64,000 bases of DNA from Gammaproteobacteria bacterium. GTDB lineage: Bacteria > Pseudomonadota > Gammaproteobacteria > Chromatiales > Chromatiaceae. The DNA is taken from assembly GCA_020445415.1 (NCBI GenBank), contig JAGRGP010000101.1, positions 1-64,000 of the forward strand, written 5' to 3'. A program made the translations under genes and the position numbers. Below, in pieces: positions 1 to 64,000 of this stretch. The notes beneath the pieces are model-generated. The model was not told where the DNA came from and did no database searches. It saw only the letters and a list, made by a program, of their open reading frames with translations. The first letter of the stretch is position 1. The number at the start of each line of letters is the position of its first letter.

Positions 1-367
1 CCGGGCCGATGACGGTGGGTACATGGTGGGCTGATTTTAGCAGGTACTTGTTTATCTTCTTCTGGTCCCGCTTAAACTTTGATTTCGCTTTGCATTGGGT
101 AGCATGGGCACCAACGGAAACCTGAGTGGGCGCAATATCCTTTAGCTTCAATTTGCACAACACGCCAGAGCCGGTGTTCTGGTCGCAGTCGGGCAGCGCT
201 TTTTGGGCGCTGTTACACAAATCTTTGTCGTAACTTAACTCGTCACAAAACTCGACACTCCTGGCGCAGGAGGCCAGTGCGCCATCGAAGGGCCCCGCCA
301 GCACGGGCGTTGTCGCCAGCATGACGCTTCCCCATAACAGCCCCGCTTGAGATATCCACGTTTTCAT
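1..367 (-). CDS. Secreted ParB-like (ParBc_2-type) protein, truncated by window edge
   Basis: The reading frame begins with ATG at 367 on the minus strand, with a GGAG ribosome site about 10 bases upstream, and runs off the left edge after 122 codons, so only the N-terminus is seen. Residues 1-24 form a Sec signal peptide (MKTWISQ start, hydrophobic core, cleavage near VLA-GP). A short cysteine-containing spacer follows. From about residue 75 the segment LKLKDIAPTQVSVGAH, then a basic stretch and YLLKSAHHVPTVIGP, resembles the start of the putative ParB-like nuclease family (PF08857), whose members begin with a PTQ..VG motif. Exported members of that family have no assigned role that I know of. 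Family assignment is by eye, and the rest of the domain lies outside the window. Confidence 0.7.
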   Translation of the reverse strand, partial: MKTWISQAGLLWGSVMLATTPVLAGPFDGALASCARSVEFCDELSYDKDLCNSAQKALPDCDQNTGSGVLCKLKLKDIAPTQVSVGAHATQCKAKSKFKRDQKKINKYLLKSAHHVPTVIGP

Positions 368-519
368 CTGTTCTCCTTCGGTATCGAAAATACTGACTTC
401 CACCCAGTCATTTCTTCCCGCGTTCAGCGCCGACAGTTTCCAGTGAGAAAGGCGTTTCCTTGGGACAATATGACACTAGTCGATAAAGAGAATTAATACC
501 AGTCTTGTGAGGGCCGAGG

Positions 520-1278
520 TCAGCCATTAGCCACCAGCCCGTCGACTATCGAAAAAATCCGGTTCAAATGCGGACGTGCGGAAAGCCGGTGATCGCCGTC
601 TTTGATCAGGGTGATGGTGAGGTCGTCACTGGCAATGTACCCGGCGAGTTCCACCGCTGTCTGCCAGGGTATCTCCTGGTCCGCGGTGCCGTGTACCAAT
701 CTGACCGGGCAATCGAGCGGGATGGTGTTGCCCATTACCCGGTGGCGGACTCCGTCATCGATCAGTCGGGACGTAATGGGGTAGGGGAGGCCATCTTCGT
801 AGCAGGAGGGAAAGGAGGTGCGGCCAAAGCGCTGTAATTCTTCTTGTTGCCGGGACGAAAGTGCCATACGTATCTGCCGTTCGGTGAAATCCGGCGCGGA
901 TGAGATGCCGACGAAGCCGCTAATCATCGGTTTTCGCAGACGCGCCAGCAACAACCCTATCCAGGCCCCCATGCTGGAGCCCAGGACGATGCATGGCGGG
1001 CTCATCAGATGGTCGAAAATGGCGAGTGTGTCGACAAGCCAGTCACCAATACACCCTGCTTCGAAGTCCCCGCTGGAGCTGCCGTGGCCGGAGTAATCGA
1101 ACCGCGTGAATGACAACCCCCGGCTACGGCAGTAGTCCTCGAACGCCAGCGCCTTGATGCCCTCCATACTGGAATGAAAACCGCACAGGAATATGAGGCT
1201 AGGTCGGTTGTCATCGCCACTGGAGGGGAGATTCACATAGGCGAGGGTACGCCCGTTGGCATGCAAGGTTTCCATCAT
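520..1278 (-). CDS. Alpha/beta hydrolase, ABHD10-like esterase
   Basis: This 252-residue protein is a compact alpha/beta hydrolase without signal peptide, so probably cytosolic. The nucleophile elbow GSSMG puts the catalytic serine at residue 102. The likely acid is Asp200 (GTADQEIP) and the histidine His230 (GDHRLS). An oxyanion-loop motif LCGFHSS lies near residue 31 and DYSGHGSS near residue 61. Layout and length match the ABHD10/palmitoyl-thioesterase-like group of small bacterial esterases. The true substrate cannot be read from sequence. Two adjacent ATG codons open the gene and no clear ribosome site precedes them. It is divergent from the DUF1579-like gene across a 660-base gap and has no obvious operon partner. 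Confidence 0.85.
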   Translation of the reverse strand: MMETLHANGRTLAYVNLPSSGDDNRPSLIFLCGFHSSMEGIKALAFEDYCRSRGLSFTRFDYSGHGSSSGDFEAGCIGDWLVDTLAIFDHLMSPPCIVLGSSMGAWIGLLLARLRKPMISGFVGISSAPDFTERQIRMALSSRQQEELQRFGRTSFPSCYEDGLPYPITSRLIDDGVRHRVMGNTIPLDCPVRLVHGTADQEIPWQTAVELAGYIASDDLTITLIKDGDHRLSARPHLNRIFSIVDGLVANG

Positions 1279-1938
1279 TGAACAAGCGTGTCTCGCTGGA
1301 GGGTTGTAAACAAGGATTCGGGCGATTTCTCCCGAGTGTCGACGGCACAGGCTACCAGGAATTGTCGATGATTACCGGAGAATTCATCAGCCCCGGATAT
1401 CCGGCCGAGCCAAACGGGTGTGAGGGCAGTCACAGGGGTGGCGGACTGGAAACAACGGCACTTCCCCGGAGCAGGACGGTCGCCTATTCCTGGGTATGCA
1501 AACCGCTACTCCGCCACTGCCCGGCTACAGCCCTATTCGGGGGTCGAGAGATTGGGCCGGGTGGGTGGTTCTGCTGCTATATTTTGGGTATTGAGTCAGG
1601 TATGTCCGGTCGATGCCGCGATCTCAGTGGAGGCAGGCGCTAACAGGTACGTTTGTTATCTCGAATGCCGCTATCAGTCGGTTCTGATGGCGAAAAGTTT
1701 GAGCCTGTTGGCTTTGGTCTTCCCGCCACTCAGGGAGATTCACGCAATACGGGCAATAAGGTAGTTTAATTCGGTGAGGCTGGTCAGTATGAGGGGGTCG
1801 CGTAATCTTGATTTTGCCTGGTTCGCGGCGAGTGGGGATCCGGATTGACTGCACTCGGGGCCAGGAATCGGCTTTGCTTGAGGTGATTGCATCCGCCGGC
1901 ATGGCCTCGATGGAATCGATTACCGATGGAGAAAGCGT
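1279..1938. other. Gene-free stretch between hydrolase and DUF1579-like gene
   Basis: No convincing gene is seen in these 660 bases. The open frames here give low-complexity, composition-driven peptides without family features, and several overlap one another on both strands. The segment must hold the divergent promoters for both flanking genes, but I could not pick a confident -35/-10 pair. Confidence 0.5.
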
Positions 1939-2487
1939 ATGTCATCAACTGTTTCAAGAATCCGTGCTCGATCGTCCTCCCGGTTTTCCGCCGCTGTTGT
2001 CGTCATTGCCACGCTGGCTACCTGGGTTGGGTTATGCCCTCGGTCAGCCGGGGCGGACCCTGGCGGGTTGGCGGTATTTGTCGGTGACTGGGATCTGCGT
2101 GTGCGGGTCCTGCAACCCGAACCCAAGGAGTTACGCTACCGCGAACATTACGACTGGGTCTTGAATCGGCACTTCATCCGGGGTGAAGCCGGCCCCAAGC
2201 CGGATGGAACCCGCGACCACATTTACGGAACCTATGACGAAGAAAATGGCGGCTATCCATTTTGGGTATTCTCTTCTTCGGGGACCTACCTCTATCTTCC
2301 ACCAGGCACCTGGGATGCGAAGCGGCGGGTGATGGAATGGGAAAACCCTGCCGGATTGGATATCAACTACCGAAGTCATTGTGCCTTTCCCGGTGCGGAT
2401 AAACGCCAGTGCCACTTGATTATCAAGGACTGGAAGGGGCGGGTGATGCAGGAGATGGAATGGACTGCCGTGCGCCGGGCGAATTGA
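1939..2487 (+). CDS. Exported DUF1579-like protein
   Basis: The 182-residue product starts with a basic region and a hydrophobic segment (residues about 17-37) ending near SAGADPGG, which reads as a signal peptide for export. The mature part begins with FVGDWDLRVRVL, resembling the FxGxW opening of the DUF1579 group. Alternating beta-rich segments follow (YGTYDEENGGYPFW, SGTYLYLPPGTWD, MEWENPAGLDINY), consistent with a small beta-barrel or lipocalin-like fold. The function of this group is not established. The gene precedes the polytopic membrane protein by 28 bases in the same orientation and the two are probably cotranscribed. Both genes are unusually tryptophan- and glycine-rich. Confidence 0.65.
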   Translation: MSSTVSRIRARSSSRFSAAVVVIATLATWVGLCPRSAGADPGGLAVFVGDWDLRVRVLQPEPKELRYREHYDWVLNRHFIRGEAGPKPDGTRDHIYGTYDEENGGYPFWVFSSSGTYLYLPPGTWDAKRRVMEWENPAGLDINYRSHCAFPGADKRQCHLIIKDWKGRVMQEMEWTAVRRAN

Positions 2488-2515
2488 ATACCCGCCGAAT
2501 GCTGAGGGTTACACC

Positions 2516-4222
2516 TTGATCGAGGGCTTGACACCGCAATTGATGATGGTGTCGATGTTACTGATTACGGTTGTTGCCACCGTTTTGACACTGTTCATTG
2601 CCGCGCTGTTATTGTGGCGCTACCGATTATCGGTTACCCGCACGATGGCGTCCGCAGGGGGTTATGGGGAAGCGGGCTTGCAAGCGACCCCCGGGGGTAG
2701 GACCTCTGGGTATGCTGCACATCCGGAGAAGGCGGACCTTCCCGCTGCCGACCGTCTCTATCGGCAACTGGTGAATACTACTAAGATCAGGATGGCCTGG
2801 CAGGCGGCCGCGGGTTTGGTGTTTGCCCTGGTATTCGCCGTCTCCGCCCAGTTCGTCTATCCAACGGAACTTGGGGTTCCCGGCTTTCTGACCGGTGTTT
2901 GGATTTACTATTGGCCGTTAATGCTGGCGCTGCCCTTGATCGTGCCCGGATTCCCCCGGCTTTGGATTGGGGGCATGCTCATCTACGGTTTGATATTTGC
3001 CGTTTGTGGCGCCTGGGCCGCGACGGTGAACAATCTCCCCGGATACAGTTTTGGCGCGGTAACCCTGCCGCCGCGCTCGTCGGTAACACCCGAGACGATG
3101 CTCAGGGTTTGGGTTGCGGTCAACGGAATTCCTACCTTGTTGGTGCTGATTGGCTTCAACCGATGGGCACGGTCCGCCGCACCGTTGGTATTGTCTTGGG
3201 TTGTAACCGCTATCGGCGGTACATTAGCGGTCGTGCTCGGGTTATTCAGCGATCCTGGCGTGGAGGGGCTGGCCGGGTTTTCCAGGGCAACCGGTTTGGA
3301 CATCCGAGGATTGGTGGTACTGACTTGGATCCTTTCACTGGCGGTATTTGGAGTGATCGGGTGGCTACTGGCAAGGGTCATCTCTCAGCGCTACCGGGAA
3401 CGGCGCTCCAGCGATCTGTCACTGTTGTTGGATTCGCTCTGGCTGTTGTTTGCCGCCACCAACAGCATGTGGCTGGTATGGGGAGGAATGGAGTGGGTGG
3501 CGATACTGCCGCTGGCCTTCATTGCCTACCGGTTGACGCTGGCGGCAGGGAGGCTGTTGTCCGTTCGCGAACCAACGGTGAATCGGGGCCTGGTTTTTCT
3601 GCGCGTATTTTCGCTGGGCCAGCGTAGCGAATCCTTGCTTCAGGGAATCGCCGGTTACTGGCGGAATATCGGTTCCATACAGACGATCACCGGTCCGGAT
3701 TTAGCCAAGAGCATTGTCCAACCTCACCAGTTTCTGGATTTTCTCAGTGGGCGGTTAGCCGATCACTTCGTGACGGATGCGATCTCGTTGCAGCATCGTA
3801 TTGCCGATCAGGAGCGTGACCGGGACCCGGACGGGCGATTTCGTATCAACAGCTTTTTCTGCCATCAGGACTCATGGCAAGCGGCGCTGTCGCGACTCGT
3901 TCAGGAAGGAGACTCGGTGCTCATGGACCTGCGTCATTTTTCGGCTGACAATGCCGGATGCCTGCACGAGCTTCGTTTCCTGATTCGGGAGATTCCCATC
4001 AACCGCTGGTTGCTGGTGGTCGACGACAGCACCAACGAGAGTTTCCTGCGCCAGACGCTTCGGGAAGCCTGGGGTGATTTGCCAGAGGAGTCTCCAAACA
4101 CCGGGGTACCCGCGGAACAAACACCGGTTTATCGATTTGAGCCCGGCGGCCGTGGTCTATCTGCCCTGCTGCGCAGATTGTGTGACACCACGCAGGCTGC
4201 TCCAACGACACAGACTCTCTGA
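2516..4222 (+). CDS. Polytopic membrane protein with cytosolic C-terminal Rossmann/TIR-like domain, function unknown
   Basis: I chose the TTG start at 2516 because GAGGG sits 7 bases upstream; the next in-frame ATG (2543) lacks a ribosome site. The 568-residue protein has one N-terminal membrane helix (about 8-34), a linker, then roughly eight more helices between residues 92 and 355. The soluble tail (about 370-568) contains the alternating strand/helix pattern GDSVLMDLRHFSADNAGC then LHELRFLIREIPINRWLLVVDD and ESFLRQTLREAW. That pattern recalls a TIR-like or other small Rossmann fold: a hydrophobic strand, a loop, an acidic helix, then a second strand ending in VVDD. No known family is recognised with confidence. 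Its upstream partner is the exported DUF1579-like gene. A role in membrane signalling is only a guess. Confidence 0.75.
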   Translation: MIEGLTPQLMMVSMLLITVVATVLTLFIAALLLWRYRLSVTRTMASAGGYGEAGLQATPGGRTSGYAAHPEKADLPAADRLYRQLVNTTKIRMAWQAAAGLVFALVFAVSAQFVYPTELGVPGFLTGVWIYYWPLMLALPLIVPGFPRLWIGGMLIYGLIFAVCGAWAATVNNLPGYSFGAVTLPPRSSVTPETMLRVWVAVNGIPTLLVLIGFNRWARSAAPLVLSWVVTAIGGTLAVVLGLFSDPGVEGLAGFSRATGLDIRGLVVLTWILSLAVFGVIGWLLARVISQRYRERRSSDLSLLLDSLWLLFAATNSMWLVWGGMEWVAILPLAFIAYRLTLAAGRLLSVREPTVNRGLVFLRVFSLGQRSESLLQGIAGYWRNIGSIQTITGPDLAKSIVQPHQFLDFLSGRLADHFVTDAISLQHRIADQERDRDPDGRFRINSFFCHQDSWQAALSRLVQEGDSVLMDLRHFSADNAGCLHELRFLIREIPINRWLLVVDDSTNESFLRQTLREAWGDLPEESPNTGVPAEQTPVYRFEPGGRGLSALLRRLCDTTQAAPTTQTL

Positions 4223-4403
4223 ACGATGATTTCCTCCTCGCCGGTACCGCGTAATATCCCTATCTCGAATGCCCGTATAAACCGGACATGGCGTGGAGCT
4301 TCAAGGGGTTGCGGAATATCTATCCTCATACCGGATTGCATAGGGGGCTTACGGAGACGCGAGTGCAACGGGTCAGTTAGCCTCGGACGCTGGGGAGATT
4401 GGG

Positions 4404-4691
4404 TCAGGTAAGGTATAGAAAATAGACGATCAACGGCGGTAGCAAGGTAACCGCCGCGAAGGGAGCAAGGCGATAGAACCGCCCGGAGTAGGCTGCATTG
4501 AACAGTGCCGCGAATCCAAACTCTCCCCACAACAGGGCCAGCACAAAGAATAAATCCTCAAGATTGCGTGGATCACCTATCTGTTGATAAGTGTCCAGGA
4601 GAAATACCGTCAGTAAACACCAGCCTCCGGCACCGATAATCCAAGGCGCCAAGAAATTGCGATCGTTATTCGAGAAGCCTACGCCTTTCAT
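4404..4691 (-). CDS. Small three-helix membrane protein, unknown
   Basis: The 95-residue product has three hydrophobic segments: about 14-32 (WIIGAGGWCLLTVFLLDT), 46-65 (LFFVLALLWGEFGFAALF) and 75-93 (LAPFAAVTLLPPLIVYFLYL). It has no signal peptide and should sit in the inner membrane. A GGAG ribosome site lies about 10 bases before the ATG. I do not recognise the family. It is divergent from the hsp20 operon; its promoter would lie in the shared 270-base region. Confidence 0.6.
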   Translation of the reverse strand: MKGVGFSNNDRNFLAPWIIGAGGWCLLTVFLLDTYQQIGDPRNLEDLFFVLALLWGEFGFAALFNAAYSGRFYRLAPFAAVTLLPPLIVYFLYLT

Positions 4692-4885
4692 CTGCGGGTG
4701 CTCCTATCCCTTGTTTCAGTGTATCACTTGGATAACTTAAGGGCACCGATCCAGCCGTTGATGCCCATCTCCGTTGGACCGGTCGCCAGACCGTCTGGCG
4801 AGTACCGGTCAGCTACGCCGCGCCACCGGCTGGAGGCTGCTGGTAGCTCTTCTCGCGGGTTGCAACGTCCGCAAGGAGGTAGACC

Positions 4886-4981
4886 ATGCACCTCTTGAAA
4901 AGTCGCAAAACTACCCAATCTGAAAAATGGAAATCCTTCACAAGGTACTTAGAGGAGATAGAAAAATGTTGGGAAGTCTAA
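4886..4981 (+). CDS. Possible 31-residue leader ORF before hsp20
   Basis: An ATG at 4886 is preceded by a near-perfect AAGGAGGT ribosome site at 4873-4880 and opens a 31-codon frame (starting MHLLKSRKTT) that stops at 4981, overlapping the first hsp20 start by 16 bases in another frame. The sigma32-like promoter lies inside this frame, so a transcript from that promoter would not include its start. If translated, it would need an upstream promoter. It could be a leader peptide or chance. Confidence 0.25.
   Translation: MHLLKSRKTTQSEKWKSFTRYLEEIEKCWEV
4894..4921 (+). promoter_or_regulatory. Sigma32-type heat-shock promoter of the hsp20 pair
   Basis: CTTGAAA (4894-4900), a 13-base spacer, then CCCAATCT (4914-4921) closely match the sigma32 consensus CTTGAAA-N11-16-CCCCATNT. 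The expected transcription start near 4928-4930 leaves a leader of about 37 bases before the hsp20 ATG at 4966. This also argues against the in-frame ATG at 4927 as the true start. Confidence 0.75.
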
Positions 4982-5409
4982 GAGGTTTCGAAGGCGGCTT
5001 GTTCAACGAGTTGCGGCGTATGGAGCGGGACATGGAGTATTTGTTTGGTGGAACCAGTTGGCCAAATAGCATTCGTTCCACGGCACGGGGAACCTATCCG
5101 CCAATCAATATCGGTGCTAACGCGGAACAAGTGGATGTCTACCTGTTCGCGGCGGGAGCGAACCCCGAGTCGCTGGACATTTCTATTCAACGAAATCTTC
5201 TTACCGTGACTGGCGAGCGGGCATTAATCAAGGAAGACGGGGCTAACTACTATCGTCAGGAGCGGTACGACGGCGCCTTTCGCCGGGTGATAACACTACC
5301 GGATGATGTGGACCCTGATCAGGTTGATGCCAGTTACCGGGATGGCGTACTGCATATTGCAGTGAAACGCAAAGGGGTAACCAAACCCAAGAAGATCGAA
5401 GTTAAGTAA
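4966..5409 (+). CDS. hsp20: Small heat-shock protein Hsp20 (IbpA-like), first copy
   Basis: A 147-residue small heat-shock protein, an ATP-independent holdase that binds unfolding proteins in the cytosol for later refolding by DnaK/GroEL. The start at 4966 follows AGGAG with an 8-base spacer; an upstream in-frame ATG at 4927 sits on the predicted transcription start. The N-terminal arm (MLGSLRGFEGGLFNEL) precedes an alpha-crystallin domain at about 45-140. The signature DVYLFAAGANPESLDISI, the VTGER strand and the conserved YRDGVLHIAVKR motif near the end are visible. It stops 18 bases before the second hsp20, so the pair is a transcription unit. Heat control is expected from the sigma32-type promoter just upstream. 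Confidence 0.95.
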   Translation: MLGSLRGFEGGLFNELRRMERDMEYLFGGTSWPNSIRSTARGTYPPINIGANAEQVDVYLFAAGANPESLDISIQRNLLTVTGERALIKEDGANYYRQERYDGAFRRVITLPDDVDPDQVDASYRDGVLHIAVKRKGVTKPKKIEVK

Positions 5410-5427
5410 CAGGCAGGAGGAATAGAA

Positions 5428-5823
5428 ATGACTGAACAAAAAAATGTTATGGCCCATGGGTCGGTCACCGGTGGTGAGGGAAAGGAACCGGAGGTGGCCG
5501 TCCGTCCACTCGTGGATATCTTCGAGGATGCCACCGGTATTACCGTGCAGGCGGACATGCCAGGAGTATCCCGGGACCGTTTAGAGGTTCGCGTTGAGAA
5601 TGATGCGCTGTCGGTCGAAGGCAGGGCAGTTATTCCAATGCCGGACGGGATGGAGGCACTCTATGCGGATGTGCGATCAACCCGTTACCAGCGCACGTTT
5701 TCCCTTAGCCGGGAATTGGATAGCGATCGGGTCGAGGCCAATTTAAAGGATGGCGTGCTGACACTGCGGATTCCCAAACGCGAAGAGCACCAACCCAGAA
5801 AGATCCAGGTCAATCTGGGCTAA
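5428..5823 (+). CDS. hsp20: Small heat-shock protein Hsp20, second copy
   Basis: A 131-residue alpha-crystallin protein, with strong ribosome site AGGAGG before its ATG. The N-terminal arm is short and polar (MTEQKNVMAHGSVTGGEGKE). The crystallin fold spans about 27-125, with the segments DATGITVQADMPGVSRDRLE and LKDGVLTLRIPKREE. It differs clearly from the first copy, so this is an old duplication or paired family (IbpA/IbpB-like or Hsp20 class A/B heteropair) and not a recent one. Small heat-shock proteins act as oligomers, and the tandem arrangement suggests the two products co-assemble. The unit probably ends at the perfect hairpin about 30 bases downstream. Confidence 0.95.
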   Translation: MTEQKNVMAHGSVTGGEGKEPEVAVRPLVDIFEDATGITVQADMPGVSRDRLEVRVENDALSVEGRAVIPMPDGMEALYADVRSTRYQRTFSLSRELDSDRVEANLKDGVLTLRIPKREEHQPRKIQVNLG

Positions 5824-5852
5824 TCTCTCCGAGATCTGTCCATCCCACGGCG

Positions 5853-5879
5853 CTTCCCCCTTCTCGTTGAAGGGGGAAG
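5853..5879 (+). terminator. Perfect 11-bp hairpin after the hsp20 pair
   Basis: CTTCCCCCTTC (5853-5863), a 5-base loop, then GAAGGGGGAAG (5869-5879) form a perfect 11-bp stem. There is no T tract after it, so it is either a weak or Rho-assisted terminator, an mRNA 3' stabiliser, or a copy of a dispersed palindromic repeat. Confidence 0.5.
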
Positions 5880-5978
5880 GGTAGAGGGCGTTGACGGGAA
5901 ATAGTGGTCGGTGGCGGCCACCGCCAAGGTGGGAAGGGAGAGGGGTCTGCGGATAGTTTCAAATCTTGTGCGGAGGGG

Positions 5979-6007
5979 CTTGACGAAGAAAAAAATATCC
6001 ATAGATT
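5979..6007 (+). promoter_or_regulatory. groESL promoter
   Basis: TTGACG (5980-5985) and TAGATT (6002-6007) with a 16-base spacer form a good sigma70 promoter. The same stretch can also be read as a sigma32 -35 (CTTGACG at 5979) with a weaker -10 (ATCCATAG at 5997). The CIRCE operator begins 2 bases downstream, covering the expected transcription start. Confidence 0.7.
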
Positions 6008-6008
6008 A

Positions 6009-6035
6009 TTGGCACTCTCTAAAGTGGAGTGCTAA
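6009..6035 (+). promoter_or_regulatory. CIRCE operator (HrcA-binding inverted repeat)
   Basis: TTGGCACTC (6009-6017), a 9-base spacer, GAGTGCTAA (6027-6035) match the CIRCE consensus TTAGCACTC-N9-GAGTGCTAA with one mismatch in the left arm. It lies between the promoter and groES, where bound HrcA would block transcription. HrcA itself is not in the window. Confidence 0.95.
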
Positions 6036-6088
6036 TAGTTTTTTTATTTACGTGGCTCGCGAGAGCCTGATTGATGAGGTATGAGTTT

Positions 6089-6376
6089 ATGAAGATCCGT
6101 CCCTTGCATGATCGTGTCGTTGTTCGCCGGATGGAAGAGGAGCGCAAGTCCCCGGGTGGGATCGTAATCCCTGATTCGGCGACCGAGAAACCGATCCAGG
6201 GGGAGGTGATCGCCGCGGGAAAAGGCAAGTTGCTGGAAAACGGTGATATCCGCCCACTGGACGTAAAGGTTGGAGACCGGGTGCTGTTTGGTAAGTATTC
6301 AGGCACCGAAGTGAAGGTGGCCGGCGAAGAGGTGGTGGTGATGCGTGAAGACGACATCATGGGTGTCATTGAGTGA
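6089..6376 (+). CDS. groES: Co-chaperonin GroES
   Basis: The 95-residue GroES forms the heptameric lid of the GroEL folding chamber. I place the start at 6089 ([14 protein letters not shown]), which gives the normal length and has GAGGT 8 bases upstream; an in-frame extension back to 6071 would add six unlikely residues. The mobile loop ([19 protein letters not shown], about 16-34) that contacts GroEL and the C-terminal [17 protein letters not shown] are intact. It is followed by groEL 60 bases later and is under the CIRCE operator. Confidence 0.98.
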
Positions 6377-6421
6377 CGCTCAACCGGTCCAGATTCATGT
6401 ATGCGTTAGCTATCGTTTTGA

Positions 6422-8071
<1,650 letters not shown>

Positions 8072-8080
8072 GTGCATGCC

Positions 8081-8105
8081 GGTCCCGGCCAAACCGGCCG
8101 GGACC
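8081..8105 (+). terminator. Perfect 10-bp GC-rich hairpin after groEL
   Basis: GGTCCCGGCC (8081-8090), a 5-base loop, GGCCGGGACC (8096-8105) begin 9 bases after the groEL stop. Only scattered Ts follow, so termination efficiency is uncertain. It may instead protect the mRNA 3' end. Confidence 0.5.
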
Positions 8106-8381
8106 ACGCCGTTGTTTGATCAACGGTTCTGTTTTCTCGTTTTCGGTGTTTTAACTCGGGTCTGGCGGCAGGACAGGATATGCTGCTGCCGGCCTCCTGT
8201 CGTTCCCCAGCTCTCCAGCGCTGATTGTTTTTGGCCCAAGAGCAACCTGTTTACGCACCCGGAAGAAGTGATACTTACTATCTAATAATAAAGAAAAAAT
8301 ATAATTCGTTCGCGACTTGAAATCGGGCTCGATCGAATCTATTTAAATAAATAGGAGGGGAGTTGCAAAAGGAGGTGTGAA
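8106..8381 (+). other. Intergenic and leader region before third hsp20
   Basis: After the groEL hairpin no gene is seen. The last 100 bases turn AT-rich and carry a heat-shock-like promoter, then two purine-rich ribosome-site-like tracts (AGGAGGGG near 8352 and AAGGAGG near 8370); only the second is correctly spaced from the ATG at 8382. Confidence 0.5.
8316..8344 (+). promoter_or_regulatory. Probable sigma32-like promoter of third hsp20
   Basis: A perfect CTTGAAA (8316-8322) is followed after 14 bases by ATCTATTT (8337-8344), a partial match to CCCCATNT. The same bases also give a sigma70 reading, TTGAAA-N17-TATTTA. The gene's function favours heat-shock control. Confidence 0.5.
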
Positions 8382-8876
8382 ATGAAGAGCAAGAGTGGCG
8401 AAGTTGTCAAAAAGACCCCTACGATGGGTCGTAATCTCACCCCATGGGACGAGATGGACAGGGCCTTCGATACGCTGCTTCACCGAGGGTGGTTTAGACC
8501 GTTTCATGAGATGTTTCCCGGGTGGCTGTCGAGAGAAGAGATGGAATTCGACCTGCGGGTACCCGAGGTGGATATCTTGGATCGAGAGGACGAGATCCTG
8601 GTTCGTGCCGAGCTTCCGGGTGTTGATAAGAAGGATCTAGAAGTAAGTCTCAACGGTAGGATGTTGACCTTGAAAGGCGAGACGCGGCAAGAGAAAGAGG
8701 CGAAAGAGGGTGAATACTTCCGCTCCGAGATCCGCCGCGGTACCTTCAGCCGGACATTGCAGTTACCCGATGAGGTAGACGATCAGCAGGTGAAAGCTGA
8801 GTTCAAGGACGGTGTGCTTGAGGTTCGGTTACCGAGAACCCACAAAGCGGAACGGAAAAAGATCGCCGTGGAATGA
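8382..8876 (+). CDS. hsp20: Small heat-shock protein Hsp20, third copy
   Basis: This 164-residue protein has a long N-terminal arm (about 1-58) with the amphipathic WDEMDRAFDTLLHRGWFRPF segment, as in Hsp18/HspA-type proteins. The alpha-crystallin domain spans about 59-150 (EDEILVRAELPGVDKKDLEV; GEYFRSEIRRGTFSRTLQLP) and is followed by the conserved FKDGVLEVRLPR. It is closer in plan to the classic DUF-free 'class A' Hsp20 than the two tandem copies upstream. AAGGAGG lies at good spacing before the ATG. The gene is transcribed alone and ends at a strong intrinsic terminator. Confidence 0.95.
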   Translation: MKSKSGEVVKKTPTMGRNLTPWDEMDRAFDTLLHRGWFRPFHEMFPGWLSREEMEFDLRVPEVDILDREDEILVRAELPGVDKKDLEVSLNGRMLTLKGETRQEKEAKEGEYFRSEIRRGTFSRTLQLPDEVDDQQVKAEFKDGVLEVRLPRTHKAERKKIAVE

Positions 8877-8920
8877 GCGTTTCGTATCGCATCGAGGAAC
8901 AGGGTGGATAGCATGAATCA

Positions 8921-8950
8921 AAAGCCGGCGCACTCCGCCGGCTTTTTTTT
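8921..8950 (+). terminator. Rho-independent terminator after third hsp20
   Basis: AAAGCCGGCG (8921-8930), loop CACTC, CGCCGGCTTT (8936-8945) form a 10-bp stem running into eight Ts ending at 8950. This is a textbook intrinsic terminator separating the chaperone island from the NfeD operon. Confidence 0.95.
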
Positions 8951-9007
8951 GGGTAAGGAGTGCGAGTGTTAACTATGCTGTGAGAAAGGCGAGGGGGTAA
9001 GAGCGCG

Positions 9008-10384
9008 ATGAGATCTCCGCAGCGCAACTGGTGGTGCGTGTTGCTGATGGTATTCATCATGGACCTGGCCTTGGCGGAAGCTGAGGTTGGCGGTGAGATT
9101 GTGCTCTTGGATATCGAGGGGGGCATTGGGCCGGCCTCCAGCGATTACTTGAGTCGTTCCCTGGAACTCGCGGAGTCGAGGCAGGCGCAGTTGGTGATTA
9201 TCCGCATGGATACCCCAGGCGGGCTTGATACTTCGATGCGCGCCATGGTCAAGAAAATCCTGGCTTCTCCTGTGCCAGTGGCGGTCTACGTGGCTCCGAG
9301 CGGGGCACGGGCGGCCAGCGCCGGTACTTACATACTTTACGCCAGCCACATCTCGGCGATGGCGCCTGGCACCAACCTTGGAGCCGCCACACCCGTCCAG
9401 TTGGGTGGAATACCCGGGGGCGCCGACAGGCATCCGGATCAGACTCCCAAACCGAACGGGGAGCCAGCGGGAACGGCGGAGCCCAACGGAGATCCCAGCA
9501 CGAAGAAGTTGGTCAATGATGCGGCGGCTTACCTGCGGGGGCTGGCCCAGATGCGTGGGCGCAATGAGGACTGGGCCGAAATGGCGGTGCGAGAAGGTGT
9601 TAGCCTCTCCGCCGAGGAGGCGCTGAAGATGTCGGTTATCGATCTCATCGCCAGTGATGTTCCGGATCTCACGCGGAGACTTGACGGTTACCGGGTGCAA
9701 ACCCAGTCAGGGAGCCGGTCACTGCGTACCACGGGAGCGCCCGTGAACCAACTCGCCCCTGACTGGCGTAATCAGATACTGGCGATTATCAGCAATCCCA
9801 ATGTGGCCTATGTGCTGATGCTGTTGGGTATCTACGGACTGATTCATGAGTTTTCCAACCCTGGGATGATGGTGCCCGGGGTAGTTGGTGCTATTTGTCT
9901 GCTGCTGGCTTTTTATGCCTTTCATGTACTCCCCGTCAACTATGCCGGCTTTGCCTTGATGCTGTTGGGCCTCGCGCTGATCGTGGGGGAGGCATTTGTA
10001 CCTAGTTTTGGGGCGCTGGGCATTGGCGGGGGCATCGCGTTCGTTGTTGGATCGATCATCCTGATCGACACCGATGCTCCCGGATACGGTATCTCGCTGC
10101 CCCTAATTATTTCCCTGGCAGTGATAATGCTTGGGATCGTGTTTTTGGTAGTGAGTTTAGCGGTTCGCTCACGCGGGCGTCCCGTGGTCAGCGGACGGGA
10201 AGAGTTGCAGGGGGCTAAAGGACGGGTTATCGACAGCTTCGAGGAAACAGGTATGGTCCTGATCCATGGCGAGGTCTGGCGTGCCCGTTGCAACAGGCCG
10301 GTTGCCGCAGGACAACAGGTGTGGGTGATTGGTCGGGAAGGTCTGATCTTGGAAGTCAGTCCGGTGCCTACTAAGGAGGAATGA
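9008..10384 (+). CDS. nfeD: NfeD1-type membrane serine protease (ClpP-class) with C-terminal NfeD domain
   Basis: A 458-residue membrane protein. A signal-anchor (about 8-24) leads into a ClpP/SppA-like protease domain (about 28-240), then four membrane helices (about 262-385) and a C-terminal OB-fold NfeD domain (about 395-455). The probable catalytic serine is Ser104 (RAASAGTYI) and the lysine Lys166 or Lys167 ([13 protein letters not shown]), the Ser-Lys dyad known from the archaeal 1510-N protease. A Pro/Gly-rich insertion near 135-163 is unusual in length. The stop overlaps the slipin start by 4 bases (ATGA), typical of the NfeD-slipin pair that acts together in membrane quality control. 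GAGGGGG precedes the start. Confidence 0.93.
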
Positions 10385-11139
10385 GCATGGCTGCCTATAC
10401 GCTATACATCGTCACCGTTATAGTGGTGTTGTTGTTATTGTCGATGCTCAAGGTTCTGAGGGAATACCAGCGGGGGGTTATCTTCCTGCTTGGGCGCTTC
10501 TGGCGGGTCAAGGGGCCGGGGCTCATCATTGTGGTGCCTGTCATCCAGCAGATGGTGCGGGTGGATCTGCGCACTATCGTCATGGATGTGCCGACTCAGG
10601 ATGTAATCTCCCGGGATAACGTATCGGTGAAAGTGAACGCGGTGGTATATTTCCGGGTTATTGATCCCGAAAAGGCAATCATTCAGGTAGAGGACTTTCT
10701 TAACGCGGTAAGTCAACTTGCCCAAACCACGCTGCGTTCGGTGTTGGGGCAGCATGAACTTGACGAGATGTTGGCGGAGCGCGAGCGGCTGAATGCGGAT
10801 ATCAGAGGGATTTTGGATCAACAGACGGACGCCTGGGGTATCAAGGTCGCAAATGTCGAGATCAAGCACGTGGATCTTGACGAGAGTATGATTCGGGCCA
10901 TCGCCAAGCAGGCTGAAGCGGAGCGTGCCAGACGGGCCAAGGTGATCCACGCCGAAGGCGAAATGCAGGCCGCCGAGAAACTCACCGAGGCGGCACGAAC
11001 TCTGCAGCAACAGTCTCAGGCATTGCAACTCCGTTATCTTCAGACCCTCACCGAGATAGCGGCGGGCGGCAGATCGTCCGTCGTAGTATTTCCGCTACCC
11101 ATGGATCTAATCGAGCCATTACTAAAAGGCAAGGACTGA
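10381..11139 (+). CDS. Slipin/stomatin-like SPFH protein
   Basis: A 252-residue SPFH-family protein: an N-terminal membrane segment (about 4-22), the motif [14 protein letters not shown] at 27-40, the SPFH core through about residue 180, and an Ala/Glu-rich coiled coil at 165-215 ([22 protein letters not shown]). Such proteins form large membrane-bound cages or microdomains and recruit proteases, and the partner NfeD1 is known to cleave slipin C-termini. Translation is coupled by a 4-base overlap. The start at 10381 or the ATG two codons later are both possible. It is the second and last gene of the operon. Confidence 0.93.
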
Positions 11140-11192
11140 GCGCTGTTCGCGAGGGCCGTGCGTCGCAAGCGTGCCTTACTCTCTGCTTATGT

Positions 11193-11219
11193 TCAAGTAT
11201 GTGCCTTGTATACCGATAA
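11193..11219 (+). promoter_or_regulatory. FliA (sigma28) flagellar-class promoter
   Basis: TCAAGTAT (11193-11200), an 11-base spacer, ACCGATAA (11212-11219) match the sigma28 consensus TAAAGTTT-N11-GCCGATAA at 6 of 8 and 7 of 8 positions with exact spacing. It lies 62 bases before a chemoreceptor gene, the expected class of FliA target. Confidence 0.75.
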
Positions 11220-11281
11220 CTTTGCATGAGAAGTTGTGGCAACGACCCGATTTCCATTACGAGAACCGGAGGTAGATAACT

Positions 11282-12391
11282 TTGGGCCTATTCAAGAGAG
11301 GTGTGCAGGCGTCGGAGCTAGACGCGGCATTGCAACGTATCAAGGAACTGGAAAAAGAGAACCAGGCACTCAGTGCCCGACTGGCTGAGTCCGAGGCGAA
11401 GAGCGCGACACTTCACGGGCTGAGTGGCCGGGAGCAGCAGTTGAACGCCGTGATGGACCTGCAAAACGATAATCTCAAGACTGGATTACTGGGAATTCAA
11501 GGCGCCTTGGCATTGGTGGTTGGTGATGCACGGTCTGGTCTTGAATGTTCTGGGGGGGTGAGCAAGGACTTCGCCCAGATGGCGGGTCAGAGTGAACAGA
11601 TCGTCACCGAGTTGCACGGACTTGCCGATCTTTCCACGGCATCCCGGGAATCGGTCAACGATTTGACTTCCCGTGCTGGGCAGATCAGCAGCGTGCTGTC
11701 CTTGATTCGCAGCATTGCCGAACAGACGAATCTGCTGGCGCTTAACGCGGCGATCGAGGCCGCGCGCGCGGGGGAACACGGACGAGGCTTCGCGGTGGTG
11801 GCCGACGAAGTAAGGCAATTGGCGGACCGCACCCAGAAGGCCATCGTCGAAACGGACAGCGTGATCAAGGGCATGCAGCAAAATGTCGACCGGGTTGGCG
11901 ATACCTTCAGCCAGTTGCTGGAAAAGGTCGGTGTTCTGGATCAAGACACCTGTGGATTCAAACAACGGGTCGACGAAACGAATGCCTGTGTTGTGGAGTA
12001 TTTCTCCAATCTTCGCCGTTTGGCCGACAATATATTCGTTAGCCTGGCCAAGGTTGATCATGTCATCTGGAAGGTGAATACCTACCTCTCGGTGAGCCGT
12101 AAGGAACCGGCATTCGATTTCGTCGACCACCACAACTGCCGCCTCGGAAAGTGGTACTACGAGGGTGAGGGGAAGGAATTCTTTTCCACGTCTCCCCACT
12201 TTCACGATCTCGAACAACCTCATTCCGAGGTGCATGGAAGTACCCGGGACGTATTCGCGACCTTGAATAAGGAGCAGCTTGACTATTCGGCCCTCATGCC
12301 CGCGCTGCGAAAGATGGAAAAGGCGAGTGAGTTGGTATTCGACTACCTCGACCGTATTCGCGGCGACATGGAGCACGCGAAGAACGGTTAA
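11282..12391 (+). CDS. Soluble methyl-accepting chemotaxis-type receptor with C-terminal CZB zinc-binding domain
   Basis: The TTG at 11282 is supported by GGAGGT 8 bases upstream. The 369-residue protein has no membrane helix. An N-terminal coiled coil (about 10-45) leads to a receptor signalling domain whose hairpin tip is intact ([20 protein letters not shown] near 148-167, then [14 protein letters not shown]). It ends in a CZB domain (about 255-355) with [12 protein letters not shown], the hallmark [16 protein letters not shown] and a downstream HSEVH, giving the usual His/Cys zinc ligands. The family includes TlpD-like cytosolic receptors that sense oxidants or zinc state and signal to CheA. 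A FliA-type promoter precedes it, linking it to the flagellar regulon. No che genes are adjacent. Confidence 0.9.
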
Positions 12392-12469
12392 CGATGCATT
12401 CGACGGCAGATTCCCCGGGTGCGCAGTGCAGGGGTGTCCGGTGAATCTGTCCGCGGCCGTTCTCTGCTG

Positions 12470-14056
12470 TTACCGGGATCGATCAATACGGATCAGTTTT
12501 TTACCCAGGCCAGTGGCTAGGTTACGGTAGATGATCACTCCGATATCGGGGCGCAGATGAATCAACCGAATCAGCTCGTCGTGAGGCAACACCGCGGTAT
12601 CCGTTTGGGTGGTGGCGATGACGGTGGCGGAGTGTCCGGTGCTGGTCAGCAGAGACATCTCTCCGAGGCACTCACCGGGTAGTATCCTGCCGACTTCACG
12701 GTTTCCACCTGAGGTAGTCACCGATGCGGTGCCATCCAGAATGATGAAGGTACTGTCACCAGTCTCGCCTTCCCTGATAATGATGTCTCTGGCTTGAAAG
12801 ACCCGCAGGGTGCAGCGTCCCGCGACCTGCCGCACCTGCTCCTCGTTCATGCCGCGAAACAGGGAGATCAACGGAATGGCCTCCGCTACCTTGGGTATGA
12901 CCTGACGGTCGACGAAGCTCCTCAGCACCAACCGCGCCAGTCCACGACACTCGGGGATCAGGTCCATTGGCATCGCTTCCGCTTTGGTGGTGATCCGCGC
13001 CATGCGTAAGCCGTCCCGCCGCTCCACTTCGTGGAACACCATGGCGGGTATATAGGCGGTAGGTAGAAACCCCAATTCTAGCAAGGTGCGTTGCATGCGG
13101 GGGGCGTAGGCACTGACATCCACCTCGGTATATTCGATGTCCCACAGGGAAGCGGACATCTTGACCAGCTCCGAGAGCAAAAAACGTACTGGCCTGTCGG
13201 TCAGCGAGATAAGCTCGAAAATCCGCAAGGTCCTCTCTAACGGATCCACGGAAAAGCCGATGCCGCCGGCCACTTGGCCCTGATCCCTGGCAATCAGATA
13301 GTTTGATTGCCGGGAGGTTATGCGGAACAGACCATGGTGCAGTCTGATCGGTCCAAAGATCTCTCGATTCCGCACCCTGCCGCGTTGGAAATGAAGCAGC
13401 GTGGTATAGCCTTCGGCGGTCAGCTCTTCCAGATCGAAACGGTTGTCATGGGGGTAGACATCGGGTTGCTCTTCGACGATGACATCGCAAGTGAGCCCGC
13501 AGTTGCGCAGTGCCTGCTCGGCCAGGGAATAGGCCTCGGCAATCAACCTTGGATGGTTGCGCCGCAATTTCAGGGAATTGTCGAAGTAGCGGACGAAGAT
13601 CGTTAGATTTTCCCGTTTCGCCAGCAGCAACTTCATTGGCTGAAATCCGACCGGGGCAAAACCGTGGGTAAAGGCGATCTTTTGCGCATAGCTGTGAATC
13701 GCCCGGGGTTCCACCAAGGCCAGGTGCAGCCGTCCCGAGAGCCGTTGTAAGCGGTGCTCCATCAGCAGGCTGCCTACGCCCTGGTTCCGGGCGTCGGGCC
13801 TTACCACCAGGCGCCCGAACACGCCAAGTAAGTCGGCATACCCGCCCATGGAGAGCAGCACCGAGGCGGCACCAAGTATCTTTCCGCGTTCCTGATCTTC
13901 GGCAACCACCAGAATGACGTCGTCGGAGTACACCATTTTTTTCAGTAAGGGTATCTCGTAGAACTGTGGGTGAGAGTAGTTTTCGCCGTAGATGGCGAGG
14001 AATACATCGCGTATCTGCTCGACATCGGCCTCGGTGGCGTCCCGTACGATAATCAT
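12470..14056 (-). CDS. GNAT acetyltransferase fused to second GNAT-like domain and C-terminal cyclic-nucleotide-binding domain
   Basis: I start at ATG 14056 (MIIVRDATEADVEQI), giving 528 residues; upstream codons in frame give basic junk. Residues 1-160 form a GNAT domain with the acetyl-CoA loop VVRPDARNQGVGSLLMEH. Residues about 230-360 look like a second, degenerate GNAT (YLIARDQGQVAGGIGF, TRMQ-like LGFLPTAYIPAMVF). Residues about 395-528 are a cNMP-binding domain (REGETGDSTFIILDGTASV, GECLGEMSLL). In the phosphate-binding cassette the usual PRAAT-type Arg is replaced (TGHSATV), so cAMP binding may be lost. The order is reversed compared with the mycobacterial cAMP-regulated lysine acetyltransferase. 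The ATG overlaps the upstream M20 gene stop by 4 bases, so the two are translationally coupled. Substrate unknown. Confidence 0.88.
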   Translation of the reverse strand: MIIVRDATEADVEQIRDVFLAIYGENYSHPQFYEIPLLKKMVYSDDVILVVAEDQERGKILGAASVLLSMGGYADLLGVFGRLVVRPDARNQGVGSLLMEHRLQRLSGRLHLALVEPRAIHSYAQKIAFTHGFAPVGFQPMKLLLAKRENLTIFVRYFDNSLKLRRNHPRLIAEAYSLAEQALRNCGLTCDVIVEEQPDVYPHDNRFDLEELTAEGYTTLLHFQRGRVRNREIFGPIRLHHGLFRITSRQSNYLIARDQGQVAGGIGFSVDPLERTLRIFELISLTDRPVRFLLSELVKMSASLWDIEYTEVDVSAYAPRMQRTLLELGFLPTAYIPAMVFHEVERRDGLRMARITTKAEAMPMDLIPECRGLARLVLRSFVDRQVIPKVAEAIPLISLFRGMNEEQVRQVAGRCTLRVFQARDIIIREGETGDSTFIILDGTASVTTSGGNREVGRILPGECLGEMSLLTSTGHSATVIATTQTDTAVLPHDELIRLIHLRPDIGVIIYRNLATGLGKKLIRIDRSR

Positions 14057-15213
14057 TGGCGTATTGTCAGTGCCGCCTCCCTGGCGATGTTGACGAGGTA
14101 CGCGGCACCTATGCTCAGCGCCCCTTCGTCGAAATCGAAGCGGCTGGAGTGGGCCGGGTAACCCTCCCGGCCTGGAATTTGCGCGCCGTAGCGCACGTAG
14201 CATCCGGCTACGTGGTCGAGGTAATAGCTGAAGTCCTCACCGCCCATATTGGCTGTCAACAGCTTACCCACTCGATCTTTGCTCACTGTTTGCAATGCCG
14301 CATGGCGGGCAAGCGTGGTCATCACGTCACTATTGATCAGGGGCGGTGGGCCCTGTTGGATGTCGACTCTGATCTCCGCGTCATGCAGTTGGGCAACAGA
14401 TTCGGAAATTCGTCTCAGGGATCGATGCAGCGCGCTGCGGACCTCGGGATCTTGGGCGCGGATTGAGCCTTGCAGCAGGGCATGTCCGGCGATGACGTTG
14501 CCCGCGGTCCCGGCATCGAAGCGGCCGATGGAGACCACCGATGGGTGGGCGGGATTGATCTCGCGGGAGACGATTGTCTGTAAGGCAATTACCAGCAGGC
14601 TACCCACCACCACGGCATCCACTGCTTCGTGGGGGCGGGCCGCATGTCCACCTTGGCCGGCAATTTCCACCGAGAACCTATCGCTGGAAGCGTTCACCGC
14701 TCCCTTGGTGACAATGATTGTGCCACACGGATAATGACGGTCGATATGCCCGCCAAAGATCATGGCAACGTCTTTTAGCACGCCCTCCGAGATCAGGCGT
14801 TTTGCACCTAAGGCGGTTTCTTCCGCGGGCTGAAAGATAAGCCTTACTGGCAGCGGTGGAGGCTCACCCTTGATAAGCACCATGGCCGCTCCCAACAGCA
14901 TGGCGGTATGACCGTCGTGGGCACAGGCATGCATTACACCCGGTACTTGGGAGGAGAACGGCAGGCCGGTCTCCTCGATAATAGGCAGCGCGTCCATATC
15001 GGCCCTGAGGGCAATAAACGGCCTCGACCGTTGTCCGGGAATCTCGGCCACAACCCCAGTTCCACCGACGTTTTTTAGGTAAGTTATGCCAAGTTCATCC
15101 AATGTTTGGCATACTTTCTCTGCGGTTCGGGATTCTTGCCAGCCAAGTTCGGGATGCTGATGAATATCCCGTCTGATGGATACCATTCGCCGTTGAATTT
15201 CGGGACTGATCAT
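14053..15213 (-). CDS. M20D-family amidohydrolase (hippurate/IAA-amino acid hydrolase-like)
   Basis: A 386-residue zinc-dependent peptidase-family hydrolase that would cleave N-acyl amino acids. I chose the ATG at 15213 (MISPEIQRRMVSIRRDIHQHPE), the usual N-terminus of the family; an in-frame start at 15276 would add 21 atypical residues. Metal-site motifs are visible: ALRADMDALPI, GVMHACAHDGHTAMLLGAA and PAEETALGAK. The Cys in the MHACAHDGH motif is typical of the M20D group. A dimerisation domain occupies the middle (about 180-290). It is the first gene of a two-gene minus-strand operon with the GNAT-cNMP protein, behind a good promoter at 15294-15321. Confidence 0.93.
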   Translation of the reverse strand: MISPEIQRRMVSIRRDIHQHPELGWQESRTAEKVCQTLDELGITYLKNVGGTGVVAEIPGQRSRPFIALRADMDALPIIEETGLPFSSQVPGVMHACAHDGHTAMLLGAAMVLIKGEPPPLPVRLIFQPAEETALGAKRLISEGVLKDVAMIFGGHIDRHYPCGTIIVTKGAVNASSDRFSVEIAGQGGHAARPHEAVDAVVVGSLLVIALQTIVSREINPAHPSVVSIGRFDAGTAGNVIAGHALLQGSIRAQDPEVRSALHRSLRRISESVAQLHDAEIRVDIQQGPPPLINSDVMTTLARHAALQTVSKDRVGKLLTANMGGEDFSYYLDHVAGCYVRYGAQIPGREGYPAHSSRFDFDEGALSIGAAYLVNIAREAALTIRQ

Positions 15214-15293
15214 CGTTGGCCAACGTTCTTCAAAATCTACTGACCAGGCTTGCCGCGATGTTCTTTGATACGGCAAACTCCTGGCTTATTTTA

Positions 15294-15321
15294 AGTATAG
15301 TTGGGTTTGTCTCCCTGTCAT
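15294..15321 (-). promoter_or_regulatory. Sigma70-type promoter for the M20-GNAT operon
   Basis: Reading the minus strand, ATGACA (15316-15321) and TATACT (15294-15299) are separated by 16 bases. The expected start near 15287 leaves a leader of about 75 bases before the ATG at 15213. Confidence 0.6.
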
Positions 15322-15486
15322 CGCCGTTTGTTAACGGAGACTGGTGGGGTTGCCTCGAGTCAACGGCCGGTAAACAATCACCCTCCTTGAAACGTGTTTC
15401 CGGGGCCCAGCCACCTCTCGGGATCGCGCGACGGAGACGGCTTGCGAAAGCGAGTATCAGACGGTTCTACCAGAGGTGCAGTTTCG

Positions 15487-16281
15487 ATGTTATTTGAACG
15501 GGAAGAGGAGGCTATGGTGTTTGTACACGGATTCCTGGGGTTTACCGTCATCCCCCTTCCCGGGTGGCCGATCCGTTACTTCCGCCATGTCTCCGAGTGT
15601 CTTTCCGAAAGGGGCAGGGACCCTCTTTTTCCTGCGCTGCAACCCGCTGGCGACATTAAGAGCCGCGCCGCATCGCTTGCCATTTTTCTGGATCGCCTGC
15701 AGGTTCCGAAGATTCATCTCGTTGGGCATAGCATGGGTGGCCTGGATAGTCGCTATGTAGCGGCGATGTACGATCCCGGAAGGCGAGTCCGCTCAGTTGT
15801 TACCCTTGGCACGCCCCATCATGGCACGCCCGTTGCCGATTGGTTTTTTAACACGCGAGGACCGCTCCAATGGGTTGGGCGCCATTGGCTGAGGGCGGCG
15901 TTGCGAGACTTGACGCCGGCGGCCTGCAAGGCGTTCAACGCCAGTGTCGCCGACCGCCCCGATGTTCGCTATGTATCGGTGGCGGGAGTACGTCCACCCG
16001 CGGAACTGCCAGCTATACTTCGTCCATGGGGGAGACTGCTGCAACGGTGCGCGGGAGACAACGACGGTCTGGTTCCAGCCAGCTCAGCCCATTGGGGAGA
16101 GCGCGGGGGAACTGTGCGTAGTGATCATCTGGAATTAGTGGGTTGGAGCCTGTCACGGAACCGGGATGAACTCGGACGTCCATTCGACGATCGCGCCCTA
16201 TACCTTCGTATACTGGATCTGTTGCAGGAAGATCGATCAGATGGTTACCCAGCCAATAACCCCCCCGGCACACTGGCGTGA
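15487..16281 (+). CDS. Triacylglycerol lipase-like alpha/beta hydrolase
   Basis: The start at 15487 has AGAGGT with a 9-base spacer; the later ATG at 15514 sits too close to its purine tract. The 264-residue protein carries the lipase oxyanion motif FVHGFLG (12-18), nucleophile elbow GHSMGG with Ser82, acid Asp191 or Asp193 (AGDNDGLVP) and His214 (SDHLELV). The TLGTPHHGTPVADW segment after the nucleophile is typical of Pseudomonas/Burkholderia family I lipases. Unlike those it has no signal peptide, so it should be cytosolic, perhaps acting on intracellular lipid or polyester. It is 33 bases upstream of the next membrane protein gene. Confidence 0.88.
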   Translation: MLFEREEEAMVFVHGFLGFTVIPLPGWPIRYFRHVSECLSERGRDPLFPALQPAGDIKSRAASLAIFLDRLQVPKIHLVGHSMGGLDSRYVAAMYDPGRRVRSVVTLGTPHHGTPVADWFFNTRGPLQWVGRHWLRAALRDLTPAACKAFNASVADRPDVRYVSVAGVRPPAELPAILRPWGRLLQRCAGDNDGLVPASSAHWGERGGTVRSDHLELVGWSLSRNRDELGRPFDDRALYLRILDLLQEDRSDGYPANNPPGTLA

Positions 16282-16314
16282 CCTGGCCGGTGCCTTCATC
16301 TAGCGGAGACAGAC

Positions 16315-17562
16315 ATGGATGATCCCACTCGTTCCGAGACATCGTTGAGACAAAAATTGCCAGGCTTGATCCTGGGAGCCTTCGCGTTACTGTTTTTTTC
16401 TGTAATCGCAGTATTGATATGGAAAAGCGGCCCCGCCGCGGTAACCGATGTAGCTACCTGGTTCGATCCGGTGTTTTTTCAATACAACGTCTTTCTGGTG
16501 GGCTTTTCCGTACTTCTGATTCCGGCAGTTACCTTTGTCTATGTTTTTCAGTTGAAGGGGGCAAAGCTGGAGCGGCTGCACAACGAACTTCCTCGGGATC
16601 AGTGGCAGGCCAGCGAAGGCGCGATCCGGGGTGCGCTGAAATACCAATTCTCCTTTCATGCCTTCTTTGGCAGCATGACCGTATTGATGTTGGTGGTCAT
16701 TTTTGGGGCGTCGATCATCCTGTTGCTAAAACCGGTGCCAATACGAACCGAGCTGATCAGTGGTGTGGATTATAGCCAGGGCGCGAACTTATTACTCATG
16801 GGACCTTTCATCGAACTTGGGACCAAGGATCCGGAGTTCTTCCGCCACGCGGTGATCAGCCTAACAGCCTTTCAATTCGGATTTTTGGGGGCCTATGTCT
16901 ATTTTATTGGTCGCCTCGCCCGAGACTACTTTACCCTGGATCTAACTAATCATACCTATATTGCTGCCACTATTCGGATTGCTACGGCCTCCCTATTGTC
17001 ACTAGTAGTATCGTTTGCGTTTTCCCACCTTCGGCCAGACGATGATAACGTGCGTGCTTTGCTTCCGGTAATCAGTTTCTTTTTTGGATATTTTCCGGAA
17101 CAGGCCCTTGAATGGCTGAAGCGAATGTCCATGCGTTTTCTTGATCTCGCCGGTGAAGGCTATCGGGAAACCCTATTACCTGCCTTGCCTGGGATGAACT
17201 ACTATCATTGCACCCGCTTGGCGCGCGAGGGCTACGACAATATTGAGAACCTATCCAATGCACGCCCATTGGATCTGGCCCTCAGGACCGGCTTTGGGTA
17301 TCTGCAACTGCGCCAGTGGATCGGCCAAGCTTGGTTGATGGTCCATTTGGGGGTAGACGACTATTACAGCTTTGTGGCGGCCACCGGTATCACCGATCCG
17401 GATGAGATGCTGCTGTTTGCCCAGTTGGATCAGGGAAGTCAGGTGGATACGCCATACTACCATCAGTGCGCGCCCGAGCTGCACCAGAAGATCCAGAACC
17501 TGAGTGGATTGCTACCCGGTTGGATTGCACACCGCGACACTTATTTCCAGGAGACCAACTAA
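16315..17562 (+). CDS. Membrane protein with cytosolic helix-hairpin-helix-like tail, unknown
   Basis: A 415-residue protein with about six membrane helices: about 14-37, 55-80, 115-140, 180-200, 215-236 and 242-258. A soluble C-terminal region (about 260-415) follows. The motif REGYDNIENLSNARPLDLA then TGFGYLQLRQWIGQA resembles the helix-hairpin-helix-like repeat found at the ends of some bacterial membrane and STAND-associated proteins, where the typical pattern is GI..IENL..A...DL. I do not recognise a family with known function. A GGAG ribosome site precedes the ATG. It follows the lipase gene closely and is probably cotranscribed with it. Confidence 0.7.
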   Translation: MDDPTRSETSLRQKLPGLILGAFALLFFSVIAVLIWKSGPAAVTDVATWFDPVFFQYNVFLVGFSVLLIPAVTFVYVFQLKGAKLERLHNELPRDQWQASEGAIRGALKYQFSFHAFFGSMTVLMLVVIFGASIILLLKPVPIRTELISGVDYSQGANLLLMGPFIELGTKDPEFFRHAVISLTAFQFGFLGAYVYFIGRLARDYFTLDLTNHTYIAATIRIATASLLSLVVSFAFSHLRPDDDNVRALLPVISFFFGYFPEQALEWLKRMSMRFLDLAGEGYRETLLPALPGMNYYHCTRLAREGYDNIENLSNARPLDLALRTGFGYLQLRQWIGQAWLMVHLGVDDYYSFVAATGITDPDEMLLFAQLDQGSQVDTPYYHQCAPELHQKIQNLSGLLPGWIAHRDTYFQETN

Positions 17563-17834
17563 AGGTACGGAATTACCGCCAACGATCGGTTCTAATCCAA
17601 CGTGTTGCTTAGATGATCAGGATGAGCCGGCGTCCCCGGGTCGGTGTGTTGATCCTAGTGCCACATCGCCGGGGTGCGGGTTCCACGAGTGGGATTCTCG
17701 GAAGGTGGTGGCATTCCCGATTCACGAGAAAATTTAGGTGGATTGGGTCAAGTTGTTGGGATAAGTCCTGGAAAAACGATCGTCGGCGAAATAAACTCCC
17801 CCCCTCTAAATCTGTTCAAAAGCGTGAATGAGTC

Positions 17835-18455
17835 ATGTCAACAAACGTGAGATATGTAATTGCTGAATTGAAGGGACTCTCTCGGCCCTCACGGCATCCA
17901 TCCCTGGAGCGCGCGAAGTGGGGCGTCGCCAGGGCCGGTTTCATAGCCCTCTCTGGGTTCTGTTTGACGACGGTAGTGGGTGGATTGGTGCTGGCTCCCG
18001 TGGTGACCTGGTGCATGTTTGATGATTGGCGGTTTTGGCGCCATCTGCGGCGGGGATTACGACTCTACCGGCATGGTTACAGAATCATGGGATTGATGAT
18101 CCGTGGCGAGGGCAGGTTTATGCTGAGCGTTCCCTTATTCAGTCCTCCCTATGATGTTCCCGTTCCTGGCTCGGTTGAGCTGCGAGCAGACTGGGAGCAT
18201 GGCCGTTCCTGCGGCTCTTGTGTACGCTGCTGCCAGCTTGGGAGCAGTGCGAGTTGTCCGGTTCTCGACACCGAGCATAACCGCTGTAACGGCTATCTTA
18301 GTTTTTATTGGCGATATTTCAATTGCGGACGTTTTCCGAGTCACCAGCATCAAATCGACTATTACGGTTGCCCGAAATGGAAGATGTCCCCTACTTCAAC
18401 GTCTGTGGGCTCGTTTCCGGTGGCGGTGCGGCCGGGTGGTCTTGACAGGTCCTGA
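17835..18455 (+). CDS. Cysteine-rich protein with membrane segment and YkgJ-like Fe/Zn-chelating cluster
   Basis: The 206-residue product has one strong hydrophobic segment (about 33-58, ARAGFIALSGFCLTTVVGG), a basic amphipathic stretch, and then a cysteine cluster. CGSCVRCC, CPVLD, RCNGYLSFYWRYFNCGRFP resembles the CxxCxxCC...CP.L...C..Y..R...C..FP pattern of the YkgJ metal-chelating family. A further Cys lies in YYGCPKW. The start at 17835 has only a weak ribosome site. Its role is unknown; a membrane-tethered metal-binding or redox protein is an inference. The last 25 residues are low-complexity. Confidence 0.65.
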   Translation: MSTNVRYVIAELKGLSRPSRHPSLERAKWGVARAGFIALSGFCLTTVVGGLVLAPVVTWCMFDDWRFWRHLRRGLRLYRHGYRIMGLMIRGEGRFMLSVPLFSPPYDVPVPGSVELRADWEHGRSCGSCVRCCQLGSSASCPVLDTEHNRCNGYLSFYWRYFNCGRFPSHQHQIDYYGCPKWKMSPTSTSVGSFPVAVRPGGLDRS

Positions 18456-18648
18456 ACGGGCTGGCAGACAGTTTGATAGCATCTTGGTCGAGCGTTGAAA
18501 GCGGACGAATGTATAGCCGAGTAGGGAAAGCGCGCTGGGACTCCGGGTTGGTCTCATGAGTAGTGGATCCTCATTTGTATACATGAATCCCTCATAAAGC
18601 CAGGTTATACTCGGCTACTCCCATCCATTTGCGTGGTACTCCCGGTCA

Positions 18649-20478
18649 ATGGTATTTCCAGAAATCCCTAATCTTCACGCCTTGCTGGTGTTGGTGCTTA
18701 CGGTGATCGCCTTGGCGCTCTTTTCCCGCGACCGCCTGCCCCTGGAGACCTCCAGCTTAATCATCCTGGTGGCGTTAACCTTGGGGTTGACATTGTTTCC
18801 CTACCAGACCGAACAGAAAACACTCAATCCCGTGGATCTGTTTTCCGGCTTTGGGCATCAAGCGCTGATCGCGGTATGTGCCTTGATGGTGGCGGGACAG
18901 GGTTTGGTGCGTACAGGGGCACTTGAACCTGTGGGCCGAATGCTTTCTCGCCGGTGGGGGCGCTGGCCCCAGTTATCCTTGCTGGCTACCCTACTATTGG
19001 CCGCATTGCTGAGTGCCTTCGTCAACAACACCCCGATCGTCGTGTTATTGCTCCCCATACTGGTAAGCGTGGCAATGCGAACCGGCCATTCGCCGGCCAG
19101 AGTACTGATGCCCATGGGGCTGGCTACGCTGCTGGGCGGCATGGGGACCACGATTGGAACCTCGACCAATCTATTGGTGGTATCGGTAGCGGCAGACATG
19201 GGACTGCGCGAGATCGGTATGTTTGATTTTTTGCTGCCGGCGGGTATTGCGGGGTCTTTGGGAATTGCCTACCTCTGGCTTATCGCTCCGCGCCTGCTGC
19301 CCCCCCGTGAAACCCCGATGAGCGATGTATCGCCACGGATATTTTCGGCGGAACTCAGTATTGGTGAGGAGAGTCCGCTGATTGGAGAGACGCTGGCGGT
19401 TGCGATTACACGTACGGACGGTAGGCTCAAGGTCGAACGCATCCGCCGCGGGACGGATACCTTTCTCGTTCCCATTCCTGACATCATGCTGAAGGCTGGC
19501 GACCGATTACTGGTAAACGATACCCCGGCGCGGCTCAAGGAGTTCGAGCAGATACTGGGTGTGGCCCTTTACTCAGGAGGGAAGCTGGTAGACGAGGAGC
19601 ACCCCTTGCAGGCAAAGGACCAGCAGATCGCCGAGGTGGTCGTGGTCAGGGGTTCTTCCGTTAGTGGCGTGTCACTGCGGCGGGTGCGCTTTATTCAACG
19701 CTACAACCTGGTGGTGCTGGCGCTCCACCGCCAGGGCCGTGCGGTTTGGTCCGGGGGCAGTGAGCTGGCTGATATTCTCTTGCAGGTAAGCGATGTGCTG
19801 CTGGTTCAGGGGTCCAAATCTCAGATCGCCGCCCTCAAGAAGGACAGCAATATGTTGGTGCTCGATGCCACCAGTGACCTGCCTTACACTGCCAAAGCCC
19901 CCCTGGCACTTGCAATCATGGCCTTGATTGTCTTACTGGCGGCCTTCGGGATACTACCGATCGCGGTCAGCGCGGTGTTTGGTGCCCTGTTGTTGATCGT
20001 TACTGGTTGCCTCACCTGGCGAGATGCCACCAGCGCCCTGAGCGCACAGGTTATCCTGATCGTTGTCGCCAGCTTGGCATTGGGTGCGGCGTTGCTGGAG
20101 ACGGGGGGGACGACCTATATCACCCAGATCTTTATCTACCTGACCCAAGGCGCCTCACCGGCAGTGGTTCTCAGCGGCTTGATGCTTTTAATGGCGGTAC
20201 TCACGAATATCGTATCCAACAATGCCGCAGCGGTCATTGGTACGCCGGTCGCGGTCAGCATCGCCCAGCAGCTTGGCCTGCCGCCGGAAGCCTTTGTGCT
20301 GGGTGTATTGTTTGGAGCTAACATGAGCTATGCCACCCCCATGGGCTATCAGACCAATCTATTGGTAATGAACGCGGGGGGGTACACCTTTTCCGATTTC
20401 GTGAGGATCGGTGTCCCCCTTTGTTTGTTGATGTGGCTTTCCCTGAGCCTGTTGTTACCGGTTCTCTATGGATTTTGA
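18649..20478 (+). CDS. SLC13/DASS-family anion permease with two RCK_C (TrkA-C) domains
   Basis: A 609-residue inner-membrane transporter. Hydrophobic helices run through residues 1-215 and 415-609, separated by a cytosolic insert (about 220-400) made of two RCK_C/TrkA-C-like domains (ELSIGEESPLIGETLAV... and VVVRGSSVSGVSLRRVRF). Paired signature helices NNTPIVVLLLPI near 125 and SNNAAAVIGTPVA near 524 are the substrate/sodium motifs of the SLC13/ArsB-like superfamily. YfbS-type proteins share this layout. Substrate (sulfate, dicarboxylate or other anion) cannot be decided. No strong ribosome site is seen before the ATG. A TATACT hexamer at 18606-18611 could be the -10, but no -35 of correct spacing is clear. 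Confidence 0.9.
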   Translation: MVFPEIPNLHALLVLVLTVIALALFSRDRLPLETSSLIILVALTLGLTLFPYQTEQKTLNPVDLFSGFGHQALIAVCALMVAGQGLVRTGALEPVGRMLSRRWGRWPQLSLLATLLLAALLSAFVNNTPIVVLLLPILVSVAMRTGHSPARVLMPMGLATLLGGMGTTIGTSTNLLVVSVAADMGLREIGMFDFLLPAGIAGSLGIAYLWLIAPRLLPPRETPMSDVSPRIFSAELSIGEESPLIGETLAVAITRTDGRLKVERIRRGTDTFLVPIPDIMLKAGDRLLVNDTPARLKEFEQILGVALYSGGKLVDEEHPLQAKDQQIAEVVVVRGSSVSGVSLRRVRFIQRYNLVVLALHRQGRAVWSGGSELADILLQVSDVLLVQGSKSQIAALKKDSNMLVLDATSDLPYTAKAPLALAIMALIVLLAAFGILPIAVSAVFGALLLIVTGCLTWRDATSALSAQVILIVVASLALGAALLETGGTTYITQIFIYLTQGASPAVVLSGLMLLMAVLTNIVSNNAAAVIGTPVAVSIAQQLGLPPEAFVLGVLFGANMSYATPMGYQTNLLVMNAGGYTFSDFVRIGVPLCLLMWLSLSLLLPVLYGF

Positions 20479-20598
20479 CTGAAGTCAGGTCCAGATGGGA
20501 GGTTGCTGCCCATGTCTGGAAAAATCAGTTGTGATTCCCTATGCTTCCGAATTGATTCACACCAATAAGAAACCCAAGAGGACGGACAGGAATAACCC

Positions 20599-21537
20599 AT
20601 GCCAACCATCTCCAAGTCCCCAGCACCCGTCGACGCCTCCCAGACCGCCAGTGAGGCGTTCGCGACTATCCTGAGGTACAACTTTGACTATTTGATACAA
20701 TGGGAAGATACCGCCCGCTCCGCAGATGAAATCGAAGGAGTACATCAGCTCAGAGTGACATTTCGGCGCATGCGCTCCGCGCTGGTTTTATTCCGCAGCG
20801 CGGTGCCAAAATCAGCGAGCGCTTATTGGAATGGTGAGATGCGCTGGCTTGCCAGCCAACTCGGATTAGCCAGAGATCTCGATGTGTTTCTCACAGAGAG
20901 TTTGAAGGAGATCGAGGGAAAATTGCCGCTCGGCGGATCGCAGAAATTGATTGCCTTGACCGACAGGCGCAGAAGAAAGGTCTATCGGGATGAGGTTTGC
21001 ACCATGCTCGACAGCGAGCGCTTCGCCCGATTCAAGACCGATTTTGTATCCTGGGTTGCCGGCAAGGAGTGGGAGAAGCGCGAGCTCAAGAAGAAGCAAC
21101 TGAAATACTTGGAGATGGAACTGCCAATGTTTGCAAGACTATTAATGGACAAGCAGGAACGTCGGGTATTGAATCATGGCAGTCATGTTGCCAAGGATTC
21201 CCCCGAGGAGATGCACAGGTTACGAATCGAGTGTAAGAAGCTGCGATATGCCGCTGAGTTCTTCAGCCCACTGTTTGATGACATGGACGAGTTTATCAAC
21301 CACATGAAGGGTCTTCAGGATCTGCTGGGAATTATGAATGATGTGGCAGTGCTCCGCCATCTATTGGAAACCTTGTTAGCCAATTCGAAGGATCAAAACG
21401 TACTCGAGTATGCCGGTGGCGTGGTGGGATGGAAATCCTGTCAATTTTATCAGCTGCTGGATAGCTTCGAGGGCTGCTGGGCGGAGTTTTCCGAAGCTCG
21501 GCATCCCTGGTGGAAACAGTCCTCGGGTACAACCTGA
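20599..21537 (+). CDS. CHAD-domain protein (polyphosphate-associated)
   Basis: The 312-residue protein is a single CHAD domain, the histidine- and arginine-rich helical fold that binds polyphosphate granules. The two half-repeats are visible as VHQLRVTFRRMRSALVLF near residue 49 and MHRLRIECKKLRYAAEFF near residue 204, the His/Arg/Lys positions expected to line the basic polyphosphate channel. There is no CYTH triphosphatase partner in the window. AGGA lies about 9 bases before the start. It follows the anion permease by 120 bases and may be separately transcribed. A link to phosphate storage would fit the Na/Pi cotransporter 20 kb away, but that is inference. Confidence 0.9.
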   Translation: MPTISKSPAPVDASQTASEAFATILRYNFDYLIQWEDTARSADEIEGVHQLRVTFRRMRSALVLFRSAVPKSASAYWNGEMRWLASQLGLARDLDVFLTESLKEIEGKLPLGGSQKLIALTDRRRRKVYRDEVCTMLDSERFARFKTDFVSWVAGKEWEKRELKKKQLKYLEMELPMFARLLMDKQERRVLNHGSHVAKDSPEEMHRLRIECKKLRYAAEFFSPLFDDMDEFINHMKGLQDLLGIMNDVAVLRHLLETLLANSKDQNVLEYAGGVVGWKSCQFYQLLDSFEGCWAEFSEARHPWWKQSSGTT

Positions 21538-21622
21538 CCGGCCTCTGGCAGGGAATTGGATATCCGGATGGAGGCATCTGCGGAAGGGTCTGCGTCTAGA
21601 CTGAGTAGGGTACTAACGGTGT

Positions 21623-22714
21623 TCACTTATCATCGACAAGCTCCATTTGCAGCTTTTCCTTGAGGTTCGCCATAATTTCGGAGGCGCGTTCTCCCAGGTG
21701 TTTTTCCTGCAGCCGGTACTTTTCCTCTCTTTTCAGCATGGCTGAAACGGGATTGAGCAGGTGGCTAACGATCCCACTCAGCTCCAGGCAGAGATCTACC
21801 TCCTGCTGATGGTGCAGCGCTTGTAGGAGCGCTTCGTGGGCATTTTCGTAGTCTTTAAGTTTTATGTACACACAAGATTCCCTGAGGTAGGCAGAAAATT
21901 CCTCCTTTTCCCGATGGTTGGTACCGTGGGCTGCGATGGCGAACAGTTCGTTGGCCTTGTGGTAATCACCGTTTGCAAAGGCTTGATCACCCGCCGCGAA
22001 AAGCAGTTTGTTGCATGTTTCAATGCAATCATTTATCCGGGTTCCGTATGTTGGTACCGGACGGGTATGATTGCGGTCTGCCGCCGTGCGGAACCACTCC
22101 CGCGCATCCTCGTATTGTTTCAACCTCAGCAATGAGCGGCCAATCAGATAGGCGCTCTGCACATATTGTTTGTTGCCTTTTTCGAAGTGCTGTTTGAGTA
22201 TGCCAAGTATTGCCTTATCATCGGCATCTTCTATCGCCGACAACAATTCATCGACCGCCGCACTGTACTTGGGACAGCTTCGGCGCAGCGCTTTCAGTGC
22301 ATCGAGAGCGGTCTGACGAATGTTTTCGTCTACCAAATTATCGATGACGACATCCGTTAATACCAATAGCGCTTCGGGGTTATGGGAACTGCCCAGCGCC
22401 TTGGCGGTTCGGGTGACATCGGATTTTTCCATGGTATTGAACAGGTATCCGATACAGAAGAACATCATGTTGTTGTTGTCGTCCTGTTTACGGCTCCAAA
22501 GTGTGAGGCCGACAACAACCGCCACCCCGATAATAATTACCCCCAAGGTGAACATCACCAAAAGTGCGGTCGTGGAGATTCCGTTATCCGCAGTGGGGGT
22601 GGGAACTCCTGATGTGGTTTGCGCTAGCAGGTTGGCGGTAAGGATAATTAGCCCCGCTGGCAATATCAGCCATCTTACCCAGAAGCATCTTGTCCAATGG
22701 CCACCCGCCTCCAT
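21623..22714 (-). CDS. Membrane-anchored TPR/HEAT-type helical repeat protein, unknown
   Basis: A 363-residue protein with GGAGGT 6 bases before its ATG. The N-terminus has a signal-like segment (about 12-31) and a second membrane helix (about 49-72). A helical-repeat region follows: about 95-150 looks HEAT-like (LVLTDVVIDNLVDENIRQTALDAL) and about 165-330 TPR-like (YLIGRSLLRLKQYEDAREWF; GDQAFANGDYHKANELFAIA; YIKLKDYENAHEALLQAL). The end is coiled coil. The layout suggests a scaffold held at the membrane with repeats facing the cytosol. I recognise no specific family. It is convergent with the CHAD gene. Confidence 0.75.
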   Translation of the reverse strand: MEAGGHWTRCFWVRWLILPAGLIILTANLLAQTTSGVPTPTADNGISTTALLVMFTLGVIIIGVAVVVGLTLWSRKQDDNNNMMFFCIGYLFNTMEKSDVTRTAKALGSSHNPEALLVLTDVVIDNLVDENIRQTALDALKALRRSCPKYSAAVDELLSAIEDADDKAILGILKQHFEKGNKQYVQSAYLIGRSLLRLKQYEDAREWFRTAADRNHTRPVPTYGTRINDCIETCNKLLFAAGDQAFANGDYHKANELFAIAAHGTNHREKEEFSAYLRESCVYIKLKDYENAHEALLQALHHQQEVDLCLELSGIVSHLLNPVSAMLKREEKYRLQEKHLGERASEIMANLKEKLQMELVDDK

Positions 22715-22978
22715 AGTTTACCTCCCGTGTTGGTTGAAGGATGCCGCGATAGGACCAAGTCGAGCGGCCGCTTTCTCGATGATTCCGCCGCAGCTGAGGT
22801 TAACGCAAAAAGGGGTTGTCTGCATGGCGCTTCGTGCTGCATGAAATGAGCAACGAACATCGTGCCGGTTACTAATTCAGTCATTGTTTATGCGAGCGAG
22901 ATCGGGTGACGCAATCGCCGCCGTGCCGGATTCGCGGTTTGCCGCGATACGTCCGGTGGGAATAGCACCCCTCTTCGG

Positions 22979-23320
22979 TTAACTTACCTGCCCCATGAAA
23001 AGTACTTTGTTCATCACATCGAGGTGGTAGATTAATATAGAAAAGTAAACAGCGAAACAGATGAAGATAGAGATTACCGCGGCGGGCCGTTTTTTAAACT
23101 GCCACAACAGCCATGTCCCTAATCCAACCAGCAGTAGTTTTACGGACATGAACAACACGGGGTGGGTATTAATCAAATAATCCATCAACGGGTTGGCTTC
23201 CCGCATTTTTCCGCTGTCTACCCAGAAGATCGTAAAGGCACCATCTATGGCATTGAAGATGATTAAAAGCGCCACGGTGGCTTGTAGCCAGTGATAAGGT
23301 AATTTGGTCACCTTATCCAT
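22979..23320 (-). CDS. DUF5658-type small membrane protein
   Basis: I use the ATG at 23320 because GGAGG lies 9 bases upstream; the 113-residue product has four membrane helices. The first contains FNAIDGAFTIFWVDSGKMREANPLM, the N..D...T..W...G...EANP.M signature I associate with DUF5658. The function of this family is not known. The gene stands alone between the helical-repeat gene and yceI, all on the minus strand but separated by 250-330 bases on each side. Confidence 0.75.
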   Translation of the reverse strand: MDKVTKLPYHWLQATVALLIIFNAIDGAFTIFWVDSGKMREANPLMDYLINTHPVLFMSVKLLLVGLGTWLLWQFKKRPAAVISIFICFAVYFSILIYHLDVMNKVLFMGQVS

Positions 23321-23618
23321 CGATATGTGCCTCCCACGAAGCCAGGCCATTCTTGGACGTCACCGGTGATAGAACGGTTTGCCTAGAGACCTTGGTATTT
23401 AACAACGCCATGGCAGACGCAATATGCGGTCAAGGTTCCCGGACGGGCGCCACCTGGCGTTATCAACTAAGCATTTTTCAGGCCACTCCAAGAAAACCAC
23501 TGGCAAACAATGGATTGGATTTGTGCGTGGGTCACAGATGAGGGAGTGGTGTAAAGTTTATGGACGGGATTATGATTCTGATTGAATCCGGATGGGGCAA
23601 TATCGGCTAGGGGAAGCC
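23321..23618. other. Gene-free stretch upstream of DUF5658 gene
   Basis: No gene is seen. It lies between the hairpin behind the YceI gene and the DUF5658 start, and should hold the DUF5658 promoter, though no clear -35/-10 pair stands out. Confidence 0.4.
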
Positions 23619-23640
23619 ACCGCGCCCCTTGGGGCGCGGT
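23619..23640 (-). terminator. Perfect 10-bp GC hairpin behind the YceI gene
   Basis: ACCGCGCCCC (23619-23628), TT, GGGGCGCGGT (23631-23640) form a perfect stem 8 bases after the YceI stop on the minus strand. No T tract follows, so it is a likely mRNA 3' end structure and only possibly a terminator. Confidence 0.5.
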
Positions 23641-23647
23641 AACCCCG

Positions 23648-24226
23648 TTACTGGCGGACGCCTTCCACGGTAAGGATGATTTCCGCCGATGTCGAGGTGG
23701 GTCCCAGATTAAAGCCGATATCGTAGTCTTTCAACGCCACCTGGGTAGTGCCTTCAAACCCCCTGCGGAATCCGCCCCAAGGATCGTCTCCCGCGCCAAT
23801 GTGACGTACCTCAATGACGATCGGCCGGGTAACGCCGTGCAGTGTGAAGTCTCCTTTCAGCAGTGCTTTTCCGTCTCCTTGGTCTTCGTAGCCGGTGCTG
23901 ACAAAAGTCGCCTTAGGGTACTTTGAGACATCGAGGAAATCATCCGAACGCAGATGTTTATCACGTTCCGCATGATTGCTGTCGATACTGGCGGTATCGA
24001 TTTCAACAGCAACCTTGGATGCGGCGGGCTGCTCCTCGTTATACTCAAATTCTCCGCTGAAGCGGTTGAATCTGCCGTAAATCCAACTGTATCCAAGATG
24101 GGAAATTTTGAATTGGATGGAGGCATGAGCCCCCTTGGTATCAATGACATATTTGTCGGCATAGGCGGCGGTACCCGCGGTAAGAGCCAGTACGGTAACA
24201 GCCGTGATCAGTGTCTGTTTAAACAT
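23648..24226 (-). CDS. YceI-family periplasmic lipid-binding protein
   Basis: A 192-residue protein with a clear Sec signal (residues 1-23, cleavage after AAYA) and a YceI beta-barrel. Landmarks are HASIQFKISHLGYSWIYGRFN (24-55), VEIDTASIDSNHAERDKHLRSDDFLD, GDFTLHGVTRPI and the C-terminal DYDIGFNLGPTSTSAEI. YceI proteins bind polyisoprenoids in the periplasm. It is the second gene of a pair with cytochrome b561 (gap 33 bases), an arrangement widespread in proteobacteria (yceJ-yceI) and suggestive of quinone or isoprenoid handling. GGAG precedes its ATG. A hairpin sits right after the stop. Confidence 0.95.
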   Translation of the reverse strand: MFKQTLITAVTVLALTAGTAAYADKYVIDTKGAHASIQFKISHLGYSWIYGRFNRFSGEFEYNEEQPAASKVAVEIDTASIDSNHAERDKHLRSDDFLDVSKYPKATFVSTGYEDQGDGKALLKGDFTLHGVTRPIVIEVRHIGAGDDPWGGFRRGFEGTTQVALKDYDIGFNLGPTSTSAEIILTVEGVRQ

Positions 24227-24259
24227 GCATCTCTCCTCGAGAATTAGTGGTTGAAGGTG

Positions 24260-24838
24260 TTAACGACGGTGAATCATTCGCAGCAGGGTTTCGTCCCGGT
24301 CGACGAAGTGATGTTTCAAGGCACCCGCTATGTGCAGTGCTACTGTGGCGATCAAGGTGCAGGCCAGGTAGTAATGGACCGCTCCGGCAATGTCCTCCTG
24401 GTGTTCGATGCCCAGGGGAAGGGCCGGTATTCCAAACCAGCCGAATACCTCCAGGTCCCGGCCATCCGCGGTAGATATGAGGTAGCCGCTGAGCATCACG
24501 ATTAACAGCAACAGGTACAGTAGGAGATGGACCACCTGGGCAAGATGCCGCTCCCAAGGCGCGTGACTGGCTATTGGCGGCGGACTTTGGTGGGCCAAGC
24601 GCCAAAGTAATCGGCCCGCCAGTAGCGCAAACAATACCACGCCAAACCCCTTATGGATCTGGGGGCCTTGTTTGTACCACGGATCATAGTAGTCAAGACT
24701 CGTCATCCACAGACCCAGGGCGAATAACCCAAGCACCAGCACAGCCGACAGCCAGTGGATGACAATTCCCGTGATTCCCCAGCTTTGCTGGTGAGATCTT
24801 GTTATCGACTGGTGTCGCCTTACCCGATGATTTGACAA
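24260..24838 (-). CDS. Cytochrome b561-family protein (YceJ-like)
   Basis: A 192-residue di-haem membrane cytochrome with four membrane helices (about 22-42, 60-80, 97-120, 150-172). Candidate haem ligands are His28 (IVIHWLSA), His62 (QIHKGFGVV) and two later histidines in VHYYLACTLIATVALH. The start codon is TTG at 24838 with a GGGGG tract upstream. It precedes the YceI gene closely and they should be cotranscribed. A LysR regulator lies 108 bases upstream in the same direction. The likely role is quinol-linked electron transfer at the inner membrane. Confidence 0.93.
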   Translation of the reverse strand: MSNHRVRRHQSITRSHQQSWGITGIVIHWLSAVLVLGLFALGLWMTSLDYYDPWYKQGPQIHKGFGVVLFALLAGRLLWRLAHQSPPPIASHAPWERHLAQVVHLLLYLLLLIVMLSGYLISTADGRDLEVFGWFGIPALPLGIEHQEDIAGAVHYYLACTLIATVALHIAGALKHHFVDRDETLLRMIHRR

Positions 24839-24927
24839 ACAGCACCCCCTTATCCTTGATTCGAAATGGTCAGAGAGATTCTATGTGGGTCCCGTAATTA
24901 GGACTAGGTCGGTTAGCAGAGATGCAC

Positions 24928-24945
24928 TGTTCATAAAATGGAACA
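24928..24945. promoter_or_regulatory. Possible LysR-type operator (inverted repeat)
   Basis: TGTTC (24928-24932) and GAACA (24941-24945) are inverted arms separated by 8 AT-rich bases, between the LysR stop and the cytochrome b561 start. The short arms and the AT core resemble LysR operators of T-N11-A type, but the arms are short enough to arise by chance. Confidence 0.35.
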
Positions 24946-24946
24946 A

Positions 24947-25837
24947 TTAGTCGGTGAGTTCCAAATGCAGGCTCAGGAAGTCGATGAAACTTCGGACTTT
25001 GGGGGTGAGGTGCCTGGGGGATGGATAGACGGCGTAGATTCCGTCTTCCGGGAGATGCCAGTGCTCCAGAAGTCTCAACAGGCTGCCGTTGGCGATATCC
25101 CGGTTGACGTGACTCTCTGGCAGCAGGGTAATGCCGTAACCCGATTTCACCATATCCCTTAGTACTTGGAGGCTGTTAGCGCAATGTTTTGGCTCCAGTT
25201 GCACCGAAATCTTGCCCATGGCACCGAGAAATGTGAAGGATTGGCGCCTGCGGCTGGTGCCGTAGAGTACCATCTGGTGGTTACCGAGTTCTCGGGGCGA
25301 TCGGGGGGTACCCTGCTTGGCAAGATAGCTGGGGCTTGAGCAAACCAACATCTGGGTGTTTCCCAATTGCCGCGCAACCAGCCGGGAATCGGGGAGGGTA
25401 CCCGCCCGTATCGCCAGGTCGTACCCCTCCTCAACGAGGTCGACCAGTCGATTGGACATGTCAAGTTCGATGGAAACCTCCGGATAGCTCTCGGAGTACT
25501 TGGCGATTAGTTTGCCAATCCTGGCGAAGCCGGTCTCGACGGGGGCGGTTACCCGGAGTACGCCCCGGGGCTTTTCCTGACCCAGGCTTACCCAACGTTC
25601 CGCCTCTTCCACCTCGGTTCTAACCCGCTTGCAACGATCGTAAAAGACGGCACCAAGTTCGGTCAGCTTGAGTGATCGGGTGGTGCGTTGCAACAGCCTT
25701 ACTCCCAGCCCCTCCTCGAGTTGTTTCAACCGGCGACTGATGGTCGACTTGGGTTGACCAATCTCGCGCCCGGCGGCGGAAATGGATCCACAATCCACTA
25801 CCCGGGTAAATAGGATCATGTCGTTCAGATCTACCAC
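24947..25837 (-). CDS. LysR-family transcriptional regulator
   Basis: A 296-residue LysR regulator. The N-terminal winged helix (MVDLNDMILFTRVVDCGSIS; helix-turn-helix QPKSTISRRLKQLEEGLG at about 28-45) precedes an effector-binding domain (about 88-292) typical of the CrgA/AaeR-like group. The start codon is GTG at 25837 with GAGGAGG upstream. Most LysR proteins are divergent from their target; here the cytochrome b561-YceI pair lies downstream in the same direction across 108 bases. Control of that pair is plausible but unproven. Confidence 0.93.
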   Translation of the reverse strand: MVDLNDMILFTRVVDCGSISAAGREIGQPKSTISRRLKQLEEGLGVRLLQRTTRSLKLTELGAVFYDRCKRVRTEVEEAERWVSLGQEKPRGVLRVTAPVETGFARIGKLIAKYSESYPEVSIELDMSNRLVDLVEEGYDLAIRAGTLPDSRLVARQLGNTQMLVCSSPSYLAKQGTPRSPRELGNHQMVLYGTSRRRQSFTFLGAMGKISVQLEPKHCANSLQVLRDMVKSGYGITLLPESHVNRDIANGSLLRLLEHWHLPEDGIYAVYPSPRHLTPKVRSFIDFLSLHLELTD

Positions 25838-26050
25838 CTCGCCCCCCTCCTCTCTGCTCAGATGGTGCGCCGGCCGGCGGCTAACGTTGGTAATCGATTG
25901 CCATACCGGTCACCTATCCTGTTCGTGTTTAACCGTCTGAGTCAATGGCGGAATCTCCGGTCATACTGCGTTTTTCCGGGACGCTGTGCGAGAATGGACC
26001 CAGGTCGCCGTTCCGCGAGCGATCTCGCTGGGTTAGTGGGACAATTGCCA

Positions 26051-26569
26051 ATGGAAAATTCGGAGATTGGTAGTATCAAGATCGTGTCGGGCGGTCAAAC
26101 TGGGGTGGACCGCGGGGCATTGGATGCTGCCTTGGCCGCCGGAGTGGCTTGTGGGGGCTGGTGTCCCGAGGGCAGACTCGCCGAGGATGGCAGGATTCCA
26201 GCGCGTTATCCCGTAATCGAATTGATAGGCGGACACTACCAGCAGCGGACGATGAAGAACCTCGAAGACAGTGACGGGACTCTGATCATCTACTTCGAGT
26301 CACTAAGCGGTGGCACCGAACAGACGCTGGCCGGATGCATTGAGCGCAAGCGGCCTTATCTACTGCTGGATGGTTCCGAGATCGGTGTGGATCGTGCGGT
26401 GGCGCGTGTACGCCGATTCCTGGATGACTATCATGTGCGGGTGCTGAATGTGGCCGGGCCCAGGGCGAGCGGTGAGCCCCGGGCTTATGGATACGCATTT
26501 TCCATCGTGAGCGCAGTCGTGTTGCCGTCTCCACAAAAACGGACTCCCGCCCCGGGTTCGGGTGGCTAG
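26051..26569 (+). CDS. Putative molybdenum-carrier/LOG-like Rossmann protein
   Basis: I place the start at 26051 (MENSEIGSIKIVSGGQTGVDRGALD), where homology-like sequence begins; upstream codons are arginine-rich and unlike the family. The 172-residue product carries the SGGQTGVDRGALDAAL nucleotide-loop motif and GGWCPEGRLAEDGRIP. Later segments are GTLIIYFESLSGGTEQT and LNVAGPRASGEP. These are features of the putative molybdenum carrier family (PF12694), related to the SLOG/LOG superfamily. The ligand is uncertain. No molybdenum cofactor genes are nearby. It overlaps or abuts the Nudix gene downstream. Confidence 0.85.
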   Translation: MENSEIGSIKIVSGGQTGVDRGALDAALAAGVACGGWCPEGRLAEDGRIPARYPVIELIGGHYQQRTMKNLEDSDGTLIIYFESLSGGTEQTLAGCIERKRPYLLLDGSEIGVDRAVARVRRFLDDYHVRVLNVAGPRASGEPRAYGYAFSIVSAVVLPSPQKRTPAPGSGG

Positions 26570-26576
26570 TCTGCCA

Positions 26577-27125
26577 ATGGCTCAACAGTCAATGGACAGC
26601 CCGGGTGAGCTAACGGATGCGGCGGTATTGGTGCCGGTCTATAGAGACGGTGGCGGTGATGTACGGGTGATATTGGTCCGGCGCGGTGAACACGGTGTTC
26701 ATGGTGGCCAACTGGCCTTTCCCGGGGGTAAACGGGAGCCAAGCGATAGCTCTTTCCGGGAAACCGCGCTGCGCGAGACCTGGGAGGAGATCGGTCTCGT
26801 TCCGAAAGCAGTCACCATATTGAAAGAGCTACCCTCAGTGGCTACTGTCTCTACCGGATTCAGGATTATTCCATTTCTGGGAAAGATTCGCCCTCCTGCG
26901 GTCTGGCGGTGCCAGGAGGGAGAGGTCGCGGAAATCCTTGATCTTTCACTCCAAACCCTGGCAGATACGCGCTGCCGCGGTGAGGAGCTCACCCAGTTGC
27001 CGAATCGATCCGGCACCGTTCGGGTCCCCTTTCTGCGTGTGGGTCCCTACAAACTGTGGGGTGCTACCTACCGCATTTTCTACCCACTGCTACCTTGCTT
27101 GCTGGCCGGTACCTGGGATATCTAA
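26577..27125 (+). CDS. Nudix hydrolase, CoA pyrophosphatase-like
   Basis: The Nudix box is intact in GGKREPSDSSFRETALRETWEEIGL (GX5EX7REUXEEXGU pattern), which coordinates the metal for cleaving nucleoside-diphosphate-linked substrates. The preceding LVRRGEHGVHGGQLAFPGG matches the NudL/CoAse subgroup (UPF0035-type LLTxR...HxGxxxFPGG), which hydrolyses CoA to 4'-phosphopantetheine and 3',5'-ADP. I use ATG 26577 (182 residues); a GTG at 26562 overlapping the previous gene by 8 bases is equally in frame. It is probably cotranscribed with the molybdenum-carrier-like gene. Confidence 0.9.
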   Translation: MAQQSMDSPGELTDAAVLVPVYRDGGGDVRVILVRRGEHGVHGGQLAFPGGKREPSDSSFRETALRETWEEIGLVPKAVTILKELPSVATVSTGFRIIPFLGKIRPPAVWRCQEGEVAEILDLSLQTLADTRCRGEELTQLPNRSGTVRVPFLRVGPYKLWGATYRIFYPLLPCLLAGTWDI

Positions 27126-27341
27126 CCAAGAACGAGCCAGCCGTCGGTATTACTATCCGGACAGGCTCCCCACTGCAGTCAACTTCTATCGGCAACGCCA
27201 CGGATCTTTGCCACGGGGTATAGAAATCCTGTTCCCGGACGCTATTGCGTTTATGTAATAACAGCCCTGCCGGGCTGCCCATCGGTGACATACCGAAACC
27301 GGACTTTATCAAGAATTGCGCCGATTGGTGCGGAGCCATTC

Positions 27342-29681
27342 ATGAAACCACCACCTTCAACCAACAAGGCTCTGGTTGAGCAGCTGAGGCTCCTTTATAG
27401 CGGTTCCCAGATTCCGGTTGTGGTTTCCCTGCTCATTTCAATTGTCCTCACTTGGTCTTATTGGGGGCAAACCAACCATTCGTTGCTGCTGTACTGGTTA
27501 GCTGGGGTTGCCGCGCTCACAGTAATCCGACTAATTTCCTTTCGGCTGTTTTTGCGGCAAGAGCTCGCAACCAGCAACCCCGCGCGTTGGCATAAAGTCT
27601 TTATATTGGGCACCTATCTATCCGCCTGTTTTTGGGGTGTTGCGGCTTTTTTGATATTCCCTGATATCGATCCCGTCCAGCAGGCGATATTTGTGGTACT
27701 GATCGCCGGACTTGCAGCAGGAGCAATCGCCTCCCTGTGTCCGAGTTGGCCGGCGATATCGGGGTTTTTGATTATTACCTTAGTTCCACTGGCGTTCAGA
27801 TTCGTTGGTCTGGACCATCCCAATGCACCGATCATGGGTATAATCGTGCTGCTGTTTTTGGCCACTGTCCTGGAAGGCGCTAGGCGAGTACATATCAACA
27901 TCATTGAAAATATTAATCTGCGACTCGAGGCGGATGACCGGGAACGGACTCTCAAAGCCAGCGAGGAGCGCTACCGCCATATCTTCACCAACGCCCCACT
28001 TGGGATTGTTCACTACAATGCCGAGGGTGTCATCGTCGACTGTAATGATGTTTTAGTGGAAATTATCGGTTCGTCCAGAGAGGTGCTGATCGGCCTTCGG
28101 TTGTTTGGTGCCTTACGTGATAACGCAATGCGGCAGGCGATCCAACGTTCACTGGACGTTGGCGAGGGTTTCTACGAAGGAGACTATGCCTCTGTGACCT
28201 CCAACAAGGTATCACCCATCCGAGTATACCTGCGAGCGGTACGTTCACCAGACAATCAGGTCCTGGGCGGGGTTGGGATTGTTGAGGATTTCACTGAGCG
28301 GAGGCTTTCCCAGGAGCAGGTGCGGTACTATTCACGTTACGACGCGCTGACTGGATTACCGAACCGGCGGTCCCTGATCGAAGTCATGGGTCGGGAGCTG
28401 TCCCGTGCGGGCCGTCATACCAGAAACGGTGCGCTTTTGTTCATCGATATAGATAACTTCAAGAACATCAATGAGTCCCTTGGTCATTCGGCGGGGGACG
28501 AGCTGCTGCGGATGATGGCGGAGCGCATCACCAGGGGCCTGCGAAAAGAGGATACCACGGCGCGCATGGGGGGTGACGAGTTCGTTATCATTCTCCCCGA
28601 CCTCGATGATCGGCTGGATGAGGCGGCCAAGCTCTCCCAAGTCGTTGCGGAGAAGCTTTGCGAATCGCTGGCCCAGCCGTTTTATGTCCAGCAGCATGAG
28701 TTGCATGTTACCGCGAGCATCGGTATCTCGCTATTTCCTAATCGCGGGATGAGTGTAGACGACTTGCTGAAGCAGGCGGATACGGCGATGCATAAGGCCA
28801 AGGCGGCAGGAAGAAACACGATTCAGTTCTTCTTGCCGAGCATGCAAAAGGCCGCGGATAAACGCCTGAAAATGAATACGGAATTGAGAAAGGCGTTGGC
28901 ATGCGGCGAGTTGGAGGCATTTTACCAACCCCAGGCGCTGTGCGATGGGAGCATCATCGGGGCGGAGGTGTTGTTACGTTGGATGCACCCCGAGCGTGGG
29001 ATGATTTCACCGGGAGATTTTATCTCGGTTGCCGAGGAGAGCGGCATCATAAAGGAGATTGGGAAATGGGTTTTAGGAACGGCCTGCGGGAAGATCAGGG
29101 AGTGGGCCGATTCGGGTCTATTGGCTCCCCGGCAGACTATTGCGGTTAATGTTAGTCCCCGGGAGTTCTCCGCCGATGAGTTTGTCGATCAGATTCTGGC
29201 CACACTCCGGGAAACCGGTGCCAATCCCCATCAACTCGATATCGAGCTAACCGAGGGCAGCTTGATCTTGGATTTTGAGAAGACTATCGAAAAGATCAAG
29301 GATCTGCGGCGCTTGGGGATAAAATTCTCCGTGGATGACTTTGGCATGGGGTATTCTTCGCTGAGCTATCTTAAGAAGCTGCCACTAAATACCTTGAAAA
29401 TCGATCGTTCCTTCGTCAGCGATATTGTCAGCGATCCCAATGACGCGGCCATCGTTGAGACGATTATTCTCATGGCCAATCATCTGGAGATGAGCGTGAT
29501 CGCCGAAGGAGTGGAGACCGAGCAGCAATTGACGTATCTCAACGCCAAAGGATGCGGTGCCTTTCAGGGCTATTACATTGGCAGGCCGATGCCCGCCGAG
29601 CAGTTCGAGTCGTTGCTCCGTCTGGAACGTGCCCACCAGGGAAAACCGCTTCCGGTGGCGGTTAATCAAGGGGTTCCGTAA
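27342..29681 (+). CDS. Membrane PAS-GGDEF-EAL cyclic-di-GMP protein
   Basis: The ATG at 27342 has GGAG 8 bases upstream, giving 779 residues. About six N-terminal membrane helices (24-190) are followed by a PAS domain (about 205-320), a GGDEF domain with intact GGDEF at 410-414, and an EAL domain. The product-inhibition site RKED lies five residues before GGDEF, as required for RxxD feedback. The EAL signature reads EVLLR (542-546), a tolerated variant. The other catalytic landmarks NVSPREF, ELTEGSL, VDDFGMGYSS and IAEGVET are present, so both synthesis and hydrolysis of c-di-GMP look possible. The membrane region is MASE-like, sensing an unknown cue. Confidence 0.93.
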   Translation: MKPPPSTNKALVEQLRLLYSGSQIPVVVSLLISIVLTWSYWGQTNHSLLLYWLAGVAALTVIRLISFRLFLRQELATSNPARWHKVFILGTYLSACFWGVAAFLIFPDIDPVQQAIFVVLIAGLAAGAIASLCPSWPAISGFLIITLVPLAFRFVGLDHPNAPIMGIIVLLFLATVLEGARRVHINIIENINLRLEADDRERTLKASEERYRHIFTNAPLGIVHYNAEGVIVDCNDVLVEIIGSSREVLIGLRLFGALRDNAMRQAIQRSLDVGEGFYEGDYASVTSNKVSPIRVYLRAVRSPDNQVLGGVGIVEDFTERRLSQEQVRYYSRYDALTGLPNRRSLIEVMGRELSRAGRHTRNGALLFIDIDNFKNINESLGHSAGDELLRMMAERITRGLRKEDTTARMGGDEFVIILPDLDDRLDEAAKLSQVVAEKLCESLAQPFYVQQHELHVTASIGISLFPNRGMSVDDLLKQADTAMHKAKAAGRNTIQFFLPSMQKAADKRLKMNTELRKALACGELEAFYQPQALCDGSIIGAEVLLRWMHPERGMISPGDFISVAEESGIIKEIGKWVLGTACGKIREWADSGLLAPRQTIAVNVSPREFSADEFVDQILATLRETGANPHQLDIELTEGSLILDFEKTIEKIKDLRRLGIKFSVDDFGMGYSSLSYLKKLPLNTLKIDRSFVSDIVSDPNDAAIVETIILMANHLEMSVIAEGVETEQQLTYLNAKGCGAFQGYYIGRPMPAEQFESLLRLERAHQGKPLPVAVNQGVP

Positions 29682-29747
29682 ATCAGGAGCAAGGGGGATC
29701 GCTGATCCGCTCTCGGCTGAGACTGAGGGTTGGACCCGGTGGGAGGG

Positions 29748-30050
29748 TTACTCGGCTATCGCCAGTGTCTTGATTCCGGCAATCTCCACCAGATATACCG
29801 AACCGCCGGCAATGGGGTAGAGTACCCCGATCGAACGAATCTCCGGTGATGTTTTCCCGGCCTCCTGTCGTTGAGCCAAGCGGTAGCCCAATCGTTCATC
29901 AACGTCCCGGCGTAACTGGAGCAGTGCAGCGCTGCGCCCCTGGTGCTCGCCTTGCTGAAATACCTGCTTTTCGGCCATTTTGTAGCCAACGACGATACCG
30001 ATGGGTCCGGTGATCAGAAAGGTTAAAATGATAGCCAGGATTGACTTCAT
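29748..30050 (-). CDS. Small single-span membrane protein, unknown
   Basis: I use the ATG at 30050 (MKSILAIILTFLITGPIGIVVGY), giving 100 residues with one N-terminal membrane helix (about 3-23). A charged, helical region follows (QQGEHQGRSAALLQLRRDVDERLGYRLAQR) and then a beta-rich end (IGVLYPIAGGSVYLVEIAGIKTLAIAE). The mature part probably faces the periplasm. No family is recognised. It is convergent with the GGDEF-EAL gene. Confidence 0.55.
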   Translation of the reverse strand: MKSILAIILTFLITGPIGIVVGYKMAEKQVFQQGEHQGRSAALLQLRRDVDERLGYRLAQRQEAGKTSPEIRSIGVLYPIAGGSVYLVEIAGIKTLAIAE

Positions 30051-30180
30051 GGGTAGATGAAACTCCGCGGGTGCCACTGTTACGCTTGGAAATGACAAGC
30101 GCATAATACCCGATCATGCCTGCGGCTTCATCGCTTGTGGCGGAAAACTATCGACAGCGGGAGAACGGGACGTAACCGGG

Positions 30181-30633
30181 TTATAGTCGCATAACTAACT
30201 GATTCAATCGCGCACCAAGCCTTCTGTAGTGCTGGATTGACTCGTCATAGTGGGTACGATCCACGCGCGATTGACTGGCATCGAAGGGCTGATCGCCCTT
30301 GTCCCAGTGGGACTGGTGATTACATATTTCAGAAAGATGCCCGATGGAGACAGAGAGGGCCTGAATATAGTCGTCGAGCACAACAGCGAATTCTCGGCTG
30401 AAAGTGGTTTTGGGCTCCAGTTCCGCTCCGCTTCTCATTATGGCGCTTATCCCCGCGAGTTCTTCGGAGAGGCGGATTAACTCTGATTCGTAATGGCTAT
30501 GTAGGGACTGGCCCTTGAGTTGATGTTTGGGGCGTTTCCTGAATAGCGAAAAAGAGAAGAGGTCATCATGAATAGCCGCATACTTCGCATGAATGCTCGA
30601 GACACGGTGGGCCAGAGTAACGAGTTGAGTCAT
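30181..30633 (-). CDS. Small helical cytosolic protein, unknown
   Basis: A 150-residue, mostly helical protein with no membrane segment. Likely helices are HAKYAAIHDDLFSFSLF, HYESELIRLSEELAGISAIM, REFAVVLDDYIQALSVSIGHLSEI and DESIQHYRRLGARLNQLVMR, consistent with a four-helix bundle or coiled coil. No ribosome site is clear before the ATG at 30633. It is divergent from the signalling operon that begins at 31088. I cannot assign a function. Confidence 0.55.
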   Translation of the reverse strand: MTQLVTLAHRVSSIHAKYAAIHDDLFSFSLFRKRPKHQLKGQSLHSHYESELIRLSEELAGISAIMRSGAELEPKTTFSREFAVVLDDYIQALSVSIGHLSEICNHQSHWDKGDQPFDASQSRVDRTHYDESIQHYRRLGARLNQLVMRL

Positions 30634-31087
30634 GATTAGTATATCGAGTAGATCATAGACGCTAATCCTCTAGGCACTGTCAGGAGCACGCAGGGTAGTG
30701 TCTAACCCGCGTTATTCCCGGTAGTCACGCGCTTTGGATGAAGGTTCTGCTGCCAATTTCTGGAGGGGCCTCGGACAATCGCGGCTACCAGCGTTGGGTC
30801 AAATTTAAAGCCGAGGGTAAAGCGGCTTCCCGTACCGGATAGAGAATAGGAAAATTCGCCGCCTTTTTCAAATCTGGCCGCGCCTGCCTGGATGGACTTT
30901 CCACCCCGAGGAGAATTATGAACCACCTTGCTGGTTAGTGGTTCAGGTTGCATTGTCCCGAAATGGCTATGGTGCCCGGTATTCCCTTACCCGGGGAGCT
31001 GCGCTGCTGTCCGGGAGACGGTAAACTCCTAATGCATGACGTCCCGGAGGGCATTATGGTGTCATCATTCAATCCCAATAATCCAAC
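30634..31087. other. Gene-free region before the signalling operon
   Basis: No gene is supported in these 454 bases; short frames on the minus strand are low-quality. The region should contain promoters for both divergent flanks, but no convincing promoter element was found by eye. Confidence 0.4.
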
Positions 31088-32272
31088 ATGACCAAGGTCC
31101 TCGTTGTCAATGAGGCCACGGGCGAACGGATGCCCTTCCTCCGGGGGGTACTGGTACAGTCGTTGGTTTCCACCGGGTTGTCTTTCGAAGCCGCGTACCG
31201 GCTCGCGCAGGCGGTGAAAAACGATCTGGGCGAAACGTCTACGATAACCTCCGGTAAACTTCGTGAACAGGTAATCGCCACAATCGAAGCCAAGTTTGGC
31301 CGGGAAATGTCCCAGGCATTTGCGAACCGTTCCCCGGCGGTTATGGAGACTCGGGTGGCGACCTCCTCCGTCAGCAAGCCGTTTTCCGTAGGCATCTTGA
31401 CACGTTCGTTGGAGGCTTGTGCTATACGTCATGACCTGGCACTGCAGACGGCAAGAAGTGTTCAGGCAGAATTACAAGCCGGGGATCGAGCGGAGATCGA
31501 CCATTTGGAGCTGCGGCGCCTCGTCTGTAAGAATCTGCTGGATGGCGGCTCCAGGCAGGCGGCCAACCGTTATCTTTCCTGGCGCTTGTTCAAAGAGAGC
31601 GGTAAGCCGTTAATCATCCTGCTGGGTGGAATTACTGGAACCGGCAAGAGCACCTTGGCGGCGGAGTTGGCCTTTAGATTAGACGTTGTGCGTACCCAAT
31701 CTACGGACATGCTGCGGGAGATCGTTCGGGGTTATCTTGCCGCGGAGGAGGTGCCGACCCTCTCGTACTCCAGTTTCGAGGCCTGGAAGGGATTGGCGTT
31801 CGAGCATCCGCCACCAGGGGAAAGTCCGTCTACCGACCACCTGATTATGGGATTTGAGTCCCAATTCAGCATTGTAAAAAAGGGGCTGGAGGCCACCATT
31901 TCGCGGGCCGTGAAAGAGCGTTTAGACCTCATTATCGATGGCATTCATGTTATACCCCCGCGGTTGGATCTGGAATTGCTGGAAAAGGAGGCACTAATGG
32001 TGCCCACGATGCTGGTTATTGCCAGCCGGGAGATACTCGGCCAACGGCTGGCCGGTCGGAGCCGGGAGCAGCCAAGCCGGGGCGGCTCGAAATATCTGAT
32101 GCACCTCGACGAGATATGGCAGTTGCAGTCCCATCTCGTGGGAATTGCCGAGGAAGGCGACATCCCGTTGCTCTATAACTGGGAAATGAAAGATACCCTC
32201 TTCCAGATGTTGACGCGGGTCAACGATTGCGTGGGAGCGGAATTTCCGGCTGATGTGGACGCATTGCTATGA
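31088..32272 (+). CDS. 2-phosphoglycerate kinase-like protein with ATP-cone modules
   Basis: A 394-residue protein. Residues 1-90 form an ATP-cone domain (VVNEATGERMPFLRGVLVQSLV), and residues about 95-170 look like a second, divergent cone (PFSVGILTRSLEACAI). The kinase part has the P-loop GGITGTGKST at 180-189, then STDMLREIVRGYL, the HVIPPRLD stretch and a C-terminal lid region with SREQPSRGG. This is the plan of 2-phosphoglycerate kinase, known from methanogens making cyclic 2,3-diphosphoglycerate; the bacterial substrate is not established. No good ribosome site precedes the ATG. Its stop overlaps the start of the CHASE histidine kinase by 4 bases, so the two are translationally coupled. 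Confidence 0.85.
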   Translation: MTKVLVVNEATGERMPFLRGVLVQSLVSTGLSFEAAYRLAQAVKNDLGETSTITSGKLREQVIATIEAKFGREMSQAFANRSPAVMETRVATSSVSKPFSVGILTRSLEACAIRHDLALQTARSVQAELQAGDRAEIDHLELRRLVCKNLLDGGSRQAANRYLSWRLFKESGKPLIILLGGITGTGKSTLAAELAFRLDVVRTQSTDMLREIVRGYLAAEEVPTLSYSSFEAWKGLAFEHPPPGESPSTDHLIMGFESQFSIVKKGLEATISRAVKERLDLIIDGIHVIPPRLDLELLEKEALMVPTMLVIASREILGQRLAGRSREQPSRGGSKYLMHLDEIWQLQSHLVGIAEEGDIPLLYNWEMKDTLFQMLTRVNDCVGAEFPADVDALL

Positions 32273-34266
32273 TTCCCGCGGTAACCGCCATGCTAGGCAA
32301 GTGGGGGGAGCTGTTCCGGCAGGTGTTTCACTGGGGGCGTTCGGAGAATAAAACAAGACCCATGGCCAGCAGCGGCGCCACGCCCGCGATTTGGTGGGGA
32401 TACAAGCCCGTGTTTGTGGTGGCGCTGTTGGGCTTGCTAATCACGATTTATTTTTTCCTTGAAGTCTCCGACTGGGAGGAACAGCGTGTCTACACCTTAT
32501 TTCGTGAGGCGTCTCAGGACAGGATCTTAGTAGTCCGCCGCGAGATCGAGCACACACTGGCCACGATTCGGGATATCGCCAGCTATTTTGAAGCTTCGCC
32601 GGAGGTGGGACGTCGCGAGTTTCGAAAATTCGTGGAGCCCGCCATCAAGCGCCATGCGGGGATCAAGGCATTGATGTGGATTCCCCGGGTTTCCCATTCG
32701 GATCGTGAAAGTTTTGTCAAAGAGGCGAGACGCAGTTTTCCACCCTATCTGATAAAGGAGCGCAATCTATCCAAAGAGATTGTCGTGGCTTCTGCGAGAG
32801 ACGAGTATCTGCCTGTGCTTTATGTCCAGCCCTATCAGAAGAATAGGGAGCTGTTAGGGATGGATATGGCATTGGATACGACGATCCACACATTGCTGAG
32901 GCGTAGCGAGGAGACCGGGGAGCTGCGGGTATCGGAGCGGGTAGTCTTGACCGACAATGGCGTGGAACAGTCCGGCTTTGTGGTTGCCATGCCGGTTGAC
33001 TATCAGGAACTGTTGGAACCCGATGGTGGCAGAATTGACGCGGAGGCACCCGGGGGAACTGGGATTCGGGGGTTCGCGGTCGGTATCTTTCGGATTGGAG
33101 ATGTTGTCGAGCCGGCGCTCGAGACGTTGAGTGCGGGGGCGGTTAACATCCGTTTCTTTGAGGAAGTGCAAGCCGGGCAAAAGGTGTTGCTGTACACCCA
33201 TATTTCCCGTATGAGTGGGTCGTCCGACCTCCCGGTGGGGAGTGACGGGGAGGATAGAGAGTGGGTTCACGGGCAAGAGATTTCGCTGGGAGGGCGATAC
33301 TGGAGAGTGGTTTGTACACCGCTCGCCGGCAGATATGAGGCGGATACCTGGAGTGGCTGGGTGGTGCTGGCCGGCGGTATTTCATTTACCGCGTTGCTCA
33401 CGGCGTACGTGGCAACTTTGGTAGGACGGACCAAGAAGGTGAACCGCCTCGTGGAGGTCCGTACCGCCGAGCTGAGTAGTGCGATGGCCAAGATGAACAT
33501 TGAGATAAGAGAGCGCAAGGCCGCGGAGCTGGAATTGAAGACGTTAAACGACGACTTGGAATACTGGGTCGCAATTCGCAGTTCTGAGGCGGCCCGGCGG
33601 GCGCAAGATCTCGAGCAATTCGCTTACGTTACTTCCCACGACCTCAAGGCGCCGTTGCGCGCGATCAGTAATCTCGCCGAATGGATTGGGGAGGACCTGG
33701 AAGACAAGATCGACGACGAATCCCGGGAGCAGCTCGGGCTGCTGAGAGACCGGGTGCGGCGTATGCACGCCTTAATCGAGGGTCTCCTGGAGTATTCACG
33801 GGTCGGGCGTACGGAAGGCTCCTACACCGAAGTCGATACCAAGGAACTCCTGCTTGAACTGATCGACACACTCTCTCCCCCAAAGGGATTTGTCATCAAA
33901 GTTCCCAAGGTTATGCCGGTATTTCGTACTGACCGGCTGTTGCTCGGGCAGGTCTTCGCTAATTTGATCAGCAACAGTCTCAAGCACCATGGAGGATCAC
34001 GAGGGTGTATTGAGATCGGCTGCAATGACAGGGATGGATTTTACGAGTTTTCGGTGGCCGACGATGGCATGGGTATTGCGCCACAGTATCATGAGAAGAT
34101 CTTCATGATTTTTCAAACACTGGAGGCGAAGGACTACGCAGGGAACACGGGCATCGGCCTTGCACTGGTCAAGAAGATCGTTCAGGAGCGAGGTGGGAAG
34201 ATAATGCTGGAGTCGGCACCAGGCGAAGGGGCATGTTTCCGGTTTACCTGGCCAAAACCGGCATGA
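32269..34266 (+). CDS. CHASE-domain sensor histidine kinase
   Basis: A 665-residue inner-membrane sensor. Membrane helices at about 46-66 and 361-386 enclose a periplasmic CHASE domain (about 75-340). A cytosolic coiled coil (VRTAELSSAMAKMNIEIRER) joins a HisKA domain with phospho-acceptor His457 (AYVTSHDLKAPLRAI) and a HATPase domain with LISNSLKHHGG, VADDGMGI and TGIGLALVKKI boxes. The H-box and ATPase type resemble the phytochrome-like Cph1/HK family, which fits the Rcp1-like receiver encoded 136 bases downstream. Translation is coupled to the upstream 2-phosphoglycerate kinase-like gene. The ligand is unknown. Confidence 0.93.
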   Translation: MIPAVTAMLGKWGELFRQVFHWGRSENKTRPMASSGATPAIWWGYKPVFVVALLGLLITIYFFLEVSDWEEQRVYTLFREASQDRILVVRREIEHTLATIRDIASYFEASPEVGRREFRKFVEPAIKRHAGIKALMWIPRVSHSDRESFVKEARRSFPPYLIKERNLSKEIVVASARDEYLPVLYVQPYQKNRELLGMDMALDTTIHTLLRRSEETGELRVSERVVLTDNGVEQSGFVVAMPVDYQELLEPDGGRIDAEAPGGTGIRGFAVGIFRIGDVVEPALETLSAGAVNIRFFEEVQAGQKVLLYTHISRMSGSSDLPVGSDGEDREWVHGQEISLGGRYWRVVCTPLAGRYEADTWSGWVVLAGGISFTALLTAYVATLVGRTKKVNRLVEVRTAELSSAMAKMNIEIRERKAAELELKTLNDDLEYWVAIRSSEAARRAQDLEQFAYVTSHDLKAPLRAISNLAEWIGEDLEDKIDDESREQLGLLRDRVRRMHALIEGLLEYSRVGRTEGSYTEVDTKELLLELIDTLSPPKGFVIKVPKVMPVFRTDRLLLGQVFANLISNSLKHHGGSRGCIEIGCNDRDGFYEFSVADDGMGIAPQYHEKIFMIFQTLEAKDYAGNTGIGLALVKKIVQERGGKIMLESAPGEGACFRFTWPKPA

Positions 34267-34402
34267 AGGGCGGGGTAGACGACGGGATGTACCCATCCGA
34301 GTTTCACCGGCGTTTGCTGGAAAAGGTGGATCGAGAATTGACCACCTCTATAATGGCAATGGTCCCGGGTCTGCGGGACTCTGAAGTTACCGGACGGCAA
34401 CT

Positions 34403-34819
34403 ATGTTGAATGACAATGTACCTATCTTACTGATCGAAGATGACCGCGTGGATATTATGACTGTGCAGCGCGCGTTCAAGAAGAATCAGGTCAAAAATCC
34501 ACTGCATGTGGCACGTACCGGGCTTGAGGCGCTGTGTTTGCTGAAGGGGGATGGGTGTGAAAAGATCAACCCGCCTCCCGGTCTGATTCTGCTGGATCTC
34601 AACCTGCCAAAGATGAGCGGTTTCGAATTTCTCGAAAGGCTGCGTGCCGACCGGGAACTGCAAGGAATTCGGATTATTGTGCTCACTTCCTCGAATGAAC
34701 CTCGCGACCGGGAAGCGGCGTTCAAGTACGATGTTGACGATTATATTGTCAAGCCACATTCCTTCCAGGAGTTCAATCGTGCCATTGGTACGATTCTGGA
34801 ACTATGGGACCTCGATTGA
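34403..34819 (+). CDS. Single-domain response regulator, Rcp1-like
   Basis: A 138-residue CheY-like receiver with no output domain. The phospho-acceptor is Asp65 (LILLDLNLPKMSG), with acidic pocket IEDD at 11-14, switch residue in VLTSS and Lys in IVKPHSF. The spacer loop before the acceptor (GDGCEKINPPPG) and the overall motif set match Rcp1-type regulators paired with phytochrome-like kinases. It lies between the two CHASE kinases and may shuttle phosphoryl groups between them or out of the operon. Confidence 0.92.
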   Translation: MLNDNVPILLIEDDRVDIMTVQRAFKKNQVKNPLHVARTGLEALCLLKGDGCEKINPPPGLILLDLNLPKMSGFEFLERLRADRELQGIRIIVLTSSNEPRDREAAFKYDVDDYIVKPHSFQEFNRAIGTILELWDLD

Positions 34820-34822
34820 TAC

Positions 34823-37435
34823 GTGGCGTCCGAAAATAAGAAAACATCGCCGTCTGTTGGGTTCCCATTCACTATGGAGCAGAATGCCATTTGGTTGGTG
34901 GCCCTTATCGGGTTGACCCTGTCGTTGGCGGCACTTTGGTTAATCCGGCAACAACTGGAGGCTCACCGCCTGTTGGATTTCGAGTGGGTCGCCCACAACC
35001 GCACGCGTGCGCTCAACCACGGCATCGACAACGGATTGTCGGCGATCGAATCGGTTCGGGACTTCTTCTTGGCGTCCAGCGAGGTAGATGCAAATTCATT
35101 TCAGACCTTTGCTGAATCGCTCCTGAAGCGGGTCCAAGGAGTTCATGCATTGATGTGGGTCCCGCGCCGGCCTGGCTCAGAACGGGAGGAATCTCCAGGG
35201 AAGGGAGATGCCGGCATGGCTTTGAGTCGCGGTGAACTACGTCGGGCGTATGGGAGCCACACCTTTCCGGTAACCTATTCTTCTCCAACCGGTATCGCCG
35301 GATTTTCGAAGGGAACGGATCTGGGGGCTATTCCCGGGTTTCTGAAATTGTTGGAGCAGGCCGGCGACAGTGGCCTGCTGGCAGCCAGCGGCCGTATTGA
35401 TTTTTCATCCCAAGGTCAAGACGAAGACTCCGGATACGGCATTATGGCCGCGCTCCCGGTGTACGATCGGGACCTGCCTAACGACATGGTGTCGCGCCGT
35501 AGGCATTTAGCGGGGTTTGTCGTGGGGTTGTTTCGGCTCAGCGATTTGGTCCGGACCTCTATCTCGCTTCTTGAACCCCGCGGTGTTGAGATCCTCGTTT
35601 TGGACGAGTCCGCCCCGCCCGATCGCCAATTCCTGCACTTTTATGCCAGCCGATTGGTGCCGAGGGAAATCGGTGTATCCAACTACGGCCCCTGGTTGCG
35701 GGAGGAGGCGGAGGCAAAGCTAACGGAAAGGATCAAGGTAGCCGACCGTTATTGGTCGATTATCAGTGGACGCACAGACCACTTCCGTAGTGCGGAGGCG
35801 TTCCAGCAGGGGCCGTGGGTGGTGTTGGTTGCCGGGTTGCTGTTCACTCTGCTGCTTTCATTTTACCTTGAACGGATCAGGGAGAATGCTCGGCAGCGCC
35901 GCGAGATGGAGCGGCAGCTAGTGGAGCGGGAGGCGTTGTTTCGGCAGATGATGGAGACGGTAGACGAGGCGTTTTGGGCGGCCAGCGCCGATGGTCGACG
36001 GCTATTGTATCTGAGTCCAGCCTACGAAAAGATTACCGGAAACCTGAGGACGGGGCTGGATAGCTCGTTGGTGGACGCGGTGCATCCCGAAGATCCCCAA
36101 GAACTCGGCGACGCCCTGAGCCGGGTGTGCCGGGAAAAGTCGGATATCGAGGTGATTCATCCCATTCAGCGGGCAGATGGAACACGCCGCTGGATCAGGA
36201 CCCGGGGGTTTCCGGTGGTGGATGAGCAGGGAGAGGTTATCCGGTTGGTGGGATTTTCGGAGGATATCACCGAACGGAAGATTGCGGACGAGGCACTGCG
36301 TGAGTCCGAGGCACAGTTACGCGACCTGTTCCAACAGTCTCCCGATATCATCATGACCGTGGACAAGCGGGGAACAATTTTGTTGATGAACCGATCGATC
36401 CCGGAACTCCCGGCGGAACGCGCGGTAGGGCGCAACTCCTTGGCGCTGATGCCCTCGGACTTCAGAAACTGGTATAAACGGGCATTGGCGGCGGTATTCG
36501 AGGAGAATGTCACCCGCCAGTTCGAATACTCTACCGGTGACGGAGTTTACTGGGCCGGTCGGGTACAACCGCTACACACCGAGGGAGCGGTTACGGCGGC
36601 GATGGTGATCGCCTCGGACGTGACCGAAAAACGCAAGTTGGAGGCCCAATCCCTGAGGAATGCCCGGTTGGCGTCGATCGGGGTGCTAGCGGCCGGAGTT
36701 GCGCATGAGATAAACAATCCCAACAATGCCATACAGTTCAACGCCTCACTGATAAGCCGCGTGTGGGCAGATATTCAGCCGATCCTGTCTGAGTATAGCC
36801 GGGAGAACGGGGATTTTGCCGTGGGTGGACTGGCGTACTCAGAGGCGGCCCAAAGCCTGCCACAGCTGCTGTCGGACATTGGCGGCAACTCCGAACGCAT
36901 CCGCCGAATCGTACTCAATCTCAAGCATATGGCCCGTCAGGATCAGGGGGATTATGCCCAGCGGGTGGATATCGGGCAGATGTTGGAGACGGCGATGCTG
37001 ATTTTGCACAATCAAGTACAAAAATACACGGATGTATGTGTTCTGGATGTCGCTCCAGGGCTGCCCCCGGTTCGGGGTAATTCCCAACAACTCGAGCAGG
37101 TTTTTATCAATCTGCTGCTGAACGCCTTGCAGTCGCTACCCGAACGGAGCCGGGGGGTACACATAACCGCACACTACCAGGCAGATCACCAGCGCGTGGA
37201 TATCCGGGTCAAAGATGAGGGCAAGGGAGTGAGCGAGCATGACATGGGTCGTCTCACCGAGCCGTTCTTCACCACGCGCACGGAATCGGGTGGGACGGGG
37301 CTCGGATTGTCCATCGCCCGATCGATCATGGAGAAGCATGGAGGTAGTTTGATGTTCGAATCAAAACCCGGAGAGGGGACTGTGGTGACCATGCGCCTCC
37401 CGTGTACCGAACCAGCCTCGGAGATTTGGCAATGA
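34823..37435 (+). CDS. CHASE-PAS-PAS sensor histidine kinase, NtrB-like core
   Basis: The start is GTG at 34823, 3 bases after the receiver gene. The 870-residue kinase has membrane helices at about 23-42 and 333-352 enclosing a CHASE-like periplasmic domain. Two PAS domains follow (about 370-490 and 495-600; DAVHPEDPQELGDALSR, FQQSPDIIMTVDKRGTILLM). The HisKA domain has His628 (GVAHEINNPNNAI) and the HATPase has INLLLNALQSL, VKDEGKGV, PFFTTRTESGGTGLGL. The NNPN H-box and FFTT motif are typical of kinases that partner sigma54-dependent regulators. The next gene overlaps its stop by 4 bases and is such a regulator. Confidence 0.94.
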   Translation: MASENKKTSPSVGFPFTMEQNAIWLVALIGLTLSLAALWLIRQQLEAHRLLDFEWVAHNRTRALNHGIDNGLSAIESVRDFFLASSEVDANSFQTFAESLLKRVQGVHALMWVPRRPGSEREESPGKGDAGMALSRGELRRAYGSHTFPVTYSSPTGIAGFSKGTDLGAIPGFLKLLEQAGDSGLLAASGRIDFSSQGQDEDSGYGIMAALPVYDRDLPNDMVSRRRHLAGFVVGLFRLSDLVRTSISLLEPRGVEILVLDESAPPDRQFLHFYASRLVPREIGVSNYGPWLREEAEAKLTERIKVADRYWSIISGRTDHFRSAEAFQQGPWVVLVAGLLFTLLLSFYLERIRENARQRREMERQLVEREALFRQMMETVDEAFWAASADGRRLLYLSPAYEKITGNLRTGLDSSLVDAVHPEDPQELGDALSRVCREKSDIEVIHPIQRADGTRRWIRTRGFPVVDEQGEVIRLVGFSEDITERKIADEALRESEAQLRDLFQQSPDIIMTVDKRGTILLMNRSIPELPAERAVGRNSLALMPSDFRNWYKRALAAVFEENVTRQFEYSTGDGVYWAGRVQPLHTEGAVTAAMVIASDVTEKRKLEAQSLRNARLASIGVLAAGVAHEINNPNNAIQFNASLISRVWADIQPILSEYSRENGDFAVGGLAYSEAAQSLPQLLSDIGGNSERIRRIVLNLKHMARQDQGDYAQRVDIGQMLETAMLILHNQVQKYTDVCVLDVAPGLPPVRGNSQQLEQVFINLLLNALQSLPERSRGVHITAHYQADHQRVDIRVKDEGKGVSEHDMGRLTEPFFTTRTESGGTGLGLSIARSIMEKHGGSLMFESKPGEGTVVTMRLPCTEPASEIWQ

Positions 37436-38859
37436 ACCCACTTAGGGATGCCGCACCTCCCGCGGTGATACTGGTAGACGACGAGCCCAGTGTTTTGCTG
37501 AGTTCGCGTATGATCCTGAACAGCGCGGGGCTGGCCAACGTGCAGACGGTGGCGGATAGCCGGGAGTTGCTGCCGACCCTGCAAGAGCGGGAGGCGGCGG
37601 TGGTCGTACTGGATCTGTTCATGCCCTACCTTTCGGGAACTCAGCTGCTACCCGAGATCATCCGGGATTATCCTGATCTGCCGGTGATTGTGATGACCGC
37701 CTCTCAGGAGGTCGAAACCGCGGTGCGCTGCATGAAGGAGGGTGCCTTCGATTATCTGGTCAAGCCCGTGGAGGAGAGCCGCTTTATTTCTTCGGTCAGG
37801 CGGGCCATGGAGTTACGCTCTTTGCGCCAACAGGTGGGAGCACTAAAGCGATATTTGATCACCGACCAGTTGGAACATGGTGAAGCGTTCAGCGCTATCG
37901 TTACCGTCAGTCGGCGGATGCGCAACCTGTTTCAGTACATGGAAGCAGTCGCAGAAACCGGAGAGCCGGTGCTCATCTCCGGGGAGACCGGAACCGGAAA
38001 AGAATTACTCGCGGAGGCAATGCACAAGCTGAGCAATCGCTCAGGGCCGTTCGTCACGGTTAACGTGGCCGGTCTGGATGACGCGCTGTTTTCGGATACG
38101 CTATTCGGGCACCGGAAAGGGGCCTTTTCCGGAGCGGATTCGCACCGGGAGGGAATGGTTGCTCAGGCCGCGGGTGGGACCCTGTTCCTGGACGAAATTG
38201 GGGATCTGAAGTTACCGTCCCAGGTTAAGCTGTTACGCCTGCTCCAGGAGCGCCAATACTACCCCTTAGGGTCTGACGTGGCCAAGATATGCGATGTGCG
38301 AATCGTTTGCGCGACCAACCAGAATCTTCAGGCGTGCATGTCGCAGAATAAGTTTCGCGCCGATCTGTTCTTTCGCCTGTCGGTTCATCAGGTCGAGGTT
38401 CCGCCGCTGCGCAGGCGCAAGGAAGATATCCCCGCGTTACTCGAACACTTTATCCAGGCCGCTGCTACATCCTTAGAGAAGAAAGCCCCCGCGGCACCTC
38501 CCGAGCTAGAACGTTTACTCGAGAATTACCATTTCCCGGGAAATATCCGGGAGCTGCGGGCAATGGTATTCGATGCGGTAGCCCGTCATCAGGCTGGGAG
38601 CGTACTGTCAGTAAAAGGTTTTAGGAAGTTCATCAAGGCGCAGAGACAGGATTCGCCCACCGTGCCTGATACCCAGCAGGTTGTTATTAGTGACGGCCGC
38701 TTTCCTACTCTCAAGGAAGCGGAGCAGTTACATATTGAAGAGGCCTTGCTCAGGGCCGGCGGAAATCAAGGAACCGCGGCAACCTTACTGGGTATCTCCC
38801 GTCCCGCACTGAACCGGCGTTTATCCCGTATGAAGGGAAAGGGTTCTGATTCCGAATAA
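37432..38859 (+). CDS. Sigma54-dependent response regulator (NtrC family)
   Basis: A 475-residue activator. The receiver domain (about 12-125) has acceptor Asp61 (VVVLDLFMPYLSG). The AAA+ domain (about 150-375) has Walker A GETGTGKE and Walker B GGTLFLDEIGDL. The sigma54-contact loop reads GAFSGA (230-235), a conservative change from GAFTGA. A Fis-type helix-turn-helix closes the protein (AATLLGISRPALNRRLSRM). Start ATG 37432 overlaps the kinase stop and has GGAG upstream. It is the last gene of the five-gene signalling operon; a sigma54 promoter and a palindrome lie directly downstream. Confidence 0.95.
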   Translation: MNPLRDAAPPAVILVDDEPSVLLSSRMILNSAGLANVQTVADSRELLPTLQEREAAVVVLDLFMPYLSGTQLLPEIIRDYPDLPVIVMTASQEVETAVRCMKEGAFDYLVKPVEESRFISSVRRAMELRSLRQQVGALKRYLITDQLEHGEAFSAIVTVSRRMRNLFQYMEAVAETGEPVLISGETGTGKELLAEAMHKLSNRSGPFVTVNVAGLDDALFSDTLFGHRKGAFSGADSHREGMVAQAAGGTLFLDEIGDLKLPSQVKLLRLLQERQYYPLGSDVAKICDVRIVCATNQNLQACMSQNKFRADLFFRLSVHQVEVPPLRRRKEDIPALLEHFIQAAATSLEKKAPAAPPELERLLENYHFPGNIRELRAMVFDAVARHQAGSVLSVKGFRKFIKAQRQDSPTVPDTQQVVISDGRFPTLKEAEQLHIEEALLRAGGNQGTAATLLGISRPALNRRLSRMKGKGSDSE

Positions 38860-39001
38860 AACGTTTCGCGTATGGATTTACGCTAATTCTCATCTAGGCA
38901 GGGCAGTGTCAGCGCCCCAACGGAGCAGCCAGGTCGCTGGGATTACCTCAAGGTTTGTCAGCCGCTAACGTCTTGGTGGAAGACTGGCGCCTACCACAAG
39001 G

Positions 39002-39027
39002 GGTGTAACCTTTTGTCAGGTTACACC
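39002..39027 (+). promoter_or_regulatory. Palindromic enhancer-like site for the sigma54 activator
   Basis: GGTGTAACC (39002-39010), 8 bases, GGTTACACC (39019-39027) are perfect inverted arms, 167 bases upstream of the sigma54 promoter. Distance and symmetry fit an upstream activator site bound by a Fis-type dimer. A single arm GGTTACAT recurs at 39108-39115, preceded by a poor match TGACCCC. There is no T tract, so a terminator for the preceding gene is less likely. Confidence 0.6.
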
Positions 39028-39193
39028 GGCGTGTAATTAAGATAAGTCATTGTAGAAAATAAATATTTAAAGCTTTATTTGTAATTCTTCATGACCCCAG
39101 ACTAAAAGGTTACATCCCTGACACACCATCCCGCATACAGACAGCCGACAGTATCCAGCTGAATTATTATGAGATATGTCAAAATAGTAACAG

Positions 39194-39210
39194 TTGGCCC
39201 AGCTATTGCT
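39194..39210 (+). promoter_or_regulatory. Sigma54 (-24/-12) promoter
   Basis: TTGGCCCAGCTATTGCT matches YTGGCACGRNNNTTGCW at all positions but two, with the required GG and GC dinucleotides exactly 10 bases apart. It starts 133 bases before the next ATG. Confidence 0.8.
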
Positions 39211-39326
39211 TCTTAAAATTAGGTGCGGCTGATGGATGAGATTTTGCCCAGGGTCCCTAGCGAGTTATTGATCCCGCTAAATCGCCAGCAGCATTAATTA
39301 CCAAATAAACAGCCTGGAGATCTAGA

Positions 39327-39635
39327 ATGTCAAAACAGACCGGGAATCATCATAGATTCAGCGCGACTTATGCTTTGCACCAACTAAATAGAAGTGCGTC
39401 CTCCTTGCCCGATGCTGTACCTGGGATCGCGATTCGTGCCGCCTTAGCAACGGTATTAATGTATTTGCTGTTCATCGCCTATCAATTGATGGGCATAGCC
39501 GGGGTAGTCGTTATCAGTATTTTTTTTCTGATTTCGTTAGTTGCACCGGCGCTAGTCAAGCTGTACAGGATCCGCAAGGCGCGTCAGGAGCGCAGCGGAG
39601 AGGCCCTCGAGCCCGTTGCGCAGGTTGAGGAGTGA
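39327..39635 (+). CDS. Small two-helix membrane protein, predicted sigma54 target
   Basis: A 102-residue protein with GGAG before its ATG. A polar N-terminus (MSKQTGNHHRFSATYALHQL) precedes two closely spaced hydrophobic segments at about 35-53 (AIRAALATVLMYLLFIAYQ) and 55-75 (MGIAGVVVISIFFLISLVAP), then a basic region and an acidic tail. Both ends are probably cytosolic. No family is recognised. It is the first gene after the sigma54 promoter and is therefore the best candidate for direct control by the upstream two-component system. Confidence 0.65.
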   Translation: MSKQTGNHHRFSATYALHQLNRSASSLPDAVPGIAIRAALATVLMYLLFIAYQLMGIAGVVVISIFFLISLVAPALVKLYRIRKARQERSGEALEPVAQVEE

Positions 39636-39773
39636 AGCTCATCGTGGAGCAGAATTGTTTTCATCTTTACTGTTGGACAATACCCTGACCTCTGTTGTGG
39701 TGGATAGATAGGGGAGCCGCCAGCAGAGCACAGCGGTCGGTCGCCAATAGTAAACAAAACAGGTCAACAGAAA

Positions 39774-40001
39774 ATGAACTATCCTGCGTTAGCAAGAAAG
39801 CCGGTAGAGTTTCAAGATCAGCAAACCCAAATATTGTGCCGTCACCGAATACAGTCCACACTATTTGTTCAGAAATGTCGGGCAAAACAACGGGTCATCA
39901 TTCAAAAGCTGGGTAAGGATTTAGATGAGCATGACCGGGATCGGCTTCACGAACGGTTGCAGATAGTGAAGGCACGTCTCTTGGGTCTGCATAGCTGTTA
40001 G
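39774..40001 (+). CDS. Small basic helical protein, unknown
   Basis: A 75-residue frame in the same direction as the preceding small gene. The second half is a regular charged helix (RVIIQKLGKDLDEHDRDRLHERLQIVKARLLGL) that looks like real protein. AGG lies 10 bases before the ATG. Two cysteines (C22, C35) and the final cysteine are present. No function can be given. It may be cotranscribed from the sigma54 promoter. Confidence 0.5.
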   Translation: MNYPALARKPVEFQDQQTQILCRHRIQSTLFVQKCRAKQRVIIQKLGKDLDEHDRDRLHERLQIVKARLLGLHSC

Positions 40002-40189
40002 CCCCAGTTTGGCCGTAAGGCTAGCCGCTAAAGCACAGGCTAGTAGCCTGAAATTACAGAACTCGACAGTATCCGTTCTCTTTACGTTTTAACGATTGCA
40101 GTAAAACCGATGGAGCTATTCGTCAATCGGGTTGCCGCGGTGAGCGGTTGGCGGTTGCAACCATTTATCTTATGTACAGGAAATTCTGA

Positions 40190-42004
40190 ATGATTAAGAA
40201 AATATTTCTACCAACGATCCTCGTGATTCTGGCATATGGGTTCTGGATCAGCCCGGATTTTAAGGAGATCTCTGCGGGTGTGGCGATCTTTTTATTCGGT
40301 ATGCTTTCATTGGAAGAGGGGTTCAAAGCGTTTACCGGCGGGTTGCTCGAGCGGTTGCTGCGCAAGACCACTGACAGGCTATGGAAAGCCCTCAGTTTTG
40401 GTGTGGTTTCTACCACCCTCATGCAGTCCAGTTCTCTGGTTTCTGTTATTACCATCTCCTTTCTCAGTGCCGGGTTGATTACGCTGGCTGCCGGTATCGG
40501 CATCATCTTCGGTGCCAACCTGGGGACTACCACGGGCGCTTGGTTGATCGCCGGTTTTGGTATGAAGGTGAAGATCTCCGCCTACGCCATGCCCATGCTC
40601 GTGTTTGGCATCATTCTGGTTTTTCAGAAATCCAAGAGCCTGAACGGTGTCGGCTACATCCTTGCCGGTTTGGGGTTCTTGTTCCTCGGCATCCACCACA
40701 TGAAGGAGGGATTCGAGGCGTTTAGGGATACCATCGATCTGACCCAATTTGCGGTGGAGGGCTATGCAGGGGTACTGCTATTCACCCTGTTAGGCGTGGC
40801 GGCGACGGTCATCATGCAATCCAGTCATGCCACCCTGGTGATTATCATCACCGCCTTGGCAGCGGGGCAGATCACCTATGAGAATGGTTTGGGGCTCGCG
40901 ATCGGAGCCAACATCGGTACCACAATCACCGCCATTCTTGGTTCCATGAGTTCCAATGTACAGGGTAAGCGGTTGGCCGCGGCCCATTTGATCTTCAATG
41001 TGGTGACCGCAGTTATCGCCATTGGGTTGATCAACCAGTTGATGAATTTCGTGGATGTCTTTTCAGCATGGGTAGGCATTCCCGCTGACGATTGGACCCT
41101 AAAGCTTGCAGTGTTCCATTCTGTCTTTAACACGATTGGTATCGTGGTGATGATGCCCTTCACCAACCAATTGGTGAACTTTCTGGAACGTATAATGCCC
41201 CAGAAGAAGCTCGCTATGGCCCAGCCCAAGTTTCTCAACGATTCTGTGATCGAGCTGCCGGATACGGCCATCGAGGCGGTTCGTCAAGAGACCTTGCATC
41301 TCTACGATAATGCCTTCGCGATCCTTGCCCACGGACTGAGTTTGCACCGCCATGACATTCTCTCCGAGCGTGAGCTGGAAGAGGTTGTCAAGGAAGGTAA
41401 GAAGGTCATGCCAATCAACATCGATGAGGAGTACAACGCCAGCGTCAAGGGGTTGTACAGCGAAATCGTCAAGTTCATCAGCCGTGCCCAGACATCGATG
41501 ACACCTGAACAGGCCGACGAAATGTTTGCGCTACGGGCCGCTGGACGAGATATCGTCGAGGCGATCAAAGACACCAAGCACATGCACAAGAACCTGTCCC
41601 GTTACATTGTCTCGGACAATGAGGATATTCGCACCGAGTACAACAATATCCGCGTGCAACTGGGAACCGTTCTGCGCCGCCTGGCGGAGGCCCGGGCGGA
41701 GGAAGATGATCCCACCGCGATACTCTCACTCGATACTATCCGGGTCGAGATGGAGGAAAATGACAGTACCGCCAACGGCATTCTCGAGATGCTGATCAGG
41801 GAAAGCAGGATCACCGCCGAGATGGCGACTTCGCTGATGAACGACAGTGCTTACGCCTACGATGTGGCCAAGAATCTGGTGCAGATGGGGGATGTGCTGT
41901 TCGCGAGTGGAGACTCTGCTATGAAGGACGAGGAACGGCTATTGGTTTTGGATGAGGACGAAGTGGAAGAGGCCGCTCGCTTGGTTCGGGAGGATGCCTC
42001 CTGA
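40190..42004 (+). CDS. Na/Pi cotransporter family protein with PhoU-like C-terminus
   Basis: A 604-residue transporter. The membrane part (about 1-340) holds two inverted Na/Pi-cotransporter repeats, each with the QSSS-type motif: STTLMQSSSLVSV near residue 80 and ATVIMQSSHATLV near 208. GANLGTT and GANIGTT follow them. The second repeat has QSSH where QSSS is usual. The cytosolic part (about 365-604) is a PhoU-like helical domain that usually gates or reports phosphate flux. AGGA precedes the ATG. A strong terminator follows the gene, so it is transcribed as a single unit or as the end of the unit starting at the small genes. Confidence 0.93.
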   Translation: MIKKIFLPTILVILAYGFWISPDFKEISAGVAIFLFGMLSLEEGFKAFTGGLLERLLRKTTDRLWKALSFGVVSTTLMQSSSLVSVITISFLSAGLITLAAGIGIIFGANLGTTTGAWLIAGFGMKVKISAYAMPMLVFGIILVFQKSKSLNGVGYILAGLGFLFLGIHHMKEGFEAFRDTIDLTQFAVEGYAGVLLFTLLGVAATVIMQSSHATLVIIITALAAGQITYENGLGLAIGANIGTTITAILGSMSSNVQGKRLAAAHLIFNVVTAVIAIGLINQLMNFVDVFSAWVGIPADDWTLKLAVFHSVFNTIGIVVMMPFTNQLVNFLERIMPQKKLAMAQPKFLNDSVIELPDTAIEAVRQETLHLYDNAFAILAHGLSLHRHDILSERELEEVVKEGKKVMPINIDEEYNASVKGLYSEIVKFISRAQTSMTPEQADEMFALRAAGRDIVEAIKDTKHMHKNLSRYIVSDNEDIRTEYNNIRVQLGTVLRRLAEARAEEDDPTAILSLDTIRVEMEENDSTANGILEMLIRESRITAEMATSLMNDSAYAYDVAKNLVQMGDVLFASGDSAMKDEERLLVLDEDEVEEAARLVREDAS

Positions 42005-42476
42005 TAGCGAACCGGTTCGTTGCCCGGGGGTATTCCCCGGACAGCGCTACCGGTTTCAGGTCTGGCAGGGAACCGATTCGTAGTCGGTTGAACTACTGGT
42101 CTGGATGTGATTGTGGGTGATGCTATCAACTTGGTGTCGCCCGTTGTTTTGACAAGCTCCGCTCTGGATTCCTAGCGGAGCTTTTTTTTCTACCGAAGAT
42201 TGTCGGCCCGTTCGGCCGCCGGTTGTTCAAACGGCGCCGGTAACAAGGAATCCATGCATCGCGCCTGGTATTTTCGATCCCCGGCTTGCCTCCGCAGCGC
42301 TCGGTCTTTTGGCAGGTTTCAAAAAAGCGGTAATACTTAAGTACGTCATTCCAACTAAGGTCCACTAGAGTCATTCGGGCGTTGACCGGTTGTGATAACC
42401 TGATTCCCGGATCGTGCCTTGAGGATCTGTGGGGCACCTAACTCGGGCATTTCAAGGCTAAACCAATAACTTGCCA
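42005..42476. other. Intergenic region between Na/Pi transporter and TIR gene
   Basis: Apart from the terminator (42154-42189) no gene is seen. The last 280 bases should carry the promoter of the TIR-STAND operon. A TTGACC occurs at 42382-42387 but no -10 lies at usable spacing, so I do not call a promoter. Confidence 0.4.
42154..42189 (+). terminator. Rho-independent terminator after the Na/Pi cotransporter
   Basis: AAGCTCCGCT (42154-42163), a 10-base loop, AGCGGAGCTT (42174-42183) form a perfect stem running into eight Ts. It insulates the TIR operon from upstream transcription. Confidence 0.95.
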
Positions 42477-43541
42477 ATGGAACACAACATCTTTATCAGT
42501 TACGCATGGGTGGATAACGAGGTCTATCCCGGAAGTGACCAAGGATGGGTCAGTACCTTCGTTGACAGTCTTCGCAAGCACCTCGCCCACGAACTGGGAC
42601 GGCGAGACGAGGCTGAGAAAATCTGGCTGGATTACGAACAGATGCGTGGCAACCAGGGCGTTACACCTACCATACAGGCTCGACTGGCCGCATCACGGAC
42701 ATTGCTTCTGATCCTCTCTAATGGTTATGTTGCCTCACACTGGTGTCAGCAAGAGCTGACCGCTTTCCTGGCAAGGGCCGGCACCAACTCGGACTGCCTC
42801 TTCGTGGTACAGATGTCTCCGGTGGAGCAGGAGCCGGATGGGATCCAGGACTTGGTTAAATACCCGTTCTGGTATCTGGATGATCGGCGCCAGCCTTGTA
42901 CCCGCTGGTTTCCCCATATCGATCCCACGGATCGCGAGTATTCACTGGTGCAGCAAAAATTGGCGCGGGATATAGCCGCAAAATTGCGTGAACTTCTCCC
43001 CGCTGACAACCAACCGCGGGAAAGCTCCTCGGCAGAGGAGCAAGCGCCGCCCGCAGCCAGGGCCGCAACGCCGGTTGTCCTGTCAGCGGTGCCAATGACA
43101 GAGCCCCCATCAAACGGGTCGGGTCAGTTCGTACTGGTAAGCGGCGGAGAAGGCGATCGGGAGTTGGTGCACCAAATCGCCAAACGTCTCCAGCAACACA
43201 ATATTGGGGTGGCGATACCACTTTCAGTGCTGGCTGATCAATCGGGGATCAAGAGTTCTACGCTGACCCGGGATCTGCGAACCAAGCTGAGTCTTTGTGA
43301 TGCTGTGTTGATGGTCTACCGCAGTGGCCCGTTGGATCAAGTCAGTCAGCATCTTATCGAATGCCTCAAGGCGGGTGCTCGAACACGCCGGGGCCAGACT
43401 CCACCCACGATCGATTTGTGCCAAACACAGCTGGATTCTTTGGCACTGGGCCTGTATCCGCCAGGGATGCGAATCCATATGGTAGACAAGTCCTGCGCCG
43501 ACGATTGCGTTGATCAGTTTCTCGAAGGGCTGGTTTCGTGA
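42477..43541 (+). CDS. TIR-domain protein with second TIR-like domain
   Basis: A 354-residue cytosolic protein starting at ATG 42477 (MEHNIFISYAW); a TTG six bases upstream is the other option and neither has a clear ribosome site. The N-terminal TIR domain (about 1-165) has strand A NIFISYAWVDNE, IWLDYEQMRGNQ and the helix motif SHWCQQELTAF, whose glutamate occupies the position of the catalytic Glu of NAD-cleaving TIR enzymes. After a Pro/Ala linker (about 180-215), a second Rossmann-like segment (about 222-352; FVLVSGGEGDRELVHQIAKRL, CDAVLMVYRSGPLDQV) looks like a degenerate TIR domain. Its stop overlaps the GTG start of the nSTAND-WD40 gene by 4 bases, so the two proteins are made together. 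Confidence 0.9.
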   Translation: MEHNIFISYAWVDNEVYPGSDQGWVSTFVDSLRKHLAHELGRRDEAEKIWLDYEQMRGNQGVTPTIQARLAASRTLLLILSNGYVASHWCQQELTAFLARAGTNSDCLFVVQMSPVEQEPDGIQDLVKYPFWYLDDRRQPCTRWFPHIDPTDREYSLVQQKLARDIAAKLRELLPADNQPRESSSAEEQAPPAARAATPVVLSAVPMTEPPSNGSGQFVLVSGGEGDRELVHQIAKRLQQHNIGVAIPLSVLADQSGIKSSTLTRDLRTKLSLCDAVLMVYRSGPLDQVSQHLIECLKAGARTRRGQTPPTIDLCQTQLDSLALGLYPPGMRIHMVDKSCADDCVDQFLEGLVS

Positions 43542-46500
43542 TTGTTAACCCCTATCCGGGGCTACGTCCTTTCAAACGGAGCGAAAGCGCTATCTTCTTC
43601 GGCCGAGAAGAGCAGGTCGATCAGTTGTTGGACAAACTTGGCGAGACCCATTTTCTGGCGGTCCTGGGTGCATCAGGCTCGGGTAAGTCCTCGTTGGTGC
43701 ATGCCGGCCTTCTCCCGGCCCTCGACAGCGGCTTTATGGCCGGACAGGGTGCCCACTGGATGGTTGCCGGGATTCGTCCCGGAGACCGGCCGTTCGAGCG
43801 GTTGGCGGAGGCATTGCTGTCTGAAACTCCTTGGGGCCATGCCAGCGGTGGATACCATGCCTCTTCCGGTGCCCCGGCCGCTGAAAATGATGAGCCGGTA
43901 ACGGAATTGGCCGGAATCCTCCGCCAAGGGAGGCTGGCTCTCAATTGGCGCCTGGGTATCACGCCACTGCCTGCTGGGGGACGGCTGCTGATACTGGTAG
44001 ACCAATTCGAAGAGCTTTTTCGCTATCACCGCAAAGCGGACGCCGAGGCGGCCGCGTTTGTTTCGCTGCTATTGGGAGCCGCCACTCATCCGGATGTATT
44101 CGTGGTGATCACCATGCGCTCGGAATTCCTCGGAGACTGCTCGCTCTACCCGGATCTTCCCGAGGCCATCAATAGCGGACTCTTTCTCACCCCCTCCCTT
44201 GGCCCGGAACAGACCGCCGACGCGATTCAACTGCCGGCACGGATATTCAGCGGAGAGGTTGCGCCCGACTTGGTCCGTTATCTGCTGAAAGAGGCCAAGG
44301 GCGAGCGAGACCGGTTGCCCCTGTTACAGCACGCGCTGACCCGGCTATGGGACATGGATCGGGAGGACCGCCACCTGACGCTTGACCGGCTCGGTGTTCT
44401 CGGTGGCCTAAGGCAAGCCCTAGAACAACATGCCGAGGAGGCATATTCCACACTGAATTCTGAGCAGCAGCGGATTGCCGAGGTCATGTTTCGCTCCTTG
44501 ACCGAACGGGGTCCGGAGGAGCGGGATACCCGCCGTCCGGTGCACTTAGGCGAGGTGGCCGATCTTGCCGGGGTTAGGATCGGGGAAGCGAGCGCGGTTG
44601 TGGAGATCTTTCGGGGCCAAGGGCGGTGTTTCGTTCTACCACCCGAAGGTACCCCGCTGGAGCGGACGACAGTGATAGATATATCCCACGAAGCGTTGAT
44701 TCGCCAGTGGACACGGCTGCGGAACTGGACCATCGATGAGGCGGAACGGGTGGAAATGTATCTGCGCTTGGTGGCTGCCGCGCTGCGTTGGAGACAAGGC
44801 CAGGGAGCACTCTGGATTGATCCTGATCTGGAGTTTGCATTGCAATGGCGGGAACGGACTCAACCGAGCCCCCGCTGGGCTGCTAGGTACGGTGGTGACT
44901 TCGCGGCCAGTATGGCTTTTCTCGATGCCAGTCACGCACAGCGCACGCAAACGCACCGGGAGCTGGCTGCACGTCGGGCGCTAGCCTTGCGTCGGGCAAA
45001 AATCACGGCACTGGCCGCGTCCTTGGGCCTGGTTATTGTTGCGGGGGTTGCCGGATGGGGGTGGTGGGAACGGCAGCGTGCCTGGGAGTCGGAGCAGCAG
45101 CGTACCTCGGATCTCTTTGATTCCGGCTTGACCCACGGGGCATTGCTCTCCCGGACCGAAGACTACGCGGCGGCACGGCGGGTTCTTGAGAGTACCCGCC
45201 AATTGGACCCGGAGATCCCCCGGGTTCGGCGCTTGGCCCGCAATCTATCGAGCCGCTATGCAAATATACTGGGCGGGTCCAGCGAGCAAGTCTACCTAGT
45301 GCCCGGCGTCTCCCTCTCCCAGGCGATTGTTAGCCCGGATGGGCGATGGCTCGCCGCTTGCGGTGAGCGTGGGACCCTCGTGTTATTCGACGTGGACAGC
45401 GGCGAACTGGTGCACCGTCTGCGGGGACACGATCCGCGGTTTCAGCTGCGGGATTGCGTCTTTCATCCTGATGGTCAGTGGCTAGCGAGCGCGGGAGATG
45501 AGGGACGGATACTGATTTGGTCCATGCCGGCGCCAGGGGAAGCGCCCGCCATCCAGCGGCGATGGCTGGCACCGGGTGAGGTGATGGCCTTGGCTGTCAG
45601 CCCCGATGGGCAGCTACTGGCCAGCGGTGGCACCGATCACGATATTACCCTCTGGCGGGCGGCAGACGGCACCCAGGTGCGTACCCTGAAGGGACACACG
45701 GATCGTATCTCTGAGGTTACCGGGCTATCCTTTGCTCCCCGGGGCGGGCTTCTGGCCAGCGCCAGCTATGACGGTACCGCCCGACTGTGGGACCCCGCTA
45801 CCGGCGCCCAGATCGCGGGTTATCAGGACCACAGTGCCGCGGTGAAAAGTGTGGCATTCAGCCGCGACGGCAGATTACTGGCTACCGGGGGAGACGATAA
45901 CCGGGTGATTCTGCGGGACCTCGAGGGGAATCAAGCGCCCCGGGTTTTTACCGGACACCGCAATATGGTTTACGGTCTGGCTTTCGCGGAACACCCCGAC
46001 GAACCCGGTGCAGCGCCTTTATTGGTTGCTGCCGGTTTCGATCGCACCCTGAGGGTGTGGGATTCCAGCAGCGCTGCGACCTTGCGCCTTTTTCAAGGTC
46101 ATTCGGCGGCAGTCAACGGAATTGACATACACGGCGGCAGTATCTTCAGTGCCGCCAATGACGGCAGTGTCCGCCGTTGGGGCCTCTCGCTTCCCTATCA
46201 GCGGCTGCTAGAGGTTCCCGAGGGGGAGCCAGCTTCCGCCGCAATCTCCCCCGATGGCCGATTCTTGGCCCTGGGCCTGGCGGATGGTGGGCTGCAGCTC
46301 TATGCGCTTCCCAATCTGGCGCTGCTGCATCGGGAGCCAACTGCTCACGCCGAGGAGCTGCAGCGATTAGATTTCTCCCCCGATGGGCGTTTACTGGCGA
46401 GCGGGGGGTTCGACGGAAAGGCAAGGCTCTGGCAGGTGCTACCCGACGGCCGGCTCGTGCCCTCCCGAACCCTTGTCGGACACGTCGATGCCATCCACGC

Positions 46501-47125
46501 GGTTGCGTTCTCTCCCGATGGACAAACGGTGGCAACCGCCGGCTACGATGGCCAGATTGGGCTGTTCGATACGGCAAGCGGGGCGGGGAAGTTCATATCG
46601 ACCACCCGGGGACAGGTGTTGTCGGTCGCCTTCGGTCCCAACGGCCAGCTCGTTTACAGCGCCGATCGTGATGATGGCAGTGTACGAGAATGGGACATCG
46701 AGGTAGAACCGCCGGTTCTGCGGCGGGAACTCCCCGTCCTTAGCCATCTGTTGCTGTGGGCGGAACCCGATGTGCTCGGTACTACCTTGGCTGCGGTGGG
46801 TACCGACTACACCGTTTCGATCGTGAACCTCGAAGACAACCGAGTGGTACAGGTTTTGCCCCGCCATGAAAATTCGGTCTTCAAGGCACGCTTTCTGCCC
46901 GGTGGTGGCCAGCTCGCCACCGTTAGCGTGGATGCCACGGTGCGGCTCTGGGATTTGCACACCAATAGCGAACTGTTCACCTTGCGCCTGCCCACCAACC
47001 AGGGCGACCCCATCCCGCTCTGGGACTTCGATCTACGCTGTACCCCTACAGGTTGTTGGCTTGTGGTTCCCCTGACCCGGGGCAAGCTCGCACTATACAA
47101 TTTTGGCATGCCGGATGAAGGATAA
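43538..47125 (+). CDS. Membrane-anchored nSTAND NTPase with tandem WD40 propellers
   Basis: A 1195-residue protein starting at GTG 43538. It opens with NPYPGLRPFKRSESAIFFGRE, the signature of nSTAND1 ATPases. Walker A is GASGSGKS (44-51) and Walker B LLILVDQFEE (150-159). A winged-helix/helical region (about 250-400) and a bundle lead to a single membrane helix at about 489-510 (ITALAASLGLVIVAGVAGWGWW). About 14 WD40 blades fill residues 585-1190, enough for two seven-blade propellers. Topology suggests the NTPase is cytosolic and the propellers periplasmic. STAND proteins are switches that oligomerise on ligand binding and activate effectors; the coupled TIR protein is the likely effector. 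Several internal blades are very similar, suggesting repeat expansion. Confidence 0.9.
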   Translation: MIVNPYPGLRPFKRSESAIFFGREEQVDQLLDKLGETHFLAVLGASGSGKSSLVHAGLLPALDSGFMAGQGAHWMVAGIRPGDRPFERLAEALLSETPWGHASGGYHASSGAPAAENDEPVTELAGILRQGRLALNWRLGITPLPAGGRLLILVDQFEELFRYHRKADAEAAAFVSLLLGAATHPDVFVVITMRSEFLGDCSLYPDLPEAINSGLFLTPSLGPEQTADAIQLPARIFSGEVAPDLVRYLLKEAKGERDRLPLLQHALTRLWDMDREDRHLTLDRLGVLGGLRQALEQHAEEAYSTLNSEQQRIAEVMFRSLTERGPEERDTRRPVHLGEVADLAGVRIGEASAVVEIFRGQGRCFVLPPEGTPLERTTVIDISHEALIRQWTRLRNWTIDEAERVEMYLRLVAAALRWRQGQGALWIDPDLEFALQWRERTQPSPRWAARYGGDFAASMAFLDASHAQRTQTHRELAARRALALRRAKITALAASLGLVIVAGVAGWGWWERQRAWESEQQRTSDLFDSGLTHGALLSRTEDYAAARRVLESTRQLDPEIPRVRRLARNLSSRYANILGGSSEQVYLVPGVSLSQAIVSPDGRWLAACGERGTLVLFDVDSGELVHRLRGHDPRFQLRDCVFHPDGQWLASAGDEGRILIWSMPAPGEAPAIQRRWLAPGEVMALAVSPDGQLLASGGTDHDITLWRAADGTQVRTLKGHTDRISEVTGLSFAPRGGLLASASYDGTARLWDPATGAQIAGYQDHSAAVKSVAFSRDGRLLATGGDDNRVILRDLEGNQAPRVFTGHRNMVYGLAFAEHPDEPGAAPLLVAAGFDRTLRVWDSSSAATLRLFQGHSAAVNGIDIHGGSIFSAANDGSVRRWGLSLPYQRLLEVPEGEPASAAISPDGRFLALGLADGGLQLYALPNLALLHREPTAHAEELQRLDFSPDGRLLASGGFDGKARLWQVLPDGRLVPSRTLVGHVDAIHAVAFSPDGQTVATAGYDGQIGLFDTASGAGKFISTTRGQVLSVAFGPNGQLVYSADRDDGSVREWDIEVEPPVLRRELPVLSHLLLWAEPDVLGTTLAAVGTDYTVSIVNLEDNRVVQVLPRHENSVFKARFLPGGGQLATVSVDATVRLWDLHTNSELFTLRLPTNQGDPIPLWDFDLRCTPTGCWLVVPLTRGKLALYNFGMPDEG

Positions 47126-47152
47126 GGGCGCCACCCGCAGCACCCCGGCATC

Positions 47153-47815
47153 CTAGCGAATGTTCACCGTAATCCGTTCCGACATGACCGGCGGCGTATG
47201 GGGAAAATGGTTGGCGTCCCCCAACAGTAACTGGAGGGTATGGCTTCCCGGAGGCAGGGTCAGCTGGTACTCAGTCTGTCCGCGTCCGAAATGAACATGA
47301 TTGTCATCATTCGGAATTGGCTTATCCAACGGCGGCAGGCCGGTATCGATGAGCAGGTGGTGGTGACCGGTATACTCTTTCTCGACGCCGGCCGGCGCGG
47401 TACCCATGCCATGGAGGCCAAACAGCACGACAAAATCGCCGCCCGGGATGGTTTCACCATCGGTTGGCCAAACAATGTAGGCAAAGGCATCCTCCGGAGC
47501 GGGTGTGGGGCCGCCGCTCATCTCCTGATTGTCCGTCGGGGTAGTGCTCTCGTCGGCGCTTAGCAAACTGGCGTAGACGAATCCCATCTGTCCGCTATCC
47601 AGCCGCACCTGATACCAGTTGCCACCGGCGGCGGTACCGGTGACCCGTACCTGTTTGCCTCGGGGCAGAAAGCCGATCTTATGCGAGTTGGTGGTAGGTG
47701 CTGCCCTAATGTTGGAGTTGGTTACGGCAGAATAGCGCCGGATTTCCGCCTGTGCCGTCCCCATAGGCGGTACAAGCAAGAGCATGGTTAACACGGTTGC
47801 CAACGGTTTGTTCAT
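47153..47815 (-). CDS. Exported SH3b-DUF4399 protein
   Basis: A 220-residue protein with GGAGG 7 bases before its ATG. The signal peptide (1-23, cleavage near AQA-EI) leads to a bacterial SH3 domain (about 28-86; NIRAAPTTNSHKIGFLPRGKQVRV, WYQVRLDSGQMGFVYASLL), usually a cell-wall-binding module. A Pro/Thr linker joins a DUF4399 domain (about 107-220; GHHHLLIDTGLPPLDKPIPNDD, HVHFGRGQTEYQLTLPPGSH), whose conserved histidines suggest metal binding. The gene ends 27 bases from the WD40 gene, convergent to it, and lies 83 bases downstream of the FGE-OmpA gene in the same direction, so those two form an exported pair. Confidence 0.88.
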   Translation of the reverse strand: MNKPLATVLTMLLLVPPMGTAQAEIRRYSAVTNSNIRAAPTTNSHKIGFLPRGKQVRVTGTAAGGNWYQVRLDSGQMGFVYASLLSADESTTPTDNQEMSGGPTPAPEDAFAYIVWPTDGETIPGGDFVVLFGLHGMGTAPAGVEKEYTGHHHLLIDTGLPPLDKPIPNDDNHVHFGRGQTEYQLTLPPGSHTLQLLLGDANHFPHTPPVMSERITVNIR

Positions 47816-47897
47816 CTCGTTTCCTCCTCATGTTTCCAGCGGTTGGTAAATGCCTGATGTATCGAGTGGCGGCGGAGGGCCATAGTTGGCTTGGCAA

Positions 47898-50093
47898 TCA
47901 CTCGGCCGGGTCGCATGGGATCACGGAAAATTCGACCCGCCGGTCGAGCGCGTCCTTGACATCTCCTGTGCGGCTGCCGATGAGGTTGTCATCCGTACCC
48001 CGGCCCACCGCGAGCATGCGATTAGCAAGACGAGGTTCCGCGGATTGCATTTGCTGCTTGACAAACTCCGCCCGTCTGATGGCTAGGCGCTGGTTAAGCA
48101 TCTCCGGCCCCAGGGCGTGAGTATGGCCGATAATTTCAAGACAGCTGCCCCGCTCCACGGCCTCCTTGGCGATTTGAGTGAGCCAGAGGTTAGAAACTTC
48201 ACGGTGCTGGGGTTCATCCTCTCGCAAGCGGGTAGAACCGGGTCCAAAGGGTAGAATGATTCCAATTTTCTTGCTGTCCATGCCAGTCTTCACGATCCGG
48301 GAGACGGCGTTGGCTGTCTGTTCCTGGGATCCCAATCTCCAATTGGTTAGATAGAGACCCACCTGGGTGCGGAGTTGGTCGCCGCCCGGGGACTGGGATG
48401 CTAGCCGGAAGAGATTCCGCGAGTTCTCATATTGTCCGGTCTCGTAGGCATCGATGGCCTCATTCAGTAGCGCCGCGGTACGCACGTGTTTGCCATAGAG
48501 AGGATCGATTGAATCACCCGGTTGAGTGGCCTGGCAGGTCTTGATGTAAGCCTGGGTTGCGGGGTCGGCGATCCACACCGGATTATCCCGGTAAAAGGCG
48601 GTCGGCGTGATATCCACGCCCTCACTGCGGGAAAATAGCTTCGCTTTGGATAACACCTTTCCGGCTTCCAGGTCGAGCAGCACCAGGCAAATTCGAAACG
48701 CCTCCCGCTGGCCGCGGGTTTTTCGTTGCTTGTTGACACCGGTAAAGGTACCAATGCTTACCAATCGGGACCGGGATGCATTTGGCTGTGAAAAAGACTT
48801 AACCGTGAAGCCGGGAAAGCTGCTGCGGACCCGTGAGGTGATAATCTCTTCCATCCTTCGGGTTGCCGCCGATTCGAACCCGGACAGCCCATCGATCAGC
48901 GGGTCGACAACAAAGGATTGGCCTGCCGGTGTGGATTGTGCCGCGGCCGAGAATACTCGGTTTGCGGCGTCGGAAACCGCGGTGGCAAACTCCGGAAGTT
49001 CCGCTTCAGGTGATGTGGCGACGGATACCGGTACCTCGCGGACGACTCGAAACCCGTTCAAGTAGTAGCGTACATCCCGGTCGTAACGGCCACGTCGCGA
49101 AGCACGCATGTAATCATGTTCCAAGGCCCAACTCCCACCGCGCAATACGCGGGATAGGCAGTCGCCTCGCAACCATGGCGAGCCGTCAGCCGGTGCGCCA
49201 CGATAATTGGGATTCCAGCAGTCTTGGGTCCATTCCCAGACGTTTCCGTGTACATCGTAAAGCCCGAACGGGTTGGCGGCATAGGTGCCGCCCGGAGATG
49301 CTCCCTGGCTGGGCTGGGAGGGATCACAGTCGCTACAGTTCGCCCGGTTGGCAGCGGGAGCATTACCCCACCAGTAGGAGGTTAGGGTACCTGCTCGGGT
49401 GGCGTATTCCCATTCCGCCTCACTGGGCAACCGGTATTCCTGTCCGCTCTTCGCGCTAAGCCAGTTCAGATAATCACGGGTATCGTTCCAGCTGAGGTTG
49501 GCCATCGGTAACCCTCCACCGCTTCCCTGTTCAGGGTGCGCCCGGCAGCTCCCCTCCCGAAGGCAGGCGTCCCATTCATCGACGCTGATTTCGTGGATAC
49601 CGATTGCGAATGGACGGGAGATTTGAACCTCGTGCGGGGGTTGTTCTTCGGGGCGATTTTGATTTGAACCCATCTCGAAACTACCGGCAGGAACCACCAC
49701 CATCCGGGGACAAACCTCGCAGTCCCTGAATGTCTCACCCGGCGCTTTGCTCGGTTCCCCAACCCCGTTGGGACTAGTCGCGTCACCTAAACCCGCTTCG
49801 GACGGGTCAGGTTGACGTCCTTGTTCGGTGGCTTTTTGCAGGGCTTCGATCCGCAACCGCGCCAGCGAGGTAAAGCGGCCGTCGGGATAGGCACTAACGT
49901 AGGCTTGGAGCTGCTGCATGTCATGGCTGTCCTTCACGCTTTCCCAAAACGCCAGCTCCGCCCAGAAGGAGATCTCTTCATCGGTTCCGCGAGGGGGGGA
50001 TCCCTGGGCGAGAACCATACCCGAACCAAAACTGCAGCAAGCAATGATAAAGATCGCCAGTAATAGCCGCGCTATAGAACAAGCTGCCGACAT
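47898..50093 (-). CDS. Exported FGE/SUMF1-like protein with C-terminal OmpA-like domain
   Basis: A 731-residue protein with signal peptide (1-29). Its N-terminal helical stretch (FWESVKDSHDMQQLQAYVSAYP) resembles the repeat that precedes FGE domains in caspase-type proteins. An FGE-sulfatase-like domain follows (about 128-345; VVVPAGSFEMGSN, YRLPSEAEWEYATRAG, GLYDVHGNVWEWTQDCW, RVLRGGSW). It ends NGFRV where sulfatase-modifying enzymes have GFRC, so catalysis is not expected and ligand binding is. A middle region (about 350-600) is unassigned. The C-terminus (about 605-731) is OmpA-like, with LEIIGHTHALGPEMLNQRLAIRRAEFVKQQM for peptidoglycan binding. It lies next to the TIR-nSTAND-WD40 operon, facing it. 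Confidence 0.88.
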   Translation of the reverse strand: MSAACSIARLLLAIFIIACCSFGSGMVLAQGSPPRGTDEEISFWAELAFWESVKDSHDMQQLQAYVSAYPDGRFTSLARLRIEALQKATEQGRQPDPSEAGLGDATSPNGVGEPSKAPGETFRDCEVCPRMVVVPAGSFEMGSNQNRPEEQPPHEVQISRPFAIGIHEISVDEWDACLREGSCRAHPEQGSGGGLPMANLSWNDTRDYLNWLSAKSGQEYRLPSEAEWEYATRAGTLTSYWWGNAPAANRANCSDCDPSQPSQGASPGGTYAANPFGLYDVHGNVWEWTQDCWNPNYRGAPADGSPWLRGDCLSRVLRGGSWALEHDYMRASRRGRYDRDVRYYLNGFRVVREVPVSVATSPEAELPEFATAVSDAANRVFSAAAQSTPAGQSFVVDPLIDGLSGFESAATRRMEEIITSRVRSSFPGFTVKSFSQPNASRSRLVSIGTFTGVNKQRKTRGQREAFRICLVLLDLEAGKVLSKAKLFSRSEGVDITPTAFYRDNPVWIADPATQAYIKTCQATQPGDSIDPLYGKHVRTAALLNEAIDAYETGQYENSRNLFRLASQSPGGDQLRTQVGLYLTNWRLGSQEQTANAVSRIVKTGMDSKKIGIILPFGPGSTRLREDEPQHREVSNLWLTQIAKEAVERGSCLEIIGHTHALGPEMLNQRLAIRRAEFVKQQMQSAEPRLANRMLAVGRGTDDNLIGSRTGDVKDALDRRVEFSVIPCDPAE

Positions 50094-50686
50094 AGGGATT
50101 GGTCCTTGGTAGATGTTGTCAAGATGATCGCCCCATGCTCACCCAGTACCGCCACCCTGTTGGGAAATCGCGAAGATCCGAATACCAAGTATAGTAGAAC
50201 CGGTAGTGATGGTGGTTAGGCCGCCGCTGAGCACCCGTCAAGGAGCCCGGTTGGCATGCAGTCAAAGCCGCCGTTCGGTGGATGTGCTGGAAGGTTATTG
50301 TACGCTTTCAGAGGTTCGTTTCTCTCTTGCAGACCAAGAACTAAATTCCCCGCGAATGTTGGAAAATTTAACACAATTTTTTTTTTATTCAGTGGTGCCA
50401 TGGAAGATGTTATGCAGAACAACCAGTTATAATTTTGGTCCAGTAATTGCTTATTTTATGTAGGTCGAGTCAAAACCAGTATTTGTTAACGAATTCGATT
50501 CAAGGTTCGATACGAGCTGCCCGGCGGAACGGATTACCGGTTACGACTCGGTATTTCGCCAAAGTCGACCACCGAATTCGCGCCAGCGGTGAAAGGAACC
50601 GAAGACCGGGATGGCTTTCTTATGATGTGTCCGGTTAGGCGGAGAACGTACTCCCCGGTGACTGGCTTGAATTTGGGCGATACACG
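50094..50686. other. Gene-free region between FGE-OmpA and ExeA-like genes
   Basis: No gene is supported in 593 bases. It includes an AT-rich tract with a run of ten Ts near 50381-50390 and several short frames of random composition. Divergent promoters for both flanks must be here. No clear element was identified. Confidence 0.4.
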
Positions 50687-52198
50687 ATGTACCACACCTA
50701 TTATGGTTTCAGAACCGATCCTTTCCGACTGAGTCCGGATCACAGTTTTTGCCTGCGTCATGCCTCTTTTGCCAAGGCCAAGGCGTACATGCAATATGCA
50801 TTGCACCGCGCGGAAGGATTTGTCATGGTTACCGGCGCTCCCGGTACCGGAAAGACCACGTTAATCGAAGATCTGCTTGCCGAAGCTCCGGAAGGCGAGT
50901 TTAGCGTGGCCCGGTTGGTCAGTGTGCAGCTGGGCGCCGACGATGTATTGCGCCTGGTAGCTTACGCCTTTTCCATACCTGCCGATGGTCTGGAGAAATC
51001 GGAGCTACTGCACCGTCTAAGTAAGGAGTTCAACCGCCTCTACCACCTCCGGCGTCGGCCGCTACTCATCGTCGACGAGGCCCAGGGATTGCATCGCGAG
51101 GGTCTGGAGGAACTGCGTCTCTTAACCAACATGACCCAGGATGGCAGACCACTGCTGCAGGTCTTCCTCATCGGCCAGGAGGAACTGGCCGAGATAGTTA
51201 CTGCTCCGGGATTCGAGCAGCTTAACCAACGCATCATTGCCGCCTGTCGCATGGAGTCTCTGCAACCGAGCGAATTCGCCGCCTATATCCGACACCGGCT
51301 CAAGACCGCGGGCTGGAGTGGCCACCCTGTCTTCGCATCTGGGATTTTTCCCGATCTATACCGGTGCAGCCAAGGGGTGCCCCGTCGAATCAATCACATC
51401 TGTAGCCGTTTGCTATTGCACGGTGCACTGGAGCGCAAGGAGCAGCTCGATAGCTTGGATCTGGAGACGGTGGTGTCCGAATTGCGCGACGAGCACTATC
51501 TCACCAATACCGGTGGCACGCTGTTTGGGCTGGATCGGTTTGATGCGGACGATTTAAGAATGCTCGCGGAGCTTTCGTTGACCGAATCTGACGCAGCAGG
51601 GGTCAATCCTTCGGGGTTGACCGAGCAGGCCAGTGAATTTTGCGATGCGCCAGACTCCCTACCGAGGCTGGGCCAGGATCAGATCATCGAACGGGGTCTG
51701 GCAGCTCACGACAGGGTGGAAATCTCCCGGGACGATTACCCACTCCAGCCTCCTACCGAGACTGTCGAGGAGCGGGAGTCCCTGGATTTGAGGAAGGTGC
51801 CGTCCCGGTTGGCACCCGCTTATCTCGCGCCCTTATGGGGAACCGCGGCGGCGGCGGTACTTTGCTTGGTGGTCATGTTGGTGGTGCTTCTATCGGCTCC
51901 CGAGCACCAGTTCCAGCGCCTTTCCAGCCATGCGGTCTGGGAGGATCTGGGGGTCGCTGTCATGCGTTCCAGGATCTTTCGGATGACTAAGGGGCACTGG
52001 CCGATTGGTGGGCAGTTTAAGCGTGGTGCCGAGTTGGAACCCTTGGCCCCGGCACTACTGGCCATGCATTCCGGGACCCTGCGGTTGGCAAAGACGAAGG
52101 TACAAGTGCCGCAGACCGCCGGGGGGGCGGTTGCCGCGAGCAGGCAAGCTGCGATGAAGCTAGATTTGCCGACGACAGCGGTTCCCGGGGTGAAATAG
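50687..52198 (+). CDS. ExeA/GspA-like AAA+ ATPase with C-terminal membrane helix
   Basis: A 503-residue protein beginning MYHTYYGFRTDPFRLSPDHSF, the standard opening of the ExeA/GspA and exosortase-associated ATPase family. Walker A is GAPGTGKT (near 47-54), Walker B LLIVDEAQ (near 126-133), with the sensor GVPRRINHICSRLL near 227. The ATPase ends about residue 270. A low-complexity linker leads to one membrane helix (about 388-412, WGTAAAAVLCLVVMLVVLL) and a short periplasmic tail lacking an obvious peptidoglycan-binding domain. GspA works with GspB to insert the type II secretin; no gspB or exosortase gene follows, so the partner is unknown. Confidence 0.88.
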   Translation: MYHTYYGFRTDPFRLSPDHSFCLRHASFAKAKAYMQYALHRAEGFVMVTGAPGTGKTTLIEDLLAEAPEGEFSVARLVSVQLGADDVLRLVAYAFSIPADGLEKSELLHRLSKEFNRLYHLRRRPLLIVDEAQGLHREGLEELRLLTNMTQDGRPLLQVFLIGQEELAEIVTAPGFEQLNQRIIAACRMESLQPSEFAAYIRHRLKTAGWSGHPVFASGIFPDLYRCSQGVPRRINHICSRLLLHGALERKEQLDSLDLETVVSELRDEHYLTNTGGTLFGLDRFDADDLRMLAELSLTESDAAGVNPSGLTEQASEFCDAPDSLPRLGQDQIIERGLAAHDRVEISRDDYPLQPPTETVEERESLDLRKVPSRLAPAYLAPLWGTAAAAVLCLVVMLVVLLSAPEHQFQRLSSHAVWEDLGVAVMRSRIFRMTKGHWPIGGQFKRGAELEPLAPALLAMHSGTLRLAKTKVQVPQTAGGAVAASRQAAMKLDLPTTAVPGVK

Positions 52199-52329
52199 CG
52201 GAGCGGCCCCTCGAGAACCTGCACCCAGTTCTACAATGATCGGATGCTGGCTGGGGTTTCGCATCCATGGCAGACGTTTCGCCGTTAGGCTGATAAAATG
52301 ACCACTTTTATCCGGTGGAGTGGGTGGTT

Positions 52330-53583
52330 ATGTTCAGTAAAATGATGCAGATTCGTGGGTACGATGACGAGCTGTGGGCGGCAATCCAGGGTGAGGAGCG
52401 ACGCCAGGAGGAGCACATCGAACTGATCGCCTCGGAGAACTATACCAGTCCCCGGGTGATGCAGGCTCAGGGCTCGGTGCTCACCAATAAGTACGCGGAG
52501 GGATACCCTGGCAAGCGTTACTATGGCGGTTGCGAGTTCGTTGATCAGGCGGAGCAACTGGCTATCGATCGCGCCAAGAGGTTATTCTCGGCCGACTACG
52601 CGAATGTCCAACCCCACTCGGGGTCTCAGGCTAACGCGGCGGTTTACATGGCGTTATGTCAGCCCGGAGATACCATTCTGGGGATGAGTCTGGCGCACGG
52701 GGGACATCTGACCCACGGCGCCAAGCCCAACTTCTCCGGCAAGATCTACCACGCCGTGCAGTATGGACTGGATGCGCGTACCGGGGAGATCGACTATGAC
52801 GAGGTCGAGGCACTGGCTCGGGAACATTCGCCGAAGATGATAGTGGCCGGTTTCTCCGCCTATTCCCGGGTCGTGGACTGGGCCCGCTTCCGAAAAATCG
52901 CCGACCAGACTGGGTCGTACTTATTTGTGGACATGGCCCATGTAGCGGGTCTGGTGGCGGCGGGGCTTTATCCCAGCCCAGTGGCGATTGCGGACGTCAC
53001 GACCACCACTACCCATAAGACGCTGCGGGGTCCGAGGGGCGGCCTGATCCTTGCCAAGGCGAATCCCGAAATCGAAAAGAAGCTTAATTCTTTGGTGTTT
53101 CCGGGCACTCAGGGCGGTCCTCTGATGCATGTGATCGCCGCCAAGGCGGTAGCCTTCAAGGAGGCCATGGATCCGGAATTCAAGTCCTACCAGACCCAAG
53201 TCCTGGTCAATTCACGGGCCATGGTCAAGGTATTCATGGCGCGGGGTTACGATGTGGTTTCCGGCGGTACCGACGATCATCTTTTTCTGGTTAGTTTTAT
53301 ACAAGCGGGATTGACCGGCAAAGAGGTGGATGGCTGGCTGGGTGCCGCCAACATCACGGTTAACAAGAATGCGGTCCCAAATGATCCCCAGTCCCCCTTT
53401 GTTACCAGCGGGATCCGGGTGGGAACGCCAGCCTTGACTACCCGGGGCGTCGGCGAGGACGAGGCTATTGAGCTCGCCGGCTGGATGTGTGATGTGATCG
53501 ATGCCCGCGGTGATCAAGCGGTTATCGAAAGTGTCAAGGCAAAAGTGTTGGATCTCTGCAATCGTCATCCTGTCTATCGTTAG
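52330..53583 (+). CDS. glyA: Serine hydroxymethyltransferase
   Basis: A 417-residue PLP enzyme converting serine and tetrahydrofolate to glycine and methylenetetrahydrofolate, the same length as the E. coli enzyme. I start at ATG 52330 with GGAG/GGTGG upstream. The PLP-lysine motif [14 protein letters not shown], the N-terminal [14 protein letters not shown] and [17 protein letters not shown], and the PHSGSQAN segment are intact. It heads the block glyA-nrdR-ribD-ribE-ribBA-ribH-nusB, an order common in gammaproteobacteria. Confidence 0.99.
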
Positions 53584-53613
53584 GATACGGAACCGCTCAG
53601 CGGAGAGAAAGCA

Positions 53614-54135
53614 ATGCGTTGCCCCTTCTGCGGTGCCCAGGATACCAAGGTGATCGACTCCCGGTTGTTCGGCGAAGGTAATCAGGTACGCCGCCGTCGG
53701 CGTTGCGTGGTGTGCAAGGAACGATTCACGACCTACGAAAGCGCGGAATTGAATTTGCCGCAGGTGGTTAAGCAGGATGGCAGTCGAGTGCCGTTCGACG
53801 GACGTAAGCTGGCGACCGGAATCAATCGCGCTCTGGAGAAGCGGCCAGTGAGCACCGATCAGGTTGACAATGCGTTAAACCGGATTCGACGCCGGATGCT
53901 GGCAGCTGGAGAACGAGAGGTGCCTTCCCGGCAGATCGGTGAATGGGTCATGGACGAACTGCGTGGAATGGATCAGGTCGCGTATGTCCGTTTTGCCTCT
54001 GTGTATCGGAAGTTCGAGGATGTAAACGCCTTCCGCGAGGAAATCGAACAATTGGAGAAAGAGCTGCCTCCCGAGGTACGACGCCATCAACTCGACCTGC
54101 TCAGCAATGGCGACGGAGAGGATCCCGGCCACTAA
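53614..54135 (+). CDS. nrdR: Transcriptional repressor NrdR
   Basis: A 173-residue regulator of ribonucleotide reductase genes. The N-terminal zinc ribbon ([27 protein letters not shown]) binds DNA and the ATP-cone (about 49-139; [20 protein letters not shown]) senses dATP/ATP. Length is slightly above the usual 150-160 because of an acidic tail. GGAG lies before the ATG. It sits between glyA and ribD, its usual place. No NrdR box was found in the window. Confidence 0.98.
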
Positions 54136-54152
54136 ATGCGGGTATATCCGAC

Positions 54153-55283
54153 GTGACGTCCGATGATTACCGATTCATGGCACGAGCCCTGAAATTGGCT
54201 TGGCGGGGGCTTTACACGACGTCTCCCAATCCCCGCGTGGGCTGCGTTATTGCCGCCGCCGGCGAGGTGGTGGGCGAGGGGTTTCATCGACGAGCGGGGG
54301 AACCCCATGCCGAACCGCTGGCATTATCCATGGCGGGCGAGCGCGCGCGCGGAGCTACCGCGTACGTTACTCTGGAGCCTTGTTGTCATCACGGGCGTAC
54401 GCCGCCGTGTACCGATGCGCTGATCGGCGCGGGTGTGCGCCGGGTGGTTGCCGCCATGGAGGACCCGAATCCCAAGGTGGCCGGGACTGGTCTGGAGAAA
54501 TTGCGCGCCGCCGGCATCCTAGTCGAATCCGGCATGATGGAATCATTGGCAACTGAGTTGAATCCTGGGTTTGTCAAGCGCATGGCCTTGGGAAGGCCCC
54601 TGGTCCGCTGTAAGTTGGCGATGAGCCTGGATGGCCGGACCGCGATGGCGAGTGGGGAGAGTAAGTGGATCACTGGGGAGGCCGCGCGAAACGATGTGCA
54701 CCGCCTGCGGGCCCGCAGTGGCGCCGTGGTTACAGGGATTAATACGGTTGCCGCCGATGATCCCGGAATGAATGTACGGCTTAGGGCGGCTCAGCTTCCC
54801 GGGGTAGAGTCGGAACACTATCTACGGCAACCCCTGCGTGTGGTACTTGATCCCAGTCTCGCAATGTCGCCTAGGGCACGTATGCTGAGTCTACCAGGAG
54901 AGACGTTGATACTCTGCTCCCAGGCCAATGAGCATCGGCGCGCAGCGCTCCGGGCGGCGGGGGCGCAGGTGGAGACGGTCAACGGAGACGCCCACCGGCT
55001 TGATCTTGGCGCGGTGCTCGATCTCCTGGCCGATCGGGAGATTAATGAGCTCCTCCTCGAATCCGGACCAACCCTGGCTGGGGCTGCATTGGCTGCGGGA
55101 TTGATCGACGAACTGGTGATTTACTGTGCCCCGCACATCATGGGGGACGCGGCTCGGGGGCTCTTCCGGTTACCCGGGGTGAATCAAATGCGGGAGCGAA
55201 TTGGGCTGGCGATTACCGACTTGCGGCGGGTAGGTCGGGATATCCGAATCAGTGCCTGCCCCGACTATAGCAACGAAAGCTAG
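54153..55283 (+). CDS. ribD: Bifunctional riboflavin deaminase/reductase RibD
   Basis: A 376-residue enzyme for the second and third steps of riboflavin synthesis. I choose GTG 54153 (giving TSDDYRFMARALKLAWRG), which aligns with the N-terminus of known RibD; upstream in-frame codons overlap nrdR in a different frame. The deaminase zinc site (HAEPLALSMAGE, TLEPCCHHGRTPPC) fills residues 1-145 and the reductase domain (LAMSLDGRTAMASGESKWITG) residues 146-370. The gene begins 17 bases after nrdR. Confidence 0.96.
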   Translation: MTSDDYRFMARALKLAWRGLYTTSPNPRVGCVIAAAGEVVGEGFHRRAGEPHAEPLALSMAGERARGATAYVTLEPCCHHGRTPPCTDALIGAGVRRVVAAMEDPNPKVAGTGLEKLRAAGILVESGMMESLATELNPGFVKRMALGRPLVRCKLAMSLDGRTAMASGESKWITGEAARNDVHRLRARSGAVVTGINTVAADDPGMNVRLRAAQLPGVESEHYLRQPLRVVLDPSLAMSPRARMLSLPGETLILCSQANEHRRAALRAAGAQVETVNGDAHRLDLGAVLDLLADREINELLLESGPTLAGAALAAGLIDELVIYCAPHIMGDAARGLFRLPGVNQMRERIGLAITDLRRVGRDIRISACPDYSNES

Positions 55284-55405
55284 TTAACGTGGGTCGGAAA
55301 CGCATTCTCGGGCGGTGTGGCCGATAATGATTTCCGATGATCTCATTTTGCCAGGGGAGCGCCGGGTTTTACCCCTATCCAGTCCGTGGAGCATTAATTA
55401 CGATC

Positions 55406-56065
55406 ATGTTTACAGGGATAATCGAGTCGGTCGGTACCTTAGTGTCCACCGAGAGAGTCGGTGGCGATGCCAGGCTCAGGGTCTCCAGCGGCGACCTGGA
55501 TATAGGTGCGGTGCGACTGGGGGACAGTATTGCCACAAATGGTGTTTGCCTGACCGTAACGGGTCTGCTGGAAGATGGGTTTATTGCGGATGCCTCACGC
55601 GAAACACTGTCCCGAACGACCTTAGGGGAGCTTAAACCCGGGACTGCGGTAAATCTGGAACGGGCACTGACCTTGAGCAAACCGCTGGGTGGTCATCTGG
55701 TGAGTGGCCACGTTGATGGGGTGGGGCGTGTCCTGAGCCGGCGGACTGAGGCAAGATCGGTGTGCTGCACGTTGGAAGCGCCTGCGGCACTGGCAAAGTA
55801 TATCGCGATCAAGGGTTCTATCTGTGTGGATGGGATTAGCCTGACTGTTAATCAGGTGACGGGAAATCACTTTGCAGTGAATATCGTCCCCCATACCCTG
55901 GGTGAGACCACTGTTAGCGGATTTAAAGCCGGAACCCGGGTCAACATCGAAGTCGATTTGCTCGCTCGCTATCTCGAGCGGCTGTTGTTGGTCGACCGGA
56001 GCAACCCCGAAGCCGGGGGCATCACCCTTGACTCGTTGGCGCGTCAAGGATTTCTCGGTGAGTAA
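55406..56065 (+). CDS. ribE: Riboflavin synthase alpha subunit
   Basis: A 219-residue protein made of two lumazine-binding beta-barrel domains. The start at 55406 gives the invariant MFTGIIE N-terminus; an ORF extension upstream is spurious. First-barrel motifs SIATNGVCLTV and LSRTTLGELKPG, and second-barrel motifs HLVSGHVDGVGRVL, ICVDGISLTVNQV and NIVPHTLGETT, are all present. It condenses two lumazine molecules to riboflavin. The 122-base gap after ribD contains no recognisable FMN riboswitch. Confidence 0.97.
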   Translation: MFTGIIESVGTLVSTERVGGDARLRVSSGDLDIGAVRLGDSIATNGVCLTVTGLLEDGFIADASRETLSRTTLGELKPGTAVNLERALTLSKPLGGHLVSGHVDGVGRVLSRRTEARSVCCTLEAPAALAKYIAIKGSICVDGISLTVNQVTGNHFAVNIVPHTLGETTVSGFKAGTRVNIEVDLLARYLERLLLVDRSNPEAGGITLDSLARQGFLGE

Positions 56066-56292
56066 CACCCGGTCGATACCGCCCGTGCATAACGATAGCC
56101 GCACATCGATAACCCTCGTGAGTCGAGTTGGGATACCACTGGGTCTTGGCAGACGATATGCCGGACTTGATCGGTTTACTCGATGGTTGGATCGGCAGGA
56201 GAAGGGGGCACCCGAAAAGCACTTTTCCCGTATATTGCATTTTTGCTAATATTCGCCGTTTACCGCGCGAAATGTTCTGAGGTTATTGCGCT

Positions 56293-57408
56293 ATGGAGTT
56301 GAACTCGACACAAGAGATAATCGACGAGCTGCGCCAAGGGCGAATGGTGATCATTATGGATGATGAGAACCGTGAAAACGAGGGTGACCTCGTGATGGCT
56401 GCCGAGCTGGTTACACCCGAATCGATCAATTTCATGGCTCGCTTCGGACGCGGCCTGATTTGCTTGACACTGACTCGCGAGCGCTGTCAACAGTTGCGGT
56501 TGCCATTGATGGTCGGAGTCAACGAGTCGGCCCATTCCACCAATTTCACGGTTTCTATCGAGGCCGCCGAAGGGGTGACCACAGGTATCTCTGCAGGTGA
56601 CCGGGCTACCACCGTGTTGGCGGCGGTGAAGGCGGATGCCGAGCCTCAGGATATTGTTCAGCCCGGTCATATATTTCCCCTGATGGCCCAGCCGGGTGGT
56701 GTTTTGGTCAGAGCGGGGCATACCGAGGCCGGATGCGATTTGGTGCGGCTGGCGGGATTGACCCCGGCGGCGGTGATCGTGGAAATACTGAATGAGGACG
56801 GGTCGATGGCGCGGCGTCCCGATCTTGAACAATTTGCCCAAGACCATGGTTTGAAGATTGGTACCATCGCCGATCTCATCCAGTATCGTGTGCGTCACGA
56901 AAAGACGGTGGAACGGGTAAGCGAGTGCGGTTTCCCAACCCAATACGGAAGGTTCCAGTTAGTTGCGTATCAGGATTCAATCGACAATAAGCTTCACTTA
57001 GCTTTGGTATTCGGTGAAATATCACCCCATCAACCTGTGCTCGTCAGGGTGCATATGCAGAACACGCTTTGTGATCTGTTTGCCACTATCCATGAGAGTT
57101 GCGGCTGGCCACTCGCGGACGCCATGAAACGGGTGGTCGCAGAGGGGAGTGGAGTTATCGTGGTGTTGCGCAATCACGACAGCAGCCGCGAAATCGTGCA
57201 ACGCATGCGGGATATCCAGTTCAAGCACCGAGATGAGGAAAAGAGTGGTCAGGGCGACACCAGCAAGCACCGGCGGACTTATGGCATAGGTGCGCAGATC
57301 CTTTGTGATCTGGGGGTGCGGAAGATGCGGGTGATGAGTGCTCCGACTGCTTTGCACGGAATCTCCGGATTTGACCTGCAGGTGGTAGAGTATGTGGGGT
57401 ATGAGTGA
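56293..57408 (+). CDS. ribBA: RibBA-like protein: active DHBP synthase with degenerate GTP cyclohydrolase II half
   Basis: A 371-residue fusion. The N-terminal RibB domain (1-200) has the catalytic set [20 protein letters not shown]-type region [14 protein letters not shown] and GHTEAGCDL, so dihydroxybutanone-phosphate synthesis should be intact. The C-terminal RibA-like domain (about 205-371) lacks the zinc-binding cysteine pattern of GTP cyclohydrolase II: where active enzymes have RRCDCGPQL this one reads [12 protein letters not shown], and the HSECLTGD motif is [10 protein letters not shown]. That half is therefore probably inactive for GTP, as in several gammaproteobacteria that have a separate RibA. 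A 227-base gap precedes it, the largest in this unit. Confidence 0.94.
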
Positions 57409-57466
57409 CGGGCCAGGGGTGGACCCGGGACCAACCGAATTTTGACACTCGTGAAAGGAACCAACT

Positions 57467-57937
57467 ATGACAATCAAGACCATCGAAGGGGCTTTGGGAG
57501 TAAGCAAGGCCCGTTTCTGTCTGGTCGCCGCCAGGTTTAACAGTTTCATCGTCGAGAGTTTGCTCCGAGGGGCGGTGGATACACTCACTAGGCACGGCGC
57601 GGAGGACAGCGAGATCACCATTGTGCGGGTTCCCGGAGCCTTCGAGATGCCATTGGTACTGGAAAAGGTGGCCGCCAAGGGCGATTACGAGGCGATCATC
57701 GCGTTGGGCGCCGTGATCCGTGGAGGGACTCCCCATTTCGACTATGTGGCGGGCGAATGTGTCAAGGGCATGGCCCACGTTAGTCTGAAACACGGGGTCC
57801 CGATCGCCTTCGGCGTGTTGACCGTGGATACCATTGAACAAGCGATCGAGCGAGCGGGAACCAAGGCGGGTAACAAGGGTGGCGAAGCGGCTTTGTCTGC
57901 GATCGAGATGGTTAATCTGCTTCGGCAGATTGGTTAA
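57467..57937 (+). CDS. ribH: 6,7-dimethyl-8-ribityllumazine synthase
   Basis: A 156-residue subunit of the lumazine synthase shell. Typical segments are [31 protein letters not shown] and [14 protein letters not shown] with the catalytic histidine, and [22 protein letters not shown] precedes the ATG. Its stop overlaps the nusB start by one base. Confidence 0.98.
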
Positions 57938-58359
57938 TGAGTCATAAAAAACACCAGGCCAGGCTCCATGCGGTCCAGGCCGTCTATCAGTGGCAAATGA
58001 CGGGACAGGATATCCGAGAGATATGTAGCCAATTCCTTTCTGATCAGGTCACGCCAAGGGTGGATACGAGCTACTTTTCCACGCTGCTGGTGGGTGTGCA
58101 GGAGAATCTGGGAGAGCTCGATTCGCAGCTCAAGGAATGTTTGGACCGCTCAATCGAAAGCGTAGATCCGGTGGAGCGCGCGATCCTCAGACTTGGTGCT
58201 TACGAACTGATCCTTCAGCCAACGGTTCCCTACCGGGTGGTAATCAACGAGGCGGTGGAGCTGGCAAAGGTGTTCGGGGCGGAACAAGGACACCGGTATG
58301 TCAATGGGGTGCTGGACAAGCTTTCCCGTAAGATCCGTAACACACAGACGGCAGACTAG
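57937..58359 (+). CDS. nusB: Transcription antitermination factor NusB
   Basis: A 140-residue all-helical RNA-binding protein of the rRNA antitermination complex, partnering NusE/S10 on boxA RNA. The arginine-rich start (KKHQARLHAVQAVYQWQ) and the C-terminal PYRVVINEAVELAKVFG then HRYVNGVLDKLSRKIR are conserved. It follows ribH directly with one overlapping base, the normal neighbour. Confidence 0.98.
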   Translation: MSHKKHQARLHAVQAVYQWQMTGQDIREICSQFLSDQVTPRVDTSYFSTLLVGVQENLGELDSQLKECLDRSIESVDPVERAILRLGAYELILQPTVPYRVVINEAVELAKVFGAEQGHRYVNGVLDKLSRKIRNTQTAD

Positions 58360-58438
58360 CGGCCTCGGGGAAGCCACTGCGCTTCCGGCAGTCTGTGGCG
58401 CCGCGGGCCGAGGTACAGTCTAGGGTAGGTGTGGGGCG

Positions 58439-59395
58439 ATGGCAGTCTCGGAATTCGATGTGATCCAAAGATATTTTCAGCCCTCACGGCCGACGCGCGC
58501 CGATGTTCACCTCGGGATCGGCGACGATTGCGCGCTGCTCAGTGTGCCCGCTGGGCAGCAATTGGCTGTTAGCATCGACACTTTGGTGGAGAATGTGCAT
58601 TTTTTAGCCGGGTGCGATCCCGAGGCGCTGGGGCACAAGTCCCTGGCTGTCAATCTCAGCGATCTTGCGGCCATGGGGGCCGAACCGGCCTGGGCGACGT
58701 TAGCCTTGACGTTGCCTCGGGTTGACGAAATGTGGCTCTCGGCCTTTGCCAAGGGCTTTTTCTCACTGGCGGGGCGGTATGGGGTAGCACTTGTGGGCGG
58801 AGATACTACCCAGGGTCCTCTCAGCATCACAGTTCAAGTGCATGGGTTTGTTGCTCCGGACCGGGCGTTGCGGCGGGATGGCGCCAAGTTCGGTGACTTG
58901 ATTGCCGTAACCGGTAGTCTGGGCGACGCGGGGTTGGCTTTATTGACCGACTACCATCGGCACGACGAAAGCGAGTATCTGAAGGCCAGGCTGGAGCGGC
59001 CGACGCCCAGGGTTGACGCGGGCCTGGCCTTGGCCGGTGTGGCCAGCGCGGCAATCGATATTTCCGATGGATTGCTGGCCGATTTGGGGCATATCTGTGA
59101 GCGAAGCGGGGTTGGCGCGGAGATCGCTACCAACCAGCTACCTCTGTCGCCAGCGGTCAAGGAATACATCAAGAACCGGGCCGACTGGTCGCTACCGTTG
59201 ACGGCGGGAGATGACTATGAGCTATGTTTCACGGTTCCAGCCGAGCGGCAACTGTTGGCCGAAAATCAGCTGCGGGGGCGCGGATGCGAGCTGACCTGGA
59301 TCGGTGTCATCGATCAGGCCCCGGGCGTACGCTGCCGAAACGAAAAAGGAAATAAACTGACACTTGGGACTGCCGGGTATGCCCATTTTCGCTAA
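58439..59395 (+). CDS. thiL: Thiamine-monophosphate kinase
   Basis: A 318-residue kinase that makes thiamine diphosphate from the monophosphate. The ATP/Mg motifs GIGDDCALL, SIDTLVENVHF and GGDTTQGPL, plus AIDISDGLLADL and TAGDDYELCF, match the PurM-like fold of ThiL. Start ATG 58439 lies 79 bases after nusB across a GC-rich self-complementary spacer. pgpA overlaps the 3' end by 17 bases. Confidence 0.98.
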   Translation: MAVSEFDVIQRYFQPSRPTRADVHLGIGDDCALLSVPAGQQLAVSIDTLVENVHFLAGCDPEALGHKSLAVNLSDLAAMGAEPAWATLALTLPRVDEMWLSAFAKGFFSLAGRYGVALVGGDTTQGPLSITVQVHGFVAPDRALRRDGAKFGDLIAVTGSLGDAGLALLTDYHRHDESEYLKARLERPTPRVDAGLALAGVASAAIDISDGLLADLGHICERSGVGAEIATNQLPLSPAVKEYIKNRADWSLPLTAGDDYELCFTVPAERQLLAENQLRGRGCELTWIGVIDQAPGVRCRNEKGNKLTLGTAGYAHFR

Positions 59396-59867
59396 GCCCC
59401 CGGTGCGGCCTGACTGGAGCAACCCCGTGCATCTGCTGGCCTTCGGACTGGGTTCGGGTAGCGTACCCTATGCACCGGGCACCGTGGGCACGGTAGCGGC
59501 TTTGCCACTTTATTTTCTGATCCGGCCGCTATCTGCAGAGTATTATCTCCTCGTGGTTTTGGTGTTGTTTGTTTTCGGAATCTGGGTGTGCGGCAGAGTA
59601 TCCAAGGATCTTGGGGTGCACGATCATGGTGGGATTGTCTGGGACGAATGGGTGGGCCTGCTGATCACTTTGTGGTTGTGTCCGGCGGGATGGGTATGGA
59701 TATTGGTTGGATTTGCGCTGTTTCGTCTGTTCGATATCCTGAAGCCTTGGCCGATCAGTTGGTTAGACCGGGAGCTAACCGGCGGCTTAGGGGTCATGAC
59801 CGATGATCTGATTGCCGGCGTATTCGGTTTTCTGGTGCTTCAGGCAATGGCAAGGTTGTGGAGCTAA
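59379..59867 (+). CDS. pgpA: Phosphatidylglycerophosphatase A
   Basis: A 162-residue membrane phosphatase of phosphatidylglycerol synthesis. I use ATG 59379, overlapping thiL by 17 bases. Motifs are LAFGLGSGSVPYAPGTVGT, the acidic IVWDEWVGLLITL and FRLFDILKPWPISW, then GVMTDDLIAGV near the C-terminus, with about four membrane helices. thiL-pgpA is a common pair. Confidence 0.96.
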   Translation: MPIFAKPPVRPDWSNPVHLLAFGLGSGSVPYAPGTVGTVAALPLYFLIRPLSAEYYLLVVLVLFVFGIWVCGRVSKDLGVHDHGGIVWDEWVGLLITLWLCPAGWVWILVGFALFRLFDILKPWPISWLDRELTGGLGVMTDDLIAGVFGFLVLQAMARLWS

Positions 59868-59899
59868 CTGCCGGTGAGCGGTAAGTTAAGGGTAATACG

Positions 59900-60565
59900 A
59901 TGGTTGCGACAAAAGCGTGGAAGTCGATTATATCTTTGTTGATACTGCTCGGAGTGATGGGATACCAGTCTGCCCATTCCGCAGGCTTGGTGAAGGTGAT
60001 GGCATTGTTTTCCGGCAAGGCCATGATAGAAATCGATGGAAAGCGGCGGTTGTTGCGGGAGGGTGAGGAGAGTCCCGAAGGGGTGCGCCTGGTGTCCTCC
60101 AACGCCCGAGGCGCGGTGCTAGAGATCAATGGTCGCCGGGAAGACTATGCGTTAGGCGCCTCCTATGGCGGCAGGTTTGCGCAACCGGATGTCCGCGAGG
60201 TCCGGATCGCGCGAAATAATCAAGGTGCCTACATCACTGTCGGCAGCATCAACGGCAGGACTACGGACATGCTGGTGGATACCGGTGCCACCTCGGTTGC
60301 CATGAGCGAAGTTGAGGCCAGGCGCTTGGGGATACCCTATCGAATCGAGGGAACGAGGAGCGGGGTGCACACCGCATCTGGATTTGCCAATGCCCACGCT
60401 GTTACCCTCCGGCAAGTGAGGGTCGGTGATATCGAACTGGCCAATGTCGAGGCGGTTGTAATCGAGGGAGATTCTCCCCGGCAGGTTTTGCTCGGTATGA
60501 GTTTTTTGGAAGCCGTAGAGATGGACGTTCAGGGAACCGTTCTCGTATTACGGAGCAAGTACTGA
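59900..60565 (+). CDS. Exported retropepsin-like aspartic protease
   Basis: A 221-residue protein with a signal peptide or membrane anchor (about 8-28). A beta-rich N-terminal region (about 30-100) is followed by a single retropepsin domain with active-site MLVDTGATSVAM (Asp127). Flap-like GTRSGVHTASG and the later LLGMSFLEAVEM, the 'second Gly' hairpin of retropepsins, are visible. This matches clan AA aspartic proteases of the TIGR02281 type, which should act as homodimers in the periplasm. The substrate is unknown. It follows pgpA by 32 bases and may be the last gene of the unit. Confidence 0.92.
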   Translation: MVATKAWKSIISLLILLGVMGYQSAHSAGLVKVMALFSGKAMIEIDGKRRLLREGEESPEGVRLVSSNARGAVLEINGRREDYALGASYGGRFAQPDVREVRIARNNQGAYITVGSINGRTTDMLVDTGATSVAMSEVEARRLGIPYRIEGTRSGVHTASGFANAHAVTLRQVRVGDIELANVEAVVIEGDSPRQVLLGMSFLEAVEMDVQGTVLVLRSKY

Positions 60566-60601
60566 GGATCAGTCCATTCCCGCCGCGCTTTCTCGGGGAC
60601 T

Positions 60602-61411
60602 TCAGCCTTGTAGTTTATCCCGCTCGATCAAGGCGTAAGCCGAGTGATTGTGAATTGACTCGAAGTTCTCGGACTCCACGACATAGGCTGTGAAGCGGTT
60701 GTCCCGATTGAGCCTGACAGCCACGTCACGCACCATGTCTTCCACAAACTTCGGGTTATCGTAGGCAAGCTCGGTGACGTACTTCTCGTCGGGACGTTTG
60801 AGCAGGCCGTAAAGCTCACAGGACGCCTCCTGTTCCACCAGCTCCACAATCTCCTCTATCCAGACGAACCCGCTGGTTCGCACCTGCACGGTGACGTGCG
60901 AGCGTTGATTGTGCGCGCCGCGGTCCGAGATCTTCTTCGAGCAAGGACACAGGCTGGTTACCGGGACAACGACCTTGATGTGCATGGTGGGCACGCCGCT
61001 ATGGATCTCTCCGGCCAGTGTCACCTCATAATCCAACAGGCTCATGACACCTGAGATGGGCGCTTTCTTGTTGATAAAATAGGGAAAGGTCATCTCGATG
61101 TGTCCGGACTTAGCTTCCAACCGTTCGGCCATCTCCGATAGCATCTCCTTGAAGGAGTCCACGCTGATCTCCTTCTCGTGGCTATTCAACACCTCGACAA
61201 ACCGGGACATATGTGTGCCCTTGAAGTTGTGGGGCAGATTCACATACATATTGAACGTGGCAACGGTGTGTTGCTCCCCATCCGTGCGGTCTTTGACCCT
61301 GACTGGATGGCGAATGTCTTTGATGCCGACCTTGTTGATAGCGATGCGGCGGGTGTCCTGGCTGTTTTGAACGTCTGGTATGTTGCAGGTGTTGTCAGCG
61401 CACTCAGTCAA
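60602..61411 (-). CDS. folE2: GTP cyclohydrolase FolE2 (type IB)
   Basis: A 269-residue enzyme making dihydroneopterin triphosphate for folate (and queuosine-related) pathways. The start codon is TTG at 61411, supported by AGGAG 7 bases upstream. Landmarks are [15 protein letters not shown] near 28, [25 protein letters not shown] with the metal-site cysteine near 150, and [15 protein letters not shown] at the end. FolE2 is the non-zinc-dependent alternative to FolE. It lies downstream of ispA on the minus strand with a 186-base gap; I saw no clear Zur box in that gap. Confidence 0.97.
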
Positions 61412-61597
61412 TGTACTGCTCCTAAAGCCGGCAAAACAAAACGATGGCTTGTGTATTCAGGATCGGGGTACCCAAACTAACGGATAGGATTGAACGGGAA
61501 CAACTGGCAGTTTGTCCGGTTATTTGTGGATAGCGTTACCATAAACCAGCAAACCACAATTATCTCCCGCTACGCGGGCTACCGCAAGCGCCCGGGG

Positions 61598-62497
61598 CTA
61601 ACGTGACCGCTCGACGACGTAATTGGCGATCCAGCGCAACGGATTGGCTTTGGCGTCGAGTGCGGCAATACTCTCCATCGCCTCCCCGCACAGCCGTGTT
61701 GCCATCCTTCGAGAGGCATCCAAGCCGATCAACGAGGGATAGGTAGGCTTGTTACTTGCGTGATCCTTGCCCTGAGTCTTGCCCAACGTCTGGGTATCAC
61801 CCTCCACGTCGAGGATGTCGTCCTTGACCTGAAATGCCAAGCCAATGCACTTCGCGTAGTGGTCCAGGCCCCGTAACAACTCCGGATCCGCTTCCGTAGC
61901 CTGCAGTGAACCCAGCGTCACGCTGGCACGAATCAGCGCCCCGGTCTTGTGGATGTGCATGTTTTCCAATTGGGCCGGATCGAGTTCGCGCCCGGTGGCA
62001 GCGAGGTCGAGTGCCTGGCCTCCGGCCATACCACGGGAGCCACTGGCGATAGCCAAGGTCTCCACCATTTTGATACGGATTTCGGGACTGATCCGTGCGT
62101 TCTTCTCCTGGGCCAACACTTTGAAGGCCAGGGATTGTAAGGCATCCCCGGCAAGGATCGCGGTAGCTTCGTCGAAGGCCCGGTGACAGGTTTTGCGGCC
62201 GCGTCTCAGATCGTCGTTGTCCATGGCCGGCAGATCATCATGCACCAGGGAGTAGGCATGGATCATCTCTACCGCTGCTGCCGATCCGTCCAGTCGTTCA
62301 CGGGATATATCAAGGGCGTCACCCGCCGCGTACACCAGCACGGGCCTGATGCGCTTCCCCCCGCCAAGGACCGCATAGCGCATGGCGGCATGAAGCTGCT
62401 CGGGCAGCACGGTCTGCCGGGGCAATGCGTCGTCCAGGACTTGTTCGATACGGACCCGGCACGCCTCCAGATAGGATTCGAGCTCCTCGTTACTCAT
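61598..62497 (-). CDS. ispA: Farnesyl diphosphate synthase
   Basis: A 299-residue prenyltransferase. I start at ATG 62497 (MSNEELESYLEACRVRIEQVL); an in-frame TTG at 62530 would add 11 basic residues and overlap xseB further. The first Asp-rich motif HDDLPAMDNDDLRRG and the second QVKDDILDVEGD are intact, as are GGGKRIRPVLVYAAG and GQALDLA. It overlaps xseB by 8 bases. The usual next gene dxs is absent; folE2 follows instead. Confidence 0.97.
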   Translation of the reverse strand: MSNEELESYLEACRVRIEQVLDDALPRQTVLPEQLHAAMRYAVLGGGKRIRPVLVYAAGDALDISRERLDGSAAAVEMIHAYSLVHDDLPAMDNDDLRRGRKTCHRAFDEATAILAGDALQSLAFKVLAQEKNARISPEIRIKMVETLAIASGSRGMAGGQALDLAATGRELDPAQLENMHIHKTGALIRASVTLGSLQATEADPELLRGLDHYAKCIGLAFQVKDDILDVEGDTQTLGKTQGKDHASNKPTYPSLIGLDASRRMATRLCGEAMESIAALDAKANPLRWIANYVVERSR

Positions 62498-62732
62498 CTT
62501 TTTTATCGGGGGGCTCAAGGGTTTCCTCAAGATTTTTTTCGGTAAGTGTCTGTATTTTCAACTCCGCTTCCCGAAGCGCTTGCTGGCAAGTACGGGTCAG
62601 CATGACACCTCGCTCAAACATCCGCAATGAGTCGTCCAGGGTCAGGTCACCCCGTTCGAGCTTTACCACCAGGGATTCGAGTTCGGAGAGGGCTTCCTCG
62701 AAAGAGGGCGCGGGCTGTTTTTTACTGGACAC
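62490..62732 (-). CDS. xseB: Exodeoxyribonuclease VII small subunit
   Basis: An 80-residue helical subunit, the same length as the E. coli protein, when started at GTG 62732 (then SSKKQPAPSFEEALSELESL). Longer frames upstream add a basic unrelated segment running toward parE. The motif LVVKLERGDLTLDDSLRMFERG is characteristic. XseB binds XseA to digest single-stranded DNA. Its end overlaps the ispA start, the normal xseB-ispA coupling. Confidence 0.95.
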   Translation of the reverse strand: MSSKKQPAPSFEEALSELESLVVKLERGDLTLDDSLRMFERGVMLTRTCQQALREAELKIQTLTEKNLEETLEPPDKKDE

Positions 62733-62898
62733 CTGGGGGCGCTGCCTTTGCGGGTGAGAATAAAACCTGGAAAATACATCAGGTTGTCGATAACGGTCAA
62801 TCGTCTCGCGCTCGCCAGGTGTAACTCGCGCGTGTAAACTGCTTGCCGCCATCCGCGGGCGGTTGGCCAGATCTTTCAAACGGGGTATCTCAACACTT

Positions 62899-64000
62899 AT
62901 GAGCAGCGGTTCCTACAACGCGTCGGATATCGAGGTCCTGAGTGGTCTCGACCCGGTACGCAAGCGGCCCGGTATGTACACCGACACCAGCAGGCCGAAT
63001 CATCTCGCCCAGGAGGTTATTGACAATAGCGTGGACGAGGTACTCGCCGGGCATGCGACTGTCGTGGAGGTTACCTTGTTCAAGGACGGCTCGTTGCAGG
63101 TGCGGGACGACGGCCGGGGAATGCCGGTGGATGTCCACCCCAAGCAGGGATTACCCGGAGTGGAGTTAATCCTGACTAAGTTGCACGCGGGCGGTAAGTT
63201 CTCGGGGGATAACTACCGCTTCTCGGGTGGATTGCACGGCGTTGGAGTGTCAGTGGTCAACGCGTTGTCGAAGCATTTGGAAGTCTGGGTCAAGCGTGAT
63301 GGTGGAGAGTTCAATATGGCCTTTGCCGACGGCCACAAGGTGTCGGAACTCGAACCCATCGGCAAGGTGGGTCGTTACAATACCGGGACCACGCTGCGAT
63401 TCTGGCCCAACCCCGCTTATTTCGATTCGGTCAAGTTTTCGGTGCGGCAACTGATCCATGTCCTGCGGGCCAAGGCAGTGCTCTGTCCCGGGCTGAAGGT
63501 AACCTTTTTCGACGAAACCTCCGCTGAGACCCATGAATGGTGCTTCAAGGATGGGCTCAAAGATTATCTGCTGGAGTCACTTCAGGGTATTCCGCGCCTG
63601 CCTGAGGAACCTTTTTCCGGCAATATGGAGGGCAATAGTGAAGCGGCCGAGTGGGCGGTGGTCTGGTTGCCGGAGGGAGGGGAGGGGATCACCGAAAGTT
63701 ACGTCAATCTGATTCCCACCCCATTGGGGGGGACCCATGTCAATGGGTTACGTTCTGGGCTCACCGATGCGGTTCGGGAGTTTTGTGAATTCAGAAATCT
63801 TCTGCCTCGGGGGGTACGGCTTGCCCCCGACGATGTTTGGGGGCGTTGCAGTTATGTGCTGTCGGTGAAACTTGCGGATCCTCAATTTTCCGGCCAGACC
63901 AAGGAGCGGCTTTCATCCCGGGAGTGCGCCGCGTTTGTCTCGGGGGTGGCCAAAGACGGATTTAGCCTCTGGTTGAATCAGCACATCGAGGCGGGCGAGG
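62899..64000 (+). CDS. parE: DNA topoisomerase IV subunit B, truncated by window edge
   Basis: The frame opens at ATG 62899 (MSSGSYNASDIEVLSGLDPVRKR) and continues past the right edge, showing 367 codons of about 630. The GHKL ATPase motifs are in place: QEVIDNSVDEVLAGHA, VRDDGRGMPVDV, SGGLHGVGVSVVNALS, then the transducer region with TPLGGTHVNGLRSGL and SGQTKERLSS. Sequence at RPGMYTDTSRPNHLAQEVIDN favours ParE over GyrB. It is divergent from xseB across 166 bases. Confidence 0.96.
   Translation, partial: MSSGSYNASDIEVLSGLDPVRKRPGMYTDTSRPNHLAQEVIDNSVDEVLAGHATVVEVTLFKDGSLQVRDDGRGMPVDVHPKQGLPGVELILTKLHAGGKFSGDNYRFSGGLHGVGVSVVNALSKHLEVWVKRDGGEFNMAFADGHKVSELEPIGKVGRYNTGTTLRFWPNPAYFDSVKFSVRQLIHVLRAKAVLCPGLKVTFFDETSAETHEWCFKDGLKDYLLESLQGIPRLPEEPFSGNMEGNSEAAEWAVVWLPEGGEGITESYVNLIPTPLGGTHVNGLRSGLTDAVREFCEFRNLLPRGVRLAPDDVWGRCSYVLSVKLADPQFSGQTKERLSSRECAAFVSGVAKDGFSLWLNQHIEAGE

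Follow-up and report, generated by a model that had tools for sequence, protein, structure and literature searches.

A gene for a 2-phosphoglycerate kinase (2PGK)-like protein is followed by genes for a CHASE histidine kinase, a receiver, a second CHASE histidine kinase and a sigma54 regulator in a 64,000-nt stretch of gammaproteobacterial DNA (here termed the window), and the question raised by this locus is why a metabolite kinase should be encoded together with two-component proteins. A sequence-only reading had described this arrangement, with a 4-base overlap between the kinase gene and the first CHASE kinase gene. The coordinates, strands and order of the genes were all correct, and the overlap was confirmed as an ATGA at positions 32269 to 32272 common to the kinase stop and the start of the first CHASE kinase (HK1). 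All five genes share a strand, lie close to one another and form two units, the first comprising the kinase, HK1 and a receiver (REC) and the second a CHASE kinase (HK2) and an NtrC-type regulator. Gene order, conservation, domain content, the pairing of a palindrome with a sigma54-like site and the phosphate context of the kinase family were determined by computation. On this basis we favor, with modest confidence, the explanation that two conserved regulatory units, both pointing to phosphate homeostasis, meet at this locus and that the kinase probably makes 2,3-bisphosphoglycerate.

The kinase protein and its family

The kinase (394 amino acids [aa]; 31088 to 32272, forward strand) is a type A protein with two ATP cones and a P-loop kinase domain. 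Its top NCBIfam models were those for 2PGK (266.5 bits; E = 3e-79), with a score below the curated NF003259 cutoff of 343 bits, a cutoff that was passed in 0 of 369 genomes of the class. A mevalonate-3-phosphate 5-kinase model of NCBIfam also matched the protein weakly. The second cone (residues 97 to 169; 31376 to 31594, forward strand) was detected with PF03477 at 32 bits versus a Pfam cutoff of 25.8. The N-terminal stretch (residues 1 to 87; 31088 to 31348, forward strand), regarded in the sequence-only reading as a possible extra cone, had no Pfam match. In the predicted structure of the kinase (mean pLDDT, 86.6), this stretch exhibited the strand-strand-helix-helix-strand-helix pattern again, and comparison of the model with NrdR (9a6n_B) produced a Z score of 12.3 and an rmsd of 3.7 over 85 residues; cone entries were few in the list of structure matches, most of which was occupied by the kinase domain. 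The modeled fold supported the assignment of the first stretch as an ATP cone. The remainder of the model resembled P-loop kinases of the NMP-kinase/gluconate-kinase type (Z of about 13), and this domain (residues about 170 to 384; 31595 to 32239, forward strand) carries the motif GGITGTGKST, the P-loop residues being invariant in 16 of 16 aligned type A sequences. A PDB sequence search detected just weak P-loop and ATP-cone matches and did not find a solved member of the kinase family. The protein thus shares with the 2PGK models NF003259/PRK04220 and NF008994/PRK12337, its best family match, a domain order in which an ATP cone precedes an intact P-loop kinase domain, but differs from them in its subcutoff score, its extra N-terminal cone and its HK1 and REC neighbors. 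The two-cone layout was also present in relatives without HK1.

The genome from which the window derives (3.79 Mb in 185 contigs) encodes three members of the kinase family, the other two having 35 and 30% identity. Kinases with about 41 to 53% identity to the window protein were designated type A and those with 40% or less type B/C. A member was detected at an E value of 1e-20 or better in 67 of 210 genomes of the GTDB family, and the 2PGK model matched 20 of 369 genomes in a class-wide sample, none above the cutoff. A scan of named-genome contigs with an alignment identified 52 kinase loci, while a single-sequence scan of these contigs did not find relatives. Among the named relatives from the alignment scan were Chromatiaceae and Chromatiales metagenome-assembled genomes, Candidatus Thiosymbion and the endosymbionts of the tubeworms Lamellibrachia and Escarpia.

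Recurrence of the kinase, HK1 and REC genes

HK1 (32269 to 34266, forward strand) has CHASE (118.5 bits), HisKA and HATPase_c domains, all above the Pfam cutoff, and REC (34403 to 34819, forward strand) is a single-domain receiver of 138 aa identified with Pfam. Phospho-acceptor and ATP-binding motifs were conserved in HK1 (29 sequences) and REC (24 sequences). Adjacency of these genes to the kinase was counted by eye, and near-identical loci from both searches were taken once. Within the family, 24 type A loci were known (window included), two of which were ended by contig limits; HK1 was directly 3' of the kinase in 19 of the 22 testable loci, and a histidine phosphatase was next door in the other three. 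Among further distinct type A loci from the named collection, outside the family, HK1 was present in 7 of 20. Six of the 13 loci without HK1 had a CYTH gene directly downstream, as assigned by reading the sequences, and three had a histidine phosphatase. The kinase-HK1 neighborhood therefore comprised 26 distinct loci, window included, and REC directly followed HK1 in 20 of 21 loci with enough contig. Two loci retained in these counts, L127 (titled Neomarinimicrobiota) and L129 (Halobacteria), were probably misbinned, since both nest among Gammaproteobacteria. In genome G219, the kinase reaches a contig end and another contig begins inside HK1 and continues with REC and a histidine phosphatase, an arrangement compatible with a kinase-HK1 link.

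In a tree of 81 family members, the HK1-linked kinases fell into one clade of 27 (support, 100/96), comprising 25 kinases with HK1, one with a histidine phosphatase neighbor and one on a cut contig, and kinases linked to ApgM were separated from them by a branch with full support. This tree carried a long-branch warning that included the branch of the window, and it omitted duplicate loci, the fragment L139, and L039 and L097, whose starts were diverged or broken. A chance neighborhood of kinase and HK1 was rejected on the basis of recurrence at 26 distinct loci and clustering on the tree. These results indicated that the coupling of a metabolite kinase to two-component proteins proposed by the sequence-only reading was real and conserved for the kinase, HK1 and REC. 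HK2 and the sigma54 regulator were outside this conserved unit (see below).

The sensor region of HK1 matched 38 of 204 genomes. Fifteen HK1 loci were read, mostly picked for having no known kinase adjacent; HK1 and REC occurred without a kinase in most, and two were ended by contig limits. The occurrence of the kinase elsewhere without signaling neighbors, named in the sequence-only reading as an argument against coupling, was partly borne out, since most kinases of the wider family had no HK1 neighbor. HK1-REC was likewise found with no kinase beside it in several genomes, including G001 and G002 of the same genus, and a kinase homologue was not found anywhere in the G002 genome. As HK1-REC stands without the kinase in other genomes, there must be species in which REC does not act solely on behalf of the kinase.

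HK2, the NtrC-type regulator and a palindrome upstream of a sigma54-like site

HK2 (34823 to 37435, forward strand) has a CHASE-PAS-PAS-HisKA-HATPase_c architecture, with CHASE (88 bits) and HATPase_c above the Pfam cutoff and HisKA at 22.9 bits versus a cutoff of 26.9; the histidine box was conserved in 14 sequences. Its gene starts with a GTG 3 bp after the REC stop at 34819 and overlaps the NtrC-type gene at 37432 to 37435. The NtrC-type protein (37432 to 38859, forward strand, with an ATG start at 37432 and a possible alternative start, GTG, upstream at 37402) contains receiver, Sigma54_activat (AAA+) and HTH_8 domains, all detected with Pfam/NCBIfam. Phospho-acceptor and ATP-binding motifs were conserved in both HK2 and the regulator (14 sequences each). 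GAFTGA is the loop motif of NtrC-type sigma54 activators; the loop of this protein reads GAFSGA, with the serine retained in at least 95% of 14 sequences.

Close relatives of the HK2 sensor region were present in 13 other genomes (47 to 63% identity; 262 bits or more), and an NtrC orthologue (70 to 75% identity) followed HK2 in all 13. Neither a kinase nor an HK1 orthologue was found beside HK2-NtrC in these 13 genomes, two of which have contigs ending close by (L191 and L199). Thus, conservation of gene order, suggested earlier as a check on the locus, held for kinase-HK1 and, separately, for HK2-NtrC, but not for the two side by side. The two units are probably cotranscribed in the window, where unit 2 starts so close to REC, and their junction is, as far as seen, specific to this genome. 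Of the 13 genomes, four (L188, L193, L194 and L199) encoded a homologue of the window's 102-aa protein 3' of HK2-NtrC, and three (L188, L199 and L200) encoded a Na/Pi symporter there. In the window, these positions are occupied by a 102-aa putative membrane protein (39327 to 39635, forward strand) without a Pfam or NCBIfam match, a 75-aa open reading frame (ORF) (39774 to 40001, forward strand) and a 604-aa Na/Pi symporter (40190 to 42004, forward strand; PF02690; NF037997 at 171.6 bits versus a cutoff of 50).

The intergenic stretch that separates the NtrC-type gene from the 102-aa gene contains the core TGTAAC-N10-GTTACA. It belongs to a perfect palindrome, GGTGTAACCT-N6-AGGTTACACC (39002 to 39027; 10-bp arms), a putative upstream activator site, and a second half-site, AAAAGGTTACATCCCT, is present at 39104 to 39119 (94% complementary to 38999 to 39014). 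A sigma54-like promoter, TGGCCC-N5-TTGCT (39195 to 39210, forward strand; one mismatch), lies 170 bp past the palindrome. The exact core occurred 12 times in the 14 HK2-bearing genomes, compared to 5 times for a backward control, and all 12 palindromes had a sigma54-like site with intact GG and GC at 168 to 182 bp (L247 has a second candidate at 208 bp). Such a site was detected at 160 to 190 bp from 40 of 4,000 random points, or about 1%. Sigma54-like sites alone were weak by themselves (45 matches versus 30.9 expected). Composites of palindrome and sigma54-like site numbered 15, spread over 12 of 204 genomes, compared to 0 for the backward control, and a composite with a -24/-12 spacing one base longer, searched over a slightly different distance range, was found in 0 of 204 genomes. 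Of the 14 genomes in which an HK2 orthologue was detected, 9 carried the composite and the other 5 lacked an exact site, versus 3 carriers among the 190 genomes without an orthologue (Fisher P = 2.9e-10, a value that is not fully independent because the motif was derived from HK2 genomes). Only exact palindromes were counted, because a search of the window's own genome for the long core with up to 2 mismatches gave no excess (11 versus 15 in the control). A role of the palindrome as a terminator was rejected on the basis of the absence of a T run after it and its pairing with sigma54-like sites elsewhere.

The 102-aa gene and/or a Na/Pi symporter gene lies behind seven of the 12 palindromes (window, L188, L194, L200, L201, L202 and L248); the L202 palindrome belongs to the same genome as the window and precedes a second Na/Pi symporter, which has a PhoU domain. 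A related small, coiled-coil-like ORF of about 75 aa follows the promoter in L200, L247, L249, L250 and L251, with 31 to 58% identity among these ORFs. The 75-aa ORF of the window aligned with them over its full length, although the BLAST match was not significant. In G113, G153 and G160, the composite site precedes a small coiled-coil-like ORF and not a transporter, and the L246 site precedes an aminotransferase. G009 and G152 carry the composite site and have no HK2 match at 1e-20, and a related gene was not recognized at the site in G077. The Escherichia coli Pho box consensus, CTGTCAT-N4-CTGTCAT, had 2 matches in the window at 3 mismatches versus 3.95 expected, and a Pho box was rejected for this lack of excess over chance.

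Phosphate context and explanations of the locus

Genes within 6 kb of the kinase were scored for Pit, PhoU_div, Na/Pi symporter, PPK1, ApgM, CYTH and histidine phosphatase. At least one such phosphate or phosphoglycerate gene was present at 24 of 43 type A loci, 28 of 32 loci of other kinase types and 12 of 20 loci of a class-level set, but at none of 20 positions picked arbitrarily in four complete genomes belonging to the family; the locus counts are lowered by several contigs shorter than the 6-kb reach, and the test is not fully independent because the class-level set partly overlaps the named-collection loci and the neighbor list was made after viewing the family loci. In the window itself, no phosphate gene was found within 6 kb of the kinase, and the symporter is 7.9 kb away. 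Type B kinases adjoin ApgM-type mutases, and some type A kinases adjoin histidine phosphatases, which belong to the phosphoglycerate mutase superfamily. G211 has a single row of PhoU_div, Pit, an additional gene, a phosphoesterase, kinase A, HK1, REC, kinase B and ApgM.

The following scheme is inferred in all that concerns catalysis, ligands, the partners in phosphotransfer, binding to DNA and any cross-talk between the units. ApgM would interconvert 3- and 2-phosphoglycerate and the kinase would add a second phosphate, so that, going by the roles of the ApgM and 2PGK families, its product is probably 2,3-bisphosphoglycerate, which a histidine phosphatase may remove. The ATP cones would couple the kinase rate to adenine nucleotides. 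HK1 would sense an external cue through CHASE and pass phosphate to REC, which would have to act through protein contact since it has no DNA-binding domain; with the three genes presumably coexpressed, HK1-REC most likely serves to tune the kinase or to respond to its product. As the transcriptional arm, HK2 would phosphorylate the NtrC-type activator, and binding of the activator to the palindrome about 175 bp from the sigma54 promoter would switch on the genes for the Na/Pi symporter and the 102-aa putative membrane protein. Proteins of the Na/Pi family can act as phosphate exporters, as described for YjbB in the available part of one report (PMC11389368), and unit 2 could therefore guard against phosphate excess as well as lack. 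The link of the kinase to a sensor kinase-receiver pair, beside a second sensor system that would activate a phosphate transporter, suggests an unrecognized phosphate-control circuit. The sequence-only reading included neither the phosphate context nor the palindrome with its sigma54-like site nor the downstream Na/Pi symporter.

Other explanations were weighed against this scheme. The only task of the kinase could be to supply 2,3-bisphosphoglycerate, for use as a compatible solute or as the cofactor of a mutase, with HK1-REC just cotranscribed. The mutase and histidine phosphatase neighbors are in keeping with this, as is the formation by 2PGK of a precursor of the thermoprotectant cDPG in methanogens, described in the accessible part of a further report (PMC12136491). 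This explanation seemed unlikely, as ApgM is cofactor independent, the HK1 link is clade-wide and Pit, PhoU_div, PPK1 and CYTH neighbors would be unexpected for a mutase cofactor. A slightly smaller chance was given to another substrate, for example, an inositol phosphate, whose phosphorylated product would be a phosphate store or signal. The subcutoff 2PGK score and the weak mevalonate-3-phosphate 5-kinase match leave room for such an activity, and the rice 2PGK homologue Lpa1 (OsPGK1), which has an effect on phytic acid and on total seed phosphorus, has been proposed to be an inositol monophosphate kinase, according to the part available of PMC4844318; the recurrence of phosphoglycerate mutase and histidine phosphatase genes as neighbors, among which no inositol gene came to notice, argues against it.

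The remaining explanations concern signaling by the row itself. A single cascade running from the kinase through HK1, REC and HK2 to the NtrC-type regulator would fit five closely spaced genes on one strand, but was judged improbable because unit 2 and the kinase were apart in all 13 of the other genomes examined and the palindrome was not found upstream of the kinase. Even less probable was a kinase that serves mainly to sense adenine nucleotides, its ATP cones making direct contact with HK1, and for which catalysis is secondary. Two cones and the ATGA coupling to HK1 would suit such a sensor, but the invariant P-loop residues (16 of 16 type A sequences), the retention of two cones in relatives without HK1 and the existence of HK1 without the kinase all argue against it.

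To our knowledge, the role of 2PGK-like proteins in bacteria is unsettled. Each part of the locus is known, but searches of open-license PMC literature did not find the 2PGK-CHASE kinase unit (kinase-HK1-REC) or the sigma54 element, and the palindrome motif was not found in the main text of two sigma54 regulon papers. HK1 and HK2 share CHASE and HisKA-HATPase_c with cytokinin-receptor-like CHASE histidine kinases and differ from them in being encoded with a metabolite kinase and an NtrC-type regulator, respectively. Unit 2 resembles NtrB-NtrC and AtoS-AtoC in its PAS kinase, its receiver-AAA+-Fis regulator and an enhancer-like palindrome upstream of a sigma54-like promoter, but has a CHASE sensor, the TGTAAC-N10-GTTACA palindrome, GAFSGA in place of GAFTGA and a Na/Pi symporter as its predicted target. 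The transporter families, Pit with PhoU_div and Na/Pi, are those of the Pho regulon and its PhoU/PitR/NptA accessory regulators, several families of which are described in the available part of PMC13170248, whereas the regulator here is of the sigma54 type and not PhoB. The palindrome and sigma54 element thus constitute a predicted regulon for a phosphate transporter without a Pho box, and the conserved union of kinase, sensor kinase and receiver, in a family near phosphate importers, polyphosphate kinase and CYTH genes, points to a testable role in phosphate homeostasis.

A more speculative extension of the favored scheme, which we regard as doubtful, is that a C3 bisphosphate (2,3-bisphosphoglycerate or a relative) made by a two-cone kinase and removed by the histidine phosphatase that often adjoins the kinase serves as a signal of phosphate or energy status in these gammaproteobacteria; it would be managed by a dedicated CHASE kinase-receiver pair, a parallel CHASE kinase/sigma54 regulon would control Na/Pi transport, and plant Lpa1 would be a distant branch of this family of phosphate-status kinases. 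The findings on the kinase may bear on the control of seed phosphorus by Lpa1, which is likewise a 2PGK homologue linked to phosphorus storage but is a plant gene, likened to the kinase by description, with no two-component partner mentioned in the available part of its report (PMC4844318). Beyond the class, the 2PGK model matched 3 of 14 control genomes (Thermus, Deinobacterium and Methanocaldococcus), and the archaeal phosphoglycerate mutase and 2PGK genes are common to Thermus and Deinococcus, as stated in the part available of PMC1274311.

The sigma54 activator and ORFs behind the palindrome

The NtrC-type sigma54 activator encoded at 37432-38859, the probable partner of CHASE kinase HK2, was found to carry a sigma54-contact loop of GAFSGA instead of GAFTGA. 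When 14 orthologues were compared, 95% or more of them had the serine as well. Downstream of the palindrome/sigma54 element in five loci of relatives (L249, L250, L251, L200 and L247), a family of coiled-coil-like ORFs of ~75 amino acids was detected, with mutual identities of 31 to 58%.

Other members of the 2PGK-like kinase family

Two additional family members were present in the genome of origin (G000:C24:2544-3707 and G000:C40:32237-33412), the former adjoined by PhoU_div, Pit, and CNNM/CorC genes. Type-A kinases (about 41 to 53% identity to the window gene) from MAGs titled Neomarinimicrobiota and Halobacteria (L127 and L129) branched inside Gammaproteobacteria in the kinase tree; these are probably misbinned contigs. 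A 2PGK-like kinase domain formed the C-terminal part of an 818-amino-acid protein in G042 (L313:7693-10149), the N terminus of which appeared by eye to be HAD-phosphatase-like; a PEP synthase-like gene and a gene like its regulator were its neighbors. Similar frames of 820 to 1,019 amino acids were observed in G332, G340, G371, and G480.

Neighboring and other genes

Several Pit clusters carried a 209-amino-acid P-loop-like protein, exemplified by L032:6263-6892 between Pit and phosphoesterase genes, for which searches of Pfam and NCBIfam yielded no matches. In the window, a TIR-like protein gene (assigned by eye) and a gene for a 1,195-amino-acid NTPase with WD-like repeats overlapped by 4 bases (42471-47125), a pairing that resembles a defense pair.
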